From Anaeromyxobacter diazotrophicus (GTDB taxonomy: Bacteria > Myxococcota > Myxococcia > Myxococcales > Anaeromyxobacteraceae), in contig NZ_BJTG01000002.1 in the NCBI RefSeq assembly GCF_013340205.1, forward strand, positions 186,001 through 250,000: a stretch of DNA of 64,000 bases, written 5' to 3'. Below are positions 1-64,000 of the stretch, one piece after another. The notes beneath the pieces were generated by a model. It had not been told where the DNA came from and did no database searches. It saw nothing but the letters and a program-made list of their open reading frames with translations. Numbering within the stretch: position 1 is the first letter of the stretch; every line of letters starts with the position of its first letter. The position numbers and the translations under genes were made by a program.

Positions 1-37
1 GTCGGGCCGGATCGGGCGCGGCCCCGGCGCCCGCGCT

Positions 38-1069
38 ATGGCCCGGCGGATGGCCGCCGCCCGCAAGCGCGAGGTGCTCGAGCTCGAGGGGCGCGAGGTC
101 GCCATCTCCAACCCGGACAAGCTGTACTTCCCGGCCGCCGGGATCACCAAGCTCGAGCTCGTCCGCTACTACCTCGCGGTGAAGGAGGGGGCGCTGCGCG
201 GCGTGCGCGATCGGCCGATGGCGCTCAAGCGGTACGTGGACGGCGCGGAGGGCGAGGCCTTCTTCCAGAAGCGCGCCCCCGCGTCGCGCCCGCCTTGGGT
301 GGACGTCGTCGAGCTGCGCTTCCCCTCGGGCCGCAGCGCCCAGGAGATCGTCGTGCGCGACGCCGCCCAGCTCGCGTGGGTGGTCAACCTCGGCTGCATC
401 GACCTGCACCCGCACCCCGTCCGCGCCGGCGACCTCGACCACCCCGACGAGCTGCGCGTCGACCTCGACCCGGTGCCGGGCGTGCCGTGGAGCCAGGTGC
501 GGGAGGTGGCCCTCCTCGCGCGCGAGGTGCTGGCCGAGCACGGCCTCACCGGCTGGCCCAAGACGAGCGGCTCGCGCGGCATGCACGTCTACGCCCGGCT
601 CCTGCCGCGCTGGACCTACCAGGAGGTCCGGGCGGCGGCGCTCGCCCTGGCGCGCGAGGTGGAGCGGCGCGCGCCGGCGCTCGCCACCAGCAAGTGGTGG
701 AAGGAGGAGCGGCACGGCGTCTTCCTCGACTACAACCAGAACGCGAAGGACCGGACCGTCGCCTCCGCGTACGCGGTGCGGCCAACCCCCGACGCGCGCG
801 TCTCGACCCCGCTCTCCTGGGACGAGGTGCCGGGTTGCGACCCGGCGGCGTTCACCTTGCGCACGGTGCCGGCTCGGCTGGCGGAGCGCGGCGACCCCGG
901 CGCGGGCATCGACGCGGCGCCGGGCTCGCTCGAGCCGCTCCTGGCGCTCGCGGCGCGGCAGCGCGCGGACGGGCAGGGCGACGCCCCGTGGCCGCCGCAC
1001 TACGCCAAGGGGGAGGGGGAGCCGCCGCGCGCGCCGCCCTCGCGGCGGAAGATCCGCGACAGCTCGTAG
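38..1069 (+). CDS. LigD-type DNA polymerase/primase (stand-alone Pol domain)
   Basis: Encodes a 343-residue stand-alone archaeo-eukaryotic primase-type polymerase of the LigD family, which fills gaps during bacterial non-homologous end joining. The N-terminus carries the family's NPDKLYFP segment near residue 25. The catalytic acidic motif DLDP lies near residue 141 and is followed by the SGSRGMHVY nucleotide-binding segment near residue 178. In classical LigD this domain is fused to the ligase; here the ligase is a separate convergent gene whose 3' end overlaps this one by 70 bp. No Ku gene is visible nearby. The proline/arginine-rich C-terminal tail lies inside the overlap. The ATG at 38 is near the window edge; a second ATG at 50 is possible. 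Family assignment is firm, the start less so. Confidence 0.9.
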   Translation: MARRMAAARKREVLELEGREVAISNPDKLYFPAAGITKLELVRYYLAVKEGALRGVRDRPMALKRYVDGAEGEAFFQKRAPASRPPWVDVVELRFPSGRSAQEIVVRDAAQLAWVVNLGCIDLHPHPVRAGDLDHPDELRVDLDPVPGVPWSQVREVALLAREVLAEHGLTGWPKTSGSRGMHVYARLLPRWTYQEVRAAALALAREVERRAPALATSKWWKEERHGVFLDYNQNAKDRTVASAYAVRPTPDARVSTPLSWDEVPGCDPAAFTLRTVPARLAERGDPGAGIDAAPGSLEPLLALAARQRADGQGDAPWPPHYAKGEGEPPRAPPSRRKIRDSS

Positions 1070-2118
1070 GGGGGCGTCACCTCGAGCTGGTCGTAGCGGC
1101 AGCTCGCGGGCGCGCGGTCGGGCCGCCAACGCACGAACCGCGTGGCGTGCCGGAAGCGGTCGCCCTGCAGGTGGTCGTAGGCCACCTCGCAGGCGCGCTC
1201 GACGCGCAGCGGCTCCCACGACAGGTCCTTCCCGCGGTTCCAGCGGCTCGACGCGCCCGGCATGCGCGGCGCGCCGGCGTCCCCCGCCTCCGCCTCCGCC
1301 CAGTCGCGCCACGGGTGGCCCTGGAGCGCGCCCTCGCGCAGGGGCGCGAGCTCGGCGGCGAGCTCCCGGCGGCGCGCGGCGGTGAAGCTGCTGCAGATCC
1401 CGGCGTGGTGGAGCCGGCCCGCGTCGTCGTAGAGCCCGAGCAGGAGCGAGCCCACCTCCGTGCCCCGCCCGCCCTTGTGCCAGCGGAAGCCGCCCACCGC
1501 GCAGTCGGCGGTGCGGGCGTGCTTCACCTTCACCATGGTGCGCTGGCCCGAGCGGTAGGGCGAGGCGAGCTCCTTCGCGACCACCCCGTCGAGCCCGGCC
1601 CCCTCGAACCGCGCGAACCAGTCCTCGGCCGCCGCGCGATCCCGCGTGGCCGGGGTCAGGTGGACCGGAGGCGCCGCCGCCGCCAGCGCCCGCTCGAGCA
1701 GCGCGCGGCGGTCGGCGAGCGGGGCGCCGCGCAGGTCGCGGTCGCCCAGCGCGAGCAGGTCGAAGGCGACGAAGCTGGCCGGGCGCTCCGCGGCGAGGAG
1801 CTGCACGCGCGAGGCAGCCGGATGGATGCGGAGGAGCAGCGCCTCGAAGTCGAGCCCGGCCGCGCCCGCGACGACGATCTCGCCGTCGACGACGCACCGC
1901 TCCGGCAGGTGCGCGCGGAGCGGCGCCTCCAGCTCCGGGAAGTACCGGCCGAGCGGCTTCAGCTCGCGCGACTGGACGAGGAGCTCCCCGCCGGCGCGGA
2001 ACACGAGCGCCCGGAAGCCGTCCCACTTCGGCTCGTAGAGCCAGCCGTCGCCCTCCGGCAGCGCCTGCGACGGCTTGGCCAGCATCGGCTCGACGGGCGG
2101 CGGGATGGGGAAAGGCAT
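1000..2118 (-). CDS. ATP-dependent DNA ligase (LigD ligase domain type)
   Basis: Encodes a 372-residue ATP-dependent DNA ligase, the partner of the adjacent polymerase in end joining. The adenylation motif is EPKWDGFRA near residue 29, with Lys30 as the AMP-accepting lysine. Further nucleotidyltransferase motifs follow: DGEIV near residue 98, FVAFDLL near 136 and DGVVAKE near 178. The C-terminal third is an OB-fold domain, containing VKVKHARTADCAVGG near residue 196. The length fits a catalytic core plus OB fold with no nuclease or polymerase domain. It converges on the polymerase gene with a 70-bp coding overlap, so the two mRNAs would be antisense to each other at their 3' ends. Confidence 0.92.
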   Translation of the reverse strand: MPFPIPPPVEPMLAKPSQALPEGDGWLYEPKWDGFRALVFRAGGELLVQSRELKPLGRYFPELEAPLRAHLPERCVVDGEIVVAGAAGLDFEALLLRIHPAASRVQLLAAERPASFVAFDLLALGDRDLRGAPLADRRALLERALAAAAPPVHLTPATRDRAAAEDWFARFEGAGLDGVVAKELASPYRSGQRTMVKVKHARTADCAVGGFRWHKGGRGTEVGSLLLGLYDDAGRLHHAGICSSFTAARRRELAAELAPLREGALQGHPWRDWAEAEAGDAGAPRMPGASSRWNRGKDLSWEPLRVERACEVAYDHLQGDRFRHATRFVRWRPDRAPASCRYDQLEVTPPYELSRIFRREGGARGGSPSPLA

Positions 2119-2231
2119 GCCAGGGACCTAGCCGGCCTGCGGCGCGGCATCACGCCCCGGCCGGAACGGCGGCGCGGCGCCGGCGCTCCATCCCACCCGG
2201 GCCCGCGACGCGGCGCGCGCAGCGGGAGAAC

Positions 2232-3662
2232 ATGGCGGCGAGGTGCCGCATGCGCGAGCCGCTCGGTCCCGTCGACGCCGCTTGGTTCCACCTCGATCGG
2301 CCGGAGAACACCGCGGACGTGGTGGCGCTCCTCGCCTTCCGCCGCCTCCCGCGCTTCGATCGGCTGCGCGCGCTCGTCGAGGAGCGGCTGGTGACGTGCC
2401 CGCGCTTCCGCCAGCGCGTCGCCGCCGGGCGCGGGCTCGGCGCGAGCGCCTGGGAGGAGGACCCGGACTTCGATCTCGATCGGCACCTGGTGCGGCTGCA
2501 CGTCGCGGGGCCTGGCGCCCTGGCGGCGCGTCTCTCCGCCCTCGCCAGCGCCCGGCTCGACCCCGCGCACCCCCTCTGGCGCGTGGAGGCGGTGGAGGCG
2601 CCGGGGGAGGCCGCCCTCCTCGTGAAGCTCCACCACTGCATCGGCGACGGCTTCGCGCTGGTGAGCCTGCTCCTGTCCCTGGCCGACGAGCCGCCCGCGG
2701 CGCACGGAGCGGCTCACGCCGCCCCCGGCTGGCTCCGGCTCGCGCCGTGGCTCGACCCGGCGCACGCGCTCGGACCGGCGCTGCGCCGGCCGGGCGGCGC
2801 GGTGGCGCTCGCGGCCCAGGCGGCGGGCCTCGCGGCCGCGCTCCTGCGCATGGCGGCGCTCCGGCGCCCCCGGGCCGCCTGGCAGCGGCCGCTCACCGGC
2901 GTGCGCCGCGTCGCGTGGTCGGCGGGCGCTCCGCTGCGGGAGGTGCGGCGGGCGGCGCGCGCGCAGGGCGCCACCGTGAACGACCTCCTCGTGGCGGCGC
3001 TCTCGGGCGCGGTGCGCCGCGAGATGGCGCGCGCGGGCGAGCTCGGCCGGGACCCGGTGCGCGCGCTCGTGCCGGTGAACCTGAGGCCCGGGCCACCCGA
3101 CGCGCGCGGCGGCGAGCTCGGGAACCGCTTCGGGCTCGTCTACCTGGACCTGCCGGTCGCGGAGCCGCGCCGCGCCGGGCGGCTCGCCGCCGTCCGGGCG
3201 CGGATGGCCGAGCTGAAGGGCCGCCCGGACGCGCTGGCCACGCTCGGCGCGCTCGCGCTCATGGGGATGGCGCGCTCGCTCGGACGCCCCGCCACCGCGT
3301 TCTTCTCGCGCAAGGCGTCGCTGGTCGTGACGAACGTACCCGGGCCGCGGACGCGCCTGCACCTGGCCGGCCGCGCCCTCGAGCACGCGATGTTCTGGGT
3401 GCCGCACCCGGCGACGCTGGGGGTGGGGGTGAGCATCCTCACCTACGCCGGCGAGGTGCGCATCGGGGTTCGAGCCGACCAGGCGGTGCTGCCGCGGCCC
3501 GAGCGGCTCGTCGCGGCGTTCGAGCGCGAGCTGGCGGCGCTCGTCGCCGCCGCGCGTCCGCGCCGGGCGGGGGTCTCGCGGCGCGGCGGGACCGGGAGGA
3601 CGGCGGCCGGATTCGGCCCCGGGCCGCTCGCGCCTCGACCGGCTCCGGCCAGCGCGCCGTGA
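2232..3662 (+). CDS. WS/DGAT-type acyltransferase
   Basis: Encodes a 476-residue wax ester synthase/acyl-CoA:diacylglycerol acyltransferase family protein, expected to esterify long-chain alcohols or diacylglycerol with acyl-CoA at the membrane. The catalytic HHxxxDG motif is present as HHCIGDG near residue 137, and the C-terminal half has the family's NVPGPRTRLHLAG segment near residue 372. The N-terminus has the typical LGPVDAAWFHLD start of this family, which would place the initiator at the ATG at 2250 as plausibly as at 2232. The last 35 residues are a low-complexity Arg/Gly/Pro tail. It is transcribed away from the ligase gene and has no obvious operon partner. Storage lipid or wax synthesis is inferred from family membership. 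Confidence 0.85.
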   Translation: MAARCRMREPLGPVDAAWFHLDRPENTADVVALLAFRRLPRFDRLRALVEERLVTCPRFRQRVAAGRGLGASAWEEDPDFDLDRHLVRLHVAGPGALAARLSALASARLDPAHPLWRVEAVEAPGEAALLVKLHHCIGDGFALVSLLLSLADEPPAAHGAAHAAPGWLRLAPWLDPAHALGPALRRPGGAVALAAQAAGLAAALLRMAALRRPRAAWQRPLTGVRRVAWSAGAPLREVRRAARAQGATVNDLLVAALSGAVRREMARAGELGRDPVRALVPVNLRPGPPDARGGELGNRFGLVYLDLPVAEPRRAGRLAAVRARMAELKGRPDALATLGALALMGMARSLGRPATAFFSRKASLVVTNVPGPRTRLHLAGRALEHAMFWVPHPATLGVGVSILTYAGEVRIGVRADQAVLPRPERLVAAFERELAALVAAARPRRAGVSRRGGTGRTAAGFGPGPLAPRPAPASAP

Positions 3663-3686
3663 CCGCGCTGGCCGCCGGGGATCCGG

Positions 3687-4115
3687 CTACGGCTGGCGCT
3701 TGCGCGCCTGCTCGATGTCCTTCTCCAGCGCGTCGAGCTTCGCGTCGGGCGGCGGGGCGGCGGGCGGGGCGGCCTCGCCGGCGTTCGGCTTGCCGGTCAG
3801 GTGCGCCTCGCCGGGCCGGAGCTCCGGGGAGAGCGTGGCCGCCACCTCCCGCGCGCCGGCGCCGAGCACCAGCGCCACCTTCCGGGCGATCGCGTAGGCC
3901 GCGAGGCCCAGGGTGATCGCCGGCAGCGTGAGCACGAACAGGCTGCCGAGGGCCGGCGCGGCCGCGACGACCGCGATCACCGGGAGGTGGATCCAGTGCC
4001 GGTCCGGGCCACCGGGGAGCGCCTCACCGTCGCGCTCCACGGTGGCGAATTCGAACTGGCGGCCGTCGATGTAGTACCCGCGCTTGACCGCGGTTCCGCC
4101 GGGGAAGCTGGCCAT
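3687..4115 (-). CDS. Small membrane protein of unknown function, 142 aa
   Basis: I do not recognise the family. The protein has a short soluble N-terminus (RGYYIDGRQFEFATVERDG), a hydrophobic region from about residue 44 to 85 that can form two transmembrane helices, and a Pro/Ala-rich C-terminal tail ending in a charged helix (DALEKDIEQARKR). The open frame extends upstream to 4844, but that extension has no coding character and crosses the porin regulatory region, so I place the start at the ATG at 4115, with an AGAGGT ribosome-binding sequence about 10 nt upstream. It lies 14 bp behind the stop of the 23-codon gene, so the two probably form one transcript. Confidence 0.6.
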   Translation of the reverse strand: MASFPGGTAVKRGYYIDGRQFEFATVERDGEALPGGPDRHWIHLPVIAVVAAAPALGSLFVLTLPAITLGLAAYAIARKVALVLGAGAREVAATLSPELRPGEAHLTGKPNAGEAAPPAAPPPDAKLDALEKDIEQARKRQP

Positions 4116-4129
4116 GGTGGCGACGACCT

Positions 4130-4201
4130 CTACCGGGTGGCGAGACGGACGTAGGACAGGAACGCGGCGCCGAGGATTGCGAGCGGGAGGGCGAGGATCA
4201 T
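4130..4201 (-). CDS. Putative 23-residue single-span membrane peptide
   Basis: A 23-codon frame starts at ATG 4201 behind a good ribosome-binding site (AGGAG, 6 nt spacing). Its product, MILALPLAILGAAFLSYVRL plus ATR, is one hydrophobic helix with a positively charged C-terminus, as in small accessory subunits of membrane complexes (KdpF and CydX are examples of that general type; no homology is claimed). It precedes the 142-residue membrane protein by 14 bp, which suggests a joint transcript and perhaps a joint complex. The evidence is the ribosome-binding site, the hydrophobicity and the position only. Confidence 0.45.
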   Translation of the reverse strand: MILALPLAILGAAFLSYVRLATR

Positions 4202-4587
4202 GACGTTCTCCTGTGGATGGCCACCCTGCGTGGCCGGACGCCTCTTCTCCATTCCAAGGACCGGGCCAGGTTCGAGCGCTCGTGCCGCCTCCGCGCGCCG
4301 GCGAGAAGGCCCCGCCGCCACTGATGTTTTGGGGATGTCGAGAAACGCCGCGCTGCCGCGTGCGGCGCGGCACCGTCGAGAACTTCTCCGCCCTCATCGG
4401 GTGGAAGAGGCGCTCCGGACGCTCAACAGCCTGTCCTGATGGCCGGATCCGCGGAGGCGCCCAGGGCGCCGCATTTCTCGACGGAGCGCTGAGCTCCTCG
4501 ACGGCGGGCGGCCCGGCTCGCACCGGAGCTCGCGGCCCGGGGAACTCCGGCTCGGACCGGAGCCCGTGGCGCGATGGAAACAACTCG

Positions 4588-4644
4588 GCAACGTCGCGTC
4601 TCCGAGTGAAACATCGCGTTTCTAGCGCTGAGACGAGACGTCGC
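4588..4644. promoter_or_regulatory. Triple operator array (GMRAC-N5-GTYKC) upstream of porin
   Basis: Three 15-bp inverted repeats lie in series: GCAACGTCGCGTCTC (4588-4602), GAAACATCGCGTTTC (4608-4622) and GAGACGAGACGTCGC (4630-4644). Their centres are 20 and 22 bp apart, about two helical turns. The last centre is 62 bp from the -24 GG of the sigma-54 promoter at 4698. The layout is that of enhancer sites for an NtrC-family activator. The rest of the 660-bp gap between 4202 and 4865 shows no convincing gene. Confidence 0.75.
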
Positions 4645-4697
4645 GACGGCGGCGCCCGCGATCGGTGCAACTCCTCAGGATTGCAGGTGATCGCTGT

Positions 4698-4712
4698 GGG
4701 CACGACGCCTGC
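4698..4712 (+). promoter_or_regulatory. Sigma-54 promoter of porin gene
   Basis: GGGCAC-GACGC-CTGC matches the -24/-12 consensus TGGCAC-N5-TTGC, with GG and GC exactly 10 bp apart. It would give a leader of about 140 nt before the ATG at 4866. The operator array lies 62 bp upstream. Confidence 0.7.
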
Positions 4713-4865
4713 AAACCCGTGTGTGACGGGATCCGCGAGAGGCGTCCAAGGGGCGCTCCGAGCGGATCGAAGAGTCAGCGAAGGACAACCGGGTGCGGGC
4801 ACCAGCCGCTTCACGGTGCGCGTCGTCGCATCACCACCCGTCACACGCCGATGAAGGGGTCACGT

Positions 4866-6368
4866 ATGCGTAGACTTGTCGCAGCACTCACGACGTGCCT
4901 GGCGGTGGTGAGCCTGGCGCTCCCCGCGTTCGCCCGCGCCGAAACGCAGGACCAGAAGGAGCAGCAGGAGAAGATCGACAAGCTGGCGAAGGAGCTCGAG
5001 GCGCTGAAGAAGGAGGTCAAGCGGACCGAGGACAAGTCCCTCGGCCGCTGGCTCACCATCGGCGGCGACTACCGGTTCCGGATCGACTCGCTGCACGGCG
5101 AGGTGCCGAACTACTTCCAGTACCTCGGTCCCACGGCGATGCCGGCGGCCGTGCCCGGCTACAAGCCGACGAACGACACGCTCATGACCAACCGCTTCGG
5201 CCTCAACATGAAGGCCAAGGCGACCCAGGACGTGACCATCTCGTCGCGCCTGCTCATGTACAAGACGTTCGGCATGCAGACGGCGCAGGCCACGAACGCC
5301 GGCTTCTTCGCCGACCGCTCCTCGGTCCTGGACGGCACCGTCGGCCACATCCCGCTCGACAACACCCTGCGGGTGGATCAGGTCTACGCCACCTGGAACA
5401 ACATCGCCGGCCAGCCGATCTGGTTCTCGGTCGGGCGCCGCCCGTCCACCGGCGGGTCGCCCACCCACCTCCGGCAGGACAACGACCGCCCCGGCAGCGC
5501 GGGCGTCCCCGGGCTCCTCGTCGACTACGCCTTCGACGGCGCCACCCTCGGGTTCGCGCCCGAGATCGACGCGCTCCCCGGCGCGTTCGGGAAGCTCTGC
5601 GCCGGCCGCGGCTTCGAGGCCGGGTACGACGTCTCGCCCCAGACCGGGGGCACCAAGAGCCTCCTCAAGGACACCGACATGCTCGGCGTCTCGCTCGTCC
5701 CGGTCGACATCGATCCGATCCGCGTCGACCTTCAGTGGAACCGCGGGTTCAACATCTTCGACAACCCGAACAACGTCGGGGCCCAGCTCGGCGACATCGA
5801 CTGGTTCGGCGCCGGCGTGCTCAGCACGCTCAAGGAGGTGGGCCCGGGCAACCTGACGATGTTCGCCAGCGGCGGCCTGAGCATCACGCACCCGAACGGC
5901 AACCACGCGCTGCTCGCCGGCCTCAACTCTCCGGACTCCGGCGCCGGCCTGCTCGTGAACGGCCCCGACAAGAGCTCGAACACCGGCTACTCGGTCTACG
6001 CCGGCCTCCGCTACGACCTACCGTCCGGCACCAAGATCGGCGGCGAGTACAACCACGGCTCGGAGTTCTGGATCCCGTTCGTCCCGGCCGCCGACGACAT
6101 GTGGACGAGCAAGCTCGGCACCCGCGGCAACGTCTACGAGGTCTACCTGATCCAGGAGCTGCCGCTGGCCGCGATCGCGTCCTTCACGAGCAAGACCTTC
6201 TTCCGGCTGGGCTACCAGTACTACGACTTCACCTACACCGGCAGCAACAACTGGGTCGGCGCTCCGGTGAAGATCTCCGACCTGTCGGCCAGCCCGATGA
6301 ACGCCCAGATGTTCGCGCCGCTCAAGTCCGCGCACGACATCTACGCGACGTTCGAGGTGAAGCTGTAG
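4866..6368 (+). CDS. Outer-membrane porin (DUF3373-like)
   Basis: Encodes a 500-residue outer-membrane beta-barrel, probably of the DUF3373 putative-porin type seen in metal-reducing deltaproteobacteria. A signal peptide ends near AFARA (residue 24). It is followed by a short coiled coil (QDQKEQQEKIDKLAKELEAL) and then a long run of alternating amphipathic strands ending in an aromatic/charged strand, YATFEVKL, typical of barrel C-termini. ATG 4866 has an AAGGGG ribosome-binding site 8 nt upstream; an in-frame ATG at 4851 is less well placed. A hairpin and the small-protein gene follow. The operator array and sigma-54 promoter upstream make it a member of the proposed respiratory regulon, presumably as the substrate entry channel. 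Confidence 0.75.
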   Translation: MRRLVAALTTCLAVVSLALPAFARAETQDQKEQQEKIDKLAKELEALKKEVKRTEDKSLGRWLTIGGDYRFRIDSLHGEVPNYFQYLGPTAMPAAVPGYKPTNDTLMTNRFGLNMKAKATQDVTISSRLLMYKTFGMQTAQATNAGFFADRSSVLDGTVGHIPLDNTLRVDQVYATWNNIAGQPIWFSVGRRPSTGGSPTHLRQDNDRPGSAGVPGLLVDYAFDGATLGFAPEIDALPGAFGKLCAGRGFEAGYDVSPQTGGTKSLLKDTDMLGVSLVPVDIDPIRVDLQWNRGFNIFDNPNNVGAQLGDIDWFGAGVLSTLKEVGPGNLTMFASGGLSITHPNGNHALLAGLNSPDSGAGLLVNGPDKSSNTGYSVYAGLRYDLPSGTKIGGEYNHGSEFWIPFVPAADDMWTSKLGTRGNVYEVYLIQELPLAAIASFTSKTFFRLGYQYYDFTYTGSNNWVGAPVKISDLSASPMNAQMFAPLKSAHDIYATFEVKL

Positions 6369-6369
6369 G

Positions 6370-6387
6370 CGGGCGACGGATCGCCCG
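6370..6387. terminator. Hairpin between porin and small-protein gene
   Basis: CGGGCGA-CGGA-TCGCCCG forms a perfect 7-bp stem with a 4-nt loop directly behind the porin stop. No T-run follows, so it is more likely a 3'-end stabiliser or attenuator that sets the ratio of porin to downstream mRNA than a full terminator. Confidence 0.4.
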
Positions 6388-6435
6388 GGGCGCAGCACAG
6401 GTGAACCAGCAGCACGCGGTCCCAAGGGGTTCCAC

Positions 6436-6762
6436 ATGAAGAGAGCAGCCGCAATCATGCTCGCCGTCGTAGGGTTGGCGACGAGCAGCCTGGCGCTCGG
6501 CGGCGTCGCCTACGCCGACGAGATCAAGATGGTCGGGGTCATCACCCACATCGAGATCTCGGGCAAGGACGCCAAGACCGCCACCGCCACGCTGAAGGAC
6601 AACAAGTCCGAGAAGCAGGTGGACATCACCGTCAACGACAGCCTCACCCTCGACAAGTTCAAGGATCACCGCATCGTCGAGGGCGACGAGATCAAGTGCC
6701 GGTACGAGGTCAAGGGCGGCAAGAACGTCAGCGCGTACTTCCGCAAGACCGCGGGCTGCTAG
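6436..6762 (+). CDS. Small secreted protein ending in Gly-Cys (paralog 1)
   Basis: Encodes a 108-residue exported protein. A signal peptide ends around YADE (residue 30). The mature part is about 78 residues, strand-rich and OB-like in pattern, with a conserved core LTLDKFKDHRIVEGDEIKCRYE, followed by KGGKNVSAYFRK and the terminus TAGC. It is clearly paralogous to the gene at 12519, which shares LTLDKF, the GDEIK-RYE segment, DGKN/GGKN and a C-terminal Gly-Cys. Both sit behind the same operator/sigma-54 arrangement. The function is unknown; the invariant last cysteine suggests a redox, heme- or metal-handling role or covalent attachment. ATG 6436 follows an AAGGGG site. Confidence 0.75.
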   Translation: MKRAAAIMLAVVGLATSSLALGGVAYADEIKMVGVITHIEISGKDAKTATATLKDNKSEKQVDITVNDSLTLDKFKDHRIVEGDEIKCRYEVKGGKNVSAYFRKTAGC

Positions 6763-6783
6763 CGCAGGAGCCCACCGCGTCGA

Positions 6784-6818
6784 CCCTGATCGCCCCCTCT
6801 CCGGGGTCGCGGTCAGGG
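6784..6818. terminator. Bidirectional stem-loop between convergent genes
   Basis: The arms CCCTGATCGC and CGCGGTCAGGG enclose a second small stem (CCCC/GGGG). It lies between the small-protein gene and the convergent deacetylase gene, with no long T-run on either strand. Confidence 0.5.
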
Positions 6819-6838
6819 CCGAACGCGTTTCGCGGGGG

Positions 6839-7825
6839 TCAGCGCGCGCCGCGCGAGCTGGGCGGCAGCCCGGCCAGCGCCCGCAGCGCCTCGACGAACC
6901 CGGCGCCGATCCGGTCGAGCGCGTAGCCGCCCTCGAGCACCGTGACGACGCGGCCGCGCGCCTGCGGCGGCAGCCGGTCGAGGAGGTCCGTGACGAGCCC
7001 GTGCAGGTCCCGGGGGACGAGCGCGAAGCCGCCCTCCGGGTCGCCGGCGAGCACGTCCAGCCCGAGCGACAGGATGACGAGCTCGGGCGAGAACTCGGCG
7101 AGGGCCTCGTCGAGCGCGGCCGCCCAGCGGGCGCGGTACGCCCCGCCGTCGGCCCCGCGCGGCAGCGGGATGTTGCGCGTCTTCCCGAGCCCCGCCCCCG
7201 CGCCCCGCTCGCCGGCGGCGCCGGTCCACGGGTAGTCGGGGCTGAGGTGGAGCGAGAGGAAGTAGACGCTCGGATCCTCGTAGAAGATGTCCTGCGTCCC
7301 GTTCCCGTGGTGCGCGTCGGCGTCGGCGACGAGCACGCGGCGCACCCGCCCCGAGGCGACCAGCCGCCGGGCGGCGACCGCGGCGTTGTCGAAGAGACAG
7401 AAGCCCATCGCGCGGTCGGCGCTGGCGTGGTGCCCGGGCGGCCGGGCCAGGGCGAAGGCGCGCCGCGGGCGCCCGTCGGCCACCCGCTCGGCGGCGGCGA
7501 TGGCGCAGCCGGCCGCCGCCAGCGCCGCCTCCCACGAGCCGGCCGAGACGGGCGTGTCCTCCTCGAGCCAGACCCGCCCGCCCGTCCGCGCCGCCTCCGC
7601 CGCCGCGCTCCGCACCCGCTCCACGTGCGCGGCCCCGTGGACGCGCAGCAGGTCCTGCTCGCTGGCGGGCGCGGCCCGCTCCTCGACCACCGTCCCGGAC
7701 AGCTCGCGATCCGCCGCCAGCGCCGCCTCGAGCGCCAGGAGCCGCGCCGCGCTCTCGGGGTGCTCGGGGCCGGTATCGTGCCGGATGCAGGCGGGATTCG
7801 AGGTGATCAGGACCGGCTCGGGCAC
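6839..7825 (-). CDS. Histone deacetylase-like amidohydrolase
   Basis: Encodes a 328-residue zinc-dependent deacetylase of the arginase/HDAC superfamily, expected to hydrolyse acetyl-lysine or acetylpolyamines. Signature elements are present in order: HPESAARL near the N-terminus, ARPPGHHA (catalytic His pair), DADAHHGNGTQDIFYEDP (zinc-binding Asp and His), and LGLDVLAGDP (second zinc Asp). The LGLDVLAGDP segment replaces the more common GFDAHxGDP. The frame is open further upstream, but coding character starts at the GTG at 7825 (VPEPVLITSNPACIRHD). It is convergent with the small-protein gene and divergent from the rhodanese gene. The natural substrate is not evident from context. Confidence 0.85.
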   Translation of the reverse strand: MPEPVLITSNPACIRHDTGPEHPESAARLLALEAALAADRELSGTVVEERAAPASEQDLLRVHGAAHVERVRSAAAEAARTGGRVWLEEDTPVSAGSWEAALAAAGCAIAAAERVADGRPRRAFALARPPGHHASADRAMGFCLFDNAAVAARRLVASGRVRRVLVADADAHHGNGTQDIFYEDPSVYFLSLHLSPDYPWTGAAGERGAGAGLGKTRNIPLPRGADGGAYRARWAAALDEALAEFSPELVILSLGLDVLAGDPEGGFALVPRDLHGLVTDLLDRLPPQARGRVVTVLEGGYALDRIGAGFVEALRALAGLPPSSRGAR

Positions 7826-7949
7826 GCGCGAGATAGGCCCCCAAAGGTGGCTCGGCGTCAAGGGCCCGCATGGCGGCCCGGCCTGGCGCACGCTATGGGC
7901 CCCGCGGGGCGCTCGAACCGATCCGGTCGCGGCGGGCTCTCCCATCATC

Positions 7950-8306
7950 GTGACCCTCGACCCCTGGATCATCGCCGCGGCGGCCGCGGCGCTCGCCCTC
8001 GTCCTCGGCCGCCGCGCGCTGGGAGGAAGACGCTTGTCACCCGACGACATTCGCCAGCGGATCGCCGCCGGCGCGGTGGTGGTGGACGTGCGCTCGCCGG
8101 ACGAGTTCCGGGGCGGCGCCTACCCCGGCGCGCTCAACATCCCGCTGCACGAGCTGAGCGGCCGGCTGGGCGAGATCCCGAGGCAGCGCCCGGTCGTCCT
8201 CTACTGCGCCTCGGGAGCGCGCAGCGGCGTGGCCGCCATGCTGCTCCGGCGGGCGGGCTATGCCGAGGTGGTGAACGCCGGCGGCCTCCACGACATGCCC
8301 AGGTAG
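7950..8306 (+). CDS. Membrane-anchored rhodanese domain protein
   Basis: Encodes a 118-residue single-domain sulfurtransferase with an N-terminal membrane anchor (WIIAAAAAALALVLG, residues 5-20). The rhodanese fold runs from LSPDDIRQRI to the C-terminus, with the active-site loop CASGARSG near residue 90 containing the persulfide-forming cysteine. The start is taken at GTG 7950; the open frame further upstream is antisense to the deacetylase gene. Location near sulfur/selenium-type respiratory genes is suggestive, but the gene lacks the operator motif and could serve general cyanide or sulfide detoxification. Confidence 0.75.
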   Translation: MTLDPWIIAAAAAALALVLGRRALGGRRLSPDDIRQRIAAGAVVVDVRSPDEFRGGAYPGALNIPLHELSGRLGEIPRQRPVVLYCASGARSGVAAMLLRRAGYAEVVNAGGLHDMPR

Positions 8307-8395
8307 CCGGCGTCGCGGACCCTGCCCGGCCGGACGGGCCGCGACCGTCCTCTCGGCGTGACGCGCGCGGGCGCCGGCGTGCGCATCCTTGCGCC

Positions 8396-9550
8396 ATGAG
8401 AGCGACGAGCTACGAGGGTCCTTACCGCATCGCGGTGAAGGACAAGCCTGACCCTCGCATCGAGCACCCGCAGGACGCGATCCTGCGCGTCACCTGCGCC
8501 GGGATCTGCGGGTCCGATCTGCACCTGCTGCACGGCCGCGTGCCCGACACGCGCATCGGGTCGACCTTCGGACACGAGATCGTCGGGGTGGTGGAGGAGG
8601 TCGGGCCGGAGGTGACCGCCGTCTCGCGCGGCGACCGGCTGGTCGTGCCGTTCAACATCTCCTGCGGGGCCTGCTACTTCTGCTCGCGCGGGCTCACCGC
8701 CTGCTGCGAGAACACCAACCCCTCGTCGGACGTCGCCTGCGGCGTGTACGGGTACTCGCACACGACGGGCGGCTACGACGGTGGCCAGGCCGAGTACGTG
8801 CGCGTCCCCTTCGCCGACGTCGACCCGATGAAGCTGCCCGACGGGCTGAGCGACCTGCAGGCGGTCCCGCTCGCCGACGCTTACCCGACCGGCTACCAGG
8901 GCGCGGAGATGTGCGGCCTCGAGGGAGGTGAGACCGTGGTCGTCTTCGGCGCCGGGCCGGTCGGGCTGTACGCCATGCGCTCGGCCTGGCTGCTCGGGGC
9001 GGGGCGCGTCATCGCGGTGGACAAGGTCGGGTACCGGCTCGACTTCGCGCGCCGCTGGGCGGGGGCGGAGGCGATCGACTTCGAGGACGCCGACGTCATC
9101 ACCGCCATCAAGGACCTGACGGACGGGCGCGGCGCCGACGCGACCATCGAGGCGGTCGGGTGCGAGGCGGCCGGTTCACCCATGCAGCGGGCGATCGGCG
9201 TCTACGTCAAGGGCGTCGCGGGCTCCGCGACCGCGCTCAACTGGTGCTTCCACGCGACGAAGAAGGGCGGGACGGTGTCGGTGCTGGGCGTCTTCGGCCC
9301 GCCCATGGCGCTCGTGGACTTCGGCACGGCGATGAACAAGTGCCAGACCATCCGCACGGGGCAGTGCAGCGTGAAGCGCTACCTGCCGCAGCTCCTCGAG
9401 CACGTCCAGGCCGGCCGCATGCCGGTCGAGGAGCTCATCACGCACCGCTACCCGCTGGAGGAGGCGTCGCGCGCCTACCACACGTTCGCGCAGAAGGAGG
9501 ACGGCTGCGTGAAGGCCGTGCTGCTGCCGGGCACGGGCACCGTGCACTGA
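8396..9550 (+). CDS. Zinc-dependent alcohol dehydrogenase (formaldehyde dehydrogenase-like)
   Basis: Encodes a 384-residue medium-chain dehydrogenase/reductase. The catalytic zinc site is seen in CAGICGSDLH (near residue 35) and GHEIVGVVEEVG. The structural zinc loop is CGACYFCSRGLTACC near residue 92. The NAD(P)-binding Rossmann motif is VVFGAGPVGLYAMRSA near residue 182. Long insertions after the cofactor domain (AGSPMQRAIGVYVKG...) resemble the glutathione-independent formaldehyde dehydrogenase branch. The start ATG is 8396. The hypothetical gene at 9559 follows within 9 bp and is probably co-transcribed. Substrate is uncertain; an aldehyde or alcohol oxidation role is inferred. Confidence 0.88.
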   Translation: MRATSYEGPYRIAVKDKPDPRIEHPQDAILRVTCAGICGSDLHLLHGRVPDTRIGSTFGHEIVGVVEEVGPEVTAVSRGDRLVVPFNISCGACYFCSRGLTACCENTNPSSDVACGVYGYSHTTGGYDGGQAEYVRVPFADVDPMKLPDGLSDLQAVPLADAYPTGYQGAEMCGLEGGETVVVFGAGPVGLYAMRSAWLLGAGRVIAVDKVGYRLDFARRWAGAEAIDFEDADVITAIKDLTDGRGADATIEAVGCEAAGSPMQRAIGVYVKGVAGSATALNWCFHATKKGGTVSVLGVFGPPMALVDFGTAMNKCQTIRTGQCSVKRYLPQLLEHVQAGRMPVEELITHRYPLEEASRAYHTFAQKEDGCVKAVLLPGTGTVH

Positions 9551-9558
9551 GGATCGCC

Positions 9559-10014
9559 ATGGAAGAGCTGACGCCTTCGAATCCGCAGCACCCGCTCGCA
9601 GGAGAGCGCGCCCGGCAGCCGATCCCGGGCGCCGGCATCGACCTCGACCCGGCCCGGCGGCCAGGGGTCCCCAGGCTGCACGCGCCCCGGCCGCTCCCGA
9701 ACGCGCACGGCCCGCCGACCCGGCAAGAGAGCCAGGTGACCGTCTTCATGCACGGCCGGCCGCACAAGGACTTCCCGCCGGTGTTCGGGACGGCCGTGCC
9801 CCCGAGCGGCCTCTCGGGCCTCCTCCGGCGGGCCGCCTATCGCTACCCGGACCACTGGATGCGCCACTGGACGGTGCTGCTCTTCGCCGACCGGGTGGAC
9901 GCCTGGGAGCACCGCCTGCGCCGGTCGCTGCCGGTGGTCCTCCCGGCGCTGCTGGTGATCGGGGCGGGCGCCGCCTGGAAGGCGCTCTCGCGGCGAGCCG
10001 CCTGGGCTGGCTGA
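9559..10014 (+). CDS. Hypothetical protein with one C-terminal membrane span, 151 aa
   Basis: I do not recognise this protein. It has a proline-rich soluble N-terminal half, a central block rich in aromatic and charged residues (RRAAYRYPDHWMRHWTVLLF), and one hydrophobic helix near residues 125-142 (VVLPALLVIGAGAAW). The GAGG ribosome-binding site overlaps the stop of the dehydrogenase 8 bp upstream, so the two genes are likely translated from one mRNA. It may anchor or assist the dehydrogenase, but that is only a guess from position. Confidence 0.6.
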   Translation: MEELTPSNPQHPLAGERARQPIPGAGIDLDPARRPGVPRLHAPRPLPNAHGPPTRQESQVTVFMHGRPHKDFPPVFGTAVPPSGLSGLLRRAAYRYPDHWMRHWTVLLFADRVDAWEHRLRRSLPVVLPALLVIGAGAAWKALSRRAAWAG

Positions 10015-10047
10015 CGGCCGCTTTGCGCCGGGCCGGCGGTTCGTGCC

Positions 10048-11604
10048 ATGTTCCGCGCCCGCATGGCCGCCCACGACCGCAGCGCCCGGCTCGCGCCGGA
10101 GGAGCTCGAGCGGACGCTCGACGTCCTCGCCCGCGTCGCGGCCGATCGCACCCTGCTCGCCGAGCTGCCGGCCGACGCGCGGGTGGCGCTGCAGCGGCTG
10201 GCGGGCGAGGTGGCGCGCCCCGATCTCAAGGCGCGGAAGAAGCTGCAGAAGGCGCTGCTGCGCCGGGAGAAGGCCGGCCGGAAGTCCTCCGACGCGGCCC
10301 TGCGCCGGGCCACCGGCATCCAGCGGCTGCGGAGCGCGGCGGTGTTCCCGACCCCGCTCCCGCCGGCCCCGGCCGGCGTCACCGCCCAGGACGCCGAGGC
10401 CCCGGCGAGCCCCGCGCTGAACGCGCCCCGCAAGTGCTACGTCTGCAAGGCCGCCTACCGCGCGCTGCACCCGTTCTACGACCAGCTCTGCCCGGCCTGC
10501 GGCGACGCGAGCTTCGCGCGCCGGAGCGCCACCGCCGACCTGCGCGGCCGCGTCGCGCTCGTCACCGGGGCGCGGGTCAAGATCGGCTACCAGGCGGCCA
10601 TCCTGCTGCTCCGCGCCGGCTGCGCCGTGGTGGCCTGCACCCGCTTCCCGCGCGACGCGGCGGCGCGCTACGCCCGCGAGCCCGACTTCGAGGCCTGGCG
10701 GGACCGCCTCACCATCCACGGCGTCGACCTGCGGCACACGCCCAGCGTCGAGCGCCTCTGCCACCACCTCGACCGGTCCCTGCCGCGGCTCGACTTCCAG
10801 CTCCACAACGCCTGCCAGACCGTGCGGCGGCCGCCCGGGTTCTACGCCCACCTGGTCGAGCGCGAGCAGCTCGCGCCGTCGGCGGTCCCGGCGCGCGAGC
10901 GAGCGCTCCTCGCCGACTACGAGGCGCTCCGCGCCGGCCTCGGGCGCGGGTCCCCCGGCGTGGCGAGCCCGGCGCTCCTGTCCCAGGCGGCGAGCGCGGC
11001 CGACCTCCTGCTGGAAGGGCAGGGCGGGGTCGAGATCTTCCCCCGCGGCGTGCTCGACCAGGACCTGCAACAGGTCGATCTGCGCGCCCACAACTCGTGG
11101 CGGCTGGCGCTGCACGAGGTCCCGACGCTGGAGCTGCTGGAGGTGCTGCTGGTCAACGCCACCGCGCCCTTCGTCATGACGGCCCGGCTCAAGCCCCTCA
11201 TGCTGCGCCAGCGGCAGGCGCCGCCCGGCACCGCCACCAGCGGCGACCCCGCCAAGCACGTGGTGCTCGTGTCGGCGATGGAGGGGCAGTTCTACCGGGC
11301 CCACAAGACGGACCGGCACCCGCACACGAACATGGCCAAGGCCGCGCTCAACATGATCGTGCGGACGAGCGCGCCGGACTACGCCCGAGACGGCATCCAC
11401 CTCAACGCGGTCGACACCGGCTGGGTGACCGACGAGGACCCGGTCCACCTGGCGGCGCGAAAGGCCGAGGAGCACGCCTTCTCGCCGCCCCTCGACGTGG
11501 TGGACGGCGCCGCGCGCATCGTGGCGCCCATCCTCGAGGGGTTCCGCACCGGCCAGCACCCGGCCGGCCTCTTCTTCAAGGACTACCAGCCAGCGCCGTG
11601 GTGA
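10048..11604 (+). CDS. SDR-fold protein with N-terminal extension and zinc knuckle
   Basis: Encodes a 518-residue protein with three parts. Residues 1-125 are a charged helical region. Residues 130-155 hold a two-CxxC zinc knuckle (CYVCKAAYRALHPFYDQLCPACG). From residue 165 a short-chain dehydrogenase/reductase Rossmann fold begins, with TGARVKIGYQ as the cofactor loop. The later catalytic region reads VSAMEGQFYR...HTNMAKAALN, so the Lys of YxxxK is present but the Tyr is not (Thr occupies its place). A conventional dehydrogenase reaction is therefore doubtful. A 100-residue insertion (residues 275-360) separates the two halves of the fold. An alternative start is the ATG at 10063. It converges on the methyltransferase gene. 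Confidence 0.75.
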   Translation: MFRARMAAHDRSARLAPEELERTLDVLARVAADRTLLAELPADARVALQRLAGEVARPDLKARKKLQKALLRREKAGRKSSDAALRRATGIQRLRSAAVFPTPLPPAPAGVTAQDAEAPASPALNAPRKCYVCKAAYRALHPFYDQLCPACGDASFARRSATADLRGRVALVTGARVKIGYQAAILLLRAGCAVVACTRFPRDAAARYAREPDFEAWRDRLTIHGVDLRHTPSVERLCHHLDRSLPRLDFQLHNACQTVRRPPGFYAHLVEREQLAPSAVPARERALLADYEALRAGLGRGSPGVASPALLSQAASAADLLLEGQGGVEIFPRGVLDQDLQQVDLRAHNSWRLALHEVPTLELLEVLLVNATAPFVMTARLKPLMLRQRQAPPGTATSGDPAKHVVLVSAMEGQFYRAHKTDRHPHTNMAKAALNMIVRTSAPDYARDGIHLNAVDTGWVTDEDPVHLAARKAEEHAFSPPLDVVDGAARIVAPILEGFRTGQHPAGLFFKDYQPAPW

Positions 11605-11609
11605 CGCGG

Positions 11610-11626
11610 CCGCGGCTCAGCCGCGG
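11610..11626. terminator. Hairpin at a convergent gene junction
   Basis: CCGCGGC-TCA-GCCGCGG forms a perfect 7-bp stem. Its 3-nt loop is exactly the complement of the stop codon of the minus-strand methyltransferase gene. It lies 6 bp behind the SDR stop and could act for both genes. Confidence 0.45.
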
Positions 11627-12228
11627 ACCGCCTCCAGCGTGAGGCTCTGCACGAGCCGGCCGTCCGCCTCGTACGGCGCGGTGCCCTGGAGCACCCGGAG
11701 CCGCTCGAACCCGGCGGCGCGGACGACGGCGAGGTACTCCGGTTCCGGGATGGTGCCGTCCGCGCGCCCGGGGCGGTACCCGCCGATGCGCGCCGGGTGG
11801 GGCGCGACCACGTCCGAGGCGACCAGCCGCCCGCCGGGCTTGAGGATCCGGTGCAGCTCCCGGTACATGGCGGAGGGGTCGGCGCGGCCGCCGGCCGGGC
11901 AGCTCGAGACCACGACGTCCGCGAGCCCCGCGCGCAGCCCCGTCGCCGCGACGGCGCCGCGGACGATCAGCGCCGGCCTCGGCGCGGGCGGCAGCTCGAG
12001 CGCGTCGTCGCCGCTCGTCACGACCATCACGACGAGGCCCGCCGGCCCCACCCGCCGGCTCACCGCGGCGGCCTCGCGGCATCCGGCGCAGCCGAGCCCC
12101 ACGACCACGTCTCCAGGGCGTAGCCCGGCGAGCTCGACCAGGGCGCTGCGCGAGAGCGGCGAGCACCTGGCGCCAGGGGCGCCTCCGACCTCCCATTCGC
12201 GCGAGCGGGCCACGCCGTGCCTCCCCAT
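11617..12228 (-). CDS. SAM-dependent methyltransferase, ArsM/UbiE-like
   Basis: Encodes a 203-residue class I methyltransferase. The fold begins after about 35 residues with LRPGDVVVGLGCAGCREAAAVSRRVGPAGLVVMV, whose layout (glycine loop followed by SRRVGPAG-VVM) resembles arsenite methyltransferases. Later elements are ADVVVSSCPAGG (motif near the active site) and MYRELHRILKPGGRLVASDVV (post-motif strand). ArsM's usual DLGCGSG is altered to GLGCAGC, and the acidic residue that binds SAM ribose is missing from the second strand, so activity is uncertain. Length is shorter than typical ArsM. It is transcribed divergently from the octaheme-cytochrome operon across the shared regulatory region. 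Metalloid methylation is a hypothesis only. Confidence 0.65.
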   Translation of the reverse strand: MGRHGVARSREWEVGGAPGARCSPLSRSALVELAGLRPGDVVVGLGCAGCREAAAVSRRVGPAGLVVMVVTSGDDALELPPAPRPALIVRGAVAATGLRAGLADVVVSSCPAGGRADPSAMYRELHRILKPGGRLVASDVVAPHPARIGGYRPGRADGTIPEPEYLAVVRAAGFERLRVLQGTAPYEADGRLVQSLTLEAVRG

Positions 12229-12285
12229 CCGGGGCGGTGCTGCACGATTCGAGCCCGCCCGGAGCGGCCGAAAAGTGGGGTCTAC

Positions 12286-12343
12286 GCGACGGTTCGTCTC
12301 AGGTCGCGCGACGTCTCGTCACGCTCGCGAGACGTGACGTCGC
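12286..12343. promoter_or_regulatory. Triple operator array upstream of octaheme cytochrome operon
   Basis: Three sites: GCGACGGTTCGTCTC (12286-12300), GCGACGTCTCGTCAC (12308-12322, one mismatch in the right arm) and GAGACGTGACGTCGC (12329-12343). Centres are 22 and 21 bp apart. The last centre is 61 bp from the -24 GG at 12397, the same geometry as at the porin promoter. Confidence 0.75.
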
Positions 12344-12395
12344 GCATCCGGCGACCCAGCGCCCGGATCTCGGCGTGATGCGCGGGGAGGCGCGC

Positions 12396-12410
12396 TGGCC
12401 TTCTGCTTGC
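12396..12410 (+). promoter_or_regulatory. Sigma-54 promoter of small-protein/octaheme cytochrome operon
   Basis: TGGCCT-TCTGC-TTGC is a near-consensus -24/-12 element followed by A. It is the best sigma-54 match in the window and lies about 110 bp upstream of the ATG at 12519. Confidence 0.78.
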
Positions 12411-12518
12411 ACCTAGCGACATAGTCATAGCGCTATATAGCTACCGAACGAGCCCTGCCCGGGCGGCCGGGCTCGACGGCGCGGTGACCCCCCAGCCCCT
12501 CGCAACAAGGAGAAGCCC

Positions 12519-12836
12519 ATGCAGCACGTCAAGAAGCTCACCAGCGCACTCGTCGTCGCCGCGGCCCTCGCCCTCGTCGCCGCCGGCCCGGCCCGCGCCG
12601 AGGAGAAGGTGCTCGGCACGGTCACCGACATCGAGATGACGAAGCCCGACCTCGCGGTCGCCACGCTCCAGGACCGCGCGAGCGGTCAGCCCATCGCGCT
12701 GACGGTCACAGACAAGCTCACCCTCGACAAGTTCCAGGACAAGCGCATCAACGTCGGCGACGAGATCAAGGCCAGGTACGAGAAGAAGGACGGCAAGAAC
12801 CTCGTCACCTTCTTCAAGAAGCCGGGCGGCTGCTAG
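12519..12836 (+). CDS. Small secreted protein ending in Gly-Cys (paralog 2)
   Basis: Encodes a 105-residue exported protein. The signal peptide ends near GPARAEE (residue 28). The mature domain of about 77 residues contains VLGTVTDIEM, LTLDKFQDKRINVGDEIKARYE and DGKNLVTFFK, and ends PGGC. It aligns over its whole mature length with the product of 6436. It is the first gene behind the sigma-54 promoter and lies 49 bp upstream of the octaheme cytochrome, so the two are probably one transcription unit. The pattern of short strands is compatible with an OB-like or DUF5666-like fold, but I cannot name a family. The ribosome-binding site is AAGGAG, 8 nt upstream of ATG. Confidence 0.75.
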   Translation: MQHVKKLTSALVVAAALALVAAGPARAEEKVLGTVTDIEMTKPDLAVATLQDRASGQPIALTVTDKLTLDKFQDKRINVGDEIKARYEKKDGKNLVTFFKKPGGC

Positions 12837-12885
12837 TCGCCGCCGCAGGCTCGCCGACCCCTCCCCCCTCGCTCACGGTGACGAC

Positions 12886-14298
12886 ATGAGACTCTCCTCG
12901 ATCCTGCCTCTCCTCGCCGCGCTCGCCGCCGGCCCCGCCCTGGCGGCGCCCGCCGCGGCGCCGGACTCCGCGGCGAAGCCCGCGAAGAAGCCCGCCCACC
13001 CGGACAACGACTACATCAAGGAGCACGGCTACGATGGGCCCAGGACCTGCGAGGTCTGCCACCCCGGGACGGCCAAGGCCTTCCTCGAGACGGTCCACTG
13101 GAAGCACGCCTCGAAGGTGCCGAACGTGAAGGGCCTCGATCCCAAGCGCGAGTACGGGATGCAGAACCGCATCTACACGTTCTGCAACGGCAACGACATC
13201 GTCAACAACCTGAAGGAGATCCCCGCCAACGCCGACGGCAAGACCAAGCTCGCCGGCTGCAACACCTGCCACCCCGGGAACCACCTCTCGGACGTCGGCT
13301 CCACCGGCGCGGAGGCCGAGCAGGCCGTCGACTGCCTCATCTGCCACGCCTCGAAGTACGACTACTCGAAGCGCAAGCCGTCCAAGACCGCGGACGGCAA
13401 GGTGGTGATGGGCCAGGATCGCAGCGTCCAGGCGGCGCTGACGGTGGGCAAGCCGAGCGTGAAGAGCTGCATGACCTGCCACGAGTCCGCGGGCGGCGGG
13501 CAGCTCATCAAGCGCGGCTTCGCCTTCGACGCCGAGCACGACGCGCACGCCGCCAAGGGCATGACCTGCGTCGACTGCCACGCGGCCAAGGACCACAAGA
13601 TCCCCACCGGCTTCGACCCGAACAACTGGGCCAACGACGGCGTGCGGGTCGCCTGCGGCGACTGCCACGGCGACAAGCCGCACGGCGACCCCGACTACGA
13701 CGCCCACACCGCGAAGGTCGCGTGCCAGACCTGCCACATCCCCACCACCGGCGGCGCGGTCGCGAAGGACTTCACGAAGTGGACCAAGCTCGAGACGGGC
13801 TTCTACGACCCGGGCACCATCAAGCGGAGCCCCTCGGACACGAAGCCGGTCTACGCGTGGTTCAGCGGCACGGTCGAGGCCAAGCCGCACTTCATCGGCC
13901 CGGTCGGCAGCCGCGCCGACGGCAAGAGCAAGATCTTCCCGTTCAAGATCTACCAGGGCCGGGCGTTCTACGACCGCCGCAACGGCCAGCTCCTCTCGAT
14001 GGACTTCGCGCAGCCGATGGCGACCGGTGACGCCCTCGCCGGCGTGGCGTCGGCGGCGAAGACGCTGGGGCTGGGCAAGGTGGAGCCCGTGGCCGGCTGG
14101 CAGACGATCTACTTCGCGAACAGCCACCTCGTGACCAAGGCGAAGGCGCTCACCTGCGACCGCTGCCACGTCCCGACCGGCGTGCTCGACTTCCAGGCGC
14201 TCGGGTACTCCAAGGCGGAGATCGCGAAGCGCGGCCTCCAGAGCCCCCAGCTCTGGTTCGACAAGCTGCTGGCCAAGGAGCTGAAGAAGGAGGAGTGA
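12886..14298 (+). CDS. Periplasmic octaheme cytochrome c
   Basis: Encodes a 470-residue exported cytochrome with eight CxxCH heme-attachment motifs: CEVCH, CNTCH, CLICH, CMTCH, CVDCH, CGDCH, CQTCH and CDRCH, the first at residue 55 and the last near 424. A signal peptide precedes APAAAPDS. Size and heme count match the octaheme tetrathionate-reductase-like group, although several multiheme families share that count and the assignment is tentative. The long heme-free stretch between the seventh and eighth motifs (about 130 residues, with FIGPVGSRADGKSKIFPF) is likely to build part of an active site. It is co-transcribed with the small Gly-Cys protein under sigma-54 control and followed by a strong terminator. 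Confidence 0.85.
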   Translation: MRLSSILPLLAALAAGPALAAPAAAPDSAAKPAKKPAHPDNDYIKEHGYDGPRTCEVCHPGTAKAFLETVHWKHASKVPNVKGLDPKREYGMQNRIYTFCNGNDIVNNLKEIPANADGKTKLAGCNTCHPGNHLSDVGSTGAEAEQAVDCLICHASKYDYSKRKPSKTADGKVVMGQDRSVQAALTVGKPSVKSCMTCHESAGGGQLIKRGFAFDAEHDAHAAKGMTCVDCHAAKDHKIPTGFDPNNWANDGVRVACGDCHGDKPHGDPDYDAHTAKVACQTCHIPTTGGAVAKDFTKWTKLETGFYDPGTIKRSPSDTKPVYAWFSGTVEAKPHFIGPVGSRADGKSKIFPFKIYQGRAFYDRRNGQLLSMDFAQPMATGDALAGVASAAKTLGLGKVEPVAGWQTIYFANSHLVTKAKALTCDRCHVPTGVLDFQALGYSKAEIAKRGLQSPQLWFDKLLAKELKKEE

Positions 14299-14306
14299 CC
14301 TCGCGG

Positions 14307-14346
14307 GCCGGGGCGGCGCCGCCAGGCTCCGCCCCGGCTTCTTCCC
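14307..14346 (+). terminator. Intrinsic terminator after octaheme cytochrome gene
   Basis: GCCGGGGCGG (14307-14316) and CCGCCCCGGC (14329-14338) form a perfect 10-bp stem followed by TTCTTCCC. Confidence 0.75.
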
Positions 14347-14368
14347 GAAGCTGGCGATGAGGTAGAAC

Positions 14369-14689
14369 GTGGCCGTGGGGGTCAAGCGTCAGCCTCAACC
14401 CGCCCTCTCCACGGACCCCGAGCGCGCCCGGCGCGTCTCGGAGGTCCTGAAGGCGGTCGCGCACCCGCTGCGCATCCGGATCGTGGCCATCCTCGCGGAC
14501 GGCGACGAGAACGTGACCGCCCTGTCCGAGAAGCTCCAGGCCCCGCAGGCCATCGTGTCCCAGCAGCTCCGCATCCTCCGCAGCCAGGGGCTCGTCGAGG
14601 CGGAGCGCGAGAACGGCTTCGCGCGCTACCGGCTCATCGAGCCGAACCTGCGGACGCTCGTGGCGTGCATGGAGGGCTGCGCGCGCTGA
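14369..14689 (+). CDS. ArsR-family transcriptional regulator
   Basis: Encodes a 106-residue winged-helix repressor of the ArsR/SmtB family. Family features are the helix KAVAHPLRIRIVAIL (residues 31-45), the recognition helix APQAIVSQQLRILRSQGLV (58-76) and the wing EAERENGFARYRL. The canonical arsenic-binding ELCVCDL box is absent. Two cysteines lie at the extreme C-terminus (ACMEGCAR), a spacing of CxxxC that could sense metalloid, sulfide or redox signals. GTG 14369 has a GAGG site 7 nt upstream. The gene follows the cytochrome terminator and probably heads the next group (membrane proteins and FmdE-like), so it may control those genes. Confidence 0.85.
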   Translation: MAVGVKRQPQPALSTDPERARRVSEVLKAVAHPLRIRIVAILADGDENVTALSEKLQAPQAIVSQQLRILRSQGLVEAERENGFARYRLIEPNLRTLVACMEGCAR

Positions 14690-14811
14690 AGCCGGGCCGG
14701 GCGCGTTCCAGGCAGGCCTCCCGGCCTCCGGGCGGGCCGGCGCGGGCTCGCGCGGCCGCGACGCCGCTGCCCGGGGCCGAAGCCGTGCCCAGGTTGGGAG
14801 CGGAGGGTCCG

Positions 14812-15336
14812 ATGGGAGCCGGCGGAGCGGTGGGGCGCGGGTGGAGCGGGCGCGCGGGCGGCCTCGCGGCCGAGATCGCGTTCGCGGGGGGCGTCGCCGG
14901 CACGCTGGCCGGCGCCGCCATGGCCCTCTTCTTCGCGCTCCTCGGCACCTGGCGCGGGCTCGGGTGGCTCGGGGTGCTGCAGGGGATCGGCGGCGTGTTC
15001 TACGGCTGGGCGGCCATGGGCGCGGGCCCGCCCGCGTTCTGGGGGCTCGTCCTCCACTTCGCCGTCTCCGTGGCGCTGGGGGTGCTCTTCGCCGCGATCG
15101 TGCGCCGCAACGCCGAGCCGCTGGCGAGCGTCACCGCCGGCCTCATGTTCGGGCTCGCGGTGTGGGCCGTGATGACCTGGGTGGTGATCCGGGTGATCGA
15201 TCGCCCGCTCGCCGACGTGGTGGATCACATGGCCTTCGGCTGGCTCGCGGCCCACGTGGTGTTCGGGCTCGTCCTCGGGCTCGCCTCCCAGCTGCGGGGC
15301 ATCGCGGCGGGGGAGGAGCCGCCCCGGCGGCACTGA
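14812..15336 (+). CDS. Integral membrane protein, four predicted spans, 174 aa
   Basis: I cannot assign a family. Hydropathy shows about four helices: IAFAGGVAGTLAGAAMALFFALLG, FWGLVLHFAVSVALGVLFAAIV, ASVTAGLMFGLAVWAVMTWVVI and FGWLAAHVVFGLVLGLASQL. A conserved-looking HMAFGWLAAHVVFG segment with two histidines lies in the last span and could bind heme or a metal. ATG 14812 has a strong GGAGGG site; the open frame upstream is low-complexity and noncoding in character. It lies between the ArsR gene and the DUF2892 gene on the same strand. Confidence 0.65.
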   Translation: MGAGGAVGRGWSGRAGGLAAEIAFAGGVAGTLAGAAMALFFALLGTWRGLGWLGVLQGIGGVFYGWAAMGAGPPAFWGLVLHFAVSVALGVLFAAIVRRNAEPLASVTAGLMFGLAVWAVMTWVVIRVIDRPLADVVDHMAFGWLAAHVVFGLVLGLASQLRGIAAGEEPPRRH

Positions 15337-15410
15337 CGGCGGCGCGGCGAATCCGAACGGGCCGGCGCGGCTCTGACCGTCAGGCGCGGCGATCGCGCCG
15401 GAGGAATCGC

Positions 15411-15653
15411 ATGACCACCGAACGCTACGTCCGCGTCTTCGCCGGCCTGTTCATCCTGCTGTCCCTCGCCCTCGGCGTGGAGGGGAGCCCGCTCTTCGTC
15501 TCGCGCTGGGCGCTCGCCTTCACCGCGTTCGTGGGCCTGAACCTGTTCCAGAGCGGGCTCACCCGCTTCTGCCCGCTCGAGCTGATCCTCCGCGGGCTCG
15601 GGGTCAAGGACGCGGTCGAGCTGGACCGCGCGCGGCCGGATCGCGCCGCCTGA
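15411..15653 (+). CDS. DUF2892 (YgaP membrane-part-like) protein
   Basis: Encodes an 80-residue protein with two transmembrane helices and the family's N-terminal ERYVRVFAGLFILLSLALG pattern and NLFQSGLTRFCPLELILRGLGVK. In E. coli YgaP the equivalent helices anchor a rhodanese; here the membrane part stands alone. The conserved FCP cysteine lies at the end of the second helix. GGAGG is 6 nt upstream of ATG 15411. It is followed 28 bp later by the FmdE-like gene, so both are likely in one unit with the ArsR regulator. A role in moving reduced sulfur species across the membrane is plausible from the YgaP precedent. Confidence 0.8.
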   Translation: MTTERYVRVFAGLFILLSLALGVEGSPLFVSRWALAFTAFVGLNLFQSGLTRFCPLELILRGLGVKDAVELDRARPDRAA

Positions 15654-15681
15654 GTCGCCCCACCCGGGCTCGAGAGGGACC

Positions 15682-16296
15682 ATGGATCTCGCGGAGTACG
15701 TCCGCTGTGGGACGCTGGCCCACGGCCACGCCTGCCCGCCGCTGGTCCTCGGGGTGCGAGCGGGCGCGGTCGCGATGGCCCGCCTCGGCGTCGGCCGCGC
15801 CGTCGAGCGGGAGCTGATCGCGTTCGTGGAGCTCGGGAGCGACCACTACGCGCAGGGGTTCGGGGACGGGGTCCAGTTCGTGACCGGCTGCACGTTCGGG
15901 AAGGACCTCATCTTCAGGTTCCCGCACGGCAAGGCCGGCGTGCGGCTCGTCGACCACGTGCGGGGGCGCGCCGTGCGCGTCCACCCGCTCCCCGCGACGA
16001 TCGCCCGCCTCGAGGAGACGGGCTGGTTTCGCGCCTGCGCGAAGAGCGGCCGCTTCGCGGGCGACTCCCGCGCGCTCGCCGCGCAGGCCTCGGACGCGTT
16101 CCTCACCGCGCCCGAGGAAGCGCTCTTCGCCGTGAGCCCGGTGTTCCCGCTCGGCCTCGAGTGCCCGCGCCCAAGCTTCGACACGGTCACCTGCGCCGAC
16201 TGCGGCGAGAGCGTCCTCGCCCCGTACGCGCACCCCGTGGAAGGCCTCCGCCTGTGCACCCTCTGCGAGGAGCGGCGCCAGGCGAGGGCTGGCTGA
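15682..16296 (+). CDS. FmdE-like protein with C-terminal zinc ribbon
   Basis: Encodes a 204-residue protein of the formylmethanofuran dehydrogenase subunit E type. The FmdE core has GHACPPLVLGVRAG near residue 14, followed by ELGSDHYAQGFGDGVQFVTGCTFGKD (residues 51-76), with the Cys and His residues expected for a metal site. The C-terminus holds a zinc ribbon, CADCGESVLAP...LCTLCEE (residues 171-195). Organisms without methanogenesis often keep FmdE homologues near molybdo- or tungstoenzymes, so a cofactor-handling role for the molybdoenzyme encoded 9 kb downstream is conceivable. Only a short gap separates it from the DUF2892 gene. Confidence 0.8.
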   Translation: MDLAEYVRCGTLAHGHACPPLVLGVRAGAVAMARLGVGRAVERELIAFVELGSDHYAQGFGDGVQFVTGCTFGKDLIFRFPHGKAGVRLVDHVRGRAVRVHPLPATIARLEETGWFRACAKSGRFAGDSRALAAQASDAFLTAPEEALFAVSPVFPLGLECPRPSFDTVTCADCGESVLAPYAHPVEGLRLCTLCEERRQARAG

Positions 16297-16359
16297 GCCT
16301 CAGCAGCGAGGCTCGCGGTCGGCGTCGTCAGCCCCGGACCGGGGCTGCCTGGGGACGGC

Positions 16360-16449
16360 TCAGGTGGGCACGCCCAGCCTGGGCAGGATGAAGGTCTGCA
16401 AGGCGATCCAGGCGGCCGCCAGGAGCACGAAGGTCAGCACGTCGCTCAT
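16360..16449 (-). CDS. Putative 29-residue membrane peptide
   Basis: A 29-codon frame reads MSDVLTFVLLAAAWIALQTF followed by ILPRLGVPT and TGA. It is one clean hydrophobic helix with a short polar N-terminus. The upstream sequence is only weakly ribosome-binding-like (ACGGGG directly before ATG). A perfect 8-bp hairpin (CAGCCCCG-GTC-CGGGGCTG, 16329-16347) follows 12 nt after the TGA. It may be a 3' end of this short mRNA or of the convergent FmdE-like gene. The only other content between 16297 and 16611 is a second stem (GAGCCTC/GAGGCTC, 16295-16314). Confidence 0.35.
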   Translation of the reverse strand: MSDVLTFVLLAAAWIALQTFILPRLGVPT

Positions 16450-16611
16450 CCCCGTGAGAGCCCGGGCGGAGGCGAGGGGTTCGACGCTCCACGCTGGTGT
16501 GACGCGGGCTCCAGCGGCGCCGCGCCGCGCCCCTGCTTCGGCGCGCTCGGGGCCGCGCGCCCGGGGCTACCCTCGGGGTGCAGGCGATGGTGCAGGGAGC
16601 CAGGTGCCGTC

Positions 16612-17988
16612 GTGCCGCTTCTGCCCGAAGACCGGCGGTCGGGGATCGAGCGCGCCTCCCGGCGCAGGGTCCGGAAGACGCTCCTCGGCGCCATCGCGCT
16701 CGTGATCGCGGGGCTGGTCGCGCTGGGCGCGCTCGTCCTCGGCACCATCGGACCGCAGCTGGCGGAGCTCTCGCGCATCGGCGGCGAGCACGCGCGGGCG
16801 GTCGGCGCGACCGCGCACCTGCGCGACCACCTCGCGGCGCTCGTCGAGCAGCTCGGCGGCGGGGACGAGGGCTCGCCTCCTGGCCCGGTCGACGTGGCGG
16901 GCGAGCTGCGCGCGATCGACGCCGGCGCCGGCCAGCTCGACGCGCTCTGCCGCGAGGACGAGGAGCGCGCGACGCTGAAGCGGCTCCGGGAGGAGCTCCT
17001 GCGCGTCTCGACCCTGGCGGCGCGGGTCGAGCGCGCGCGCGAGGGGGGCCGGCGCGCCCTCGCCCGCGCCGCGGCGCGCGAGCTCTCGACGCGCGCCCTC
17101 GAGGCGAGCCGGGCGACCGACGCGATCATCCGCTTCAACGCGGCGGAGGTCCGCGACGCCACCTCCACGGTGCACGCCTCGCTCCTGCGGGCGATGGTGA
17201 CGAGCTCGGCGCTGGGTCTCCTGGTGATGGCGGGCGCGCTGATCCTGCTCCGGCAGGCGCTCCACGCCATCGAGGCGCACGAGCACCTGGTCGACCGCCA
17301 CGCCGAGGACCTGGCGGCCTTCGCCTCCCGGGCCGCGCACGAGCTGCGCACGCCGCTCCACACCATCGGGATGGCGCTGCACGTCCTGCGCAAGAACCCG
17401 AACCAGGCGACCGCGCTCGAGCGGGCCGAGGCGAGCGCGAAGCGGCTGGGCCAGACCATCGACGACATCCTGCGCTTCTCGCGCGCGGGCGGCGCGCCCG
17501 AGCCGGGCGCGTCCTGCCGGATCGGCCCCGCCGTCGACGCCGTGGTGACCGAGCTCGGGCCGCAGGCCGCGGAGGCCGGGCTCGCGCTCGCCACCGACGC
17601 CGAGGCGGACCTGGAGGTGGCGATGGCGGAGGGGCACCTGCACGCGGTGGTGCAGAACCTGGTGGGCAACGCGATCAAGTACGGCCGGCGCGAGGGCGGC
17701 CGGGTGGCGGTGCGCGCCAGCGCCGAGGGTGGCTGGGCCGTCCTCTCGGTGGCCGACGACGGGCCCGGGATCCCGCGCGCCGCGCTGACGCACGTGTTCG
17801 AGCCGTTCTACCGGGCGAGCACGCAGGCCGACGGCTACGGGCTCGGCCTGCCCACCGTGAAGCGGCTGGTGGAGGCGCACGGCGGGACGGTGCAGCTCAC
17901 GAGCGCCCCGGGGAAGGGGACGACGGTCACGCTCCGCCTGCCGCGCGCGCCGCCTCAGCGGGGCAGCCCGACCGCCCTCCCTCCGTGA
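16612..17988 (+). CDS. Membrane sensor histidine kinase (orphan)
   Basis: Encodes a 458-residue sensor kinase. Two transmembrane helices (about residues 24-44 and 200-221) flank a periplasmic, mostly helical sensor region of about 150 residues with heptad-like patterning. The HisKA box is FASRAAHELRTPL with the phosphoaccepting His near residue 244. The ATP-binding domain shows the N box NLVGNAIKYG, the G1 box DDGPGIP and the G2 box GYGLGLPTVKRL. No response regulator is adjacent. GTG 16612 is the start. The last 34 bp overlap the 3' end of the convergent RND transporter gene. The signal is unknown. Confidence 0.88.
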   Translation: MPLLPEDRRSGIERASRRRVRKTLLGAIALVIAGLVALGALVLGTIGPQLAELSRIGGEHARAVGATAHLRDHLAALVEQLGGGDEGSPPGPVDVAGELRAIDAGAGQLDALCREDEERATLKRLREELLRVSTLAARVERAREGGRRALARAAARELSTRALEASRATDAIIRFNAAEVRDATSTVHASLLRAMVTSSALGLLVMAGALILLRQALHAIEAHEHLVDRHAEDLAAFASRAAHELRTPLHTIGMALHVLRKNPNQATALERAEASAKRLGQTIDDILRFSRAGGAPEPGASCRIGPAVDAVVTELGPQAAEAGLALATDAEADLEVAMAEGHLHAVVQNLVGNAIKYGRREGGRVAVRASAEGGWAVLSVADDGPGIPRAALTHVFEPFYRASTQADGYGLGLPTVKRLVEAHGGTVQLTSAPGKGTTVTLRLPRAPPQRGSPTALPP

Positions 17989-20900
17989 AGGGCCGGGGAC
18001 GCCGGCCCGGGCCGCGGCGCGGCCGGCGCGGGGACGTTCAGCGCGCCCTCCCGCTGGAGCTCGGCGGCGCGGCCGTGGCGCGCGACCAGGAAGTAGATCA
18101 CCGGGACCGCGAAGCGCGAGAGCAGCGTCGCGGCCACCTCGCCGGCCATGAGCGACAGCGCGAGCCCCTGGAAGATGGGGTCGGCCAGCATCACCGCGCT
18201 CCCGACCAGCACCGCCGAGGCGGTGAGGAGCATGGGCCGGAAGCGGACCACCCCGGCCTCCTCCACCGCCGCCCCCAGCGGCATGCCCTCCCGCAGCTTC
18301 AGCTCGATGAAGTCCACCAGGATGATGCTGTTGCGGACGATGATGCCGGCGCCGGCGATGAAGCCGATCATGCTGGTGGCGGTGAAGAAGGTGCCCGAGA
18401 GCGCGTGCGCGGGGAGGATCCCGATGAGCGAGATCGGGATCGGCACCAGGATGACGAGCGGCACCGTGAAGCTCTGGAACCAGCCCACCAGCAGCAGGTA
18501 GATGAGCACCACCACCGTCGCGAAGGCGAGGCCGAGGTCCCGGAAGACCTCGAGCGTGATGTGCCACTCGCCGTCCCACTTCAGGATGGGCCGCTCGGTC
18601 TGGTCCGGGTGCGCCAGGCCGAGCCGCGGCACCACCTCGCCGCCCTGGCCGCGCAGCGCGTCGAGCTTCTGGTTCAGCGCCAGCAGCGCGTAGACCGGGC
18701 TCTCGATGGTGCCGGCCAGATCGGCGAAGACGTACGCCACCGGCATCAGGTTCTCGTGGTGGAGGTCGGGATCCTCGCGGCCGCGGCGGACCTGGACCAG
18801 CTCCGAGAGCGGCACCGCCCCGCGCTGCCCCGGCACCGTGAGCGTCAGGAGCTGGTCGAGCCGCGAGCGCTGCGCCGGGGCGAGCTGCAGCACCACCGGC
18901 ACCTGCTGCGCGCCGCGCCCCGCGTGGAACGTGCCGAGCGGCGCGCCCTGTCCGGCCGCGGCGAGCGTCTGCACGACCGCCGAGGCGGCGACGCCGTGGA
19001 GCGCCGCCTTCTCGCGATCGACCACCAGCGAGATCTTGGGCGAGGTGGGGTTGAGCGTCGAGTCGACGTCGACGACGCCCTCGGTGGTGCGGAAGGCCTC
19101 GAGGACCTGGCGCGCCAGCCGCTCGCGCTCCGCGGCGGTCGGGCCGTAGACCTGGGCGACCAGCGTGTCGAGCACGGGCGGGCCAGGCGGGATCTCCACC
19201 AGCTTGAGCCGCGCGCCGGCGGGCCGCGCGAGCGCCTCCAGCGCCGGCCGCACCCGCATGACGATGGCGTGGCTCTTCGCCTTGCGCTCGCCCTTCGGCG
19301 TGAGGTTGACCTGGAGGTCGACCTGCTCGGGCGCGTCGCGGAGGAAGCTGTGGCGCACCAGGCCGACGAAGGTGAAGGGCGCCGCCACCCCCGAGTACAC
19401 CTCGACGTCGCGCACCTCCGGCTCCTGCAGCACGCGCCGCGCCAGGTCCTGGCCGAGCGCCAGCGCGTCCTCGCGCGGGGTCCCGGCGGGCAGGTCGAGC
19501 TGCACCTGGAACTCGCTCTTGTTGTCGAACGGCAACATCTTGACCTTGACGGCCCCGAGCGCGAGCAGCGACGCGGCGGCGAGGAGCAGGACCGCCATGC
19601 CGCCGAAGAAGCTCCACCGCGCGAGGCCCGAGCCGAGCAGGAGCCGCGTCACCTTGCGGGGCGCGCGCGCCGTCCAGGTCTCGGGCGCCGACTCCGGGAC
19701 CGCCTCGGGGTGGGCGGCCGGCTCGGCCGCGTCGCGGTCGGGGTCGGCCGGGTGCATGCCCGTCCCGTCCACGTCGGGGAGGTGCGCCTCCCGGCGGAAG
19801 ACCTTCATCGCCGCCCACGGGCTCACGATGAACGCGATGACGAGCGAGAACAGCATCGCCGCGCTCGCGCCGACGGGGATGGGCCGCATGTACGGACCCA
19901 TGAGCCCGCGCACGAAGGCCATGGGCAGGATGGCGGCGATGACGGCGAAGGTGGCGAGGATGGTGGGGTTGCCCACCTCGTCCACCGCCTCGACCACCGT
20001 CCGGGCGAAGCTCCGCCTCGGGCCGGGGAGGTGGAGGTGGCGGTGCACGTTCTCCACCACCACGATCGCGTCGTCCACCAGGATGCCGATGGAGAAGATG
20101 AGCGCGAACAGGGTGACGCGGTTGAGCGTGTAGCCGAAGAGGTAGGTGAGGAGCAGCGTCAGGGCGAGCGTCACCGGCACCGCGACGGCGACCACCACCG
20201 CCGAGCGCCAGCCCATGGCGAGCAGGATGAGGGCGATGACGGAGAGCGTCGCGATGAGCAGGTGCTCGATGAGCTCGTTCGACTTCTCCTTCGCGGTCTC
20301 GCCGTAGTTGCGGGTGACCGTGGCCTCGACCGCCGCCGGGATGAGGCGGCCGCGCAGCGCCTCGACCTTCGAGAGCACCCGCTCCGCCAGCTCGGTGGCG
20401 TTGGTGCCGGCCCGCTTGGCGACGGCGATGGAGACGGCCTGCTCGAAGCCGGGCCGGCCCTTGGTCGCCAGGAGCGCGACGGCGGGCTCGGGCTCGGGGC
20501 CGTCGGTGACCCGCGCCACGTCCTCCAGGTAGATGGGCCGGTCGCCCCGCACCGCCACCACCACGCGGCGCAGCTCCGAGGCGGACAGGGCGTACCCCTG
20601 CGCCTCCAGCACGGCGCGCTGGTTGGCGTCGACGAGGGCGCCCGCCGGGAGCTGGGCCTGCGCGGCGCGCAGGGCGGGGTCGAGCTCGGCCAGCGAGACG
20701 CCCAGGCTCCGCAGCTTCTCGGGGTCGGGCTCGATCCGGACCGCGCGCCGCGCGCCGCCCAGCACCTGCACCTGCGCCGTCTGCGGCACGTCGGACAGCT
20801 CGCGCCCCACCTCCTCCCCGATCTTGCGCAGCTCGCCCGCGGGCAGCGGCGGGCCGTGCAGCGTGACGGTGAGGAACGGGACGTCGTCGATGGTGAGGAG

Positions 20901-21314
20901 CCTGACGACGGGCTGCAGGGCCGTGGCCGGCAGCAGCTCCGGATGCGCCGTGAGCTCCTGGTGGACCTTGGAGAGGCTCGGCACCAGCGGCTCGTTCACC
21001 TTGAAGCGGACGGTGAGCAGGGCGACGCCGGGGCGGCTCGTGCTGTACAGGTACTCGACGCCGGGGATGCCCCACAGCCGCCGCTCGAGCGGGGTCGTGA
21101 GCTGCGTCTCGACCTCCTTCGGCGTGGAGCCCGGCATGGGGACGATGACGTCCACCATCGGCACGACGATCTGCGGCTCCTCCTCGCGCGGGGTGAGCGC
21201 CACCGCGGCCAGGCCCAGGGCCAGCGAGGCGAGGACGATGAGCGGGGTGAGCTTGCTGCGGAGGAAGCCCTTCGCGAGCCGCCCGGCCAGGCCGAAGCGC
21301 GCCTCAAGGTCCAC
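17955..21314 (-). CDS. RND efflux pump, inner-membrane transporter subunit
   Basis: Encodes a 1119-residue AcrB/HAE-type resistance-nodulation-division transporter. The N-terminal helix (TPLIVLASLALGLAAVAL) is followed by the porter domain (VPMVDVIVPMPGSTPKEVE) and the proton-relay helix IGILVDDAIVVVENVHRHL, whose double Asp is typical of HAE-type pumps rather than heavy-metal HME pumps. A Pro/Ala/Glu-rich segment of about 60 residues interrupts the middle. The C-terminal half repeats the fold (FFTATSMIGFIAGAGIIVRNSIILVDF). The start overlaps the stop of the adaptor gene by 11 bp. It is the third gene of a TolC-adaptor-RND operon that starts next to the activator gene and an operator site, suggesting co-regulation with the respiratory genes. 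Confidence 0.92.
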   Translation of the reverse strand: MDLEARFGLAGRLAKGFLRSKLTPLIVLASLALGLAAVALTPREEEPQIVVPMVDVIVPMPGSTPKEVETQLTTPLERRLWGIPGVEYLYSTSRPGVALLTVRFKVNEPLVPSLSKVHQELTAHPELLPATALQPVVRLLTIDDVPFLTVTLHGPPLPAGELRKIGEEVGRELSDVPQTAQVQVLGGARRAVRIEPDPEKLRSLGVSLAELDPALRAAQAQLPAGALVDANQRAVLEAQGYALSASELRRVVVAVRGDRPIYLEDVARVTDGPEPEPAVALLATKGRPGFEQAVSIAVAKRAGTNATELAERVLSKVEALRGRLIPAAVEATVTRNYGETAKEKSNELIEHLLIATLSVIALILLAMGWRSAVVVAVAVPVTLALTLLLTYLFGYTLNRVTLFALIFSIGILVDDAIVVVENVHRHLHLPGPRRSFARTVVEAVDEVGNPTILATFAVIAAILPMAFVRGLMGPYMRPIPVGASAAMLFSLVIAFIVSPWAAMKVFRREAHLPDVDGTGMHPADPDRDAAEPAAHPEAVPESAPETWTARAPRKVTRLLLGSGLARWSFFGGMAVLLLAAASLLALGAVKVKMLPFDNKSEFQVQLDLPAGTPREDALALGQDLARRVLQEPEVRDVEVYSGVAAPFTFVGLVRHSFLRDAPEQVDLQVNLTPKGERKAKSHAIVMRVRPALEALARPAGARLKLVEIPPGPPVLDTLVAQVYGPTAAERERLARQVLEAFRTTEGVVDVDSTLNPTSPKISLVVDREKAALHGVAASAVVQTLAAAGQGAPLGTFHAGRGAQQVPVVLQLAPAQRSRLDQLLTLTVPGQRGAVPLSELVQVRRGREDPDLHHENLMPVAYVFADLAGTIESPVYALLALNQKLDALRGQGGEVVPRLGLAHPDQTERPILKWDGEWHITLEVFRDLGLAFATVVVLIYLLLVGWFQSFTVPLVILVPIPISLIGILPAHALSGTFFTATSMIGFIAGAGIIVRNSIILVDFIELKLREGMPLGAAVEEAGVVRFRPMLLTASAVLVGSAVMLADPIFQGLALSLMAGEVAATLLSRFAVPVIYFLVARHGRAAELQREGALNVPAPAAPRPGPASPALHGGRAVGLPR

Positions 21315-22341
21315 GGGACACCTCCACCGCCTCGCCGTCGCGGAGCGCTCCCGGGGCGTCGATCACCGCCTCCCCGGGCCGCAGGCCCGCCCGCACCGGG
21401 AAGCGATCGCCGGCGGGCTCGCCGAGCGAGATCCAGCGCAGCTGCGCCTGCCCCTGGACGGCCACGAAGACGCCGGTGAGGTCGCCGCGCTCCACGATCG
21501 CGCTCCTCGGCACCCACGCCTGCCGGGGCGCCGCGGGGGCGCCCGGCAGCTCGAGGCGGGCGAACGTGCCGCTGCGGAGCCCCTGGGCCCCCCCCAGCAC
21601 TCGGCCGCGCAGGAAGCGGCGGTGCGAGAGCGGATCGCCGCCCGGCGTGAGCGCCGTGATCTCCGCCTCGCCGCGCCGGTCGCCCGCCTGGAAGCGCAGC
21701 CGCTGGCCGAGCCGCAGCCCGCTGGCCTCGGCCTCGGACAGGCTCGCCTGCACCTCGAGGCCCGCGCCCTGGACGTCGAGCAGCGGCTGGCCGGGGCCGA
21801 CCAGGTCGCCGGCGTTGACGCGCTTCGCCTGGACCGTCCCGCTGAACGGGGCGCGCAGCTCGGCGTAGGCGAGGCTCGCCTTCGCGCCGGCGACCGCGGC
21901 CTGCGCCTGCGCCCGCTGCGCCTCGGCCTGCTCCAGCTCGCTCGGGGTGGCGGCGCGCTGGGCGGCGAGCTCGCGGATGCGCCGCTCGTGGGCGGCCGCG
22001 CTCGCGAGCGCGGTCTGCGCAGCGGAGAGCTGGGCCCGCACGTCGTCGTCGGAGAGCCGGATGAGGAGCTCGCCCTGCTTCACCCGCGCGCCCTCCTCCA
22101 CCGCCACCGCCCGCACCGTGGCGGAGAGGCGGGTGGAGAGCGTGGCGTGCTGCGCCGACGCGAGGCTGGCGGCCGCCCAGCCGGCGGCCTCGCCGGGCGC
22201 GACGTCGACGAGCCTCACCTGGATGGGCGCCGTGGCCGGGGCCGCGGGGGCGCCCTCGCTCCGGGCGGTGGCGGCGCCGTCGAGCGCCGCGGCGAGCGCC
22301 GCCACGGCCAGGGCGAGCTTCAGGGGAGAGAGACGCATCAT
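21304..22341 (-). CDS. RND efflux periplasmic adaptor subunit
   Basis: Encodes a 345-residue membrane-fusion protein. A signal sequence (LKLALAVAALAAALDG) precedes the mature part. The lipoyl halves are TLSTRLSATVRAVAVEEGARVKQGELLIRL and APFSGTVQAKRVNAGDLVGPGQPLLDV, with a helical hairpin between them (ALASAAAHERRIRELAAQRAATPSELEQAEA). Beta-barrel and membrane-proximal segments follow. The start ATG overlaps the TolC-like stop as ATGA (22338-22341). The order TolC, adaptor, transporter and the overlaps indicate one operon with translational coupling. Confidence 0.9.
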   Translation of the reverse strand: MMRLSPLKLALAVAALAAALDGAATARSEGAPAAPATAPIQVRLVDVAPGEAAGWAAASLASAQHATLSTRLSATVRAVAVEEGARVKQGELLIRLSDDDVRAQLSAAQTALASAAAHERRIRELAAQRAATPSELEQAEAQRAQAQAAVAGAKASLAYAELRAPFSGTVQAKRVNAGDLVGPGQPLLDVQGAGLEVQASLSEAEASGLRLGQRLRFQAGDRRGEAEITALTPGGDPLSHRRFLRGRVLGGAQGLRSGTFARLELPGAPAAPRQAWVPRSAIVERGDLTGVFVAVQGQAQLRWISLGEPAGDRFPVRAGLRPGEAVIDAPGALRDGEAVEVSRGP

Positions 22342-23687
22342 GACTTCACTCCTTCGATGGACTGGCCCAGCGCGAGCTGGAGCTGGGCCCGGGCGAGCCG
22401 GGCCTGCAGCTGGCTCTGCAGGAGCAGCGCGCGCGCTCCGGCGAGCCCTGCCTCCGCGTCGAGCACGTCGGTGAGGGGCAAGAGGCCCTGGCGGTGCCGC
22501 GCCTCACGCAGCGAGCGGGCCGACTCGGAGGCGGAGATCGCCTCGCGCGCCGAGGCGACGCGCACGTCGGCGGTCTCCACCGCGCGGTGGGCCTCGTCCA
22601 CCTCGCGCCGCGCCTGCCGCTCCTGCCACGCGGCGGCGGAGCGGGCGGCGGCGGCCCGCGCCTCGGCGGCGCGCGTGCCGTCGAGCGCGCCGAGCGAGAG
22701 CTGCCAGCGCGCCACGAGGAGGAGCTGGAACCAGGTGGCGCCCTGGGCGAGGCTGGAGCGCAGGGTCTCGACGCCCGCCTGGGCGAAGACCTCGGGCAGC
22801 AGCGAGCCCCGGGCGGCGGCGCCCGCCTCCTCCGCGGCGGTGGCGCGCAGCCGCGCCGCGAGGAGGTCCGCGCGCTCGATCCCGGGCGGCGGGGCGCCGT
22901 CGGCGGGCGCGGGCTGGGCGCGCTCGACCGGGGTCGTCAGCTCGGCCCCGCTCGCGACGTCGCCCGCGAGGAGCACCAGCGCCGAGCGCGCCGAGGCGAC
23001 CCGCTGCCGCGCGGTGGCCCGCTCCGCCTCGGCCTGGGCGCGGAAGGCCGTGGCGCGCGCCACGTCGGCGTCGAGGGCGAGGCCCTGCCGGTTGCGCGCC
23101 TGGGTGAAGCGCTCGGTCTCGGCGGCGTGCTGGAGCGTGTCCTCGGCGAAGCGGAGGCCCTGCTCGGCCACCTGCGCGCCGAAGTAGGCCTCCACCACCG
23201 CCAGCGCCAGCTCGTCCTGGCGCCGCGCCTGCGTGTGCCCCTCGGCCTCGGCCTGGGCCTCGGCGGCGCGCCGCCCGGCGGTGAGCCGGCCGCCCATGTA
23301 GATGGGCTGCATGACCGAGGCCCCGAGCCCCACCCCGCCCACCGGATCGGGCGCGTTGAGGCGCGGGGGCGCGAAGTCGGCCTGGGTGATCTTCTGCTGG
23401 TCGAGCTTGACGCCGAAGGCCATCAACGGCTCGTCGGTGACGAGGCCCTTGGCCGAGAAGGAGAGGGTGGGGAGGCGCGCGTCGCGGGCCGCGGCCGCGT
23501 CCTCGCGCGCCGAGCGCGCCTGCTGCGCCCCGGCGGCGAGCCCGGGGTTGCTCGCCCAGGCGGCCCGGACGGCCTCCTCGAGGCTCAGCGAGGCGGCGTG
23601 AGCCGCCGGCGGCGCGAGCACGCTCGCCGCGACCAGCACGGCGGTCGCCGCACCCCACCTCCACCCACGCCGTCGCCACGTCGCCAT
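22338..23687 (-). CDS. Outer-membrane efflux protein (TolC family)
   Basis: Encodes a 449-residue TolC-type channel. The signal peptide is GAATAVLVAASVLAPPAAHA. Two similar helical-coil repeats follow, each beginning with a pattern like LEEAVRAAWASNPGLAAGAQQARSARED, and the second ending RARAQLQLALGQSIEG. The frame is open up to 23750, but ATG 23687 has a GGGGAG site 7 nt upstream, lies at the start of the signal peptide and would give a normal leader from the candidate promoter at 23714-23728. It is the first gene of the RND operon. Confidence 0.88.
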   Translation of the reverse strand: MATWRRRGWRWGAATAVLVAASVLAPPAAHAASLSLEEAVRAAWASNPGLAAGAQQARSAREDAAAARDARLPTLSFSAKGLVTDEPLMAFGVKLDQQKITQADFAPPRLNAPDPVGGVGLGASVMQPIYMGGRLTAGRRAAEAQAEAEGHTQARRQDELALAVVEAYFGAQVAEQGLRFAEDTLQHAAETERFTQARNRQGLALDADVARATAFRAQAEAERATARQRVASARSALVLLAGDVASGAELTTPVERAQPAPADGAPPPGIERADLLAARLRATAAEEAGAAARGSLLPEVFAQAGVETLRSSLAQGATWFQLLLVARWQLSLGALDGTRAAEARAAAARSAAAWQERQARREVDEAHRAVETADVRVASAREAISASESARSLREARHRQGLLPLTDVLDAEAGLAGARALLLQSQLQARLARAQLQLALGQSIEGVKS

Positions 23688-23713
23688 GCGGTCGCTCCCC
23701 GGAGCTGCCTTCG

Positions 23714-23728
23714 GCCTCTGCACGACCA
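23714..23728 (-). promoter_or_regulatory. Weak sigma-54-like element upstream of RND operon
   Basis: On the minus strand TGGTCG-TGCAG-AGGC keeps GG and GC at 10-bp spacing but matches the consensus poorly elsewhere. It would start transcription about 15 nt before ATG 23687. It is noted because an operator site lies 27 bp upstream of it. Confidence 0.35.
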
Positions 23729-23746
23729 TCCGAGCCTCGCGCGGAC

Positions 23747-23761
23747 GCAACGATTCGTCTC
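23747..23761. promoter_or_regulatory. Single operator site upstream of RND operon
   Basis: GCAACGATTCGTCTC is a full match to GMRAC-N5-GTYKC. It lies between the TolC-like gene and the activator's own array, with no flanking partners at 20-22 bp. Confidence 0.6.
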
Positions 23762-23867
23762 ATCGGCGCGTGAGCCGGCGGCGCGGGCTCGAACGCCGCA
23801 GCTCCGCCAGGGTGGCGTAACCCGGCGAGCGCCAGCCCCTCGCGCTGCTCACGGCTCGCGCCCTCGC

Positions 23868-23943
23868 GCGACGGGGTGTCTCACGGTGCGACATGTTGTC
23901 GCGTGCCGCCGCAGTTCGTTTCAGGCGGGCGACAGCTAGTCGC
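23868..23943. promoter_or_regulatory. Four-site operator array upstream of activator gene
   Basis: Sites GCGACGGGGTGTCTC (23868-23882), GCGACATGTTGTCGC (23888-23902), a degenerate GCCGCAGTTCGTTTC (23908-23922) and GCGACAGCTAGTCGC (23929-23943) are spaced 20, 20 and 21 bp centre to centre. The last centre lies only about 30 bp from the -24 GG at 23966, unlike the 61-62 bp elsewhere, so bound protein might repress its own gene or act on the divergent RND promoter. Confidence 0.7.
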
Positions 23944-23964
23944 TCGCAGTTCCATGGGTTTACC

Positions 23965-23979
23965 TGGCACGGCCCCCGC
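23965..23979 (+). promoter_or_regulatory. Sigma-54-like promoter of activator gene
   Basis: TGGCAC-GGCCC-CCGC matches the -24 block fully and keeps the -12 GC. It would start transcription near 23991, about 70 nt before ATG 24061, which argues against the longer upstream reading of the frame. Confidence 0.55.
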
Positions 23980-24060
23980 AAGAGGGACCCTCGGGTCTCA
24001 CCGAGAGGAGAGGGCCACCCCCTTGCTCGATCTCGTGCGCACCGGAATGATCGCTCCCGG

Positions 24061-25468
<1,408 letters not shown>

Positions 25469-25470
<2 letters not shown>

Positions 25471-25527
25471 GACGAAGCGTCTCAGCCGGCGAGACGTGCG
25501 ACGCGACGATGTGATACGCGGCGTCGC
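25469..25527. promoter_or_regulatory. Operator array upstream of molybdoenzyme operon
   Basis: A perfect site GAGACGAAGCGTCTC (25469-25483) overlaps the activator stop codon. A left half-site GAGAC lies at 25491, and GATACGCGGCGTCGC (25513-25527) has one mismatch. Centres are 22 and 22 bp apart. The last centre is 61 bp from the -24 GG at 25581, matching the other two promoters. Confidence 0.65.
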
Positions 25528-25579
25528 ACGGACGTCGCGTTCGCCTGCCAAGCCCCCGACATCACTGCGAAGTACCGTT

Positions 25580-25594
25580 CGGCACGCCGCGCGC
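25580..25594 (+). promoter_or_regulatory. Sigma-54 promoter of molybdoenzyme operon
   Basis: CGGCAC-GCCGC-GCGC keeps the -24 GGCAC and the -12 GC. On sequence alone it is moderate; the 61-bp distance from the operator array supports it. It would start transcription around 25606, only about 2 nt before ATG 25608. Confidence 0.5.
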
Positions 25595-25607
25595 AACGGT
25601 CTGTGCC

Positions 25608-27836
25608 ATGGCTCGATACACGCGGCGGCAGTTCATCCAGATCGGGGCCGCGGCGGGCGGGGCGGTGGCCGCCTCCGGGCTCGCCACGCGCTTCTGGGGT
25701 CTCGACGCGGCGCGCGCCGAGGACCCCGGCACCGACGGCGACCGGGTCGTCCCCACCTTCTGCGAGCTGTGCTTCTGGAACTGCGGCGTGCTCGCCCACG
25801 TCAAGGGCGGTCAGGTCACGAAGCTCGGCGGCAACCCCGAGCACCCGCTCTCGCGCGGCATGCTCTGCCCCCGCGGAGCCGGCGGGACCGGCCTCCTCTA
25901 CGACCCGGACCGGCTGAAGAAGCCGCTCATCCGCGCGTCGAAGCGGGGCGAGGACGTCTTCCAGGAGGCGAGCTGGGACGCGGCGCTGAACAAGGTCGCG
26001 GAGGAGCTCCTCAAGGTGCGCGAGCGCCACGGGCCCGAGGCGGTGGCGCTCTTCACCCACGGCTTCGGCGGCTCGTGGTGGAAGCACTTCATGAAGGCGT
26101 GGGGCTCGCCCAACATCGGCGCCCCCTCCTACGCCCAGTGCCGCGGGCCCCGCGAGGCGGCCTTCACGCTCACCTACGGCGAAGGGCTCGGCTCGCCCGA
26201 GCCGATCGACCTCGCCAACGCCCGGGTCATCACGCTCATCGGCAGCCACCTGGGCGAGAACATGCACAACACCCAGGTGCAGGAGCTCGCCGAGGCGGTG
26301 GGGAAGGGCGCGCAGCTGGTCGTGGTCGACCCGCGCTTCTCGGTGGCGGCGGGCAAGGCGCGCTACTGGCTGCCGGTGAAGCCCGGCACGGACCTCGCGC
26401 TGCTGCTGGCCTGGATGAACGTCATCCTGACCGAGAAGCGCCACGACGCCGAGTACCTGGCGAAGTACGCCACCGGCCTCGACGAGCTCACCGCCCACGT
26501 CGCGACGAAGACGCCCGAGTGGGCGAGCGCCATCACCGGCGTGCGGCCGGAGCTCATCCGCGAGTCGGCGCGGCTCATCGCGAGCGCCCGGCCCGCGTCG
26601 CTCATCCACCCCGGCCGCCACACCACCTGGTACGGCGACGACACGCAGCGGCTGCGGGCGACCGCCATCCTGGCGGCGCTGCTCGGGTCCTGGGGGCGGC
26701 GCGGCGGGTACCTGGTCACCGACAAGTTCAGGCTCGCCGGCTACCCGCTGCCGAAGCCGCCGCTGCACCCGGGCGGGCGCTCGAAGGACGACATGCCCAA
26801 GGGCGGCGGCTTCCCGGTCGCCGACGAGGTGCTCGCCTCCGGCCTGTGCGACGCCACCAAGCCCGGCCGCGCGCTGTACGACCTCAAGGCCTGGATCGTC
26901 TACGGGACGAACCTGATGCAGGCGCTGCCGGCGCCCCAGGAGACCGCCGCCGCGATCCAGAACCTCGACTTCATCGTCGCCATCGACGTGCTCCCGGCCG
27001 AGATCTGCGGCTTCGCCGACGTGGTGCTCCCCGAGTGCACCTACCTCGAGCGCGACGACGACCTCGCCGCGCCCGCCTACAAGCAGCCGTTCGTGGCCAT
27101 CCGGCAGGCGGTGGTCCCGCCCATGTACGAGTCGAAGCCCGGCTCGTGGATCGCGAAGGAGCTCGCGAACAGGGTGGGGCTGGGCGACCAGTTCCCCTGG
27201 GCCGACGCGCGCGAGTTCGTCGAGACGCGCCTCGCCGCGTCGAAGATCGACTCGGCCGAGCTCCGGCGGAAGGGGGCCCTGGTCGGAAAGCCCATCCCGA
27301 CCTGCGAGGAGGAGGGCGCGACGCCGAACATCACGACCGGCGACGGCAAGATCAAGCTCTTCAGCGCGGAGCTGCAGCAGCTCGGGTTCGAGCCGCTGCC
27401 CGACTTCCACCCGCAGGAGGAGGCGCCGGCGGGCATGTTCCGCATGCTGTCCGGCCGCGCCCCGACCCACACCTTCGGCCGCACCACCAACAACCGGCTC
27501 CTCGCCGAGCCCTTCCCCGAGAACGAGGTGTGGGTGAACGCCGAGGCCGCGCGGGCGCTGCCGTTCCCGCTGGCGAACGGGGACCGCGTGGTGCTCGTCA
27601 ACCAGGACGGCGTGCGGAGCGGCCCGGTGCGCGCGCGCGTCACCGAGCGCATCCGCGGCGACTGCGTCTACCTCGTCCACGGCTTCGGGCACACCGCGAA
27701 GGGGCTCCGCCAGGCGCGCGGGCGCGGCGCCTCCGACAGCCTGCTCACCAGCCGGTACAAGGTCGACCCGATCATGGGCGGCACCGGCGTGAACGTGAAC
27801 TTCGTGCGGCTCGAGCCCGCCGGGAGGGTCGCGTGA
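25608..27836 (+). CDS. Molybdopterin oxidoreductase catalytic subunit (PsrA/PhsA-like)
   Basis: Encodes a 742-residue, Tat-exported molybdoenzyme of the DMSO-reductase superfamily. The twin-arginine signal is TRRQFIQIGAAAGG. A [4Fe-4S] site is formed by Cys52, Cys55, Cys59 and Cys87 (CELCFWNC...LCPRG). The molybdenum ligand is Cys178 in SYAQCRGP, as in polysulfide/thiosulfate reductases, nitrate reductase using Asp or Cys elsewhere. C-terminal molybdopterin-binding segments include HTFGRTTNNRLL and the terminal VNFVRLEP. This clade includes polysulfide, thiosulfate, tetrathionate and selenite reductases, so the substrate cannot be fixed from sequence alone. The stop overlaps the Fe-S subunit start (GTGA). 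It heads a five-gene operon behind the activator gene. Confidence 0.9.
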   Translation: MARYTRRQFIQIGAAAGGAVAASGLATRFWGLDAARAEDPGTDGDRVVPTFCELCFWNCGVLAHVKGGQVTKLGGNPEHPLSRGMLCPRGAGGTGLLYDPDRLKKPLIRASKRGEDVFQEASWDAALNKVAEELLKVRERHGPEAVALFTHGFGGSWWKHFMKAWGSPNIGAPSYAQCRGPREAAFTLTYGEGLGSPEPIDLANARVITLIGSHLGENMHNTQVQELAEAVGKGAQLVVVDPRFSVAAGKARYWLPVKPGTDLALLLAWMNVILTEKRHDAEYLAKYATGLDELTAHVATKTPEWASAITGVRPELIRESARLIASARPASLIHPGRHTTWYGDDTQRLRATAILAALLGSWGRRGGYLVTDKFRLAGYPLPKPPLHPGGRSKDDMPKGGGFPVADEVLASGLCDATKPGRALYDLKAWIVYGTNLMQALPAPQETAAAIQNLDFIVAIDVLPAEICGFADVVLPECTYLERDDDLAAPAYKQPFVAIRQAVVPPMYESKPGSWIAKELANRVGLGDQFPWADAREFVETRLAASKIDSAELRRKGALVGKPIPTCEEEGATPNITTGDGKIKLFSAELQQLGFEPLPDFHPQEEAPAGMFRMLSGRAPTHTFGRTTNNRLLAEPFPENEVWVNAEAARALPFPLANGDRVVLVNQDGVRSGPVRARVTERIRGDCVYLVHGFGHTAKGLRQARGRGASDSLLTSRYKVDPIMGGTGVNVNFVRLEPAGRVA

Positions 27837-28372
27837 AGAAGCGCTATGCCATGGTGGTGGACACGCGGCGCTGCGTCGCCTGCGGCGCCTGCGCCATCGC
27901 CTGCAAGACCGAGAACCGCGTCTCGAACGGCGGGTTCCGCTGCTGGACGGTGCAGGAGACGAGCGGGACCTTCCCCGACCTCGCGCTGGAGGCGCGCAGC
28001 GAGCGCTGCAACCACTGCGCGGATGCACCGTGCGTGTCGGCCTGTCCGACCGGGGCCTCCTACGTGGCGGAGGGCGGCGCGGTGGCCGTCGACCGGCGCA
28101 AGTGCACCGGCTGCAAGGCCTGCATGGCCTCCTGCCCCTACGGCGCCCGGTTCGTCCACGCGGAGGGCCACGTCGACAAGTGCACCTTCTGCCTGCACCG
28201 CGTGACCCAGGCCCGGCTCCCCGCCTGCGTCGAGACCTGTCCCACGAAGGCGCTCACCTTCGGCGACCTGGCCGACCCGGCGAGCGCGGTGACCCGGCTC
28301 GTGCACGGACGGCGCGTGAAGACGCTCCAGCCGGAGGCCGGGACCCGGCCCCAGGTCTTCTTCCTGACGTAG
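27833..28372 (+). CDS. Four-cluster ferredoxin subunit (PsrB/PhsB-like)
   Basis: Encodes a 179-residue electron-transfer subunit with four [4Fe-4S] motifs: CVACGACAIAC, CNHCADAPCVSAC, CTGCKACMASC and CTFCLHRVTQARLPACVETC. It has the standard size and motif order for PsrB/PhsB/NrfC proteins, which pass electrons from the membrane NrfD subunit to the molybdenum subunit. It has no signal peptide and would be exported with the Tat-bearing catalytic partner. GTG 27833 overlaps the catalytic-subunit stop, and the two are therefore translationally coupled. Confidence 0.92.
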   Translation: MKKRYAMVVDTRRCVACGACAIACKTENRVSNGGFRCWTVQETSGTFPDLALEARSERCNHCADAPCVSACPTGASYVAEGGAVAVDRRKCTGCKACMASCPYGARFVHAEGHVDKCTFCLHRVTQARLPACVETCPTKALTFGDLADPASAVTRLVHGRRVKTLQPEAGTRPQVFFLT

Positions 28373-28381
28373 GAGCCCGCC

Positions 28382-28957
28382 ATGGCGCGTGCAGACAGCG
28401 GCGCCCGGCCGGCACCGCGGCGAGGGGAGGGCGCCGGCGCGAGGGCCCCGGACCCCGACCGCTTCTGGAACCCGTACCTCGCCGGCGTGGCGCTCGGGCT
28501 CGTGCTCCTCGCCTCCTTCGTGGTGATGGGCCACGGCCTCGGCGCCTCGGGCGCCTCGCTCCGCTTCGGGGTGGCGGCGCTCGGCGCGCTCGCGCCGCGG
28601 GCGGTGGAGGCGGCCCCGTCGCTGCTGCGGGCCGAGGCGGGGGGACACCCGCTCGACTTCTGGCTGGTGTTCGAGCTCGCCGGCCTCCTGCTGGGCGGCC
28701 TCGTCGCCGCCTACACCTCGGGGCGGCTGAAGGTCGAGGTCGCGAAGGGCCCCGCCTGCCGGCCCGCCGCCCGGCTCGGGCTGGCGCTCCTGGGGGGCTT
28801 CCTCATGGGCGCGGCGGCCCGCGCCACCCGCGGCTGCACCTCGGGTCAGGCGCTCTCCGGCGGGGCGCTCCTCAGCGCCGGGAGCTGGCTCTTCATGATC
28901 GCGGTCTTCGCGGGTGGGTACGCGCTGGCGCCCTTCGTGCGGCGGGAGTGGCGATGA
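28382..28957 (+). CDS. YeeE/YedE-family membrane protein (first half-transporter)
   Basis: Encodes a 191-residue membrane protein of the YeeE/YedE (DUF395) family, which includes the bacterial thiosulfate importer TsuA. A proline-rich start is followed by about five helices. The conserved GCTSGQALSGGALLSAGSW segment near residue 155 carries the family cysteine that is thought to relay thiosulfate. The stop overlaps the next gene's start as ATGA. The two YeeE-like genes probably act as a pair, each corresponding to half of the fused TsuA-type protein. Selenium relatives of this family exist, so selenite or thiosulfate uptake are both possible. Confidence 0.82.
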   Translation: MARADSGARPAPRRGEGAGARAPDPDRFWNPYLAGVALGLVLLASFVVMGHGLGASGASLRFGVAALGALAPRAVEAAPSLLRAEAGGHPLDFWLVFELAGLLLGGLVAAYTSGRLKVEVAKGPACRPAARLGLALLGGFLMGAAARATRGCTSGQALSGGALLSAGSWLFMIAVFAGGYALAPFVRREWR

Positions 28958-30171
28958 CGTTCCCCGTCGCGTCGCTCTCCGCCGGGCAGCACGAGCTCGG
29001 GCTCCTCGTCGGCGTCGCCCTAGGCTTCGGCTTCGGCTTCGTGCTGGAGCGTGCCGGCTTCGGGCGGGCGCAGAAGCTGGCGGCGCAGTTCTACGGGCGC
29101 GATCTCACCGTCTTCAAGGTCATGCTCGGTGCCCTGGTGACCGCCATGCTCGGGACCGTGATCCTCGGCGGGCTGGGCGCGCTCGACTACCGCGCGCTCG
29201 CGGAGCGCGCGGCGAGCGAGACCTTCGTCTGGCCCATGCTCCTGGGGGGCCTCGCGCTCGGCGCCGGCTTCGTCCTCTCCGGCTACTGCCCGGGGACGAG
29301 CCATGTCGCGGCCGCCTCCGGTAAGCTCGACGGGGTGGTCACGGTGCTCGGGGTGATCGCCGGCCAGGTCGCCTACGCCGGGCTCGAGCACCAGGGCTGG
29401 CTCGCGCGCTTCCACGGGAGCGGCGCGCGCGGCCACCTCTTCCTGTACGACCTCGTCCACCTGCCGGCGCGGGCCGGCGCCCCCGTCGCCGCGCTGGCGG
29501 TCACGGCGGTGGCGATCGGCGGCTTCGTCGCGGCCGAGAAGCTCGAGGCGCGGCAGGCCGGCGCCAGGTCGGCCGTCCCGGCGGGCGGGGCGCCTGGGCG
29601 CTTCGTGCTCCTCGGCATGTCGGCTTGCGCCGTGCTCGGCCTCGCCGCCGCCGCGCTCCCCACCGCCACGGCCGCCGCGGCAGCGCGCGAGCCGGCGAGG
29701 ATCGCGCCCGAGGAGCTCGCGCGGCGGGTGCTCGAGCGGCCGTGGACGGCGCGCGTGCTCGAGCTCGCATCGCCGAGCGCGTGCGCCGGGAGGCGCGTGC
29801 CCGGGGCCGAGTGCGTACCGGCGGGCGAGCTGGGCGCGCTCCGCCTCGGCGAGGCGAGCGGCGCGCAGGACCTCATCCTGGTGCCCGACGGCGAGCTCGG
29901 CGCGGTGCCCGCCGGCGCCGCGGCGTACCCCGGACGGGTCCTCGTCCTGGCGGGCGGACGGAAGGCCTGGGAGGCGTACGCGCTCACCCCGCCCGCGCCC
30001 CCCGCACCCGGCGCCTCGCTGGAGGAGCTCGCGTCGTACCGCGAGCGCGCCGGCCTCGCCGCCGCGCTGGCGGACCTGAAGGCGGCCTTGCCCCCGCTGG
30101 CTCCCGCCTCCCCCACGCCGGTCCAGGACGGCGGCGGGGGAGGCGGGGGCGGCGGAGGCTGCGGCGGATAA
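28954..30171 (+). CDS. YeeE/YedE-family transporter fused to degenerate rhodanese-like domain
   Basis: Encodes a 405-residue protein. Residues 10-210 are a YeeE/YedE membrane domain with GFGFVLERAGFG and SGYCPGTSHVAAASGKLDG (the family cysteine motif). Another helix precedes residue 245. From there to about 365 a rhodanese-like domain follows (EELARRVLERPWTARVLEL...GRVLVLAGGRKAWEAY), but the catalytic cysteine loop is replaced by VPDGELG, so it should be inactive as a sulfurtransferase. Two cysteines lie elsewhere in the domain (SACAGRR, GAECVP). The C-terminus is a glycine run ending GGCGG. Such a tail could carry or hand over a persulfide or selenide. The domain combination is unusual. Confidence 0.78.
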   Translation: MTFPVASLSAGQHELGLLVGVALGFGFGFVLERAGFGRAQKLAAQFYGRDLTVFKVMLGALVTAMLGTVILGGLGALDYRALAERAASETFVWPMLLGGLALGAGFVLSGYCPGTSHVAAASGKLDGVVTVLGVIAGQVAYAGLEHQGWLARFHGSGARGHLFLYDLVHLPARAGAPVAALAVTAVAIGGFVAAEKLEARQAGARSAVPAGGAPGRFVLLGMSACAVLGLAAAALPTATAAAAAREPARIAPEELARRVLERPWTARVLELASPSACAGRRVPGAECVPAGELGALRLGEASGAQDLILVPDGELGAVPAGAAAYPGRVLVLAGGRKAWEAYALTPPAPPAPGASLEELASYRERAGLAAALADLKAALPPLAPASPTPVQDGGGGGGGGGGCGG

Positions 30172-30180
30172 CCGGAGATC

Positions 30181-31122
30181 ATGGCCATGCACGAGATCGA
30201 CCTCGCCCGACACTCCCCCCTCCTCGACCCCGCGCTGCACGTGTGGGGCTGGGAGATCCCCGTCTACCTGTTCCTCGGCGGGCTCGCCGCGGGGACCATG
30301 ATCGTGGGCTCGCTGCTCGCCGCGCGCGCCGGGCCGCGCTCGGCCGCGGCGCGCTGGCTGCTCTTCGCGCCCGCCGCGCTGCTCTCGCTGGGGATGCTGG
30401 CGCTCTTCCTCGACCTGTCGCGCAAGGCGCACGTCTGGCGCTTCTACCTCGCCTTCCGCGCCACCTCGCCCATGAGCTGGGGCGCCTGGATCCTGCTCGC
30501 CGTCTACCCGGTCTCGCTCCTGGCCGCGCTGGCTGGGCTCGAGGACGGGGAGGCGAGCCGGGTCGAGGCGCTCCTCGCGCGCGCCCGCCTCGGCGGCGTC
30601 GCGCGCGCCGCGCGGGCGCTGGCGGTGGACCGGGCGGCCTGCCTGCGCCGGGCGAACACCGCGCTGGGGATCGGGCTCGGGGTCTACACCGGCGTCCTCC
30701 TCTCCACCCTCGGCGCGCGGGCGCTGTGGGCGAGCGCGCTCCTCGGGCCGCTGTTCCTCGTCTCGGGCGCCTCCACGGGCGCGGCCTTCCTCCTCCTCTT
30801 CCGTCTGGCGGAGGACGAGCGGCACGCGGTGGAGCGGTGGGATCGCCTGGCCATGGGCGTCGAGCTGGCGCTGCTCGCGCTCTTCCTCGTCGGGCTCTCC
30901 ACCGCGGGCGAGGGATCGCGCCAGGCGGCGGCGCTCCTCCTGGGCGGCCGGTTCACGGCCCAGTTCTGGACGCTGGTGGTGCTGGGCGGGCTCCTGGCGC
31001 CGCTCCTGCTGGGCGCGCTCCAGGGCCGGCTCGCGCTCCGCGCGACCGCGGTGGCCCCGGTGCTCGTCCTGGCCGGCGGCTTCGCGCTCCGGTGGATCCT
31101 GGTCGCGGCCGGCCAGGCCTGA
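30181..31122 (+). CDS. NrfD/PsrC-type membrane anchor subunit
   Basis: Encodes a 313-residue integral membrane protein with eight or more helices, matching the NrfD/PsrC quinol-interacting subunits. The first helix carries GWEIPVYLFLGGLAAGTMI, the most conserved segment of this family. SPMSWGAWILLAVYP near residue 98 is another family hallmark. It completes the catalytic/Fe-S/membrane trio with the first two operon genes and would take electrons from menaquinol. It follows the YedE-rhodanese gene by 9 bp, so the whole operon is 25608-31122. Confidence 0.9.
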   Translation: MAMHEIDLARHSPLLDPALHVWGWEIPVYLFLGGLAAGTMIVGSLLAARAGPRSAAARWLLFAPAALLSLGMLALFLDLSRKAHVWRFYLAFRATSPMSWGAWILLAVYPVSLLAALAGLEDGEASRVEALLARARLGGVARAARALAVDRAACLRRANTALGIGLGVYTGVLLSTLGARALWASALLGPLFLVSGASTGAAFLLLFRLAEDERHAVERWDRLAMGVELALLALFLVGLSTAGEGSRQAAALLLGGRFTAQFWTLVVLGGLLAPLLLGALQGRLALRATAVAPVLVLAGGFALRWILVAAGQA

Positions 31123-31190
31123 CCTTCGCGGCCGGCGCGGCCCGCGCGATGGCGCTGGCCCGCCCGGCGGCGGCGCGGTAAGTCCAGGCC

Positions 31191-32009
31191 ATGCCGACCA
31201 GCGACACCGAGCTCCTCGCCTCCGCGCGCGCCGGCGACCGCGCCGCGCTGGAGCGCCTGCTCGAGCGGCACCAGGGCCGCGTCTTCCGGTTCGGGATGAA
31301 GATGTGCGGGGGCGAGGACGACGCCAAGGACGTCCTGCAGGAGACGCTCCTCGCCGCGGCCCGCAACATCCGCGACTTCCGCGGCGCGTCGGCGGTGTCG
31401 ACCTGGCTCTACACGATCGCCCGCAGCTTCTGCATCAAGAAGCGCCGGACGAGCAAGTTCGCGCCGGAGCGGCTCGAGTCGCTCGACACGCCGGGCGGGG
31501 AGGCGCAGGCCGTGCCCGACGCCGCGCGCGGCCCCGAGGAGGAGCTGGCCGGGCGGCAGGTGCAGGCGGCGCTGCAGGACGCCATCTCCGCGCTCGACCC
31601 GATGTACCGGGAGGTGCTGGTGCTCCGGGACGTGGAGGGGCTCTCGGCCTCCGAGGTGGCCGGGATCCTGGGGCTGTCGGTGGAGGCGGTGAAGAGCCGC
31701 CTGCACCGGGCGCGGCTCGCGGTGCGCGAGCGCGTGGCGCCGGTGCTCGGCGCGCCCGCGCCGGCGGCCGAGCCCGGGTGCCCGGACGTGGTCGAGCTCT
31801 TCTCGCGGCACCTCGAGGGCGAGATCAGCGGCGACGTCTGCGCCAGCCTGGAGGCGCACCTCGCCCGCTGCGGCCGCTGCCGCGCCCGCTGCGACTCGCT
31901 CCGCGCCACGCTCTCCCTGTGCAGCCGCGCCGGCCCCGAGGTGCCGGCGCGGGTGGAGCAGTCGGTGCGCGACGCGCTGCGCCGGTTCCTGGAGGCGCCC
32001 CCGGCCTGA
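31191..32009 (+). CDS. ECF sigma factor with fused zinc-finger anti-sigma-like tail
   Basis: Encodes a 272-residue extracytoplasmic-function sigma factor. Region 2 is RHQGRVFRFGMKMCGGEDDAKDVLQETLLAAARNI, and region 4 is ALDPMYREVLVLRDVEGLSASEVAGILGLSVEAVKSRLHRARLAVRE. After region 4 there is a further domain with the H-x-C-x2-C-type zinc-binding pattern of anti-sigma factors (LEAHLARCGRCRARC near residue 220) preceded by a His in FSRHLEG. Normally this domain is on a separate anti-sigma protein. Fusion on the same chain suggests self-inhibition controlled by thiol or zinc state. It stands downstream of the molybdoenzyme operon, but I see no shared operator. Confidence 0.88.
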   Translation: MPTSDTELLASARAGDRAALERLLERHQGRVFRFGMKMCGGEDDAKDVLQETLLAAARNIRDFRGASAVSTWLYTIARSFCIKKRRTSKFAPERLESLDTPGGEAQAVPDAARGPEEELAGRQVQAALQDAISALDPMYREVLVLRDVEGLSASEVAGILGLSVEAVKSRLHRARLAVRERVAPVLGAPAPAAEPGCPDVVELFSRHLEGEISGDVCASLEAHLARCGRCRARCDSLRATLSLCSRAGPEVPARVEQSVRDALRRFLEAPPA

Positions 32010-32024
32010 CGCGACCGCCGCGCG

Positions 32025-32435
32025 CTACGGCGCGACCACGGTCTCGACGCGGAAGGTGGGCTGCGCCTGGATGGCGCGCTTCACCGAGCACTGGTCGGCC
32101 ACCCGCACCAGCGCCTCGCGGTACTTCTCCGGGAACGAGGCCGGCACCTCGATGCGCAGCTCGACCGAGCGCAGCACCCCGGTCTCCGGGTCGAGCTCGG
32201 GCCGCTCGACGATGCGGATGCCTTCCGGCGAGAGCTTCCGGCTGGCGCAGAAGCCCTGCACGAAGATGCCGGCGCAGGTGCCGAGCGAGGCCAGGAAGAG
32301 CTGGAAGGGGGTGGGCGCCGCGTCCTCGCCGCCGTTCGAGACCGGCTGGTCGGTGTGGACGACGTGCGCCCCCACCTGGGCGTCGACCCGCCGCCCGCCG
32401 GGCAGCGTCACCACGATCTCCGATGCTCCTGCCAT
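32025..32435 (-). CDS. OsmC-family protein
   Basis: Encodes a 136-residue OsmC/Ohr-type protein. The family core TPFQLFLASLGTCAGIFVQGFCASR (residues 42-66) has the first catalytic cysteine in GTCAG, and the second conserved cysteine lies in VADQCSVKRAIQ near residue 114. These two cysteines reduce organic hydroperoxides in OsmC and Ohr; the spacing here is closer to the OsmC/YhfA branch. The AGGAGG ribosome-binding site lies 6 nt upstream of ATG 32435. It follows DUF302 and is convergent with the ECF sigma factor gene, from which it is 15 bp apart. Confidence 0.85.
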   Translation of the reverse strand: MAGASEIVVTLPGGRRVDAQVGAHVVHTDQPVSNGGEDAAPTPFQLFLASLGTCAGIFVQGFCASRKLSPEGIRIVERPELDPETGVLRSVELRIEVPASFPEKYREALVRVADQCSVKRAIQAQPTFRVETVVAP

Positions 32436-32521
32436 GTCGCCTCCTCGCGAGGTGCCGGGCGCCTGGGCGGCGCCGCCCGGGTGAGAGCCGGGGGGACGGG
32501 GAACGGTGCGCGCGGCGGGCC

Positions 32522-32911
32522 TCAGCCGGCCCGCGCCACCACGCGCTCCAGCCCGGCGCGGACCTGCTGCGCCACCTCGCGGATGGCGGGGCTCGCGGCG
32601 GCGATGGTCTGCATGGGGTCGATGGCCATCACCACCGCGTGCCCGTCGTCGCCCTCGTAGACGACCACGTTGCACGGGAGCATCACGCCGACCTCGAGGT
32701 CGGCCGAGAGCGCCTGGTGCGCGTAGCGCGGGTTGCAGGCGCCGAGGATCCGGTAGCGCCGGAAGTCCACGCCGAGCTTCTGCTTCATCGTGGCCGTCAC
32801 GTCGATCTGCGTGAGCACGCCGAAGCCCTCCGCCTGGAGCAGCTCGGGGAGCTGGGCCAGGACGGCGTCGTAGTTGCGCTGCGTGGCCTTCTTGAGGGTG
32901 AAGCCGGGCAT
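32522..32911 (-). CDS. DUF302 protein
   Basis: Encodes a 129-residue DUF302 protein, a small cytoplasmic fold of unknown role often near OsmC, rhodanese and other thiol-stress genes. The core KLGVDFRRYRILGACNPRYAHQAL (residues 45-68) contains the family's conserved GACNP cysteine, followed by GVMLPCNVVVYE. It has a GGAG site before ATG 32911. It precedes the OsmC gene by about 86 bp on the same strand. A shared function in sulfur or oxidative-stress handling is plausible; I cannot say more from the sequence. Confidence 0.85.
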   Translation of the reverse strand: MPGFTLKKATQRNYDAVLAQLPELLQAEGFGVLTQIDVTATMKQKLGVDFRRYRILGACNPRYAHQALSADLEVGVMLPCNVVVYEGDDGHAVVMAIDPMQTIAAASPAIREVAQQVRAGLERVVARAG

Positions 32912-33017
32912 GGGATCTCCGTGGTGCGGGTTCAGCGGTGAGAGTCACCCGCCGGCGGCGCCGGTGCGCCGTTCCGGTGGGGCGTCCCGGCCGGTCCCGC
33001 CGGTCCCGCCGGTCCCG

Positions 33018-34271
33018 CTAGTGGAGGCGCGCCGCGAGCACGTTTGCCAGGCCGCCCAGCGCCAGCATGATCGTCGGGTTGACGCGGAAGCGGCTGAGGG
33101 TGAGGCCCACCGCCGCGGCGATGGCGATCTCGCCGGTGCCGTGCAGGCCGCCGGCCAGGGTGATGGCGGCGGCGGCGATGGTCCCGACCACGGCCGGGGT
33201 GAGCCCGCGCAGCGCCGCGCGCACCACCCGGCGCGAGCGGTAGCGCGCGAGCCAGCGCCCGAGCGCGACCGTGAGCACGAAGGGCGCGGCGAAGATGGCG
33301 GCCGTCGACACCACCGCGCCGGCCAGCCCGCTCTTCACGTAGCCGATGAAGGTGGCGACGAGCAGCACCGGGCCGGGCGTGATCTTGCCGATGGCGACCG
33401 CGTCGGCGAACTCGCGGTCGGTGAGAGCGCCCGAGCCGACCAGCGTCGCCTTGAGGTGCGGGACGATGGCGAACCCTCCGCCGTACGCGCCCAGGCCGGT
33501 GCGCAGGAACAGCAGCGCCAGCGAGACGAGCGTGCCGCCCGCGAAGTAGGTGAGGAGCGCCGCCGCGAGCGCCGGGACGGCCACGGCCTGCAGCGTGCCG
33601 CGGTCCGACTTGGGGAAGGGATCGCCTTCGTCCGGCAGCGCGACCTCGCGCCGGCCGCCGCGGCGCGAGCGCGCCAGGCGGGCGCGCTTCGTCCCGAGGT
33701 CGAGCACCAGCCCGGCGCCGATCCCGACCAGCGCGATCTCGCCCGACGACGCGCCGCCGGCGAGGCTCAGGGCGAGCGACATGGCCGCGATCCCCATCTG
33801 CCAGAACCGGCCCACGCTCGAGCTCACCATCTGCAGCGTGATGGCCCCGATGATCCCCACCACCGCCGCGCTGAAGCCCCCGAAGAGCGCGGCGGCGTGC
33901 TCGGTCGACCCGGCGCTCCCGTAGAGGACCGCGAGCGCCACCGTGGCGAGGAAGCCGGGCAGGATGAAGGCCGCGTAGCCGGCGAAGGCGCCGGCGGCCC
34001 CGAAGAAGCGGAGGCCCAGGAGCGCCAGCGCGTTGGCGGCGGCGCCGCCGGGCAGCATCTGGGCGACGGTGGCGGTGTTGTCGAACTCCCGCGCGGTGAC
34101 CCATCCGCGCCGCTGCACGGCCCCGTCGCGCAAGGTCGAGAGCACCGACAGCCCTCCGCCGAAGCCGACCAGCCCGGTCCACAGCCCGAACCGCACGAGA
34201 TCCGGGACGCTCGGCTGAGGGCGCGCCTTCACCCGCTCCGCCCAGGTGGTGCCCGGCACCAGCGTGTCCAT
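33018..34271 (-). CDS. chrA: Chromate transporter ChrA (two-domain)
   Basis: Encodes a 417-residue CHR-family transporter with two homologous halves. The first half has FGLWTGLVGFGGGLSVLSTLR and QMLPGGAAANALALLG; the second has LRTGLGAYGGGFAIVPHLK and AIGKITPGPVLLVATFIGYV. The FGGG and PGP motifs are the standard landmarks. The full-length protein exports chromate, and sulfate can compete. The start is ATG 34271. The frame is open upstream to 34631 but without coding character. It is transcribed divergently from the zinc-ribbon protein gene at 34417. Confidence 0.9.
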   Translation of the reverse strand: MDTLVPGTTWAERVKARPQPSVPDLVRFGLWTGLVGFGGGLSVLSTLRDGAVQRRGWVTAREFDNTATVAQMLPGGAAANALALLGLRFFGAAGAFAGYAAFILPGFLATVALAVLYGSAGSTEHAAALFGGFSAAVVGIIGAITLQMVSSSVGRFWQMGIAAMSLALSLAGGASSGEIALVGIGAGLVLDLGTKRARLARSRRGGRREVALPDEGDPFPKSDRGTLQAVAVPALAAALLTYFAGGTLVSLALLFLRTGLGAYGGGFAIVPHLKATLVGSGALTDREFADAVAIGKITPGPVLLVATFIGYVKSGLAGAVVSTAAIFAAPFVLTVALGRWLARYRSRRVVRAALRGLTPAVVGTIAAAAITLAGGLHGTGEIAIAAAVGLTLSRFRVNPTIMLALGGLANVLAARLH

Positions 34272-34416
34272 GGGCGAGAACCTACGCGCGAAGCCCGGGC
34301 CGCTCCAAGCACCGGGACCGCAAAGGGGGTGACGTCGCCGTCGCGGCGCCCCGGCAGGTGAGCGAGCAGCCCACATCGTGGTTGGTGATATCGCGGCCGC
34401 AAGGTAGCATGCGGCG

Positions 34417-35592
34417 GTGGCAATCCCACATTGGCCGGACGGCGCCGCCTGGGCTGACGCCGCGCTGGGGCGCGCGGTCGCGCCGGGATGGTCTGCGCCG
34501 ACCGGCCCTTCGCCCAGCGTCGCGCGCCGCGTGCGGCGGCTGCAGCCGGTCGAAGGGCCCTGCCCCGACGCGCTCCCGTCGAGCCCGCGGCTCGTGGGAG
34601 GGCCGCTGTTCGTCGGCGGCGGCCCGCTCACCTACGTGTGCGGCGCGTGCGAGCGCGTGCTCTGCGACGGGATCCACGAGGGCGATCTGGAGGGCCTCCT
34701 GCTCCGCTGCGCCTGCGGCGCGGCGGGCCGGCTCTCGACGAGCGCCCCGGCGGTGGCGGTGGCGGCGCTGCGCGGGGCGCCCGCGCTGGCGGGAGGCGCG
34801 GCGACGGCGTGGTGTCCGCCCAGCTCCCCCGCCGCCTCCGGCGCGCCGGGAGGGGAGGGCGCGCTCCCGGGGCTGGGCGCGCGGGGGCACTGGGGCGCGA
34901 CGGGGACCGCGACCTCGGCGGCCGCGGCCGCGACCGCCAGCGCGGCCGCCGTCCCGCCCGCGCCCAGGGCGGCTCCGGCCGCGAAGGCGAAGGCGGTCCG
35001 CCCGCGGCGGTCGCGGAAGAACCCGAAGCGCGGGCAGGTCCTGCCCATGCCGCGCGCCACCCCCGAGCTGGTGGAGGAGTGGCAGGCGCGGCTCGAGCGC
35101 GGGGACGCCTCGGTGGCGCAGGTGCTCGCGCCCTGTCTCCTCGCCGAGGTGAGCGAGCTGTCCCGGGAGCTGGCGAGCGCCCAGCGCGAGCTGGCGCGGC
35201 TGGGGCTCGCGCTGGACGGGCGCTCAGCGCGCCAGCTGCGCGACGAGCTCGCGGAGCGCGGCGGCGTCGATGGGCTTGGCGAGCGTGGGGCGGGTGTTCC
35301 GCTCCAGAAAGGAAAGCGCGCGCGGCGTGAACGCGCCCCCCGTCATGAACGCGACCCGGGTGACGAGCTCGGGGCGGGCCAGCTCGATTTTCTCGAAAAG
35401 CTCGACCCCGTCGACGTCCGGCATCTGGAGGTCGAACAGGATGGCGTCCCAGGTCTCGCCCGCCTCGAGGCGGCGCAGCGCCTCGGCGGCGGAGGTGAGC
35501 GCGGTGACCTCGTGGTCCCGCTCCAGGAGCCGGCCGTAAGCCCGGACCAGGATCTCCTCGTCGTCGACCAGGAGCACGCGGCGGCGTCCTGA
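34417..35592 (+). CDS. Putative zinc-ribbon protein; 3' end overlaps kinase gene antisense
   Basis: The frame encodes up to 391 residues. The first 270 look plausible: a zinc-ribbon-like part (YVCGACERVLCDGIHEGD...LRCACG, residues 72-100), a long Ala/Pro-rich linker, a basic patch (RPRRSRKNPKRG) and a coiled coil (LVEEWQARLERGDASVAQVL...ELSRELASAQRELARL). The last 120 residues run antisense over the C-terminal receiver of the kinase gene (35224 onward) and look like a shadow frame. A frameshift near 35230, or a genuine readthrough overlap, could explain this. I do not recognise a family. The start is GTG 34417. Confidence 0.4.
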   Translation: MAIPHWPDGAAWADAALGRAVAPGWSAPTGPSPSVARRVRRLQPVEGPCPDALPSSPRLVGGPLFVGGGPLTYVCGACERVLCDGIHEGDLEGLLLRCACGAAGRLSTSAPAVAVAALRGAPALAGGAATAWCPPSSPAASGAPGGEGALPGLGARGHWGATGTATSAAAAATASAAAVPPAPRAAPAAKAKAVRPRRSRKNPKRGQVLPMPRATPELVEEWQARLERGDASVAQVLAPCLLAEVSELSRELASAQRELARLGLALDGRSARQLRDELAERGGVDGLGERGAGVPLQKGKRARRERAPRHERDPGDELGAGQLDFLEKLDPVDVRHLEVEQDGVPGLARLEAAQRLGGGGERGDLVVPLQEPAVSPDQDLLVVDQEHAAAS

Positions 35593-37437
35593 GGCCGGTG
35601 CGGCGGGCGCCGGCGACGCCTCGGCCGCCGCCGCCTCGGGCAGCACCACCCGCACCGTCGTCCCCCGGCGCGGCTCGCTCGCGACCTCGATGCGCCCGCG
35701 CGCCGCCTCCACCTGCGCGCGCGCGAAGGAGAGCCCGAGCCCCATCCCCTGGCCTGGCCCCTTGGTGGTGAAGAAGGGGTCGAACATCTGCGCGCGCACG
35801 TGCGGGCTCATGCCCGTGCCGGTGTCGGACACCTCGACCGACACCGCGCCCGCGGCCGCCGCGGCGGTCACCTTCACCTCGTGCTCGGAGACGGGCCCCT
35901 CGGGGATGGCCTGCGCCGCGTTCAGGATGAGGTGCAGGAACACCTTGCGGAGCGCCCCGGGGTGGGAGAGGACGGGCGGCAGCGCGTCGGGCACCTCGAG
36001 CGTCAGGCGCGCGCGGTGCACGACCTCGTGCCGCGCCACCGCGACCGCGGCCAGCACCTCCTCGCGCACGTCGCAGGGGACCGGCGCGCCGGCCGGGACG
36101 GGCCGCCCCACGGTCCGCAGCGCGTCCACCGTGTCGCGGATGCGCGCCACGCCCTGCCGCGTCTCCTCCAGCACCTCCAGCACCTGCTGGCGCGCGGCCG
36201 CGTCCTGGCCCGCCTGCGCCGGCGACGCCACGAGGTCCTGCACGAACCCGAGGTTGGTGGTGATCCAGGCGAGCGGGTTGTTGATCTCGTGCGCCACGCC
36301 GGCCGCCAGGGTGCCCACCGCGGCGAAGCGCTCGCTCCCGAGCGCGCGCTCGGCGGCGGCGCGCACCTCGGTCTCGTCCGTGATCGTGCCCGCCAGGCGC
36401 ACGGCGGCCCCGGCGGCGTCGCGGCCGGCCACCTTGCCGCGCAGGCGCAGCCAGCGCCAGCCGCCCGGCCCCTTCGCCCGGTACTCGATCTCGAGCCGGG
36501 GCGTGCGGCCCTGGACGTGGTCGCGGATCGCGCCCCAGGTCGCCGCCAGGTCGTCCGGGTGGATGGGCTGCTCCCACTCCGACACGGACACCGACCAGGC
36601 CGAGGGCGGCAGCCCCGGGAGCTCCGCCCAGCGCGTGTTCACCGCCAGGCGCTGGGCGGGGAGGTCCCAGTCCCACAGCGCGTGGGCGCCGCCCTCCAGC
36701 GCGAGCCGCAGCCGCTCGCCGCTCTCGGCGAACGACGACTCGGCCCGGTCGCGCTCGGCGACGGTCTCGAGGAGCTGGTCGAGGTCCTCGCCCGCGTCGC
36801 CGCCCGCCGCCAGCGGCGGCGCGAAGAGGTGGTTGCGGTGCGCCTCGCCCCGGCGGACGAGCACCGGGTGCGCGCGCACCAGGGCGCGCAGCGCCGCCGG
36901 CGCGAAGGTGCCGCGGTCGTAGCGCCACAGCGCGACGAACGGGTGATCGCGGCACAGCCGCTGGAGCATCTGCTCGTACTCGAGGAGGCGCTCCAGGGAA
37001 GGGCTCGGGTCGAGCAGCCAGCGCGCGTCGGCGCTCACGCGCAGGGCGCCGCCGCCCTCCTTCACCGACTGCTCCGCCTTCTCCGCGAGCAGCGGCTCCA
37101 CCTCGGCCGGGCGGAGCGGACCGGGGCGCAGGAAGTCGTCGCGATCGGTGACGAGCGCGAGCCGCCCCGAAGCCAGCGCCTCGCCGACGTCGACGCCCGC
37201 CCCGCGAAGGTGGGGCAGGATCGCCGTGGCGCCCTCGGCCTCGGCGAGGTGGACGCAGCGCTCGCCGCGCTCGAGCCCCACCTGGAGAAAGGCCGCCACG
37301 GCGGCGGCGGCCTCGCCAGGGGAGTCGAAGACGAGCGCGGCGTGGTCGCGCGGCGCCAGACGGCGCAGCTGATCGACGAGCTCCGGCCGTGGCTCCTCGG
37401 CCGTGCTCTCCACGTCGCCCCCCGGCGGCGGGATCAT
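35224..37437 (-). CDS. Hybrid histidine kinase (MEDS-PAS-HisKA-HATPase-REC)
   Basis: Encodes a 737-residue soluble hybrid kinase. Residues 18-200 resemble the MEDS sensory domain (RDHAALVFDSPGEAAAAVAAFLQVGLERGERCVH), the DcmR-type ligand sensor. A PAS domain with PAC follows (LALEGGAHALWDWDLPAQRLAVN, then RLAGTITDETE). The HisKA box is GVAHEINNPLAWITTNLGF, and the ATPase has HLILNAAQAIPEG, DTGTGMSP and GMGLGLSFARA. The C-terminal receiver (RVLLVDDEEILVRAYG...DLQMPDVDG...KPIDAAALREL) contains the phosphoacceptor Asp. The receiver is closely similar to the lone receiver encoded next at 37628. It probably forms a phosphorelay with it; output is unknown as neither has a DNA-binding domain. Confidence 0.88.
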   Translation of the reverse strand: MIPPPGGDVESTAEEPRPELVDQLRRLAPRDHAALVFDSPGEAAAAVAAFLQVGLERGERCVHLAEAEGATAILPHLRGAGVDVGEALASGRLALVTDRDDFLRPGPLRPAEVEPLLAEKAEQSVKEGGGALRVSADARWLLDPSPSLERLLEYEQMLQRLCRDHPFVALWRYDRGTFAPAALRALVRAHPVLVRRGEAHRNHLFAPPLAAGGDAGEDLDQLLETVAERDRAESSFAESGERLRLALEGGAHALWDWDLPAQRLAVNTRWAELPGLPPSAWSVSVSEWEQPIHPDDLAATWGAIRDHVQGRTPRLEIEYRAKGPGGWRWLRLRGKVAGRDAAGAAVRLAGTITDETEVRAAAERALGSERFAAVGTLAAGVAHEINNPLAWITTNLGFVQDLVASPAQAGQDAAARQQVLEVLEETRQGVARIRDTVDALRTVGRPVPAGAPVPCDVREEVLAAVAVARHEVVHRARLTLEVPDALPPVLSHPGALRKVFLHLILNAAQAIPEGPVSEHEVKVTAAAAAGAVSVEVSDTGTGMSPHVRAQMFDPFFTTKGPGQGMGLGLSFARAQVEAARGRIEVASEPRRGTTVRVVLPEAAAAEASPAPAAPASGRRRVLLVDDEEILVRAYGRLLERDHEVTALTSAAEALRRLEAGETWDAILFDLQMPDVDGVELFEKIELARPELVTRVAFMTGGAFTPRALSFLERNTRPTLAKPIDAAALRELVAQLAR

Positions 37438-37627
37438 GGACAGACTCCGTCCATGACTCGGGATTTCACCCCGCTCCCCATGGCGCGGAACGTCCTCCGA
37501 ACCCCACCATTGGTCAAGTGCCGAGGGCAGGTGAGGGCCGCGCGACCTGTGGTCTCAGGGGCGGGTAAACGGCCTGGGTGAGGAGGGCGAGTCGACGAGG
37601 ACCCGCACCGGAACGCGTACGCTCAGC

Positions 37628-38041
37628 TCAGCTCCGGGCGAAGGCGCAGCCGGCCGCGGCGGCGTAGCCGGCCGCGATCTGGCGCACGAGCGAGCGCAGC
37701 CCCTCCGGCTCCACCGGCTTCTGGGCGGTGGGGCGCGTGTTGCGCTCGAGGAACGACCGCGCACGAGGCGTGAAGGCGCCGCCGGTCACGAACGCCACGC
37801 GCGCGATGAGGTCGGGGCGGCTGCGGTTCAGGCGCTCGAAGAACTCGACCCCGTCGACCACCGGCATCTGCAGGTCGCACAGGATGACGTCCCAGGTCTC
37901 GCCCGAGGCGGCGCGGCGCAGCGCCTCCGCCGCCGAGGAGAGCGCCGTGATGTCGTGGTCACGGCCCAGGATCCGAGCGAAGGAGCGGATGAGCAGCTCC
38001 TCGTCGTCGATGATGAGCACACGATGTCGCGGCTCGCCCAT
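37628..38041 (-). CDS. Stand-alone receiver-domain response regulator
   Basis: Encodes a 137-residue CheY-like receiver without output domain: RVLIIDDEELLIRSFARIL, phosphoacceptor region DVILCDLQMPVVDG, and the conserved Lys in RPTAQKPVEP. It shares extended identity with the C-terminal receiver of the kinase 190 bp upstream, including VTGGAFTPRARSFLERNTRPT, which points to a local duplication. ATG 38041 follows a GAGGGG sequence and is preferred over the in-frame 38089 start. The 190 bp between it and the kinase (37438-37627) hold no gene I can support. Confidence 0.85.
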   Translation of the reverse strand: MGEPRHRVLIIDDEELLIRSFARILGRDHDITALSSAAEALRRAASGETWDVILCDLQMPVVDGVEFFERLNRSRPDLIARVAFVTGGAFTPRARSFLERNTRPTAQKPVEPEGLRSLVRQIAAGYAAAAGCAFARS

Positions 38042-38194
38042 GCTCCCCTCGGAGGATCGAGATCCCCGGAGCTGCCCGACGTGGGTCAACCAGATGGGTC
38101 GGCATTATCGGCTGACACCATCGGTGACGCAAGCTGGCGACCGCTCTCCCGCACGGGTGGCGAAATCGCGTGCGATCGAGCTGCCCTGAAAGGG

Positions 38195-38222
38195 GGCGAC
38201 CGGATGCCCGCGCGCCGGTCGG
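38195..38222 (-). terminator. Terminator-like hairpin after NikR gene
   Basis: GACCGG and CCGGTC arms near 38200 and 38216, read on the minus strand, are followed by CCCCCTTTC. It lies directly behind the NikR stop. Confidence 0.4.
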
Positions 38223-38226
38223 CGAG

Positions 38227-38646
38227 CTAGCGGAGGTCGTGGCCGGTCGTCGCCGGCACGAGCTTCCCGTACTTCACGCCCTTGGTCGCGACGAGCCCTT
38301 CGCCCATGCGCAGGACCTCGCCCGCGCCGCCGCGCAGCACGAGCACCTCGAGGCAGTTGTGCTCGTCCATGTGGACGTGGAGCGCTGAGACCACCGCCCG
38401 GTGGTTCTCGTGCTGGATGTGCGCGAGCTTCTGCGCCAGGCTCGAGGCGTCGTGGTCGTAGACGAGCGTCACCACCGCGACCTTCTCGTCCTCGCCGCTC
38501 GAGCGCGACCACTCGCGCTGCACGAGCGCGTCGCGGATGAGGTCGCGGATCGCCTCGGAGCGATTCTCGTACCCCTTCTCCGCGATGACCTCGTCGAACC
38601 GCGCGAGCAGCTCCTGCTCCAGCGAGATGCCGATGCGCTCGATCAT
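38227..38646 (-). CDS. nikR: Nickel-responsive regulator NikR
   Basis: Encodes a 139-residue ribbon-helix-helix repressor of the NikR family. The RHH part is RIGISLEQELLARFDEVIAEKGYENRSEAIRDLIRDAL (residues 4-41). The C-terminal ACT-like domain has the nickel ligands at His79, His90, His92 and Cys98 (HIQHE, LHVHMDEHNCLE), the same spacing as E. coli NikR His76, His87, His89 and Cys95. It should bind DNA when nickel is bound and repress nickel uptake genes, none of which lie in this window. The gene is divergent from the E2-like gene across a 94-bp spacer. Confidence 0.93.
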   Translation of the reverse strand: MIERIGISLEQELLARFDEVIAEKGYENRSEAIRDLIRDALVQREWSRSSGEDEKVAVVTLVYDHDASSLAQKLAHIQHENHRAVVSALHVHMDEHNCLEVLVLRGGAGEVLRMGEGLVATKGVKYGKLVPATTGHDLR

Positions 38647-38740
38647 GCCGCCCTTCTAACACGGCGGCGGGCGAGCGCCTCCGCAAGCCACCCCTGACGG
38701 GGCACTGCGCCGGCGGGCTCCAGCGCCGCATCCATTTCCC

Positions 38741-39135
38741 ATGGGAGTCGAGCTCGTCGAGACCGGCTTCACCCGCGCGCTCCGCGACCAGGCGATCGTC
38801 GACGCGCAGCTCCCCGCCGCCACCCGCTCGGTGAAGGCCGACGGCGTGCGCGGGTGGGTGTACCCGGTCCGCTCGCGGCTCGGCGACCTGTTCACCCTCT
38901 TCCTGTGGTTCGACGGCAGCGCCTACCAGACGGCAGCGCCTACCAGGTGAAGGTGCTCCAGCCCGCCCTCGACGTCGAGCGGCCGCACGCCTGCCACCTC
39001 TTCCCCGGCGGCCGCATCTGCCTCGGCGCGGAGCAGAGCGGCGGCGCGCCGACGCTGGAGTCGGCCTACGCGCGGAGCGTCGTCTGGGCCAACGGCTACA
39101 GCGTCTACCAGCGCGAGGGGGCGTTCCCCTTCTAG
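38741..39135 (+). pseudogene. E2-like (UBC-fold) gene disrupted by 17-bp tandem duplication
   Basis: The 5' part (38741 to about 38929) reads MGVELVETGFTRALRDQAIV and on to LFLWFDGSAYQ. The 3' part, in another frame, continues VKVLQPALDVERPHACHLFPGGRICLGAEQSGG and ends YSVYQREGAFPF. Removing one copy of the 17-bp tandem duplication at 38912-38945 joins them into a 125-residue protein with an E2-like core: PH near residue 76, the presumed catalytic Cys88 in GRICLG, and a final WANGYSVYQ helix. The frameshift stops the first frame at 38950. The gene is therefore broken as read, unless slippage or repeat contraction restores it. It lies upstream of the JAB-E1 gene in the same direction. Confidence 0.72.
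38912..38945. repeat. 17-bp perfect tandem duplication inside E2-like gene
   Basis: Two adjacent copies of GACGGCAGCGCCTACCA, first at 38912-38928 and second at 38929-38945. The 17-bp unit shifts the frame by +2. Loss of one copy restores a continuous reading frame. Confidence 0.95.
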
Positions 39136-39148
39136 GAGGCAGTGCCCG

Positions 39149-39343
39149 ATGGCCCAGCTCGATCTCGAACGGCTCCGGGCGGTGGTGCTCGACAACCGCC
39201 GCGGCGGCGACGCGCGGCCGCGGGAGCGGCGCCGCCAGGTCTTCGTCGACCCGAGCGGCCGCGTGCTCGTCGGCGACGACGTGGACGCGGACGGCGCGCG
39301 CCAGCTGTCCGAGGTGCACCAGGGCGTCTTCGCGGCGCCGTGA
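39149..39343 (+). CDS. 64-residue protein in ubiquitin-like operon
   Basis: Encodes MAQLDLERLRAVVLDNRRGG followed by a basic stretch and RRRQVFVDPSGRVLVGDDVDADGARQLSEV. I do not recognise it. It has a strong AGGAGG site that overlaps the E2-like gene's stop, and its own stop overlaps the JAB-E1 start as GTGA. The strand-turn-strand part could be a fragment of a beta-grasp or a small adaptor, but it lacks a C-terminal Gly-Gly, so a ubiquitin-like modifier is not supported. Its position between the E2-like and E1 genes suggests a role in the same conjugation system. Confidence 0.65.
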   Translation: MAQLDLERLRAVVLDNRRGGDARPRERRRQVFVDPSGRVLVGDDVDADGARQLSEVHQGVFAAP

Positions 39344-41178
39344 GCGGCGCCGCCTTCGCGATCGGCGACTGGGTGCTGCGCGCCCTGGAGCGCGACCTCG
39401 CCGCGCGGCCGCCCGAGCGCGGGGGCGCGCTGCTCGGTCCGCCCGGCCGGCCGCTCGTCACCTGCTACCTCGCCGACCCCGACGCCGCCTCCTCCCCGCG
39501 GAGCTGGGCCCCGTCGCGCGCGCTGGCGGCGCGCGTCCGGGAGGTCGAGCGCGCCGAGGGGCTCGAGCTGAAGGGGCTCGTCCACTCGCACCCGCCCGGC
39601 CTCGACGCGCCGTCCGCGCAGGACGCGCTGGAGCTGGCGGCCGGACTCCGCGCCAACGGGCACCTCGCGAGCTACCTCGCGCCCATCGTGAGCGAGGGCG
39701 CGCCGTCCGCGGGCGCGCGGCACGAGCTGCCGCTCGGCGCGTCCAAGCTCGGCTTCTACGCGGGGTGGCGCGCCGAGGGCCCCGCCCGCGTGGCGCCGGT
39801 GGCGGCGCGGGCCCTCCCGCTCCTGCGCGATCTGGAGCGCCTCCAGGGCGAGCTGGGCGGCGAGGCGCCGGAGGTGTTCGTGACGGACCTCGGCGCCGGG
39901 CCGGCGCCGGCCGGCCGGCTGGCGCTGCCCGGCCTGGAGCTCGTGCTGGTCGCGTCCGAGCAGTACCCGCACCTCCCGCCGGTCCTGCTCGCCACCTGCG
40001 AGGGGGGCCCGACCGAGCAGCTCGACCTCCGCTGGCCGCTGGCGCTGCCGGACGGCGAACGGCTACCCGCGGCGCTGCGGGAGCACCTCGCGCCGCCCGG
40101 CCCGTACCGGCGCGGCTTCGGGCCGGCCGGCGGCCCCGCCCTCACCGGAGACGAGGAGCGCGCGCGCCGGGCCGGGTTCACGCCCCGGTACCAGGCGGGC
40201 GATCCGGACGCCCGCGGCGCCGCGCTGGCGGCGCGGCTCCTGGCCCGGGGCGAGGGGCTCGTCTCGGCGGAGCTGCGCGGGCGGTGCGCGCTCGTCGCGG
40301 GCCTGGGCTCGGTGGGCTCGTACCTCGCCGAGCAGCTCGTGCGGGCGGGGGTGGGGGCGGTGGCGCTGGTGGACCCGGAGGCGGTCGAGCCGGAGAACCT
40401 GTCGCGGACGTGCTACGAGGCGGCCGACGTCGGCGCGCCCAAGGTCGAGGCGCTGGCGCGGCGGCTGCTCCGGGTCGCGCCCGCGCTCCGGTGCGAGGCA
40501 CGCGCGACCGCGGTGGAGGATCTCTCGCCCCTGGAGCTCGACGCGCTCGTGGGCGGGGCGGACGTGGTGCTGGCCGCGACCGACGACCCGGCCGCGCAGC
40601 GCGCGCTCGACCGCTTCGCCTACGCGCGGGGGCGGCCCGCGCTCTTCGTGGGCCTCTACGCGGGGGCGCGCGGCGGCGAGGTGATCGTGACGGTGCCCGA
40701 GCGGACTGCCTGTTACCTGTGCGCGACGCGCACCCGCCACCAGGCGGAGCGCGCGGCCGGCGCGGTCGCGCGGCCGGTCGACTACGGGACCGGGCGGCTG
40801 CAGGGCGAGGTGGCGCTGGCGGCCGACATCCAGCACGTGGCGAGCGCGGGCGTGAAGCTGGCGCTCTCGCTGCTGCTGCCGCCGGGCGGGCCGGCCGCGC
40901 TGGCGGGGTTCGCGGAGGAGCCCGTCGCCGCCGGCGCCTCGTACCTCACCCTCTCCACCGTGCCGCGCTACTGGTTCTACCCGGAGCTCTTCGGCGAGGT
41001 GCCGGGGCAGGGCGCCTACCAGGCGGTGTGGCTCACGCCGTCGCGCGACCCCGCCTGCCCGGTGTGCGGCGACCGCGCGGCGCGGGTGGACCCGCGGGAG
41101 GTCCCGCTGCGGGCGCCGTCGCGCGAGGCGGTGCTCGCCGCCCTCACCTCGCCGGCAGCTTCAGGCCCAGCTCGATGA
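39340..41178 (+). CDS. JAB-(E2-like)-E1 fusion, ubiquitin-like activating enzyme
   Basis: Encodes a 612-residue three-part protein starting at GTG 39340. Residues 5-140 are a JAB/MPN metallopeptidase: Glu27 in ERGGALLG, His82 and His84 in HSHPPG, and Asp95 in SAQD form the JAMM zinc site. Residues 175-250 show an E2/RWD-like strand pattern with LVLVASEQYPHLPPVLLATC (a YPxxPP signature). Residues 315-560 are a ThiF/MoeB E1 domain: GLGSVG nucleotide loop, DPEAVEPENLSR, and a zinc site from CYLC near 457 and CPVC near 580. Such a chain could adenylate, transfer and remove a ubiquitin-like modifier. The start overlaps the preceding stop. The end overlaps the convergent exonuclease gene by 35 bp. 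Confidence 0.85.
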   Translation: MSGAAFAIGDWVLRALERDLAARPPERGGALLGPPGRPLVTCYLADPDAASSPRSWAPSRALAARVREVERAEGLELKGLVHSHPPGLDAPSAQDALELAAGLRANGHLASYLAPIVSEGAPSAGARHELPLGASKLGFYAGWRAEGPARVAPVAARALPLLRDLERLQGELGGEAPEVFVTDLGAGPAPAGRLALPGLELVLVASEQYPHLPPVLLATCEGGPTEQLDLRWPLALPDGERLPAALREHLAPPGPYRRGFGPAGGPALTGDEERARRAGFTPRYQAGDPDARGAALAARLLARGEGLVSAELRGRCALVAGLGSVGSYLAEQLVRAGVGAVALVDPEAVEPENLSRTCYEAADVGAPKVEALARRLLRVAPALRCEARATAVEDLSPLELDALVGGADVVLAATDDPAAQRALDRFAYARGRPALFVGLYAGARGGEVIVTVPERTACYLCATRTRHQAERAAGAVARPVDYGTGRLQGEVALAADIQHVASAGVKLALSLLLPPGGPAALAGFAEEPVAAGASYLTLSTVPRYWFYPELFGEVPGQGAYQAVWLTPSRDPACPVCGDRAARVDPREVPLRAPSREAVLAALTSPAASGPAR

Positions 41179-41662
41179 GCTGCAGCATCACCCCGGCGTT
41201 GGCGCGGGCGTCGTTCACCGGATCGTGGTCGTGTGGCGTGCGGCGCAGGTGCTTCCAGGTCGCGTAGCCGTCCTTCACCATCCCGCAGTAGAGGTCGCCG
41301 ATGCGCCGGCCGCTCCAGCCGAACGGGTTCTTCCCGAGGTAGGCGTGGAAGTAGTAGTTGATGAACTGCCAGTCGAAGGCGAGGTTGTCGGAGCAGAAGA
41401 CCGGCCGGCCCTTCGAGACCTCCGCGATCCAGGCGGCGAAGCGCTCCATCACCGGCCCCGGCTCCTCGAAGCGCAGGTGCGCCTCCCGGCTCACCCCCGA
41501 GATCGCGAGCGCCTCGGGCAGGAACCGGTCGGAGATGGGCCGCACCTCGCCCTTGAACGCGAGCTCGAGCGACGGCTCCACCACCACCGCCCCGAACGAC
41601 ACCATCGAGTAGAGCGGCGGGACCGGCCCGTCCGCCTCGACGTCGACCACGATGAGCGACAT
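41144..41662 (-). CDS. DnaQ-like 3'-5' exonuclease
   Basis: Encodes a 172-residue DEDDh exonuclease. ExoI is the motif VVDVEADGP (residues 5-13). ExoII lies in VFCSDNLAFDWQFINYYF, and ExoIII in HDHDPVNDARANAGVM, with the terminal His-Asp pair (HDPVNDA) for metal binding. It could trim DNA or RNA; single-domain exonucleases of this type occur next to many genes and have no fixed partner. The open frame upstream of ATG 41662 has no coding character. It converges with the JAB-E1 gene. Confidence 0.85.
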   Translation of the reverse strand: MSLIVVDVEADGPVPPLYSMVSFGAVVVEPSLELAFKGEVRPISDRFLPEALAISGVSREAHLRFEEPGPVMERFAAWIAEVSKGRPVFCSDNLAFDWQFINYYFHAYLGKNPFGWSGRRIGDLYCGMVKDGYATWKHLRRTPHDHDPVNDARANAGVMLQLIELGLKLPAR

Positions 41663-41791
41663 GCGCCGATCATGGCACGCCCGGCCCGCGAGCGCTGGGG
41701 CCTCGTGCCCCGGAGGGGTCGAGGGGCGGCGCGGGGCGCGGCCGCCCGCCGGGCGTGCTAGGGAGATCGCTCCCCGCCCCCGAGGTGCCCC

Positions 41792-43435
41792 ATGGACGGC
41801 CTCATGATGGACTTCCCGCTCACCCTCATCCACGTGCTGGAGCGGGCCGGCCAGCTCCACCGCGACCAGGAGGTCGTGTCGCGCCTCCCGGACGAGAGCC
41901 TGGCGCGCACCACCTGGGCGGACCTGTACCGCCGCATCCACAAGCTCGCCAACGCGCTGCAGCGCCTGGGGGTGAAGCCGGGCGACCGGGTGGCCACGCT
42001 CGCCTGGAACCACGCCCGCCACCTCGAGGCCTACTTCGCGGTGCCGGCCATGGGCGGCGTGCTGCACACCGTGAACCCCCGGCTGCACCCGTCCGACCTC
42101 GCCTACATCGTGAACCACGCCCAGGACCAGGTGCTGCTCGTCGACGACGTGCTCCTGCCGGTGCTGGAGCGCTTCCGCGCGGAGATCCGGCCCCGGCACG
42201 TGGTGGTCTTCGGGCACGGGCAGCCGCCGCCGGAGGGCATGCTCGACTACGAGCAGCTCATCGCCGACGAGCTCACCACCTTCGAGTACCCGCGGATCGA
42301 GGAGCACCAGGCGGCCGGCCTCTGCTACTCGTCGGGCACGACCGGGCGGCCCAAGGGCGTGCTCTACTCGCACCGCGCGCTCGTGCTCCACTCGCTCGCC
42401 TCGGCGCTCCCGGACGTGATCGGCATCGGGATGAGCGACGTGCTCCTGCCGGTGGTGCCGATGTTCCACGTCAACGCCTGGGGCACGCCCTTCACCGCGG
42501 CGCTCGTCGGCGCGAAGCTGGTCTTCCCCGGCCCGCACCTCGACGCGAGGAACCTGCTCCACCTCATGGCGGAGGAGCGCGTGACGCTCGCCGCCGGCGT
42601 GCCGACGGTGTGGCTGGCGGTGCTGGACGAGCTCGACCGGGCCCCGAAGTCGCGCGACCTCTCCGCCCTGCGCGGCCTGCTCGTCGGCGGGGCGGCGGCG
42701 CCGCCGGCCATGATCGACGCCTACCGCGAGCGGCACGGCATCGAGGTCGTGCACGCCTGGGGCATGACCGAGATGACGCCCATCGGCACCGTCTGCCGGC
42801 TCAAGCCCACGCTGGCGCGCCTGCCCGCGGCCGAGCAGCGGCGCCTCCGCGCCACGCAGGGCCTGCCGCTCCCGCTGGTCGAGGTGCGCGCCATGGGCGA
42901 GGACGGCCCGGCGCCGTGGGACGGGCGCACCATGGGCGAGCTGCACGTGCGCGGCCCCTGGATCGCGAAGAGCTACTTCGAGAACCCGCTCGAGGCGGAC
43001 AAGTTCACCATGGACGGCTGGTTCCGCACCGGCGACATCGTCACCATCGACCCGGAGGGCTACGTCCGGATCACCGACCGCTCGAAGGATCTCATCAAGT
43101 CGGGCGGTGAGTGGATCAGCTCGGTGGACCTCGAGAACGCGCTCATGGGCCACCCCGCCGTGCGCGAGGCGGCGGTGGTGGCGGTGCCGCACCCGCGCTG
43201 GGGGGAGCGGCCGGTGGCGGCGGTGGCGCTGCGGGAGGGCGCGCACGCCGGCCCGGAGGAGCTGCGCGCCTACCTCGAGCCACGCTTCGCGCGCTTCTGG
43301 CTGCCGGACGGCTTCGTCTTCGTGCCGCAGATCCCGCGCACCGCCACCGGCAAGTTCCTGAAGAGCGCGGTGCGCGAGCTGCTGAAGGACTGGCGGCCAC
43401 CGGACGAGGCGCGGCCGGGCTCTACATCACCTTGA
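41792..43435 (+). CDS. Fatty-acyl-CoA synthetase (AMP-forming)
   Basis: Encodes a 547-residue ANL-superfamily ligase. The AMP-binding P-loop is [12 protein letters not shown] (near residue 178). Later motifs are [12 protein letters not shown] (near 317), [35 protein letters not shown] (407-442) and the catalytic lysine in RTATGKFLK near 523. The SGGEWIS hinge and the TEMTP motif fit medium- or long-chain acyl-CoA synthetases. Start ATG 41792 follows GAGGTG. It is a stand-alone gene whose end overlaps the convergent lipoprotein gene by 14 bp. Confidence 0.92.
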
Positions 43436-43988
43436 GCGCGTCCAGGGTGAGGTGCGCCTTGAAGCAGGTCTCGATGTCCGCCGTCCAGGCGTTGGACGGG
43501 GGCTGGCCCTTGAACGTGATCTGGTAGTGCAGCACGCCGCCCTGGAGCTGGTCGAGCAGGTTGAGGTCCTGATCGAGCGCCAGGTCGATCTCGTAGGGCT
43601 TCGTGACGGGCGAGGGGCGGTCGTAGTGCATGAAGACCGTCGGCGTGCCCGCGCCGTCGACGACGGCCGCGCTGGCGTAGGTGATGGGGCTGAGATCGGT
43701 GGTGGCCGGGGTGGCGGTCGCGGTGAGCGAGAGCACGTGGATGGCGCCGGTGATGGCGCCCGGCTTGTCGAGGCCGGGGAGGACGGAGTTGAGGTCGAGG
43801 TCCCCCTGCCAGGTCACCTGCTGATCCGGCATCACCACGCCGGCCGGGAGCGCCGGGGCGGCGGGGATCGTCTGCGACTGCATGAGCAGGCAGATGCGGG
43901 GCTCGTCGATGGTGGCGCCGACGAGGGGGCTGCAGCCGGCGAGGGCGAGCGCGAAGGCGAGCGTGAGCGAGGCGCGGGCGAGGGTCAC
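43422..43988 (-). CDS. Lipoprotein of unknown function, 188 aa
   Basis: Encodes a 188-residue lipoprotein. The signal sequence LTLAFALALAGCSPL carries a lipobox LAGC with lipid-modified Cys19. The rest has no recognisable domain; it is mostly strand-like with two cysteines (ICLLMQ, IETCFKAHL). It follows the beta-barrel gene by 9 bp on the same strand and probably shares its mRNA, so the two may form an outer-membrane pair. Confidence 0.75.
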   Translation of the reverse strand: MTLARASLTLAFALALAGCSPLVGATIDEPRICLLMQSQTIPAAPALPAGVVMPDQQVTWQGDLDLNSVLPGLDKPGAITGAIHVLSLTATATPATTDLSPITYASAAVVDGAGTPTVFMHYDRPSPVTKPYEIDLALDQDLNLLDQLQGGVLHYQITFKGQPPSNAWTADIETCFKAHLTLDALKVM

Positions 43989-43997
43989 GGGGCGCTC

Positions 43998-44696
43998 CTA
44001 GTAGAAGAAGAAGAGGAACCCGACCTTCACGTCGGGGATGTTGAGCTCGACGTTCGGGTCGCCGAAGTAGGTGACCTTCGCGCTGCCCGAGGTGATCTGC
44101 TGCGCCGCCGCGTTGGCGTTCTTCACCGACGTCCAGACGTGGGAGAGGCCGCCGCGGACGAAGAAGACGAACCAGTCCGGGTGCCCGAGCTCGAGCCCGA
44201 TCGAGGCCTCGGCGAAGGTGTAGCCGACGTCCTGCAGGAGCGGGCGCACCGCGTCCGACACGTGAGTGTACCTGGCGACGGCGCTCGCCGCGTTGGCGTT
44301 GAAGTAGTGGCCCGCCTCCAGCGTGAGCGACGGCGCGATGGGGAAGTACGGGGCGACGGTGACCCCGCCGCGCACGCCGTATCCGGCGGAGTTGTAGAGG
44401 AGCCCGCCGCCGAGGCGGAGGAAGTTGAGCGGCCGGTAGATCACGGTCGCGGCCGCGCCGTCCGGCACGCCGCCGTCGAGCTGGAGGCCGAGGATGTGCC
44501 TGCGGCGGCCGAGCGCGACGGCGGGCGCGGCCGGCGAGGTGGGCGCCGGCGCCGCCGGGTCGAAGGACGCCGGGCCGGGCAAGGCCGGGAGCGCCGGGGC
44601 GGGGGGCGCGGCGGCGAGGTCGTCGGCGTGGGCGGCGCCGGCGGCGAGGCTCGCGGCGCAGGCCGCGGCGCGGAGGAGGCTGCGGATGTGGGCCAT
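43998..44696 (-). CDS. Outer-membrane beta-barrel protein, 232 aa
   Basis: Encodes a 232-residue exported protein. The signal peptide ends ...AAGAAHADD. A Pro/Ala-rich linker of about 40 residues precedes a series of amphipathic strands (GRRRHILGLQLDGGVPDGAAATVIYRPLNFLRLGGGLLY...). The last strand ends in FLFFFY, a terminal aromatic typical of BAM-inserted barrels. The start is ATG 44696. The long open frame upstream is antisense to the CitE-like gene. No specific function can be assigned. It precedes the lipoprotein gene by 9 bp. Confidence 0.75.
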   Translation of the reverse strand: MAHIRSLLRAAACAASLAAGAAHADDLAAAPPAPALPALPGPASFDPAAPAPTSPAAPAVALGRRRHILGLQLDGGVPDGAAATVIYRPLNFLRLGGGLLYNSAGYGVRGGVTVAPYFPIAPSLTLEAGHYFNANAASAVARYTHVSDAVRPLLQDVGYTFAEASIGLELGHPDWFVFFVRGGLSHVWTSVKNANAAAQQITSGSAKVTYFGDPNVELNIPDVKVGFLFFFY

Positions 44697-44957
44697 GGGC
44701 GCTCCGGCGCGCGAGGCGGGGGCGTGAGTCGCCGCCGCCCGGGCGCACCGGGGCTCAACGCAAGGTCCGGGCCCGCCGGCGCCGCGGCGCCACCCCGGCG
44801 CGCCGCGGCGCAACGCCGCGGATTCACGCCGCGCTCGAGCCGGCGCTGACCCCGGCGCGGCGGGTCGCTGCCGCTCCCGAGGCGGGTCGGCGCGCGCCGG
44901 GCGGGTCCCACCCACCCCGCCGTGGCGGCGCGCCCGGGGGTGTGCTTTCCTGCCACG

Positions 44958-45827
44958 ATGAGCGCAGACGCGCGACCCCGCCGCAGCGCCCTGTACGTGC
45001 CCGCCTCGAACGCGCGGGCGCTGGAGAAGGCGCGCGGGCTCGCCGCCGACGTGCTCCTCCTCGACCTCGAGGACGCGGTGGCGCCGGCGGCGAAGGAGCA
45101 GGCGCGGCGCCAGGCGCTGGCGGCGCTGGCGGAGGGGGGCTACGGCCGGCGCGAGCTCGTGCTGCGCGTGAACGGCGCCGGCACCCCGTGGGCCGCCGCC
45201 GACCTCGCCGGCGCGGCGCGCTCGGGCGCGGCGGCCGTGCTCCTGCCCAAGGTGGAGAGCGCGGAGGCGGTCCGCGAGGCGGAGCGCGCGCTCGTCGCCG
45301 CCGGCGCGCCGGAGGGCCTCGCGCTGTGGTGCATGATCGAGACGCCGCGCGGCGTGCTCGGCGCGCCCGCCATCGCGGCCGCCTCGCCCCGCGTCGCCTG
45401 CCTGGTGGCCGGGACCTCCGACCTGACCAAGGACCTGGGCGCGCGCCCGACCGCCGGCCGCGCGGAGGTGCTGCCCAGCCTGCACTGGCTGCTCCTCGCC
45501 GCGCGGGCCGAGGGGCTCTGCGCGCTCGACGGCGTCGACCTCGACCTCTCCGGCGACGCGCGCTTCGAGGCGGCCTGCCGCCAGGGCCGCGAGCTCGGCT
45601 TCGACGGCAAGACGCTCGTCCACCCGCGCCAGCTCGAGGCGGCGAACCGGCTCTTCGCGCCGGACCCGGCCGAGCTGGAGGAGGCGCGCCGGGTGGTCGC
45701 CGCCCACGCCGAGGCGGAGGCGCGCGGCGCCGGCGTCGCGGTCCTGGACGGCCGGGTGGTGGAGGCGCTCCACGTCGCCGCCGCCCGCCGGCGCCTGGCG
45801 CTGGCGGAGGCGATCGCGGAGCGCTAG
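44958..45827 (+). CDS. HpcH/HpaI/CitE-family lyase
   Basis: Encodes a 289-residue CitE-like enzyme, a TIM-barrel that cleaves beta-hydroxyacyl-CoA or related compounds. Motifs are RSALYVPASNARALEKA, LLLDLEDAVAPAAKEQAR (metal Glu/Asp near residue 38), LPKVESAEAV, LWCMIETPRGVL (second metal Glu near 131) and DLDLSGDARFE. The C-terminus has FDGKTLVHPRQLEAANRLFAP. Stand-alone CitE paralogs act as citramalyl-CoA or malyl-CoA lyases; the exact substrate cannot be read from sequence. ATG 44958 starts the gene. Its last 4 bp overlap the convergent phosphoesterase gene. Confidence 0.85.
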   Translation: MSADARPRRSALYVPASNARALEKARGLAADVLLLDLEDAVAPAAKEQARRQALAALAEGGYGRRELVLRVNGAGTPWAAADLAGAARSGAAAVLLPKVESAEAVREAERALVAAGAPEGLALWCMIETPRGVLGAPAIAAASPRVACLVAGTSDLTKDLGARPTAGRAEVLPSLHWLLLAARAEGLCALDGVDLDLSGDARFEAACRQGRELGFDGKTLVHPRQLEAANRLFAPDPAELEEARRVVAAHAEAEARGAGVAVLDGRVVEALHVAAARRRLALAEAIAER

Positions 45828-46516
45828 CGGCTCCGGTGCGCGTACGGCTGCCGCGCCGCCACGCTCACGATCTCCTCCGCGGGCAAGAGCAGCGCGCTGA
45901 GGCGGCCGCCGTAGCAGCAGCCGGTGTCGAGGCCGACGCACCGCACGCCCGGCTGCGGCTCGTCCACGCGCGGCGTGTCGAGGTCGTGCACCTGGTGACC
46001 GTAGACGACGCTCTCCGGGCCGCGCCAGCGGGTGGCCCAGGGCGCCGAGCCCTCCGGCGCCCGGCCGTGCACCGCCACCTGCATCTCGCCGCGCGCGTCC
46101 ACCAGCCGGAGCCGGACCACCTCGTCCTTGCGCTGCTCGGTGAGGGACCGGGCCGGCGCGAACCCGCCGTGCACCACCGCCCAGCCCCCGTCGAGGCGCA
46201 GCCAGGGCGGGAGCGCGGTGAGCCAGGCGAGATCGGCGGGCGAGAGGCGCGGGGCCTGCCGCCCGCGCAGCGCCGCGTGCGGCCCTCCGGCCCGCAGCCA
46301 GCGCAGGTGCTTCTCCTCGTGGTTGCCGAGCACCGAGCGGGCCCGGAGCTCCCGCGCGCGCCGCACCACGCCCACCGGGTCGGGGCCGCGGTCGATGAGG
46401 TCCCCGACGAAGACCAGCCGGTCGAACCCGGGCCGGAGCTCGACCAGCCGCAGGAGCTCGTCCAGCTCCTCGCGGCAGCCGTGCACGTCGCCCACCACGA
46501 TGGTGCGGACCGCCAC
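45824..46516 (-). CDS. Metallophosphoesterase (symmetrical-tetraphosphatase/PrpE-like)
   Basis: Encodes a 230-residue calcineurin-like phosphoesterase. Motifs are VVGDVHGCREELDELL (residues 6-21), FVGDLIDRGPDPVGVV (36-51), SVLGNHEEKHL (60-70), VVHGGFAPA (near 110) and YGHQVHDL (near 164), all metal-ligand positions of this family. ApaH and bacteriophage-type PP1-like phosphatases share this order; the short length suggests the PrpE/diadenosine group. The start is taken at GTG 46516, since upstream of it the frame is the antisense of the helicase gene's flank. It is transcribed toward the CitE-like gene. Confidence 0.85.
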   Translation of the reverse strand: MAVRTIVVGDVHGCREELDELLRLVELRPGFDRLVFVGDLIDRGPDPVGVVRRARELRARSVLGNHEEKHLRWLRAGGPHAALRGRQAPRLSPADLAWLTALPPWLRLDGGWAVVHGGFAPARSLTEQRKDEVVRLRLVDARGEMQVAVHGRAPEGSAPWATRWRGPESVVYGHQVHDLDTPRVDEPQPGVRCVGLDTGCCYGGRLSALLLPAEEIVSVAARQPYAHRSR

Positions 46517-46566
46517 GCCGGGAGCATAGCCCGGAAGTGGCCGGACGCTCCGTTCCCGCCCTGCGG

Positions 46567-48762
46567 TCAGCGGCCGCTGACCGGGGGGAGGCTGGCCAGG
46601 AGGGGGGAGGGGGTGCCGACCGCGGCCACCCAGAGCTGGTGGGAGGCGCGCGTGACCGCCACGTGCAGCCGCCGGCGCGCCTCGTCGGTGGCGGGGTAGG
46701 TCGCGGCCGAGGCGTCGGGCACGATGACGTAGTCGAACTCGAGCCCCTTCACGCTCTCCACGTCGGTCAGGTCCACCCCGGGCCGGAAGGAGAACTCGCC
46801 GTCGAGGACGAGCCGCGCCTCCGGCAGGTCCTCCAGCAGCCGGTACAGGCTGCGCGCCACCTCCGGCCCGCGCGCGACCACCGCCACCGAGGCGGCGGGC
46901 TCGCGCTCGACGAGGTCCCGCACCGCGCCGGCCAGGAAGAGGTGGGCGTGCGCCTCGGAGGGGAAGTCGAACCGCCCCACCGGCACCCCGGGCCGGCCGG
47001 CCTGGAGCGCCTCCGCCGGGGCGAGCGGCCCGAGCACCTCGCGCGCGAAGGCGGCCACCGGGGCCGGGCACCGGTAGGTGGTGGCGAGCCGGCAGGTGGC
47101 GGCCCGCTCGGCGCCGAGCGCGGCCAGCATGGCCGTCCAGCCGCCGAAGCCGGCGGCGGTCTGCTGCCCCTCGTCGCCGGCCACCGTGAGGCTCCGCGCC
47201 TCGCCGAGCTGCCGCCCCAGCACGAACAGCTCGAAGAGCGAGACGTCCTCCGCCTCGTCCACCACGAGGTGGGCGAGCGCGCGGCCCGCGCCGCCGGAGC
47301 GCCAGGCGCGCAGGAAGAGCAGCACCGGCAGGTCCTCGGGGTCGAGCGTGCCGGCCAGCGCGTCGGGGGTGCGCGCGTCCACCGACTCGCCGTCGAGCGC
47401 GGTGGTGCGATCGGCGTCGATCCCGCGCAGCGCGAGCGCCAGCGGCGAGGCGAGCTGCAGGCGGGTGTGGCGGACCGTCTCCTCGATGGCGGTGGTGGGC
47501 AGGTCGCCGCCGGCCGCGTCCACCACGGCGCCCAGGAAGCCGCGATCGGTCAGCAGCTCGGCCAGCTCGTCGCGCAGCTTCGCCCAGGCCTCCGGCGCGC
47601 GGCGGCCCGCCACCCGCGGGCGGCGGCGCAGCGCCGCGTACAGCGCCGGGTGGCGCTTGAGGCGCGAGACGAGCGGCGGGGTCTCCTCGGTGAGGCGCGG
47701 CGGGGGGACGCCGAACGCGCTCTGGAAGGCGCCCCGCGACCAGCCCTCGAGCGTGCGCACCGCCACCTTGGCGAGGCCGAGCGGCTCGAGCAGGCGCGCC
47801 GCGAGCCGCGACAGCCCCAGCTCCGGCACCACCACCAGGAGCTTCGACAGCGGGTAGCGCCGCGGATCGTCGAAGGCGATGCGGGCCAGCCGGTGCAGCG
47901 CCACCGTGGTCTTGCCGCTGCCGGCGCTGCCGGTGACGAGCAGCGGCTCCTCCGCCTCGATCGACAGCGCCTCGAACTGCTCGCGGTCGAGGAGCGCCGT
48001 CACCTCCGGCGGCGCGGCGCGTCCGCGCGCCCCCTCGCCCACGCCGAGCGCGCCCGGCCGCGCGGCGGTGCCGGCGCCGCCGCCCAGCGCCGCGGCGCGA
48101 TCGCCCCGCGACGAGCTCCACCGGCCCTGGGCGCCGAGCGCGAGGGTGACCGCGCCGGTGGAGACCTGGCGGAGCCGCCCGCCCTGCACCACCACCACCC
48201 GGCGCGCCTCGACCACGCCCTCCGCCAGGCGCCCGGGGAAGCGCTCCTCGAACGTGTCGCCCTCGCGGTAGGCGTAGAAGATCCGCGCCACCGGCGCGAA
48301 GCGCCAGTCCACCACCCGGACGCCCTGGGAGAGCTCGACGAAGGTGGCGCGCCCGAGGCAGTAGTCCCGCACCTCCTCGCCTTCGCGCACCCGCAGGTGC
48401 GCGAAGTAGGGCGCGGCCGGATCGGGGAGCGGGTCCAGCCGGGGCCGCTCGATCATGGCGCGGACGAGCCCCATCTCCTGGAAGACGGTGGGGAGGTCCT
48501 TGGCGGTGGACTCGACCGCCTGCTCGCGCAGCTCGGAGAGCCGGCCCAGGAGGTCGGGGTCCTCGCGCCGGGGCGCGGGCCGGCGCGCGGCGAGCGCGGC
48601 CAGCACGCGCGCGAGCAGGTCCTCCTCCTCGCGGACGAGGAGCCGCTCCTCGGGCGTGAGCTCTGGGCCGGTACCGGACAAAGGGGGCTCTTCATGTCGC
48701 GCGACGCCGCGCGCTGTCAACGGGATCGGCGCCGCGGCGCGGCTCGCGTAGGATGACGCCAT
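46567..48762 (-). CDS. HelD-like UvrD superfamily helicase/ATPase
   Basis: Encodes up to 731 residues of a superfamily 1 ATPase resembling HelD. HelD recycles stalled RNA polymerase. Residues 40-130 form an N-terminal coiled coil (ERLLVREEEDLLARVLAALAARRP...). Walker A is LLVTGSAGSGKTTVALHRLARIAF near residue 280, and the Walker B-like DEAEDVSLFELFVLG near 505 uses the HelD-type D-E-A/E-D sequence. The final motifs are VESVKGLEFDYVIV and LHVAVTRASHQLW. The listed start is in the intergenic strand opposite the neighbouring ATG, so a later start (for instance TTG near 48680) is possible. Confidence 0.85.
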   Translation of the reverse strand: MASSYASRAAAPIPLTARGVARHEEPPLSGTGPELTPEERLLVREEEDLLARVLAALAARRPAPRREDPDLLGRLSELREQAVESTAKDLPTVFQEMGLVRAMIERPRLDPLPDPAAPYFAHLRVREGEEVRDYCLGRATFVELSQGVRVVDWRFAPVARIFYAYREGDTFEERFPGRLAEGVVEARRVVVVQGGRLRQVSTGAVTLALGAQGRWSSSRGDRAAALGGGAGTAARPGALGVGEGARGRAAPPEVTALLDREQFEALSIEAEEPLLVTGSAGSGKTTVALHRLARIAFDDPRRYPLSKLLVVVPELGLSRLAARLLEPLGLAKVAVRTLEGWSRGAFQSAFGVPPPRLTEETPPLVSRLKRHPALYAALRRRPRVAGRRAPEAWAKLRDELAELLTDRGFLGAVVDAAGGDLPTTAIEETVRHTRLQLASPLALALRGIDADRTTALDGESVDARTPDALAGTLDPEDLPVLLFLRAWRSGGAGRALAHLVVDEAEDVSLFELFVLGRQLGEARSLTVAGDEGQQTAAGFGGWTAMLAALGAERAATCRLATTYRCPAPVAAFAREVLGPLAPAEALQAGRPGVPVGRFDFPSEAHAHLFLAGAVRDLVEREPAASVAVVARGPEVARSLYRLLEDLPEARLVLDGEFSFRPGVDLTDVESVKGLEFDYVIVPDASAATYPATDEARRRLHVAVTRASHQLWVAAVGTPSPLLASLPPVSGR

Positions 48763-49951
48763 GAGCGACGCCGCGCCCGCGCCGCGGCTCGGGGACCGCG
48801 CGCTCTTCCCCGACCTGACCCTCCCGGCCTACCTGAACCACGCCGGCATCTCCCCGCCGTCGCGGCCGGTGCAGCGGGCGGTGGCCGAGCAGCTCCAGGC
48901 CTACGCGGGCCGGGGCGGCGAGGCGGTGACGGGCATGCTGGCGATGCGGGCGCGGCTCCGGCAGCGGCTGGCGCGGGTCACCGGCGCGCGGCCCGAGGAC
49001 CTGGCGCTCACCTCCGGCGCCACCCACGGGATCCAGGCCGTGGCGCTCTCGTTCCCGTGGCGGCGCGGCGACCGGCTGGTGCTGTTCGAGGGGGAGTTCC
49101 CCGCCAACGTCACCCCGTGGCAGCGGGCGGCGGCGCTGTTCGGGCTCGAGGTGCGCTTCGTGCCGCTGGCGCGCTTCGAGGCCGGCGACGGGGAGGGCCT
49201 GGCCGCCTTCGAGGCGGAGCTGCGCCGCGGCGCCCGCCTCGCCGCGGTGAGCGCGGTGCAGTTCTCGAGCGGGCGCGCCATGCCGCTCCGGGAGCTCGGG
49301 GCGCTGTGCGCGCGCCACGGCGCCGAGCTCTTCGTCGACGCGATCCAGGCGCTCGGCGCGGTGCCGCTCGACCTGCCCGCGCTCGGCGTCGACTACCTCG
49401 CCTGCGGCGCGCACAAGTGGCTCATGGGCGCCGAGGGCGCGGGCTTCCTCTACGTGCGCCCGGAGCGGCTGGCCGCGCTCCGGCCGGCGCTGGCCGGCTG
49501 GCTCTCGCACGAGGAGGCGTTCTCGTTCCTGGTCGAGCCGGGACAGCTCCGGTACGACCGGCCCATCCGGCGGGAGGCGAGCCTGTTCGAGGCCGGCTCG
49601 GCGAGCGCGCTGTCGCAGGCCGCGCTCGACGCGTCGCTCGGCCTCATCCTCGAGCTCGGCCCGGCCGCCATCCACGCGCACGTGAACCGCTACCTCGACC
49701 GGCTCGAGCCGCTCCTCGCGGCGCGCGGCTTCGCGAGCCGGAGGCCGCGCGATCCCGCGCGGCGCGGGCCGTTCCTCTCCGCGGCGCCGCCGCCCGGCCA
49801 CTCGCCGCGCCAGCTCCGGGAGGCGCTCCTGCGCGCCGGGGTGGCGGTCGCGACGCCGGACGGGCTCGTGCGCTTCGCGCCCCACTGGCCGAACGACGCC
49901 GACCGCGAGCTGCCGGCGATCGAGGCGGCGCTGGACGCGGCCCGCGGCTGA
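48761..49951 (+). CDS. PLP-dependent aminotransferase class V (cysteine desulfurase-like)
   Basis: Encodes a 396-residue fold-type I PLP enzyme. Features are YLNHAGISPPSRPV near the start, TSGATHGIQAVALSF (cofactor-binding), VDAIQALGAVPLDLP, and the Schiff-base lysine in YLACGAHKWLMGAEGAGFLYV near residue 224. The sequence fits the class V group of cysteine desulfurase/selenocysteine lyase and kynureninase-like proteins, but no catalytic cysteine loop typical of NifS is evident. Activity beyond PLP chemistry is not assigned. It is divergent from the HelD-like gene, and its start codon overlaps that gene's annotated start region. Confidence 0.85.
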   Translation: MSDAAPAPRLGDRALFPDLTLPAYLNHAGISPPSRPVQRAVAEQLQAYAGRGGEAVTGMLAMRARLRQRLARVTGARPEDLALTSGATHGIQAVALSFPWRRGDRLVLFEGEFPANVTPWQRAAALFGLEVRFVPLARFEAGDGEGLAAFEAELRRGARLAAVSAVQFSSGRAMPLRELGALCARHGAELFVDAIQALGAVPLDLPALGVDYLACGAHKWLMGAEGAGFLYVRPERLAALRPALAGWLSHEEAFSFLVEPGQLRYDRPIRREASLFEAGSASALSQAALDASLGLILELGPAAIHAHVNRYLDRLEPLLAARGFASRRPRDPARRGPFLSAAPPPGHSPRQLREALLRAGVAVATPDGLVRFAPHWPNDADRELPAIEAALDAARG

Positions 49952-49954
49952 AGA

Positions 49955-49982
49955 GGAGGCCCGGCGCTTCAGCCGGGCCTCC
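49955..49982. terminator. Bidirectional stem-loop between convergent genes
   Basis: GGAGGCCCGGC-GCTTCA-GCCGGGCCTCC forms a perfect 11-bp stem with a 6-nt loop, 4 bp after the aminotransferase stop and 28 bp from the lipoprotein stop. There is no clear T-run. Confidence 0.6.
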
Positions 49983-50009
49983 CATCGACGGGTGGACCGC
50001 CGCCAGCCG

Positions 50010-51962
50010 TCAGAACAGCCGGCGGACGTCGTCCGCCCCGTAGTCGGTCACCCACAGTGACCCGTCGAAGAAGACCACGCCGTACGGCATGGGGCCGGTC
50101 TTGAGCGTGGCGAGAATCGCCCCGTCCGTCGCGCGCAGCTCGCAGACCGTGTCGTCTCCGGTGTTCGCCACCCAGACGGTGCCGCCGCCGCCCGGCGAGA
50201 TGCCGAGCGGTGAATTCCCGACCTTGAAGGTGGCGGTCGAGCCGCTGCCCGGCGTCACCCGGACGACCGTGTTGCTCGCGTGGTTCGAGAACCAGACGTA
50301 GGTCCCGTCGTACGTGATCCCGTAGGCGTCGGCGGCCGGGATCACGGGCGGGATGAGCTGGCCGTCGCCCCGGAGGTGCAGGACGCCCGTGGTCGTCGCG
50401 ACCCAGTAGGTGCTGCCGTCGTAGGCGATGCCCGTCGGGGCGTGGCCCCACTGCCCGATGTCGTACGTCGCGAGCACGGCGCCGGAGATCCGGTCCAGCT
50501 TCGTGACCTTGTCCGAACCGTAGTCCGCGACCCAGAGCCCGGACACCGTCCAGAGGACGCCGTGCGGCTGCGCTCCTGCGTCGTACTTCTCATGGTTCTT
50601 CACGACCTTGTCCTCGCCGGTCAGCGAGATCCAGATGCCGTGGATGACGGGGTCCCACGCCATGTCGCCGCGCGGGTTCGCGCCGACGTACTCGGACCCC
50701 ACCGTCATATAGGAGAGCGACACCGTCGTGAGCGTCCCCGCGCCGGTGCTCGCGACGCTCAGGCGATAGCCGCCGGCCAGACCCGTCCACACGAGCATCC
50801 CGTAGGGCTGAGGTCCGACGTAGATGCTCAGCGGCTCCCGCGGCGATGCGCTCACGATCACGTACGCGAAGTCGAACTTGCCCGGGTCGGCGACGCTCTT
50901 CGCGACGACGCGGCAGTTCCCCGCGCTCGCCGGCGCGTGGAAGACGGTGCTGGCGCCGCGCGCCGGCGACACCGACGCGCCGGGGCAGCCGTCCGTCGTC
51001 CAGTCGGCCTCCAGCGAGGGAGCGCACGAGCCGGCCGGCGAGACCGCGGCCGTGAGCGCCGCGGTGCCGCCGATCGCGGCGACCGCGTCCTGCACCCGGA
51101 CGCTCGCCACGCCACAGGCGGTGAACGACGCGGTGACGGTCCTGCCGGCGGTCATCGTGCACGTGCACGTCGCGCCGCTCGTGGAGTCGCACCCGCTCCA
51201 GCCGGCGAAGGTGGACCCGGCGTCCGGGGTCGCCGTGAGCGTCACCGCCGTCCCATCGGCGACGGACACGCTGCACGTGGCTCCGCAGCTGATCCCACCG
51301 CCGCTGACGGTGCCCGTCCCCGAGCCATGCTTCTCGAGCGTGAGAGCGTGCTGGTTGGGCGTCAGCGCCGCGAACGAAGCCGTCACCGCCCTGTCGGCCG
51401 AGACCGTGCACGTGCACGCCGTCCCGGAGGTGGAGTCGCAGCCGCTCCAGCCCGCGAACGTGGCGTTCGGGTCGGGCGCCGCCGTCAACGTCACCACCGT
51501 GCCGTCGGCCGCGGACACGCTGCACGTGGCTCCGCAGCTGATCCCGCTGCCGCTGACGGTGCCCGTCCCCGACCCGGTCTTCTGGACGGTCAGGGTGTGC
51601 GTGGTGGGGCCGCTCAGGACGAAGGACGCCGTGACGGTCCTGCCGGCGGTCATCGTGCACGTGCACGTCGCTCCGATCGTGGAGTCACACCCGCTCCAGC
51701 CGGCGAAGGCGGAGCCGCCGTCGGGCGTGGCAGTCAGCGTCACGCTCGCGCCCTGATCGACGGATGCGCTGCACGTCGATCCGCAGAGGATGCCGCTCCC
51801 GCTGACGGTGCCCGTCCCCGCCCCGGTCTTCTGGACGGCGAGGGCGACCGGTGTTCCGCCGCCTCCATCGCTGCCCCCACCACCTCCTCCGCCTCCACCT
51901 CCGCACGCCAACAGCGCAAACGCCGTGGCAGACAAGCACGCGACACCGGGTCCCCGAGCCAT
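50010..51962 (-). CDS. Secreted lipoprotein with three Cys-rich repeats and beta-propeller
   Basis: Encodes a 650-residue lipoprotein. Signal and lipobox ACLSATAFALLAC are followed by a Gly/Ser linker. Three repeats of about 75 residues (residues 38-260) each read like LTVQKTGSGTGTVSGSGISC and end in TASF, with four to six cysteines per repeat, resembling the 'divergent' InlB-type/bacterial repeat. A Cys-rich bridge of about 90 residues follows. From residue 370 an NHL/virginiamycin-lyase-type beta-propeller is seen (YDIGQWGHAPTGIAYDG, NSPLGISPGGGGTVWVANTGDD). It probably acts as a surface binding or adhesion protein. Confidence 0.82.
   Translation of the reverse strand: MARGPGVACLSATAFALLACGGGGGGGGGGSDGGGGTPVALAVQKTGAGTGTVSGSGILCGSTCSASVDQGASVTLTATPDGGSAFAGWSGCDSTIGATCTCTMTAGRTVTASFVLSGPTTHTLTVQKTGSGTGTVSGSGISCGATCSVSAADGTVVTLTAAPDPNATFAGWSGCDSTSGTACTCTVSADRAVTASFAALTPNQHALTLEKHGSGTGTVSGGGISCGATCSVSVADGTAVTLTATPDAGSTFAGWSGCDSTSGATCTCTMTAGRTVTASFTACGVASVRVQDAVAAIGGTAALTAAVSPAGSCAPSLEADWTTDGCPGASVSPARGASTVFHAPASAGNCRVVAKSVADPGKFDFAYVIVSASPREPLSIYVGPQPYGMLVWTGLAGGYRLSVASTGAGTLTTVSLSYMTVGSEYVGANPRGDMAWDPVIHGIWISLTGEDKVVKNHEKYDAGAQPHGVLWTVSGLWVADYGSDKVTKLDRISGAVLATYDIGQWGHAPTGIAYDGSTYWVATTTGVLHLRGDGQLIPPVIPAADAYGITYDGTYVWFSNHASNTVVRVTPGSGSTATFKVGNSPLGISPGGGGTVWVANTGDDTVCELRATDGAILATLKTGPMPYGVVFFDGSLWVTDYGADDVRRLF
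51130..51800. repeat. Three long near-identical repeats in lipoprotein gene
   Basis: DNA blocks of about 220 bp recur three times and encode the repeat TVSGxGISCGATCSVSxADGT-VTLTAxPD-xxxFAGWSGCDSTSGxxCTCT. The first and third copies are the most alike. Such direct repeats allow copy-number change by recombination. Confidence 0.7.
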
Positions 51963-52197
51963 GGTCGCCTCCTGCGGCCGATGGTGCACCTTCGGTGCGG
52001 GTCGGGCGTGCGGTTCTAGCGGGTGCGGTACGTCGCCGCGCATGCGGAACGGACAGCCCGGCGAGCGGCCGGTTCGACGCGCGCTGGCGTCGTTCACGGA
52101 GAGCGCTGTCGGGGGATGATGAAACGAGAAGGGCGGTCTTCCCGGCACGTCCCAGGCCGGCTCCCCGCCGCTGGCAGGTCCACCCGAGTCGCGTCCT

Positions 52198-52425
52198 CTC
52201 CGCCCGGCAGAACCGCCTCGCGGCGCGCTTCGCTGAGGCGCTGCGGGCTGCCGCCGCGACCGACACGCCTGCCGCTACGAGGTCACGGGCAGCATGCAGC
52301 ATGACGGGTGAGGCGGGCGGCCTGCCGGTCCTCTTCCCCTGCCGCCGCGCGCGCTCCAGGCCCGCCTTGGTGCGCTCCACGAGCACCCTGCGCTCCTCTT
52401 CTGCGAGCCACGAGAAGGCGGGCCT
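52198..52425 (-). pseudogene. Serine resolvase remnant (C-terminal part)
   Basis: In the minus strand a frame starting after a TAG stop near 52428 reads AFSWLAEEERRVLVERTKAG, then LERARRQGKRTGRPPASPV and a helix-turn-helix-like AARDLVAAGVSVAAAARSASAKRAARRFCRAE. This is the C-terminal part of a small serine recombinase/resolvase. The catalytic N-terminal half (the region with the active serine) is missing, so it is a decayed relic of a mobile element. The sequence beyond 52198 has no further homology that I recognise. Confidence 0.7.
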
Positions 52426-52509
52426 CTACGGCCAGGTCGACAAGTCCGACATAGCGCGGAGCGCAAGGTGACCTTGCTCGCGTCGCTAACGCGCCTCTTG
52501 CTCGGCTGC

Positions 52510-52635
52510 ATGGAGCGCATGGACCGCGAGGACCATCTGGAGGAGCAGATCGCAGCGATCCGGAAGCAGCTCGCGGACTATCGCGCGCCGCCGCCTCGTA
52601 GGGCGGCCGCTTCGGGCGGCGAGCGGTGCTGGTAA
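52510..52635 (+). CDS. Putative 41-residue protein with coiled-coil segment
   Basis: A frame starting at ATG 52510 encodes MERMDREDHLEEQIAAIRKQ LADYRAPPPRRAAASGGERCW. The first half is a regular charged helix, the second a basic tail. No clear ribosome-binding site is visible, though upstream codons in the same frame continue an open frame to GTG 52471. It may be a small orphan of the relic element next to it. From 52636 to 52792 I see no gene. Confidence 0.3.
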   Translation: MERMDREDHLEEQIAAIRKQLADYRAPPPRRAAASGGERCW

Positions 52636-52792
52636 TGCGGACGGTTGCGCGCGACGCCTGCGATGGCGGCCAGCGTCGCCGGCCACGTCCGTGTCGCCAC
52701 CGACTGCCCGAAGGTCCCCCTTCCGCCGAGATCACCGAGGACCCGGGCCCCCGGGTGAGCCGTCGCTCATTGGCGCGGGCTCCGAAACCCGT

Positions 52793-53413
52793 TCATCGCG
52801 CGGTGCCAGCCCCGAACAGCTTCTCAAGCCCGTCGACGCCCTCAAGAGCCATCACGGCGGCTTGCGCGGTCGCCTGCAAGTCGCCGGCGTCGAGTGCCCG
52901 CCGTACCGCGCCTAGGTCGTGCTCGAAGGTGGCTGCCGCGGTCTTCCCGTGGACAGGAGCGTTGGCGCGCAGGGTCTTCCAGATGCTTGTGGTCGCCTTC
53001 AACGCAGCCCGCGCCCCGTTCGCCTCGCCCGCCTCCGAGGCGAGGTCCAGCTGGCGCAACAGCACGTCAAGCCGCATGACGCTCGTCGGGACCGTAGGGT
53101 GAAGTGGGTCGTAGAACTCGACGACGGCGGCTGCGAGGCGGTTGGCCGCGCGTCGTGTGGCGAGCGCATCCCGTCGTTCGGTCGCCGCCTTCGCCTCTGC
53201 GAGCGCGTTCGTCGCCGCGGCGTGCGCGTGTGACGTCGTGACCAGCGCCTTCGCTCCGAGGGCCTGCCCGCCCCGCTCCTCCAAAGCCACAACCCTGGCC
53301 CAGTCCTGGGCGACTGCCGCGTCGTCAATCGCCTCCGCCACCTGCTCCAGGACAGACAGCGGCCGGGGAACGGCGGCTAGAGTGACGACCGCGAGGAGGA
53401 GCGCACTCGACAC
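52793..53413 (-). CDS. Hypothetical secreted alpha-helical protein, about 206 aa
   Basis: I do not recognise the family. From GTG 53413 the protein begins with a plausible signal peptide (VSSALLLAVVTLAAVPRPLS) and continues as a highly helical protein with regular Ala/Leu/Glu patterning (VLEQVAEAIDDAAVAQDWARVVALEERGG...), similar in character to helical-bundle proteins. The open frame starts at 53500, but the extra residues are not export-like. It is flanked by the resolvase relic and the COG4705 gene, in a segment whose genes have no link to their surroundings. Confidence 0.55.
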   Translation of the reverse strand: MSSALLLAVVTLAAVPRPLSVLEQVAEAIDDAAVAQDWARVVALEERGGQALGAKALVTTSHAHAAATNALAEAKAATERRDALATRRAANRLAAAVVEFYDPLHPTVPTSVMRLDVLLRQLDLASEAGEANGARAALKATTSIWKTLRANAPVHGKTAAATFEHDLGAVRRALDAGDLQATAQAAVMALEGVDGLEKLFGAGTAR

Positions 53414-53627
53414 GCCTCGATAATGTAGACCCTCGACGACGCCGACGAGGACTCCGTCGTGCGCGCCGTGGCACCTTGGCGGGCCGTCCATACCTTCCAT
53501 GGAGGCATCCGGCGAAGGGATACGCTCGGACGACCTGCCGCCCGGTCAGCCCCTTGCCCGTCCTCGGCGGCGGTATGCCGAGATCGTGACAGGGTCGCGG
53601 GCTTCACTGCGTCCCGAGGGCTGAAGC

Positions 53628-54407
53628 GTGGAACACACCGGTGCTGCTCACGACGACCGCGGCGCCATCAGCAAGGTGCCGCGGGTCACGCTCGGTTTCT
53701 GGATCGCGAAGATCCTCGCCACCACGGTCGGCGAGACGGGCGGTGATGCGCTCTCGATGACGCTGAAGCTCGGTTACGCGGTCAGCACCGCCATCTTCCT
53801 CGGCTTCTTCGTGGTCACGGTCAGTGCGCAGGTGGGATCGCGCCGATACCATCCCGTCTTCTACTGGGCTGTCGTCGTCGCGACCACGACCGTCGGAACC
53901 ACGACATCCGACTACTTCGACCGGACGCTCGGGCTTGGGTACGTGAAATCGTCCATGATGCTCCTGGCCGGCGTCGTGGCGGTGCTCACCATCTGGCACT
54001 TCGCGACCGGCGCCATCGCGGTCGACCACGTCGCCAGACGCAAGGACGAGATCTTCTACTGGGTGACGATCCTGGTCTCGAACACGCTCGGGACGGCGCT
54101 CGGTGACTTCGTCGCGACGACGACAGGGCTCGGCTTCGAGAGAGGGGCTCTCGTATTCGCCGGCTTGCTCGCGGCGGTTGCTGCCGCGCACTACTTCACC
54201 AGGGCGCCCGGCACGGTGCTCTTCTGGGCGGCCTACGTCCTGACGCGGCCACTGGGCGCCACACTCGGCGACACGCTGACGAAGCCGCACCGGGATGGCG
54301 GGCTGGCCTTCAGCCGCATCTCATCGTCGCTGCTGATCGCGGTCGCGATGGTAGTCATTGTGATGTTCACGTCGTGGCGTCGACGCATGGAGACTGCGTC
54401 CCCATGA
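53628..54407 (+). CDS. COG4705-like membrane protein with four-fold repeat
   Basis: Encodes a 259-residue membrane protein with a repeated motif, ATT-GET-GD...GY, seen as KILATTVGETGGDALSMTLKLGYAVSTAIFL, TTTVGTTTSDYFDRTLGLGYVKSSMML, LVSNTLGTALGDFVATTTGLGFERGALVF and LTRPLGATLGDTLTKPHRDGGLAFSRISSSLL. Each unit spans two helices, giving eight. This is the layout of the uncharacterised COG4705 family, of unknown function. The start is GTG 53628. It lies within the orphan segment between the resolvase relic and the tRNA. A cluster of conserved Asp residues in the repeats suggests ion binding. Confidence 0.8.
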   Translation: MEHTGAAHDDRGAISKVPRVTLGFWIAKILATTVGETGGDALSMTLKLGYAVSTAIFLGFFVVTVSAQVGSRRYHPVFYWAVVVATTTVGTTTSDYFDRTLGLGYVKSSMMLLAGVVAVLTIWHFATGAIAVDHVARRKDEIFYWVTILVSNTLGTALGDFVATTTGLGFERGALVFAGLLAAVAAAHYFTRAPGTVLFWAAYVLTRPLGATLGDTLTKPHRDGGLAFSRISSSLLIAVAMVVIVMFTSWRRRMETASP

Positions 54408-54674
54408 TGGCCGTGACTACAAGTGGAGCCGCGCGGCCGGTAGGTTTCGGCGCCGGCCGGTGCACCATCGGTGAGTATCACCTAAAGGAAAGTGGCTCCC
54501 CCGGGCAGGGTGGCTCACGGTTGGCACGCCCCTCGCGGCACCGCTGAGGTAGATGGGCGCGCTCCTGGGCGCGCCGCCGGGGGAATGGCCGCCCGGGTCT
54601 GCCTCGAAGCGGCGGAGCTGGGCAGTAGCCGCTCCCTCGCTGTGCGCCCGCGTTTCGGGGAGGCAGGACAAGCA

Positions 54675-54707
54675 GAAAGGCGACCCCGGGTGCTCTCGGA
54701 ATCGCCT
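54675..54707 (-). terminator. Candidate terminator downstream of tRNA-Ala
   Basis: On the minus strand AGGCGA (54707 to 54702) pairs with TCGCCT (54683 to 54678) across an 18-nt loop, followed by TTTCTGCTT. The stem is short. Confidence 0.35.
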
Positions 54708-54729
54708 CTCTTGCAGCGGTTTTGTTAGA

Positions 54730-54805
54730 TGGTGGAGCTGATCGGGATCGAACCGACGACCTCTAGAGTGCGATTCTAGCGCTCTCCCAGCTGAGCTACA
54801 GCCCC
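54730..54805 (-). tRNA. tRNA-Ala (anticodon CGC)
   Basis: Reading the minus strand gives a 76-nt cloverleaf that includes encoded CCA. The acceptor stem GGGGCTG/CAGCTCC contains a G3-U70 pair, the alanine identity element. The D arm is GCTCAGCTGGGAGAGC, the anticodon stem CTAGA/TCTAG encloses loop ATCGCAC, giving anticodon CGC, and the T arm has GTCGGTTCGATCCCGAT. Its 3' end faces the orphan segment at lower coordinates, a common side for integration of mobile elements, although no matching direct repeat was found by eye. Confidence 0.93.
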
Positions 54806-55011
54806 GAGGACGACACCCCTCGCTGCGAGGGGGTGCCTAGATAACGGTTCAGGGGAAGTGGTGTCAAGGTGGAAGGTCGGCCGCGCTGCCGGCGGGCCGC
54901 CAGGCGGTATCGCCTCTCCGGCCGGCAGGGGCTGGATCCGCTCTACCACCTGGAAACACAGGGGGAACGCGTTTGACGCTCCCCCGGCGGCCTGCTATGC
55001 GGACCCTCTCC

Positions 55012-57378
55012 ATGAAAGGCCCCATGAAGCCACCCACGCCGGCGGAGCTCGCCGGCTTCGAGCACGCGTTCGCCGCCGACCCGTCGTCGGAGGCCTACCG
55101 GCCCCTCACCGAGGCGTACCTCGCCATGGGGCGGTTCATGGAGGCGATGGTCGTCTGCAAGAAGGGCGTGAAGGCGCACCCGAGCGACCTCGCGCCGCGC
55201 CTGCTGCTCGCGCGCATCTACGCCGCCCAGGGGAAGGACCGCAAGGCGCTGGAGGAGCTGGAGGGCGCGCTGGCCGTCCGCCCGGGCGACGCGGAGGCGA
55301 ACCGGACCGCGGGCCTGCTCCACCTCAAGCTGGGCGAGAAGGAGCGCGGCACCGCGGCGCTGCGCAAGGCGTGGGAGACGGCGCCGGCCGACCCCGCCAC
55401 GCTCGAGGCGATGCAGCAGTGGGGGCTCGACTTCAGCGCGCCGGCGACGCCGCCCGCCGCCCCCAGGGCGGCCTCGGTGGCGACGCCGCCGCCGGTCCTG
55501 CAGCCGGTCTCGCGCGGGGCGGGCGCCCCGCTCCCCGGCCCTCTCCCCGGCGCGCGGGCCGAAGGCGACGGGAGGCCCTCGGCTCCGCGGGCCGAAGGGA
55601 CCGGGAGGCCGGCGGCTCCGCGGGGACAGGGGGACGCGACGCAGGGGGCCGCCGGCCAGGGGAACGCGGCCCCGGCTCCCGCCGCCCGGCCCGCCGAGGG
55701 CCACGCGCCCGCGGAGGCCGCCCGCAGCGCCGCCTACGCCGACGAGCTGGCGGCGCGCTACGCGACGCAGGACTGGGTCCTGGAGAGCCACGGCGAGGTG
55801 CGCGCCGCGCGCCCCCGCTCGCGCGCGCCGCTGCTCGCCACCGTCGGGCTGGGGGTGGCGCTGCTCCTCGTCCTCGGCGTCTGGTTCGGCCTCTCGTCGG
55901 TGCGGCGCGCCCGCGCCGTCGAGATCGACCGGCTGCTCCGGCAGTCGCGCGAGCTCATCGAGAAGGACGGGTACGCCTCGTATCGCGAGGCGGCCCGGCT
56001 CTGCGAGCGCATCCTGGAGCGCGATCCCGACGCGCTCGGCGGCCACGCCTACCTCGCCTACGTCGACGCCCTGCGCTGGGGTGAGCACGGCGAGAGCGAG
56101 AGCCTGCGGGAGGAGGCGCGCAAGCACCTCGACGCGGTGGGCCGGCTCGGGCAGCCGCACTCGCACGCCTACGCCGCCGAGGCCTACCTCCGCGCCTACG
56201 GCGGCGACGTCCGCGGGGCGCTCGAGCAGCTGCGCCGGGTGATGGCCGGCCCCGAGGGCGGGAGCGCGCTCCTCCACGGCGTGCTGGGCGCGCTGGCGCT
56301 GCAGGCGGGCGAGCTCGACGCCGCGCGCGACGACCTCACCTGGGCGCGCCAGAACGCGCCCGGCGACGTGCGCGTGACGGCCCTGCTCGCCGAGCAGTGG
56401 CGGCGGCGTGGCCCGGGGCACGAGATCCAGGCCGGCGCGCTCTACGACACGGCGCTCGCGCGCCTCGTCCCCGACCACGTCCCCTCGCTCCTCGGCAAGG
56501 CGCAGCTGCTGCTCGCGGCCGGGCAGGCCGACGAGGCGCTGAAGCGCATCGACCGGGTGCTCGGGATGGGCCCCAACGCCTCGCCGCGCCAGGTGGCGGT
56601 GGCGCACGCGCTGCGCGGCTCGGCGCTGCACGCGCAGGGCAAGGCCGCCGACGGCGACGCGGAGGAGCAGCAGGCCATCGCGCTCGACCCCGCCGACGGC
56701 GAGATCCACGACCTCGTCGGGCGCCGCAAGCTCCGGGCCGGCGACGCGGCGGGCGCGGCGGCCGCGTTCCGGAAGGCGGCCGACCTGGAGCCGACGCGGG
56801 TGGGCTTCCACGCCGATCTCGCGGCGGCGCTGCTCCAGAAGCCAGGCGGCGCGCCCGAGGCCGCGGCGGCGCTGGAGCAGGCGAGCGCGCGCGTGGGCGG
56901 GGCGCGCCTGGCCAAGCTGCTCGGCGACGCGTGGCGCGCCGCCGGCGACGGAGAGAAGGCGCGGGCCGCCTACGAGCGGGCGCTCACCCTCGAGCCCAAG
57001 AACGCGGACGCGCGCATCGCGCTCGCCCGGCTGTGGCGCGACCGCAAGGACTTCCCCAAGGCGCTGGAGGAGCTCGACCGCGCGGTGAAGGACTCCAGCG
57101 AGGCGGCCGCGGGCGGCGCGGCGGCGGCCTGGATCGAGATCGGCGAGACCGAGGAGCTGCGCGGCGATCCGCGCGACGCGGTGGAGAAGGCCTACACCAG
57201 CGCCCTCAAGGCCGACCCGCAGAGCTGCCCGGCGCTCTTCTGGCTGGGCCGCAGCCGGGCCGACCGCGCGGGCCGGTACGACCCGTCGCTCGCCAAGCAG
57301 ATGCTGCAGGACTACCTGCGGCTCTGCCCGCGGGGCGCCCGGGCCGGCGAGGCGCAGCGGATCGTGGCTTCGCTCTAG
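55012..57378 (+). CDS. Membrane-anchored TPR protein, 788 aa
   Basis: Encodes a long TPR-repeat protein. Residues 1-130 are tetratricopeptide repeats (FEHAFAADPSSEAYRPLTEAYLAMGRFMEAMVVCKKGVKAHPSD). A Pro/Gly/Arg-rich linker of about 90 residues follows, then a transmembrane helix near residue 270 (LLATVGLGVALLLVLGVWFGL). The C-terminal 500 residues hold at least eight more TPRs (AYEAEAYLRAYGGDVRGALEQLRRVMAG; ALTLEPKNADARIALARLWRDRKDFPKALEEL). It probably scaffolds envelope complexes. ATG 55012 and 55024 are the best starts; a TTG at 54973 opens the frame. Function beyond scaffolding is not assigned. Confidence 0.82.
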   Translation: MKGPMKPPTPAELAGFEHAFAADPSSEAYRPLTEAYLAMGRFMEAMVVCKKGVKAHPSDLAPRLLLARIYAAQGKDRKALEELEGALAVRPGDAEANRTAGLLHLKLGEKERGTAALRKAWETAPADPATLEAMQQWGLDFSAPATPPAAPRAASVATPPPVLQPVSRGAGAPLPGPLPGARAEGDGRPSAPRAEGTGRPAAPRGQGDATQGAAGQGNAAPAPAARPAEGHAPAEAARSAAYADELAARYATQDWVLESHGEVRAARPRSRAPLLATVGLGVALLLVLGVWFGLSSVRRARAVEIDRLLRQSRELIEKDGYASYREAARLCERILERDPDALGGHAYLAYVDALRWGEHGESESLREEARKHLDAVGRLGQPHSHAYAAEAYLRAYGGDVRGALEQLRRVMAGPEGGSALLHGVLGALALQAGELDAARDDLTWARQNAPGDVRVTALLAEQWRRRGPGHEIQAGALYDTALARLVPDHVPSLLGKAQLLLAAGQADEALKRIDRVLGMGPNASPRQVAVAHALRGSALHAQGKAADGDAEEQQAIALDPADGEIHDLVGRRKLRAGDAAGAAAAFRKAADLEPTRVGFHADLAAALLQKPGGAPEAAAALEQASARVGGARLAKLLGDAWRAAGDGEKARAAYERALTLEPKNADARIALARLWRDRKDFPKALEELDRAVKDSSEAAAGGAAAAWIEIGETEELRGDPRDAVEKAYTSALKADPQSCPALFWLGRSRADRAGRYDPSLAKQMLQDYLRLCPRGARAGEAQRIVASL

Positions 57379-57541
57379 GTGGATTCACGCTGGGCGGAGG
57401 GCTACACGCACCGCGAAGGCGGACCTGCGGCGTGGTGGCATGCGCACCCACTGCGCGCTGGCGCCGACCTGGCGTCGTGGGATGGCGGGACGGCGAGGTC
57501 CCCGCCACCCTGTGGCGATACCGACCCTCGCCGAGGTGCCC

Positions 57542-58612
57542 ATGTTCAGCCGCCGCTACGCCGTGTTCGGTGCGATCTTCGGGATCCTGTTCCCGGTGCT
57601 GGGCACGCTCATCGAGGCGGTGACGCACTTCCAGAACGAGCCGTTCGGGTCGGCGCTGCTGCTCGCGCAGGGCGAGCCGCTGCTCTGGGTCATCGACTTC
57701 GCGCCGCTCGTCCTGTGCGTCATGGCCGCCATCACTGGCCGGCGCCAGGACGACGTGATCGCGCTGGAGGCCGCCAGGCGCGAGCGCTTCGAGAAGACCG
57801 CCGGCGAGCTGTTCGGATCGGCCCAGACGCTGCTCTCCGCGGTGTCCTCCTTCAGCAGCATGACGGTCCAGACCGCCGCCTCGGTGCGGGAGACGACCGC
57901 CACCATGGGCCAGCTCGGCCACACCGCGACCCAGGCGGCGCTGACGGCCGAGACGGTGGTGGGGCTGGCGCAGAAGTCGAAGCGGGCGTCGGACGAGGGG
58001 CTCACGGCGGTGGAGCGCTCGACGGCCGAGCTGGCCAAGATCTCGGAGGAGGTGCGCGGGCTGTCGCAGCGCATCCAGGCGCTCGACAAGCGGATGCGCG
58101 ACGTCTTCGAGATCGCCTCGGTGGTGGGCAGCATCGCCGATCGCTCGCAGCAGATGGTGGAGGCGGTGGAGCGCGAGGCGAAGCGGCTCGGCAGCGAGGG
58201 CGACTCGCTGGCGGCGGTCGTGAAGCAGATGCGCAACCACTCCGACGACGTGAAGCGCGCCGCCGGGCAGGTGAAGACCATCCTCATCGAGATGCACAAG
58301 GCGGTCATGACCGCCGTGGCGGCGGCCGACGTCGGCGTGCGCCGGGCCGAGCAGGGCGCGGAGGTGGCCTCCTCCACCGGCGCCGCCATCCGGAAGCTGG
58401 CGGGCGCGCTCGAGGAGTCGTCCGGAGCCGCCAAGGCCATCGCCAGCGTGGCGCAGCAGCAGGACCACGGCATCGAGGAGGTGCTGAAGGCGATGAACGA
58501 GATCTACGCCGCCACCGAGGCGGCCATCGCCTCCACGCAGTCGGTGGCGGTCCAGGCGCGCTCGCTCAACGACCTCGCCAGCGGGCTCAAGTCCGCGGTG
58601 GGGCGCGCCTAG
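57542..58612 (+). CDS. Methyl-accepting chemotaxis-like protein, 356 aa
   Basis: Encodes a 356-residue protein with two N-terminal transmembrane helices (RRYAVFGAIFGILFPVLGTLIEAV and EPLLWVIDFAPLVLCVMAAITG) and a long helical cytoplasmic rod. The rod shows the MCP-like heptad pattern with repeated Ala/Ser/Thr/Gln (VRETTATMGQLGHTATQAALTAETVVGLAQKSKRASDEGLTAVERST...), and GIEEVLKAMNEIYAATEAAIA recalls the end of MCP signalling domains. The periplasmic part is short (about 30 residues), so it may sense through the membrane or cytoplasm. ATG 57542 follows GAGGTG. Confidence 0.75.
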   Translation: MFSRRYAVFGAIFGILFPVLGTLIEAVTHFQNEPFGSALLLAQGEPLLWVIDFAPLVLCVMAAITGRRQDDVIALEAARRERFEKTAGELFGSAQTLLSAVSSFSSMTVQTAASVRETTATMGQLGHTATQAALTAETVVGLAQKSKRASDEGLTAVERSTAELAKISEEVRGLSQRIQALDKRMRDVFEIASVVGSIADRSQQMVEAVEREAKRLGSEGDSLAAVVKQMRNHSDDVKRAAGQVKTILIEMHKAVMTAVAAADVGVRRAEQGAEVASSTGAAIRKLAGALEESSGAAKAIASVAQQQDHGIEEVLKAMNEIYAATEAAIASTQSVAVQARSLNDLASGLKSAVGRA

Positions 58613-58613
58613 C

Positions 58614-59276
58614 CTAGCGGCGCTCGCGCGCGGGCGGGGCGGCCAGCCGCTCCGCCGGGCTGACCCGGACCTGGCGCGGCCGCCCGGCGGCGCTGCGGGC
58701 ATCGACGACGCGCACCGGCACCTCGGCCGAGGCGCCGTCCACCTCCACCGTCGCCCGCGAGGTCCCCGCGCCCACCGGCCAGACCTGGCCGCGCGCGTCT
58801 CCGCGGCAGACCGCCTCGTCCAGGCAGCGCGTCACCGCGGCGCGGCCGGCGACCGGCCGGCCCTCGGCGTCGAGCGCCTCGACCGCGAGCGCGGCCGGGG
58901 CGGGCTCGTCGCGCAGCACGAGCTCGAGCCGCGCGGGCGCGACGGCGAGGCGCGCCACCAGCGTCACCGTCACCGGCGCCTCGGCGGCGACGCCGCCCAC
59001 CTCGCACCGGATCACCGCCCGCCCGTGCCCGGCGGCGGTGACCTCCCCTTCGTTGTGCCGCCCCGTCACCGTCGCGATCCGCTCGTCCGAGGAGGACCAG
59101 CGGCAAGCGTCGCGGGGCCGGGGCTCGCCGCTGGCCGCGCGGGGCGTGGCGTGGACGGTGGCCCGCTGCCCGCGCGCGTGCAGCTGCACGCTGGCCGGCT
59201 CGAGGTCGATCCGCGCCGGGCCGCAGGCGGCGAGGGCGAGCGCGAGCGCGGCGGCGCGGTGGAGGAGGTGGTTCAC
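58614..59276 (-). CDS. Lipoprotein with Ig-like (BIG2-type) domain
   Basis: Encodes a 220-residue lipoprotein. The signal HRAAALALALAACGPARI contains lipobox LAAC. A bacterial Ig-like segment follows (IDLEPASVQLHARGQRATVHATPRAASGE and WSSSDERIATVTGRHNEGEVTAAGHGRAVIRC). A second strand-rich domain with cysteines (VTRCLDEAVCRGDARG) completes it. GTG 59276 overlaps the stop of the DUF420 gene (GTGA), so it is the last gene of the operon that starts with ctaB. Confidence 0.75.
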   Translation of the reverse strand: MNHLLHRAAALALALAACGPARIDLEPASVQLHARGQRATVHATPRAASGEPRPRDACRWSSSDERIATVTGRHNEGEVTAAGHGRAVIRCEVGGVAAEAPVTVTLVARLAVAPARLELVLRDEPAPAALAVEALDAEGRPVAGRAAVTRCLDEAVCRGDARGQVWPVGAGTSRATVEVDGASAEVPVRVVDARSAAGRPRQVRVSPAERLAAPPARERR

Positions 59277-59704
59277 GGATGGTGCGGCGCGAGGTGGTAC
59301 AGCATGACGTACACGGCGACCCCGGTCAGCGAGACGTACATCCAGACCGGGAAGGTCACCCGCGCCACGCGGCGGTGCTCGGGGAAGCGCGCGCCGAGCG
59401 AGAGCTGGAGCGTCCGGAGCACCAGCGGGAGGGTCAGCGCGGCGAGCAGGGTGTGGCTCGCCAGCACCGCCAGGTACACCGCCTTGAGCGCGCCACCGCC
59501 GGGGAAGCGGTGGGTCCCGGTGAGCGCGATGCGCGTGAAGTAGCCCGCCAGGAAGAGCACCGAGCTCCCGCAGGCGCCGAGCATGAGCGCCCGGTGCAGC
59601 TCGCGCCGCCCGGCGCGGATGGCGCGCCAGCCGAGGAGGAGCAGCGCCGCGCTGGTGGCGTTCAGCGCGGCGTTCACGGTGGGGAGGGCGGCGGCGACCG
59701 TCAC
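59273..59704 (-). CDS. DUF420 membrane protein
   Basis: Encodes a 143-residue protein of the DUF420 (YozB) family, four or five transmembrane helices, found in many bacteria near cytochrome-oxidase assembly genes. The family's conserved histidines are seen in RRELHRALMLGAC and SHTLLAALTLPLVL, with FPEHRRVARVTFPVWMYVSLTGVAVYVMLYHL at the end. It might bind heme or copper. GTG 59704 overlaps the permease stop and the gene is translationally coupled to its neighbours. Its position in an operon with CtaB supports a role in oxidase maturation. Confidence 0.82.
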   Translation of the reverse strand: MTVAAALPTVNAALNATSAALLLLGWRAIRAGRRELHRALMLGACGSSVLFLAGYFTRIALTGTHRFPGGGALKAVYLAVLASHTLLAALTLPLVLRTLQLSLGARFPEHRRVARVTFPVWMYVSLTGVAVYVMLYHLAPHHP

Positions 59705-60480
59705 CGGCGCCTCCGCGCGGCGGCCACCGCCAGCGCCAGGGCGGCCGCCGCGAAGCCGGCCAGGACGAGGAGGTCGCGCCCCGCCGAGCCGGGCAGGGCG
59801 CCGGGGGCGTCCGGTCCGCCCAGCGCCCGGCGCGCCGCCGAGACGGCGTACGCGACCGGGTTCGCCCGCATCACCGCCGCGAACCCGGGGTGGTCGGGGC
59901 TCGGCGGGAACATCGCGCCCGAGACGACCCACAGCGGCACGAGCAGGGTCATCTGGATGGCGTGGTACCCCTGCACGTTGTCCACCGCCCAGGCCACCGC
60001 GAAGCCGAGCGCGGAGAGCGCCACCGCGCACAGCGCCAGCGCCGCCGCGAGCAGGAGCCAGTTCACCGACCGGACGTGGAACCCGGCGGCGGGCGCGAGG
60101 AGGAGGAAGAGCGCCGCCTGGGACAGCGCCACCGAGGCGGAGCCGAGCGCCTTCCCGGCCACCAGCGCCGCCCGCGACCCGGGCCCGGCCAGGACCGCCT
60201 GGAGGAACCCGGCGTGCCGGTCCTCGATGACGGACACGGTGGTGAAGATGGCCGCGAAGAGCACCACCATCAGCACGACGCCCGGGTAGAAGAACTGGAG
60301 GTAGCCGACGGCGGCGCCGGGCATGCGGAAGGTGCCCGCCATGCCCGAGCCGATGATGAGCCAGAACAGGATGGGCTGCCCGAGCGCGCCGGCGAGCCGC
60401 GACGGCTGGCGGAAGAAGCGGGTGAGGTCGCGCCCCCAGAGCACGCGCGCGGTCGCGAGGTCGTAGCCGAGGGCCGTCAC
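59701..60480 (-). CDS. ABC-2 type transporter permease
   Basis: Encodes a 259-residue ABC-2 permease with six helices. The ABC-2 hallmark FAWAVDNVQGYHAIQMTLLVPLWVVSGAMFPPS lies near residue 165, and the N-terminal coupling part is WGRDLTRFFRQPSRLAGALGQPILFWLIIG. Its start ATG overlaps the ATPase gene's stop (ATGA), so the two form one transporter. Together with CtaB and DUF420 the transporter may export a heme-related or copper-related assembly factor, as has been suggested for similar clusters. Confidence 0.85.
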   Translation of the reverse strand: MTALGYDLATARVLWGRDLTRFFRQPSRLAGALGQPILFWLIIGSGMAGTFRMPGAAVGYLQFFYPGVVLMVVLFAAIFTTVSVIEDRHAGFLQAVLAGPGSRAALVAGKALGSASVALSQAALFLLLAPAAGFHVRSVNWLLLAAALALCAVALSALGFAVAWAVDNVQGYHAIQMTLLVPLWVVSGAMFPPSPDHPGFAAVMRANPVAYAVSAARRALGGPDAPGALPGSAGRDLLVLAGFAAAALALAVAAARRRR

Positions 60481-61445
60481 GCGTCGTCCTCCAGCGCCTC
60501 GCCCGTCAGCGCGAGGAAGGCGTCGGCGAGGCTGGGGCGCCGCAGCGCCACGGCCCGGAACCGCCCGCGCGGGAACGCCTCCACCAGGCGCGGGACGAGC
60601 TCGTGGCCGCGCTCGCGCTCCACCTGCACGCCGTGCGGCCCGGGGCGCGCCTCGAGCCCGAGCCGCTCCCGGATGTCGCGCGCCAGGGCCGCCGGGTCGT
60701 CGGCCTCGATCGTCACCACGTCGCCGGGCACGCGCGCCCGGAGCGCCTCGGGCGTGCCGGTCGCGACCACCCGGCCGCGCGCCAGCACCGCCAGCCGATC
60801 GCAGGCCTCGGCCTCGTCCGGGCGGTGGGTGGTGAGCAGCACGGTCAGCCCCTCGCGCTCGCGCAGCGCGTGCACCGCCTGCCAGGTCTGGCGGAACGCG
60901 GCGGCGTCGAGGCCGGTGGTGGGTTCGTCCATGAGGAGGATGGCCGGGCGGTGCACCAGCGCGCGCCCGAGCTCCAGCCGGCGCCGCATGCCGCCGGAGA
61001 GCTTCCCCGCCTGGTCGGAGGCGCGGTCGGCGAGGCCGGCGGCGGAGAGCAGCTCCCGCGCCCGGTCCCGCGCCTCGCGCCGCCCGAGCCCGAACAGGAG
61101 CCCGCCCAGCGTGAGGTTCTCGAGGGCGGTCAGCTTCGCGTCGAGGCTGGGCGCCTGGAACACCACCCCGAGGCGCGCCCGGAGCGCGCGCGCGCCCGGC
61201 GGCACCTCCTGGCCGTCGAGGCGGATCGCGCCCCCGGAGGGGAGCAGCAGGCCGGTCAGGATGGAGAAGAGGGTGCTCTTCCCGGCGCCGTTCGGGCCGA
61301 GCAGCCCTAGGATCTCGCCCGGCGCGACCTCGAACGAGACGCGGCGCAGCACCTCGCGGTCGCCGTAGCGGAAGGCGAGGTCGCGCACGGCCAGCCGGGG
61401 CGGGGCGGCCGGGCCGGCGGCGGGCCCGGGCGGCCGCGCGGCCAT
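60477..61445 (-). CDS. ABC transporter ATP-binding protein
   Basis: Encodes a 322-residue ABC ATPase. Walker A is GLLGPNGAGKSTLFSILTGLL, the Q-loop LGVVFQAPSLD, the signature KLSGGMRRRLELGRAL, Walker B AILLMDEPTTGLD and the switch histidine LLTTHRPDEAE. A C-terminal extension of about 80 residues follows (VTIEADDPAALARDIRERLGL and ...SLADAFLALTGE), typical of the drug/heme-type DrrA-like subgroup. The start is ATG 61445; an upstream GTG at 61469 is possible and would add eight residues. It pairs with the permease at 59701. Confidence 0.88.
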   Translation of the reverse strand: MAARPPGPAAGPAAPPRLAVRDLAFRYGDREVLRRVSFEVAPGEILGLLGPNGAGKSTLFSILTGLLLPSGGAIRLDGQEVPPGARALRARLGVVFQAPSLDAKLTALENLTLGGLLFGLGRREARDRARELLSAAGLADRASDQAGKLSGGMRRRLELGRALVHRPAILLMDEPTTGLDAAAFRQTWQAVHALREREGLTVLLTTHRPDEAEACDRLAVLARGRVVATGTPEALRARVPGDVVTIEADDPAALARDIRERLGLEARPGPHGVQVERERGHELVPRLVEAFPRGRFRAVALRRPSLADAFLALTGEALEDDA

Positions 61446-61471
61446 GGCGGGGTGGGAGGAGCCGCTCACGC

Positions 61472-62371
61472 TCAGCGCCCGCTCACGAGCAGCGCCGCGA
61501 AGAGGAGCGTGAGGTAGGCGAGCGTGAGGAGGAAGAAGTTGCGCGCCCAGCGGTTCGCCGCGCCCCGCTGCCAGAGGCCGGTGAGCCCGTACCCCGCCAG
61601 CCCGCCGCCGAGCAGCGCCGCCGCCAGGCCGTAGAGCGGCCCCGCCAGCTCGAGCGGCAAGAGGAGGAGCGACACCGGGATGAGGAGCAGGCTCGTCGCC
61701 GCCGCCCAGGTCCGCGTCGCGCGGTCGCCGTGCACCACCGCGAACACCCGCAGCCCTCCGCGCGCGTAGTCCTCCTTGAGGTACATCGAGATGGCGAGGA
61801 AGTGCGGGAGCTGCCAGCAGAAGAGGAGCGCGAAGAGCGCCAGCCCGCCCGCGTCGAGCCGGCCGGTGACCGCGGTCCAGCCCATGAGCGGCGGGATGGC
61901 GCCGGGCACCGCGCCCACGAAGAGCGCCAGCGAGCTGCGCTGCTTCATCGGGGTGTAAAGGACCACGTACGAGAAGAGCGCCAGCGCCGCCAGGCTGGCG
62001 GTGACCCCGTTGGTGAGGAGGGCCAGCGCCGGGAGCGCCAGGCAGGGCAGCCCGAGGCCCACCGCCAGCGCGACCGAGGGATCGAGGCGCCCGGCAGGCA
62101 GCGGCCGATCGCGGGTCCGCCGCATGAGCGCGTCGACGTCGCGCTCGAGGAACTCGTTGAGCGCGTTGGCCGCGCCGACGACCAGCGCCGTGCCGGCGAG
62201 GAGCGCCGCCGCGGTGCGCGCGTCGCGGTGGCCGGGCGCGAGCCAGTACCCGCCGGCGGTGGTGCACAGCACGAGCGACGCGAGCCGCGGCTTGCCCAGC
62301 GCGACGACGTCGCGCGCGACGGCGAGCGGGCTGCGCGGCTGGAGGACCTCGGCGATGGGGACCTGGATCAC
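61472..62371 (-). CDS. ctaB: Protoheme IX farnesyltransferase (heme O synthase)
   Basis: Encodes a 299-residue UbiA-superfamily prenyltransferase with nine helices. The first Asp-rich motif is NALNEFLERDVDALMRRTRDRPLPAG (near residue 90), the second DYARGGLRVFAVVHGD near 215. LPHFLAISMYLKEDYARGG is the CtaB/CyoE hallmark, with YTPMKQR near 140. It converts heme B to heme O for cytochrome oxidases at the cytoplasmic membrane. It heads an operon with the ABC transporter, DUF420 and lipoprotein genes. Start ATG 62371. Confidence 0.93.
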   Translation of the reverse strand: MIQVPIAEVLQPRSPLAVARDVVALGKPRLASLVLCTTAGGYWLAPGHRDARTAAALLAGTALVVGAANALNEFLERDVDALMRRTRDRPLPAGRLDPSVALAVGLGLPCLALPALALLTNGVTASLAALALFSYVVLYTPMKQRSSLALFVGAVPGAIPPLMGWTAVTGRLDAGGLALFALLFCWQLPHFLAISMYLKEDYARGGLRVFAVVHGDRATRTWAAATSLLLIPVSLLLLPLELAGPLYGLAAALLGGGLAGYGLTGLWQRGAANRWARNFFLLTLAYLTLLFAALLVSGR

Positions 62372-62533
62372 GGGGTGGGCCTCGCGTGGGCGGCCCGGAG
62401 GCCGCGCCGGCTGCGGACGGCCCTTCTATTAGGGGGGGAGCGAGCGGGCGGCAACGCGCCGGCGGCCCCTCGGAGGCGAGCGCCCTAAGAGGGCTCTCTC
62501 GTGCGCGGATGGCGCGGGGTAACGCTGGGCGCC

Positions 62534-63196
62534 ATGACGATCCGCACCGCCCTCGCCCTGGCGCTCGCCGCGCTCGGGCCGGCCGCACGCGCCGGAGACG
62601 TGGTGGGCACCGTCACCTTCCAGGGCGCGCCCGCGCCGCTGCCCGCCGCCCCGGTGACGAAGGACGGCGCCACCTGCGGCGCGTCGCAGCCGGACGAGTC
62701 CCTGAAGGTGTCGCCGGCCGGCCGGGTCGCCCTCGCGGTGGTGGAGGTGGAGGGGGCACCCCGCCCGCCGCCCGTCCGGGCGGCGCTCGGGCAGGACCGG
62801 TGCCGGTTCGCCCCGCACGTCCAGGCGGTGCCCGCCGGATCGACGCTGGAGGTGGCGAACGGCGACCCCATCCTGCACAGCGTGCGGGGGTGGGCCGGAC
62901 GGCGCTCGCGCTTCGAGCTGGCGCTCGCCTCGCGCGGGGACCGCGCCGAGGCCGCGCTCGAGCGGCCGGGGGTGATCCAGGTGCGGTGCGACGTGCACGC
63001 CTGGATGATCGCCTACGTGGTGGTGACGGCCGGGCCCGCGGCGGTCTCCGGCGACGACGGCACCTTCGCGGTGCGCGGGGTGCCGCCCGGCGAGTACACG
63101 GTGCGCGCCTGGCACGAGCGCCTGGGCGAGCGGACCCTGCGCGTGACGGTCCCGGCCGAGGGGGCCGCGCGCGCCGACTTCAGCTACGGCCGCTGA
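62534..63196 (+). CDS. Secreted cupredoxin-like/carboxypeptidase-regulatory-like protein
   Basis: Encodes a 220-residue exported protein. The signal peptide is ALALALAALGPAARA. The mature part starts GDVVGTVTFQGAPAPLP, as in methylamine-utilisation-type proteins. A central domain contains candidate copper ligands in a cupredoxin-like spacing (HSVRGW near residue 120 and RCDVHAWMIAYVVV near 160, Cys-x2-His). The C-terminal 50 residues form a carboxypeptidase regulatory-like beta domain (FAVRGVPPGEYTVRAWHERLGE). Start ATG 62534 is preferred over 62501. It is divergent from ctaB and near heme-copper oxidase assembly genes, which fits a copper protein. Confidence 0.75.
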   Translation: MTIRTALALALAALGPAARAGDVVGTVTFQGAPAPLPAAPVTKDGATCGASQPDESLKVSPAGRVALAVVEVEGAPRPPPVRAALGQDRCRFAPHVQAVPAGSTLEVANGDPILHSVRGWAGRRSRFELALASRGDRAEAALERPGVIQVRCDVHAWMIAYVVVTAGPAAVSGDDGTFAVRGVPPGEYTVRAWHERLGERTLRVTVPAEGAARADFSYGR

Positions 63197-63217
63197 CGCG
63201 CGCCGCGGCCGCCGGGC

Positions 63218-63481
63218 TCAAGGCTCCTCGGCCTCGTCGGGCTCCTCGGCGTCGTCCTCGGCCGCGTCCTCGAGATCGGCCGCTTCGACCGACTCGGCGA
63301 CCTCCTCGATCGGCTCCTCCTTCGCCGCGCGGCGCCGCTCGGCGGCGGGCGAGGGCCTGCTGGGCGCGGCGCGCGGGTCGCTGCCGCACTTCGGGCACGC
63401 CGGGTCGGCCTTCTTGAGATCGTAGAACTTCGTGCCGCACTTCCAGCAGACGTGCTTCTGGCCGAGATCCTTCGCGGGCAT
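63218..63481 (-). CDS. FYDLN-acid zinc-ribbon protein
   Basis: Encodes an 87-residue protein. The N-terminal zinc ribbon is [22 protein letters not shown], with FYDLK giving the family name. The rest is a long acidic tail ([19 protein letters not shown]), typical of this conserved deltaproteobacterial and alphaproteobacterial family. Function is unknown; the acidic tail suggests binding to basic proteins or RNA polymerase. Start ATG 63481. Confidence 0.88.
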
Positions 63482-63572
63482 GGGCTCCTCGTGCGACCTG
63501 GGACCGGCGCTTTATCGCAGGACCGCGGGAAGCGTCAAAGGAAAAGCGGGAGAGCGGTGTTATAGGTCGCGC

Positions 63573-64000
63573 ATGATGGAGGAACGCGACCGGCTGGAGC
63601 GCCGCCTGCTCCGCGCCACCGCCCAGGCGGTGCGCGACTTCGACCTGATCGAGGAGGGCGACCACCTCATGGTCGCCGTCTCCGGGGGGAAGGACAGCTA
63701 CACGCTGCTCCACCTCCTCATGCGCCTGCGCGAGCGCGCCCCGGTGCGCTTCGAGCTCACCGCCGTGAACCTCGACCAGGGGCAGCCCGGCTTCCCGGCG
63801 CACGTCCTGGAGGAGCACTTCCGGGCCGTCGGCGTGCGCTACCGGATGCTCCGCCAGGACACCTACTCCATCGTGAAGCGGCTCGTGCCGGAGGGGAAGA
63901 CCACCTGCCCGGTGTGCTCGCGGCTGCGGCGCGGGATCCTCTACAACACCGCGGTCGAGCTCGGCTGCAACAAGATCGCGCTCGGCCACCACCGCGACGA
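63573..64000 (+). CDS. ttcA: tRNA 2-thiocytidine biosynthesis protein TtcA (cut by window end)
   Basis: The visible 142 residues belong to a TtcA/TtuA-type PP-loop ATPase that thiolates C32 of tRNA. The PP-loop SGGKDS lies near residue 36, the CxxC in [12 protein letters not shown] near residue 109 binds a [4Fe-4S] cluster, and IALGHHRD closes the visible part. The product should extend by about 120 more residues beyond the window. Two ATGs (63573, 63576) are available; the first is used. It is divergent from the FYDLN gene. Confidence 0.9.

Follow-up and report, generated by a model that had tools for sequence, protein, structure and literature searches.

An E2-like gene of Anaeromyxobacter diazotrophicus (nt 38741–39135 of the window, i.e. 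the 64-kb stretch of DNA analyzed as a whole) probably lost its function recently through a spontaneous 17-bp tandem duplication that is limited to this lineage or strain. The gene stands at the head of a cassette with a small protein and a long fusion enzyme. The features concerned are as follows.

nt 38741–39135, + strand: E2-like gene, interrupted; the homologue, of about 125–130 aa, is open in nine relatives.
nt 38741–38950, + strand: 5' fragment of 69 aa plus stop, without the conserved ICL cysteine and without the C-terminal helix.
nt 38912–38928, + strand: first of the two copies of the unit GACGGCAGCGCCTACCA (17 bp), seen in the sequence and by TRF.
nt 38929–38945, + strand: second copy of the unit GACGGCAGCGCCTACCA, followed by G (nt 38946), which is the first base of the unit.
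nt 38926–39135, + strand: 3' part in its own frame; contains HACHLFPGGRICLG, including the likely catalytic cysteine, and shares 58–65% identity with relatives.
nt 39149–39343, + strand: small protein of 64 aa, unassigned to a family, with an AGGAGG ribosome-binding site upstream; conserved in the nine relatives.
nt 39340–41178, + strand: 612-aa fusion of JAB, an RWD-like middle and ThiF/E1, with JAMM and E1 motifs intact.

The two perfect copies described in the original prediction are present. TRF reports the region nt 38912–38946 as 2.1 copies of GACGGCAGCGCCTACCA with 100% matches, and the pair is the only perfect tandem pair with a period of 14–60 in the window. Randomized windows (Markov orders 1, 3 and 5) contained 0–0.03 perfect tandem pairs of any period from 14 to 60 per window, and under an iid model the expected number of perfect pairs of period 17 is 0.0002. 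The repeat is far above chance expectation, and the possibility of a chance occurrence is negligible. A repeat of a different kind lies at nt 51123–51838, where a 249-bp unit is tandemly repeated almost three times, the copies being 78% alike. No further occurrence of GACGGCAGCGCCTACCA with up to one mismatch was found in the genome. The homology that pre-existed at the duplication breakpoints amounts to 1 bp, the ancestral site having carried no seeding repeat; no DNA hairpin exceeding those of shuffled sequences was found at the duplication, and no Rfam family was found within nt 37500–42000. Replication slippage or misaligned repair would have copied the unit once, between ends sharing this single base pair.

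The consequence for the reading frame is also as originally proposed. The frame that opens at nt 38741 passes through copy one and, shifted by the 17 added base pairs, is terminated just past the repeat by the stop at nt 38948–38950, giving a product that ends ...FDGSAYQTAAPTR. The remainder of the gene stays open in the other frame up to nt 39135, and when the gene is read with a single copy it aligns without a break to the homologues of all nine relatives. Since the catalytic cysteine, as predicted from conservation, and the conserved C-terminal helix are encoded 3' of the break and are hence missing from the 69-aa product, E2 activity should be lost. A second E2 of this type was not found in the genome. 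The frames of the small protein and of the JAB, RWD-like and E1 fusion are unaffected, and the small gene has its own ribosome-binding site.

The interrupted protein is probably an E2, a label that is moderately supported by sequence comparison. A profile built from the nine relatives was compared with Prok-E2_B (PF14461) sequences from elsewhere in the phylum, and the match was centred on the catalytic H...DG..C motif (hhalign, pairwise E values 1.5e-4 to 2.9e-4, probability 51.6%, 18 columns aligned); two control comparisons gave E = 0.34. The two groups share the aligned HxxxxDGxxC motif, but the Prok-E2_B proteins compared are long fusions whereas the protein here is short and separate. 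Every one of the nine relatives, as well as a homologue from a Hyphomicrobiaceae MAG (L091), has the cysteine of G[RK][IL]C, whereas the other cysteine (HAC) is not kept in the latter, so that a conserved catalytic cysteine preceded by a histidine motif, as expected of an E2, is present. On the other hand, Pfam, PADLOC and NCBIfam gave no E2 match. The structural model has the order H-E-E-E-E-loop-H, which is compatible with a UBC fold, but is of low confidence (pLDDT 64), and a Foldseek search with this model retrieved no E2. The E2-like designation of the original prediction is borne out at the level of the motif, without a match to curated family models or, from the low-confidence model, to a fold.

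Homologues were sought in 23 relatives from the Anaeromyxobacteraceae, nine of which carry an intact E2-like gene with 53–65% identity to the one-copy reading. In all nine the order is the same (E2-like gene, 64-aa protein, long enzyme), the long gene of one (G016) running to the end of its contig. The cassette is patchy, being present in two of the six genera of the family. None of the nine has the repeat: at the site each carries the unit once, and the E2 frame stays open; among them the MAG RBG_16_69_14, which belongs to the same genus, shares the peptide DGSAYQVKV. Shared decay, which would have left the same broken frame throughout the relatives, is refuted, and by the sequences compared the break is private to this genome. 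It also looks young. On the two sides of the break, otherwise invariant columns deviate in this genome in 3 of 13 and 2 of 26 cases, compared with 3 of 13 and 4 of 28 in one relative with an open gene (L023) and 3 of 13 and 1 of 25 in another (L024), and conservation of the partner genes is at the level seen in the relatives. Normal conservation of both halves and of the partners points to a recent mutation or an artefact rather than to old decay.

The artefact is the less likely of these two, yet it deserves to be taken seriously. In that case, joining or polishing of the sequence failed to collapse a short overlap, and the strain in reality carries a single copy and a functional E2. The break is confined to one draft assembly (4.83 Mb in 17 contigs), in a gene that is otherwise perfectly preserved here and in all relatives and whose partner genes are intact; a 3' part without any decay is equally expected from an assembly error. 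Against this, the site is interior to a 645-kb contig (C2, in which the window lies), without N, and a scan of 848 kb of the assembly returned no second duplication of the kind: low-complexity arrays aside, this is the sole frame-shifting perfect duplication of at least 14 bp. Other perfect duplications of 12–60 bp in the scanned sequence have units that are all multiples of three, barring 13-bp low-complexity arrays and their compounds, which are confined to one kilobase, while a complete genome of a relative shows three duplications in 400 kb that are not multiples of three. The low-complexity kilobase lies at about 617.6–618.6 kb of contig C2 (L053, nt 9463–10497) and consists of 13-bp arrays of the GGTCGAGGTCGAT type with longer compound units. 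Further, in about 92 orthologue matches to a relative (99 kb aligned) not one gene of this genome is truly frameshifted. Two cases that resembled frameshifts proved to be errors of ORF calling, the upstream matches falling in overlapping frames beyond the bounds of the real gene, and both genes are open. As neither another frame-shifting duplication nor a frameshift in the compared genes was seen, the assembly appears generally sound.

Phase variation, which the original prediction had put forward, is possible in principle but unsupported. The proposal that slipped-strand mispairing gains and loses one 17-bp copy, and thereby switches the E2 and with it the conjugation system within a population, is very improbable; so is the reading of a reversible switch of a bacterial ubiquitin-like conjugation system, in which two-copy cells would be E2-off and one-copy cells E2-on, so that a minority of cells bears a conjugation or defence pathway that may be costly. 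The arrangement itself, a perfect tandem pair that shifts the frame inside an otherwise intact ORF, is what a contingency locus would display, and reversible tandem duplications within ORFs are described for pneumococcal capsule genes, where, as cited in PMC4022640, phase variation was observed for duplications in the type 3 capsule locus, cap8E and tts (Waite et al. 2001, 2003). The likeness to these cases, so far as that citation describes them, is that a short perfect duplication breaks the frame and could in principle be lost again. The difference is that switching was observed there, while here a single assembly provides a single allele and the gene does not serve a surface structure. Copy number does not vary among the relatives (none of the nine has a repeat at the site), there are two copies and no multi-copy array, and the pre-existing homology was 1 bp. 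The expected reversion rate, at most about 1e-5 for duplications of up to 9 bp (PMC4022640), is low for a dedicated switch. Loss of one copy by chance is a property of any such duplication and not a sign of an evolved switch. Under the preferred explanation, recent inactivation by spontaneous duplication, the perfect repeat could lose a copy at a low rate, and the allele would be potentially revertible while being a mutation all the same.

That the gene is an established pseudogene, the duplication being one early lesion in a system that is decaying as a whole in this lineage, is very improbable: the E2 frame is shifted and the cassette is patchily distributed in the family, but neither the E2-like gene nor its two partners show a further lesion, and deviations from invariant columns are not above those of functional relatives. 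That the two-copy gene still yields a functional product, whether in two chains or through ribosomal frameshifting, can practically be dismissed, for while a -1 shift between nt 38912 and 38950 would regain the downstream frame and an alternative GTG-started ORF spans nt 38854–39135, the N-terminus of that ORF is foreign, the gene is split in no relative, and frameshifting is ruled out as there is no X_XXY_YYZ slippery heptamer in nt 38741–38950.

The downstream partners were described at the outset as intact, and both are indeed open and conserved. The 612-aa enzyme has a JAB domain (Prok-JAB, PF14464) at aa 14–103 and an E1 part of about aa 310–475 that matches ThiF/E1 (PF00899) at aa 317–474. 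Its middle part (about aa 160–250) is predicted to form a helix, strands and a helix, and carries a YPxLPP motif; the same region of the Hyphomicrobiaceae MAG homologue gives a weak RWD match (E = 0.019) that fails the Pfam cut-off. From this we infer that the middle may be an inactive E2/RWD-like domain, and the cassette may pair an active E2-like domain with an inactive one. In the Hyphomicrobiaceae MAG the small protein precedes the E2-like protein in a single fused chain (L091, nt 5857–6411) and the JAB part is separate from E1, an arrangement that ties all three proteins of the cassette together. Upstream of that cassette (nt 1107–4274 of L091) lies a gene for a 1055-aa protein with TIR and WD40 domains. 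The 64-aa protein has no family match and no C-terminal glycine, and its fusion ahead of the E2-like protein in the MAG, taken with the absence of that glycine, argues against a free-tailed ubiquitin-like modifier. It is the sole further gene of the cassette, and no ubiquitin-like protein was recognized there.

The window genes adjoining the cassette have the look of a NikR-like gene, a response regulator and genes of housekeeping type. The NikR-like regulator (nt 38227–38646; RHH and NikR_C) is divergent from the cassette. A tblastn search gave no match to it at the cassette loci of the relatives, indicating that the cassette occupies differing genomic places. ORF comparison of the neighbourhoods found no fourth gene common to all cassette loci, and no relatives were found among viral contigs or plasmids.

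If the allele is a real null, it provides a natural E2-minus version of an unstudied cassette of E2, small protein and JAB-RWD-E1 enzyme, with which intact relatives, Anaeromyxobacter oryzae for one, could usefully be compared. Switching, if true, would to our knowledge be the first case in a bacterial ubiquitin-like system. As an ordinary mutation, or as an artefact, the break is chiefly a caution for operon annotation; it is ordinary as a mutation, and the little-studied cassette is the more interesting object.

Three known systems resemble the cassette in part. Type II CBASS likewise brings E1, E2 and JAB activities together (Cap2/Cap3), and its E1 is related (PADLOC E1-E2 models, PDB 7tsq), but here JAB sits on the N-terminus of E1 and the E2 is separate, and no CD-NTase or effector was found adjoining the cassette, going by how the neighbouring genes read. 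Operon type 6e of Iyer et al. 2006 (PMC1779556) has JAB joined N-terminally to an E1-like enzyme, an RWD-like inactive E2 domain and ubiquitin-like proteins. The cassette shares the order of JAB and E1 and an RWD-like or inactive-E2-like stretch; it differs in that this stretch lies inside the JAB-E1 protein, in having a separate E2-like protein with a conserved cysteine, and in lacking a recognized ubiquitin-like protein. The N-terminal fusion of JAB to E1 that marks both type 6e and the Bub (bacterial ubiquitination-like) operon is found here. With the latter, as represented by Citrobacter BubCD, the cassette has in common the order of the JAB-E1 fusion and a separate E2; it differs in having an additional middle domain and no recognized BubA-like protein. 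Sequence similarity to BubCD is remote and confined to the E1 part (E = 2e-4), while in Foldseek the model of the 612-aa enzyme aligns to BubCD (9ea4) over 567 columns.
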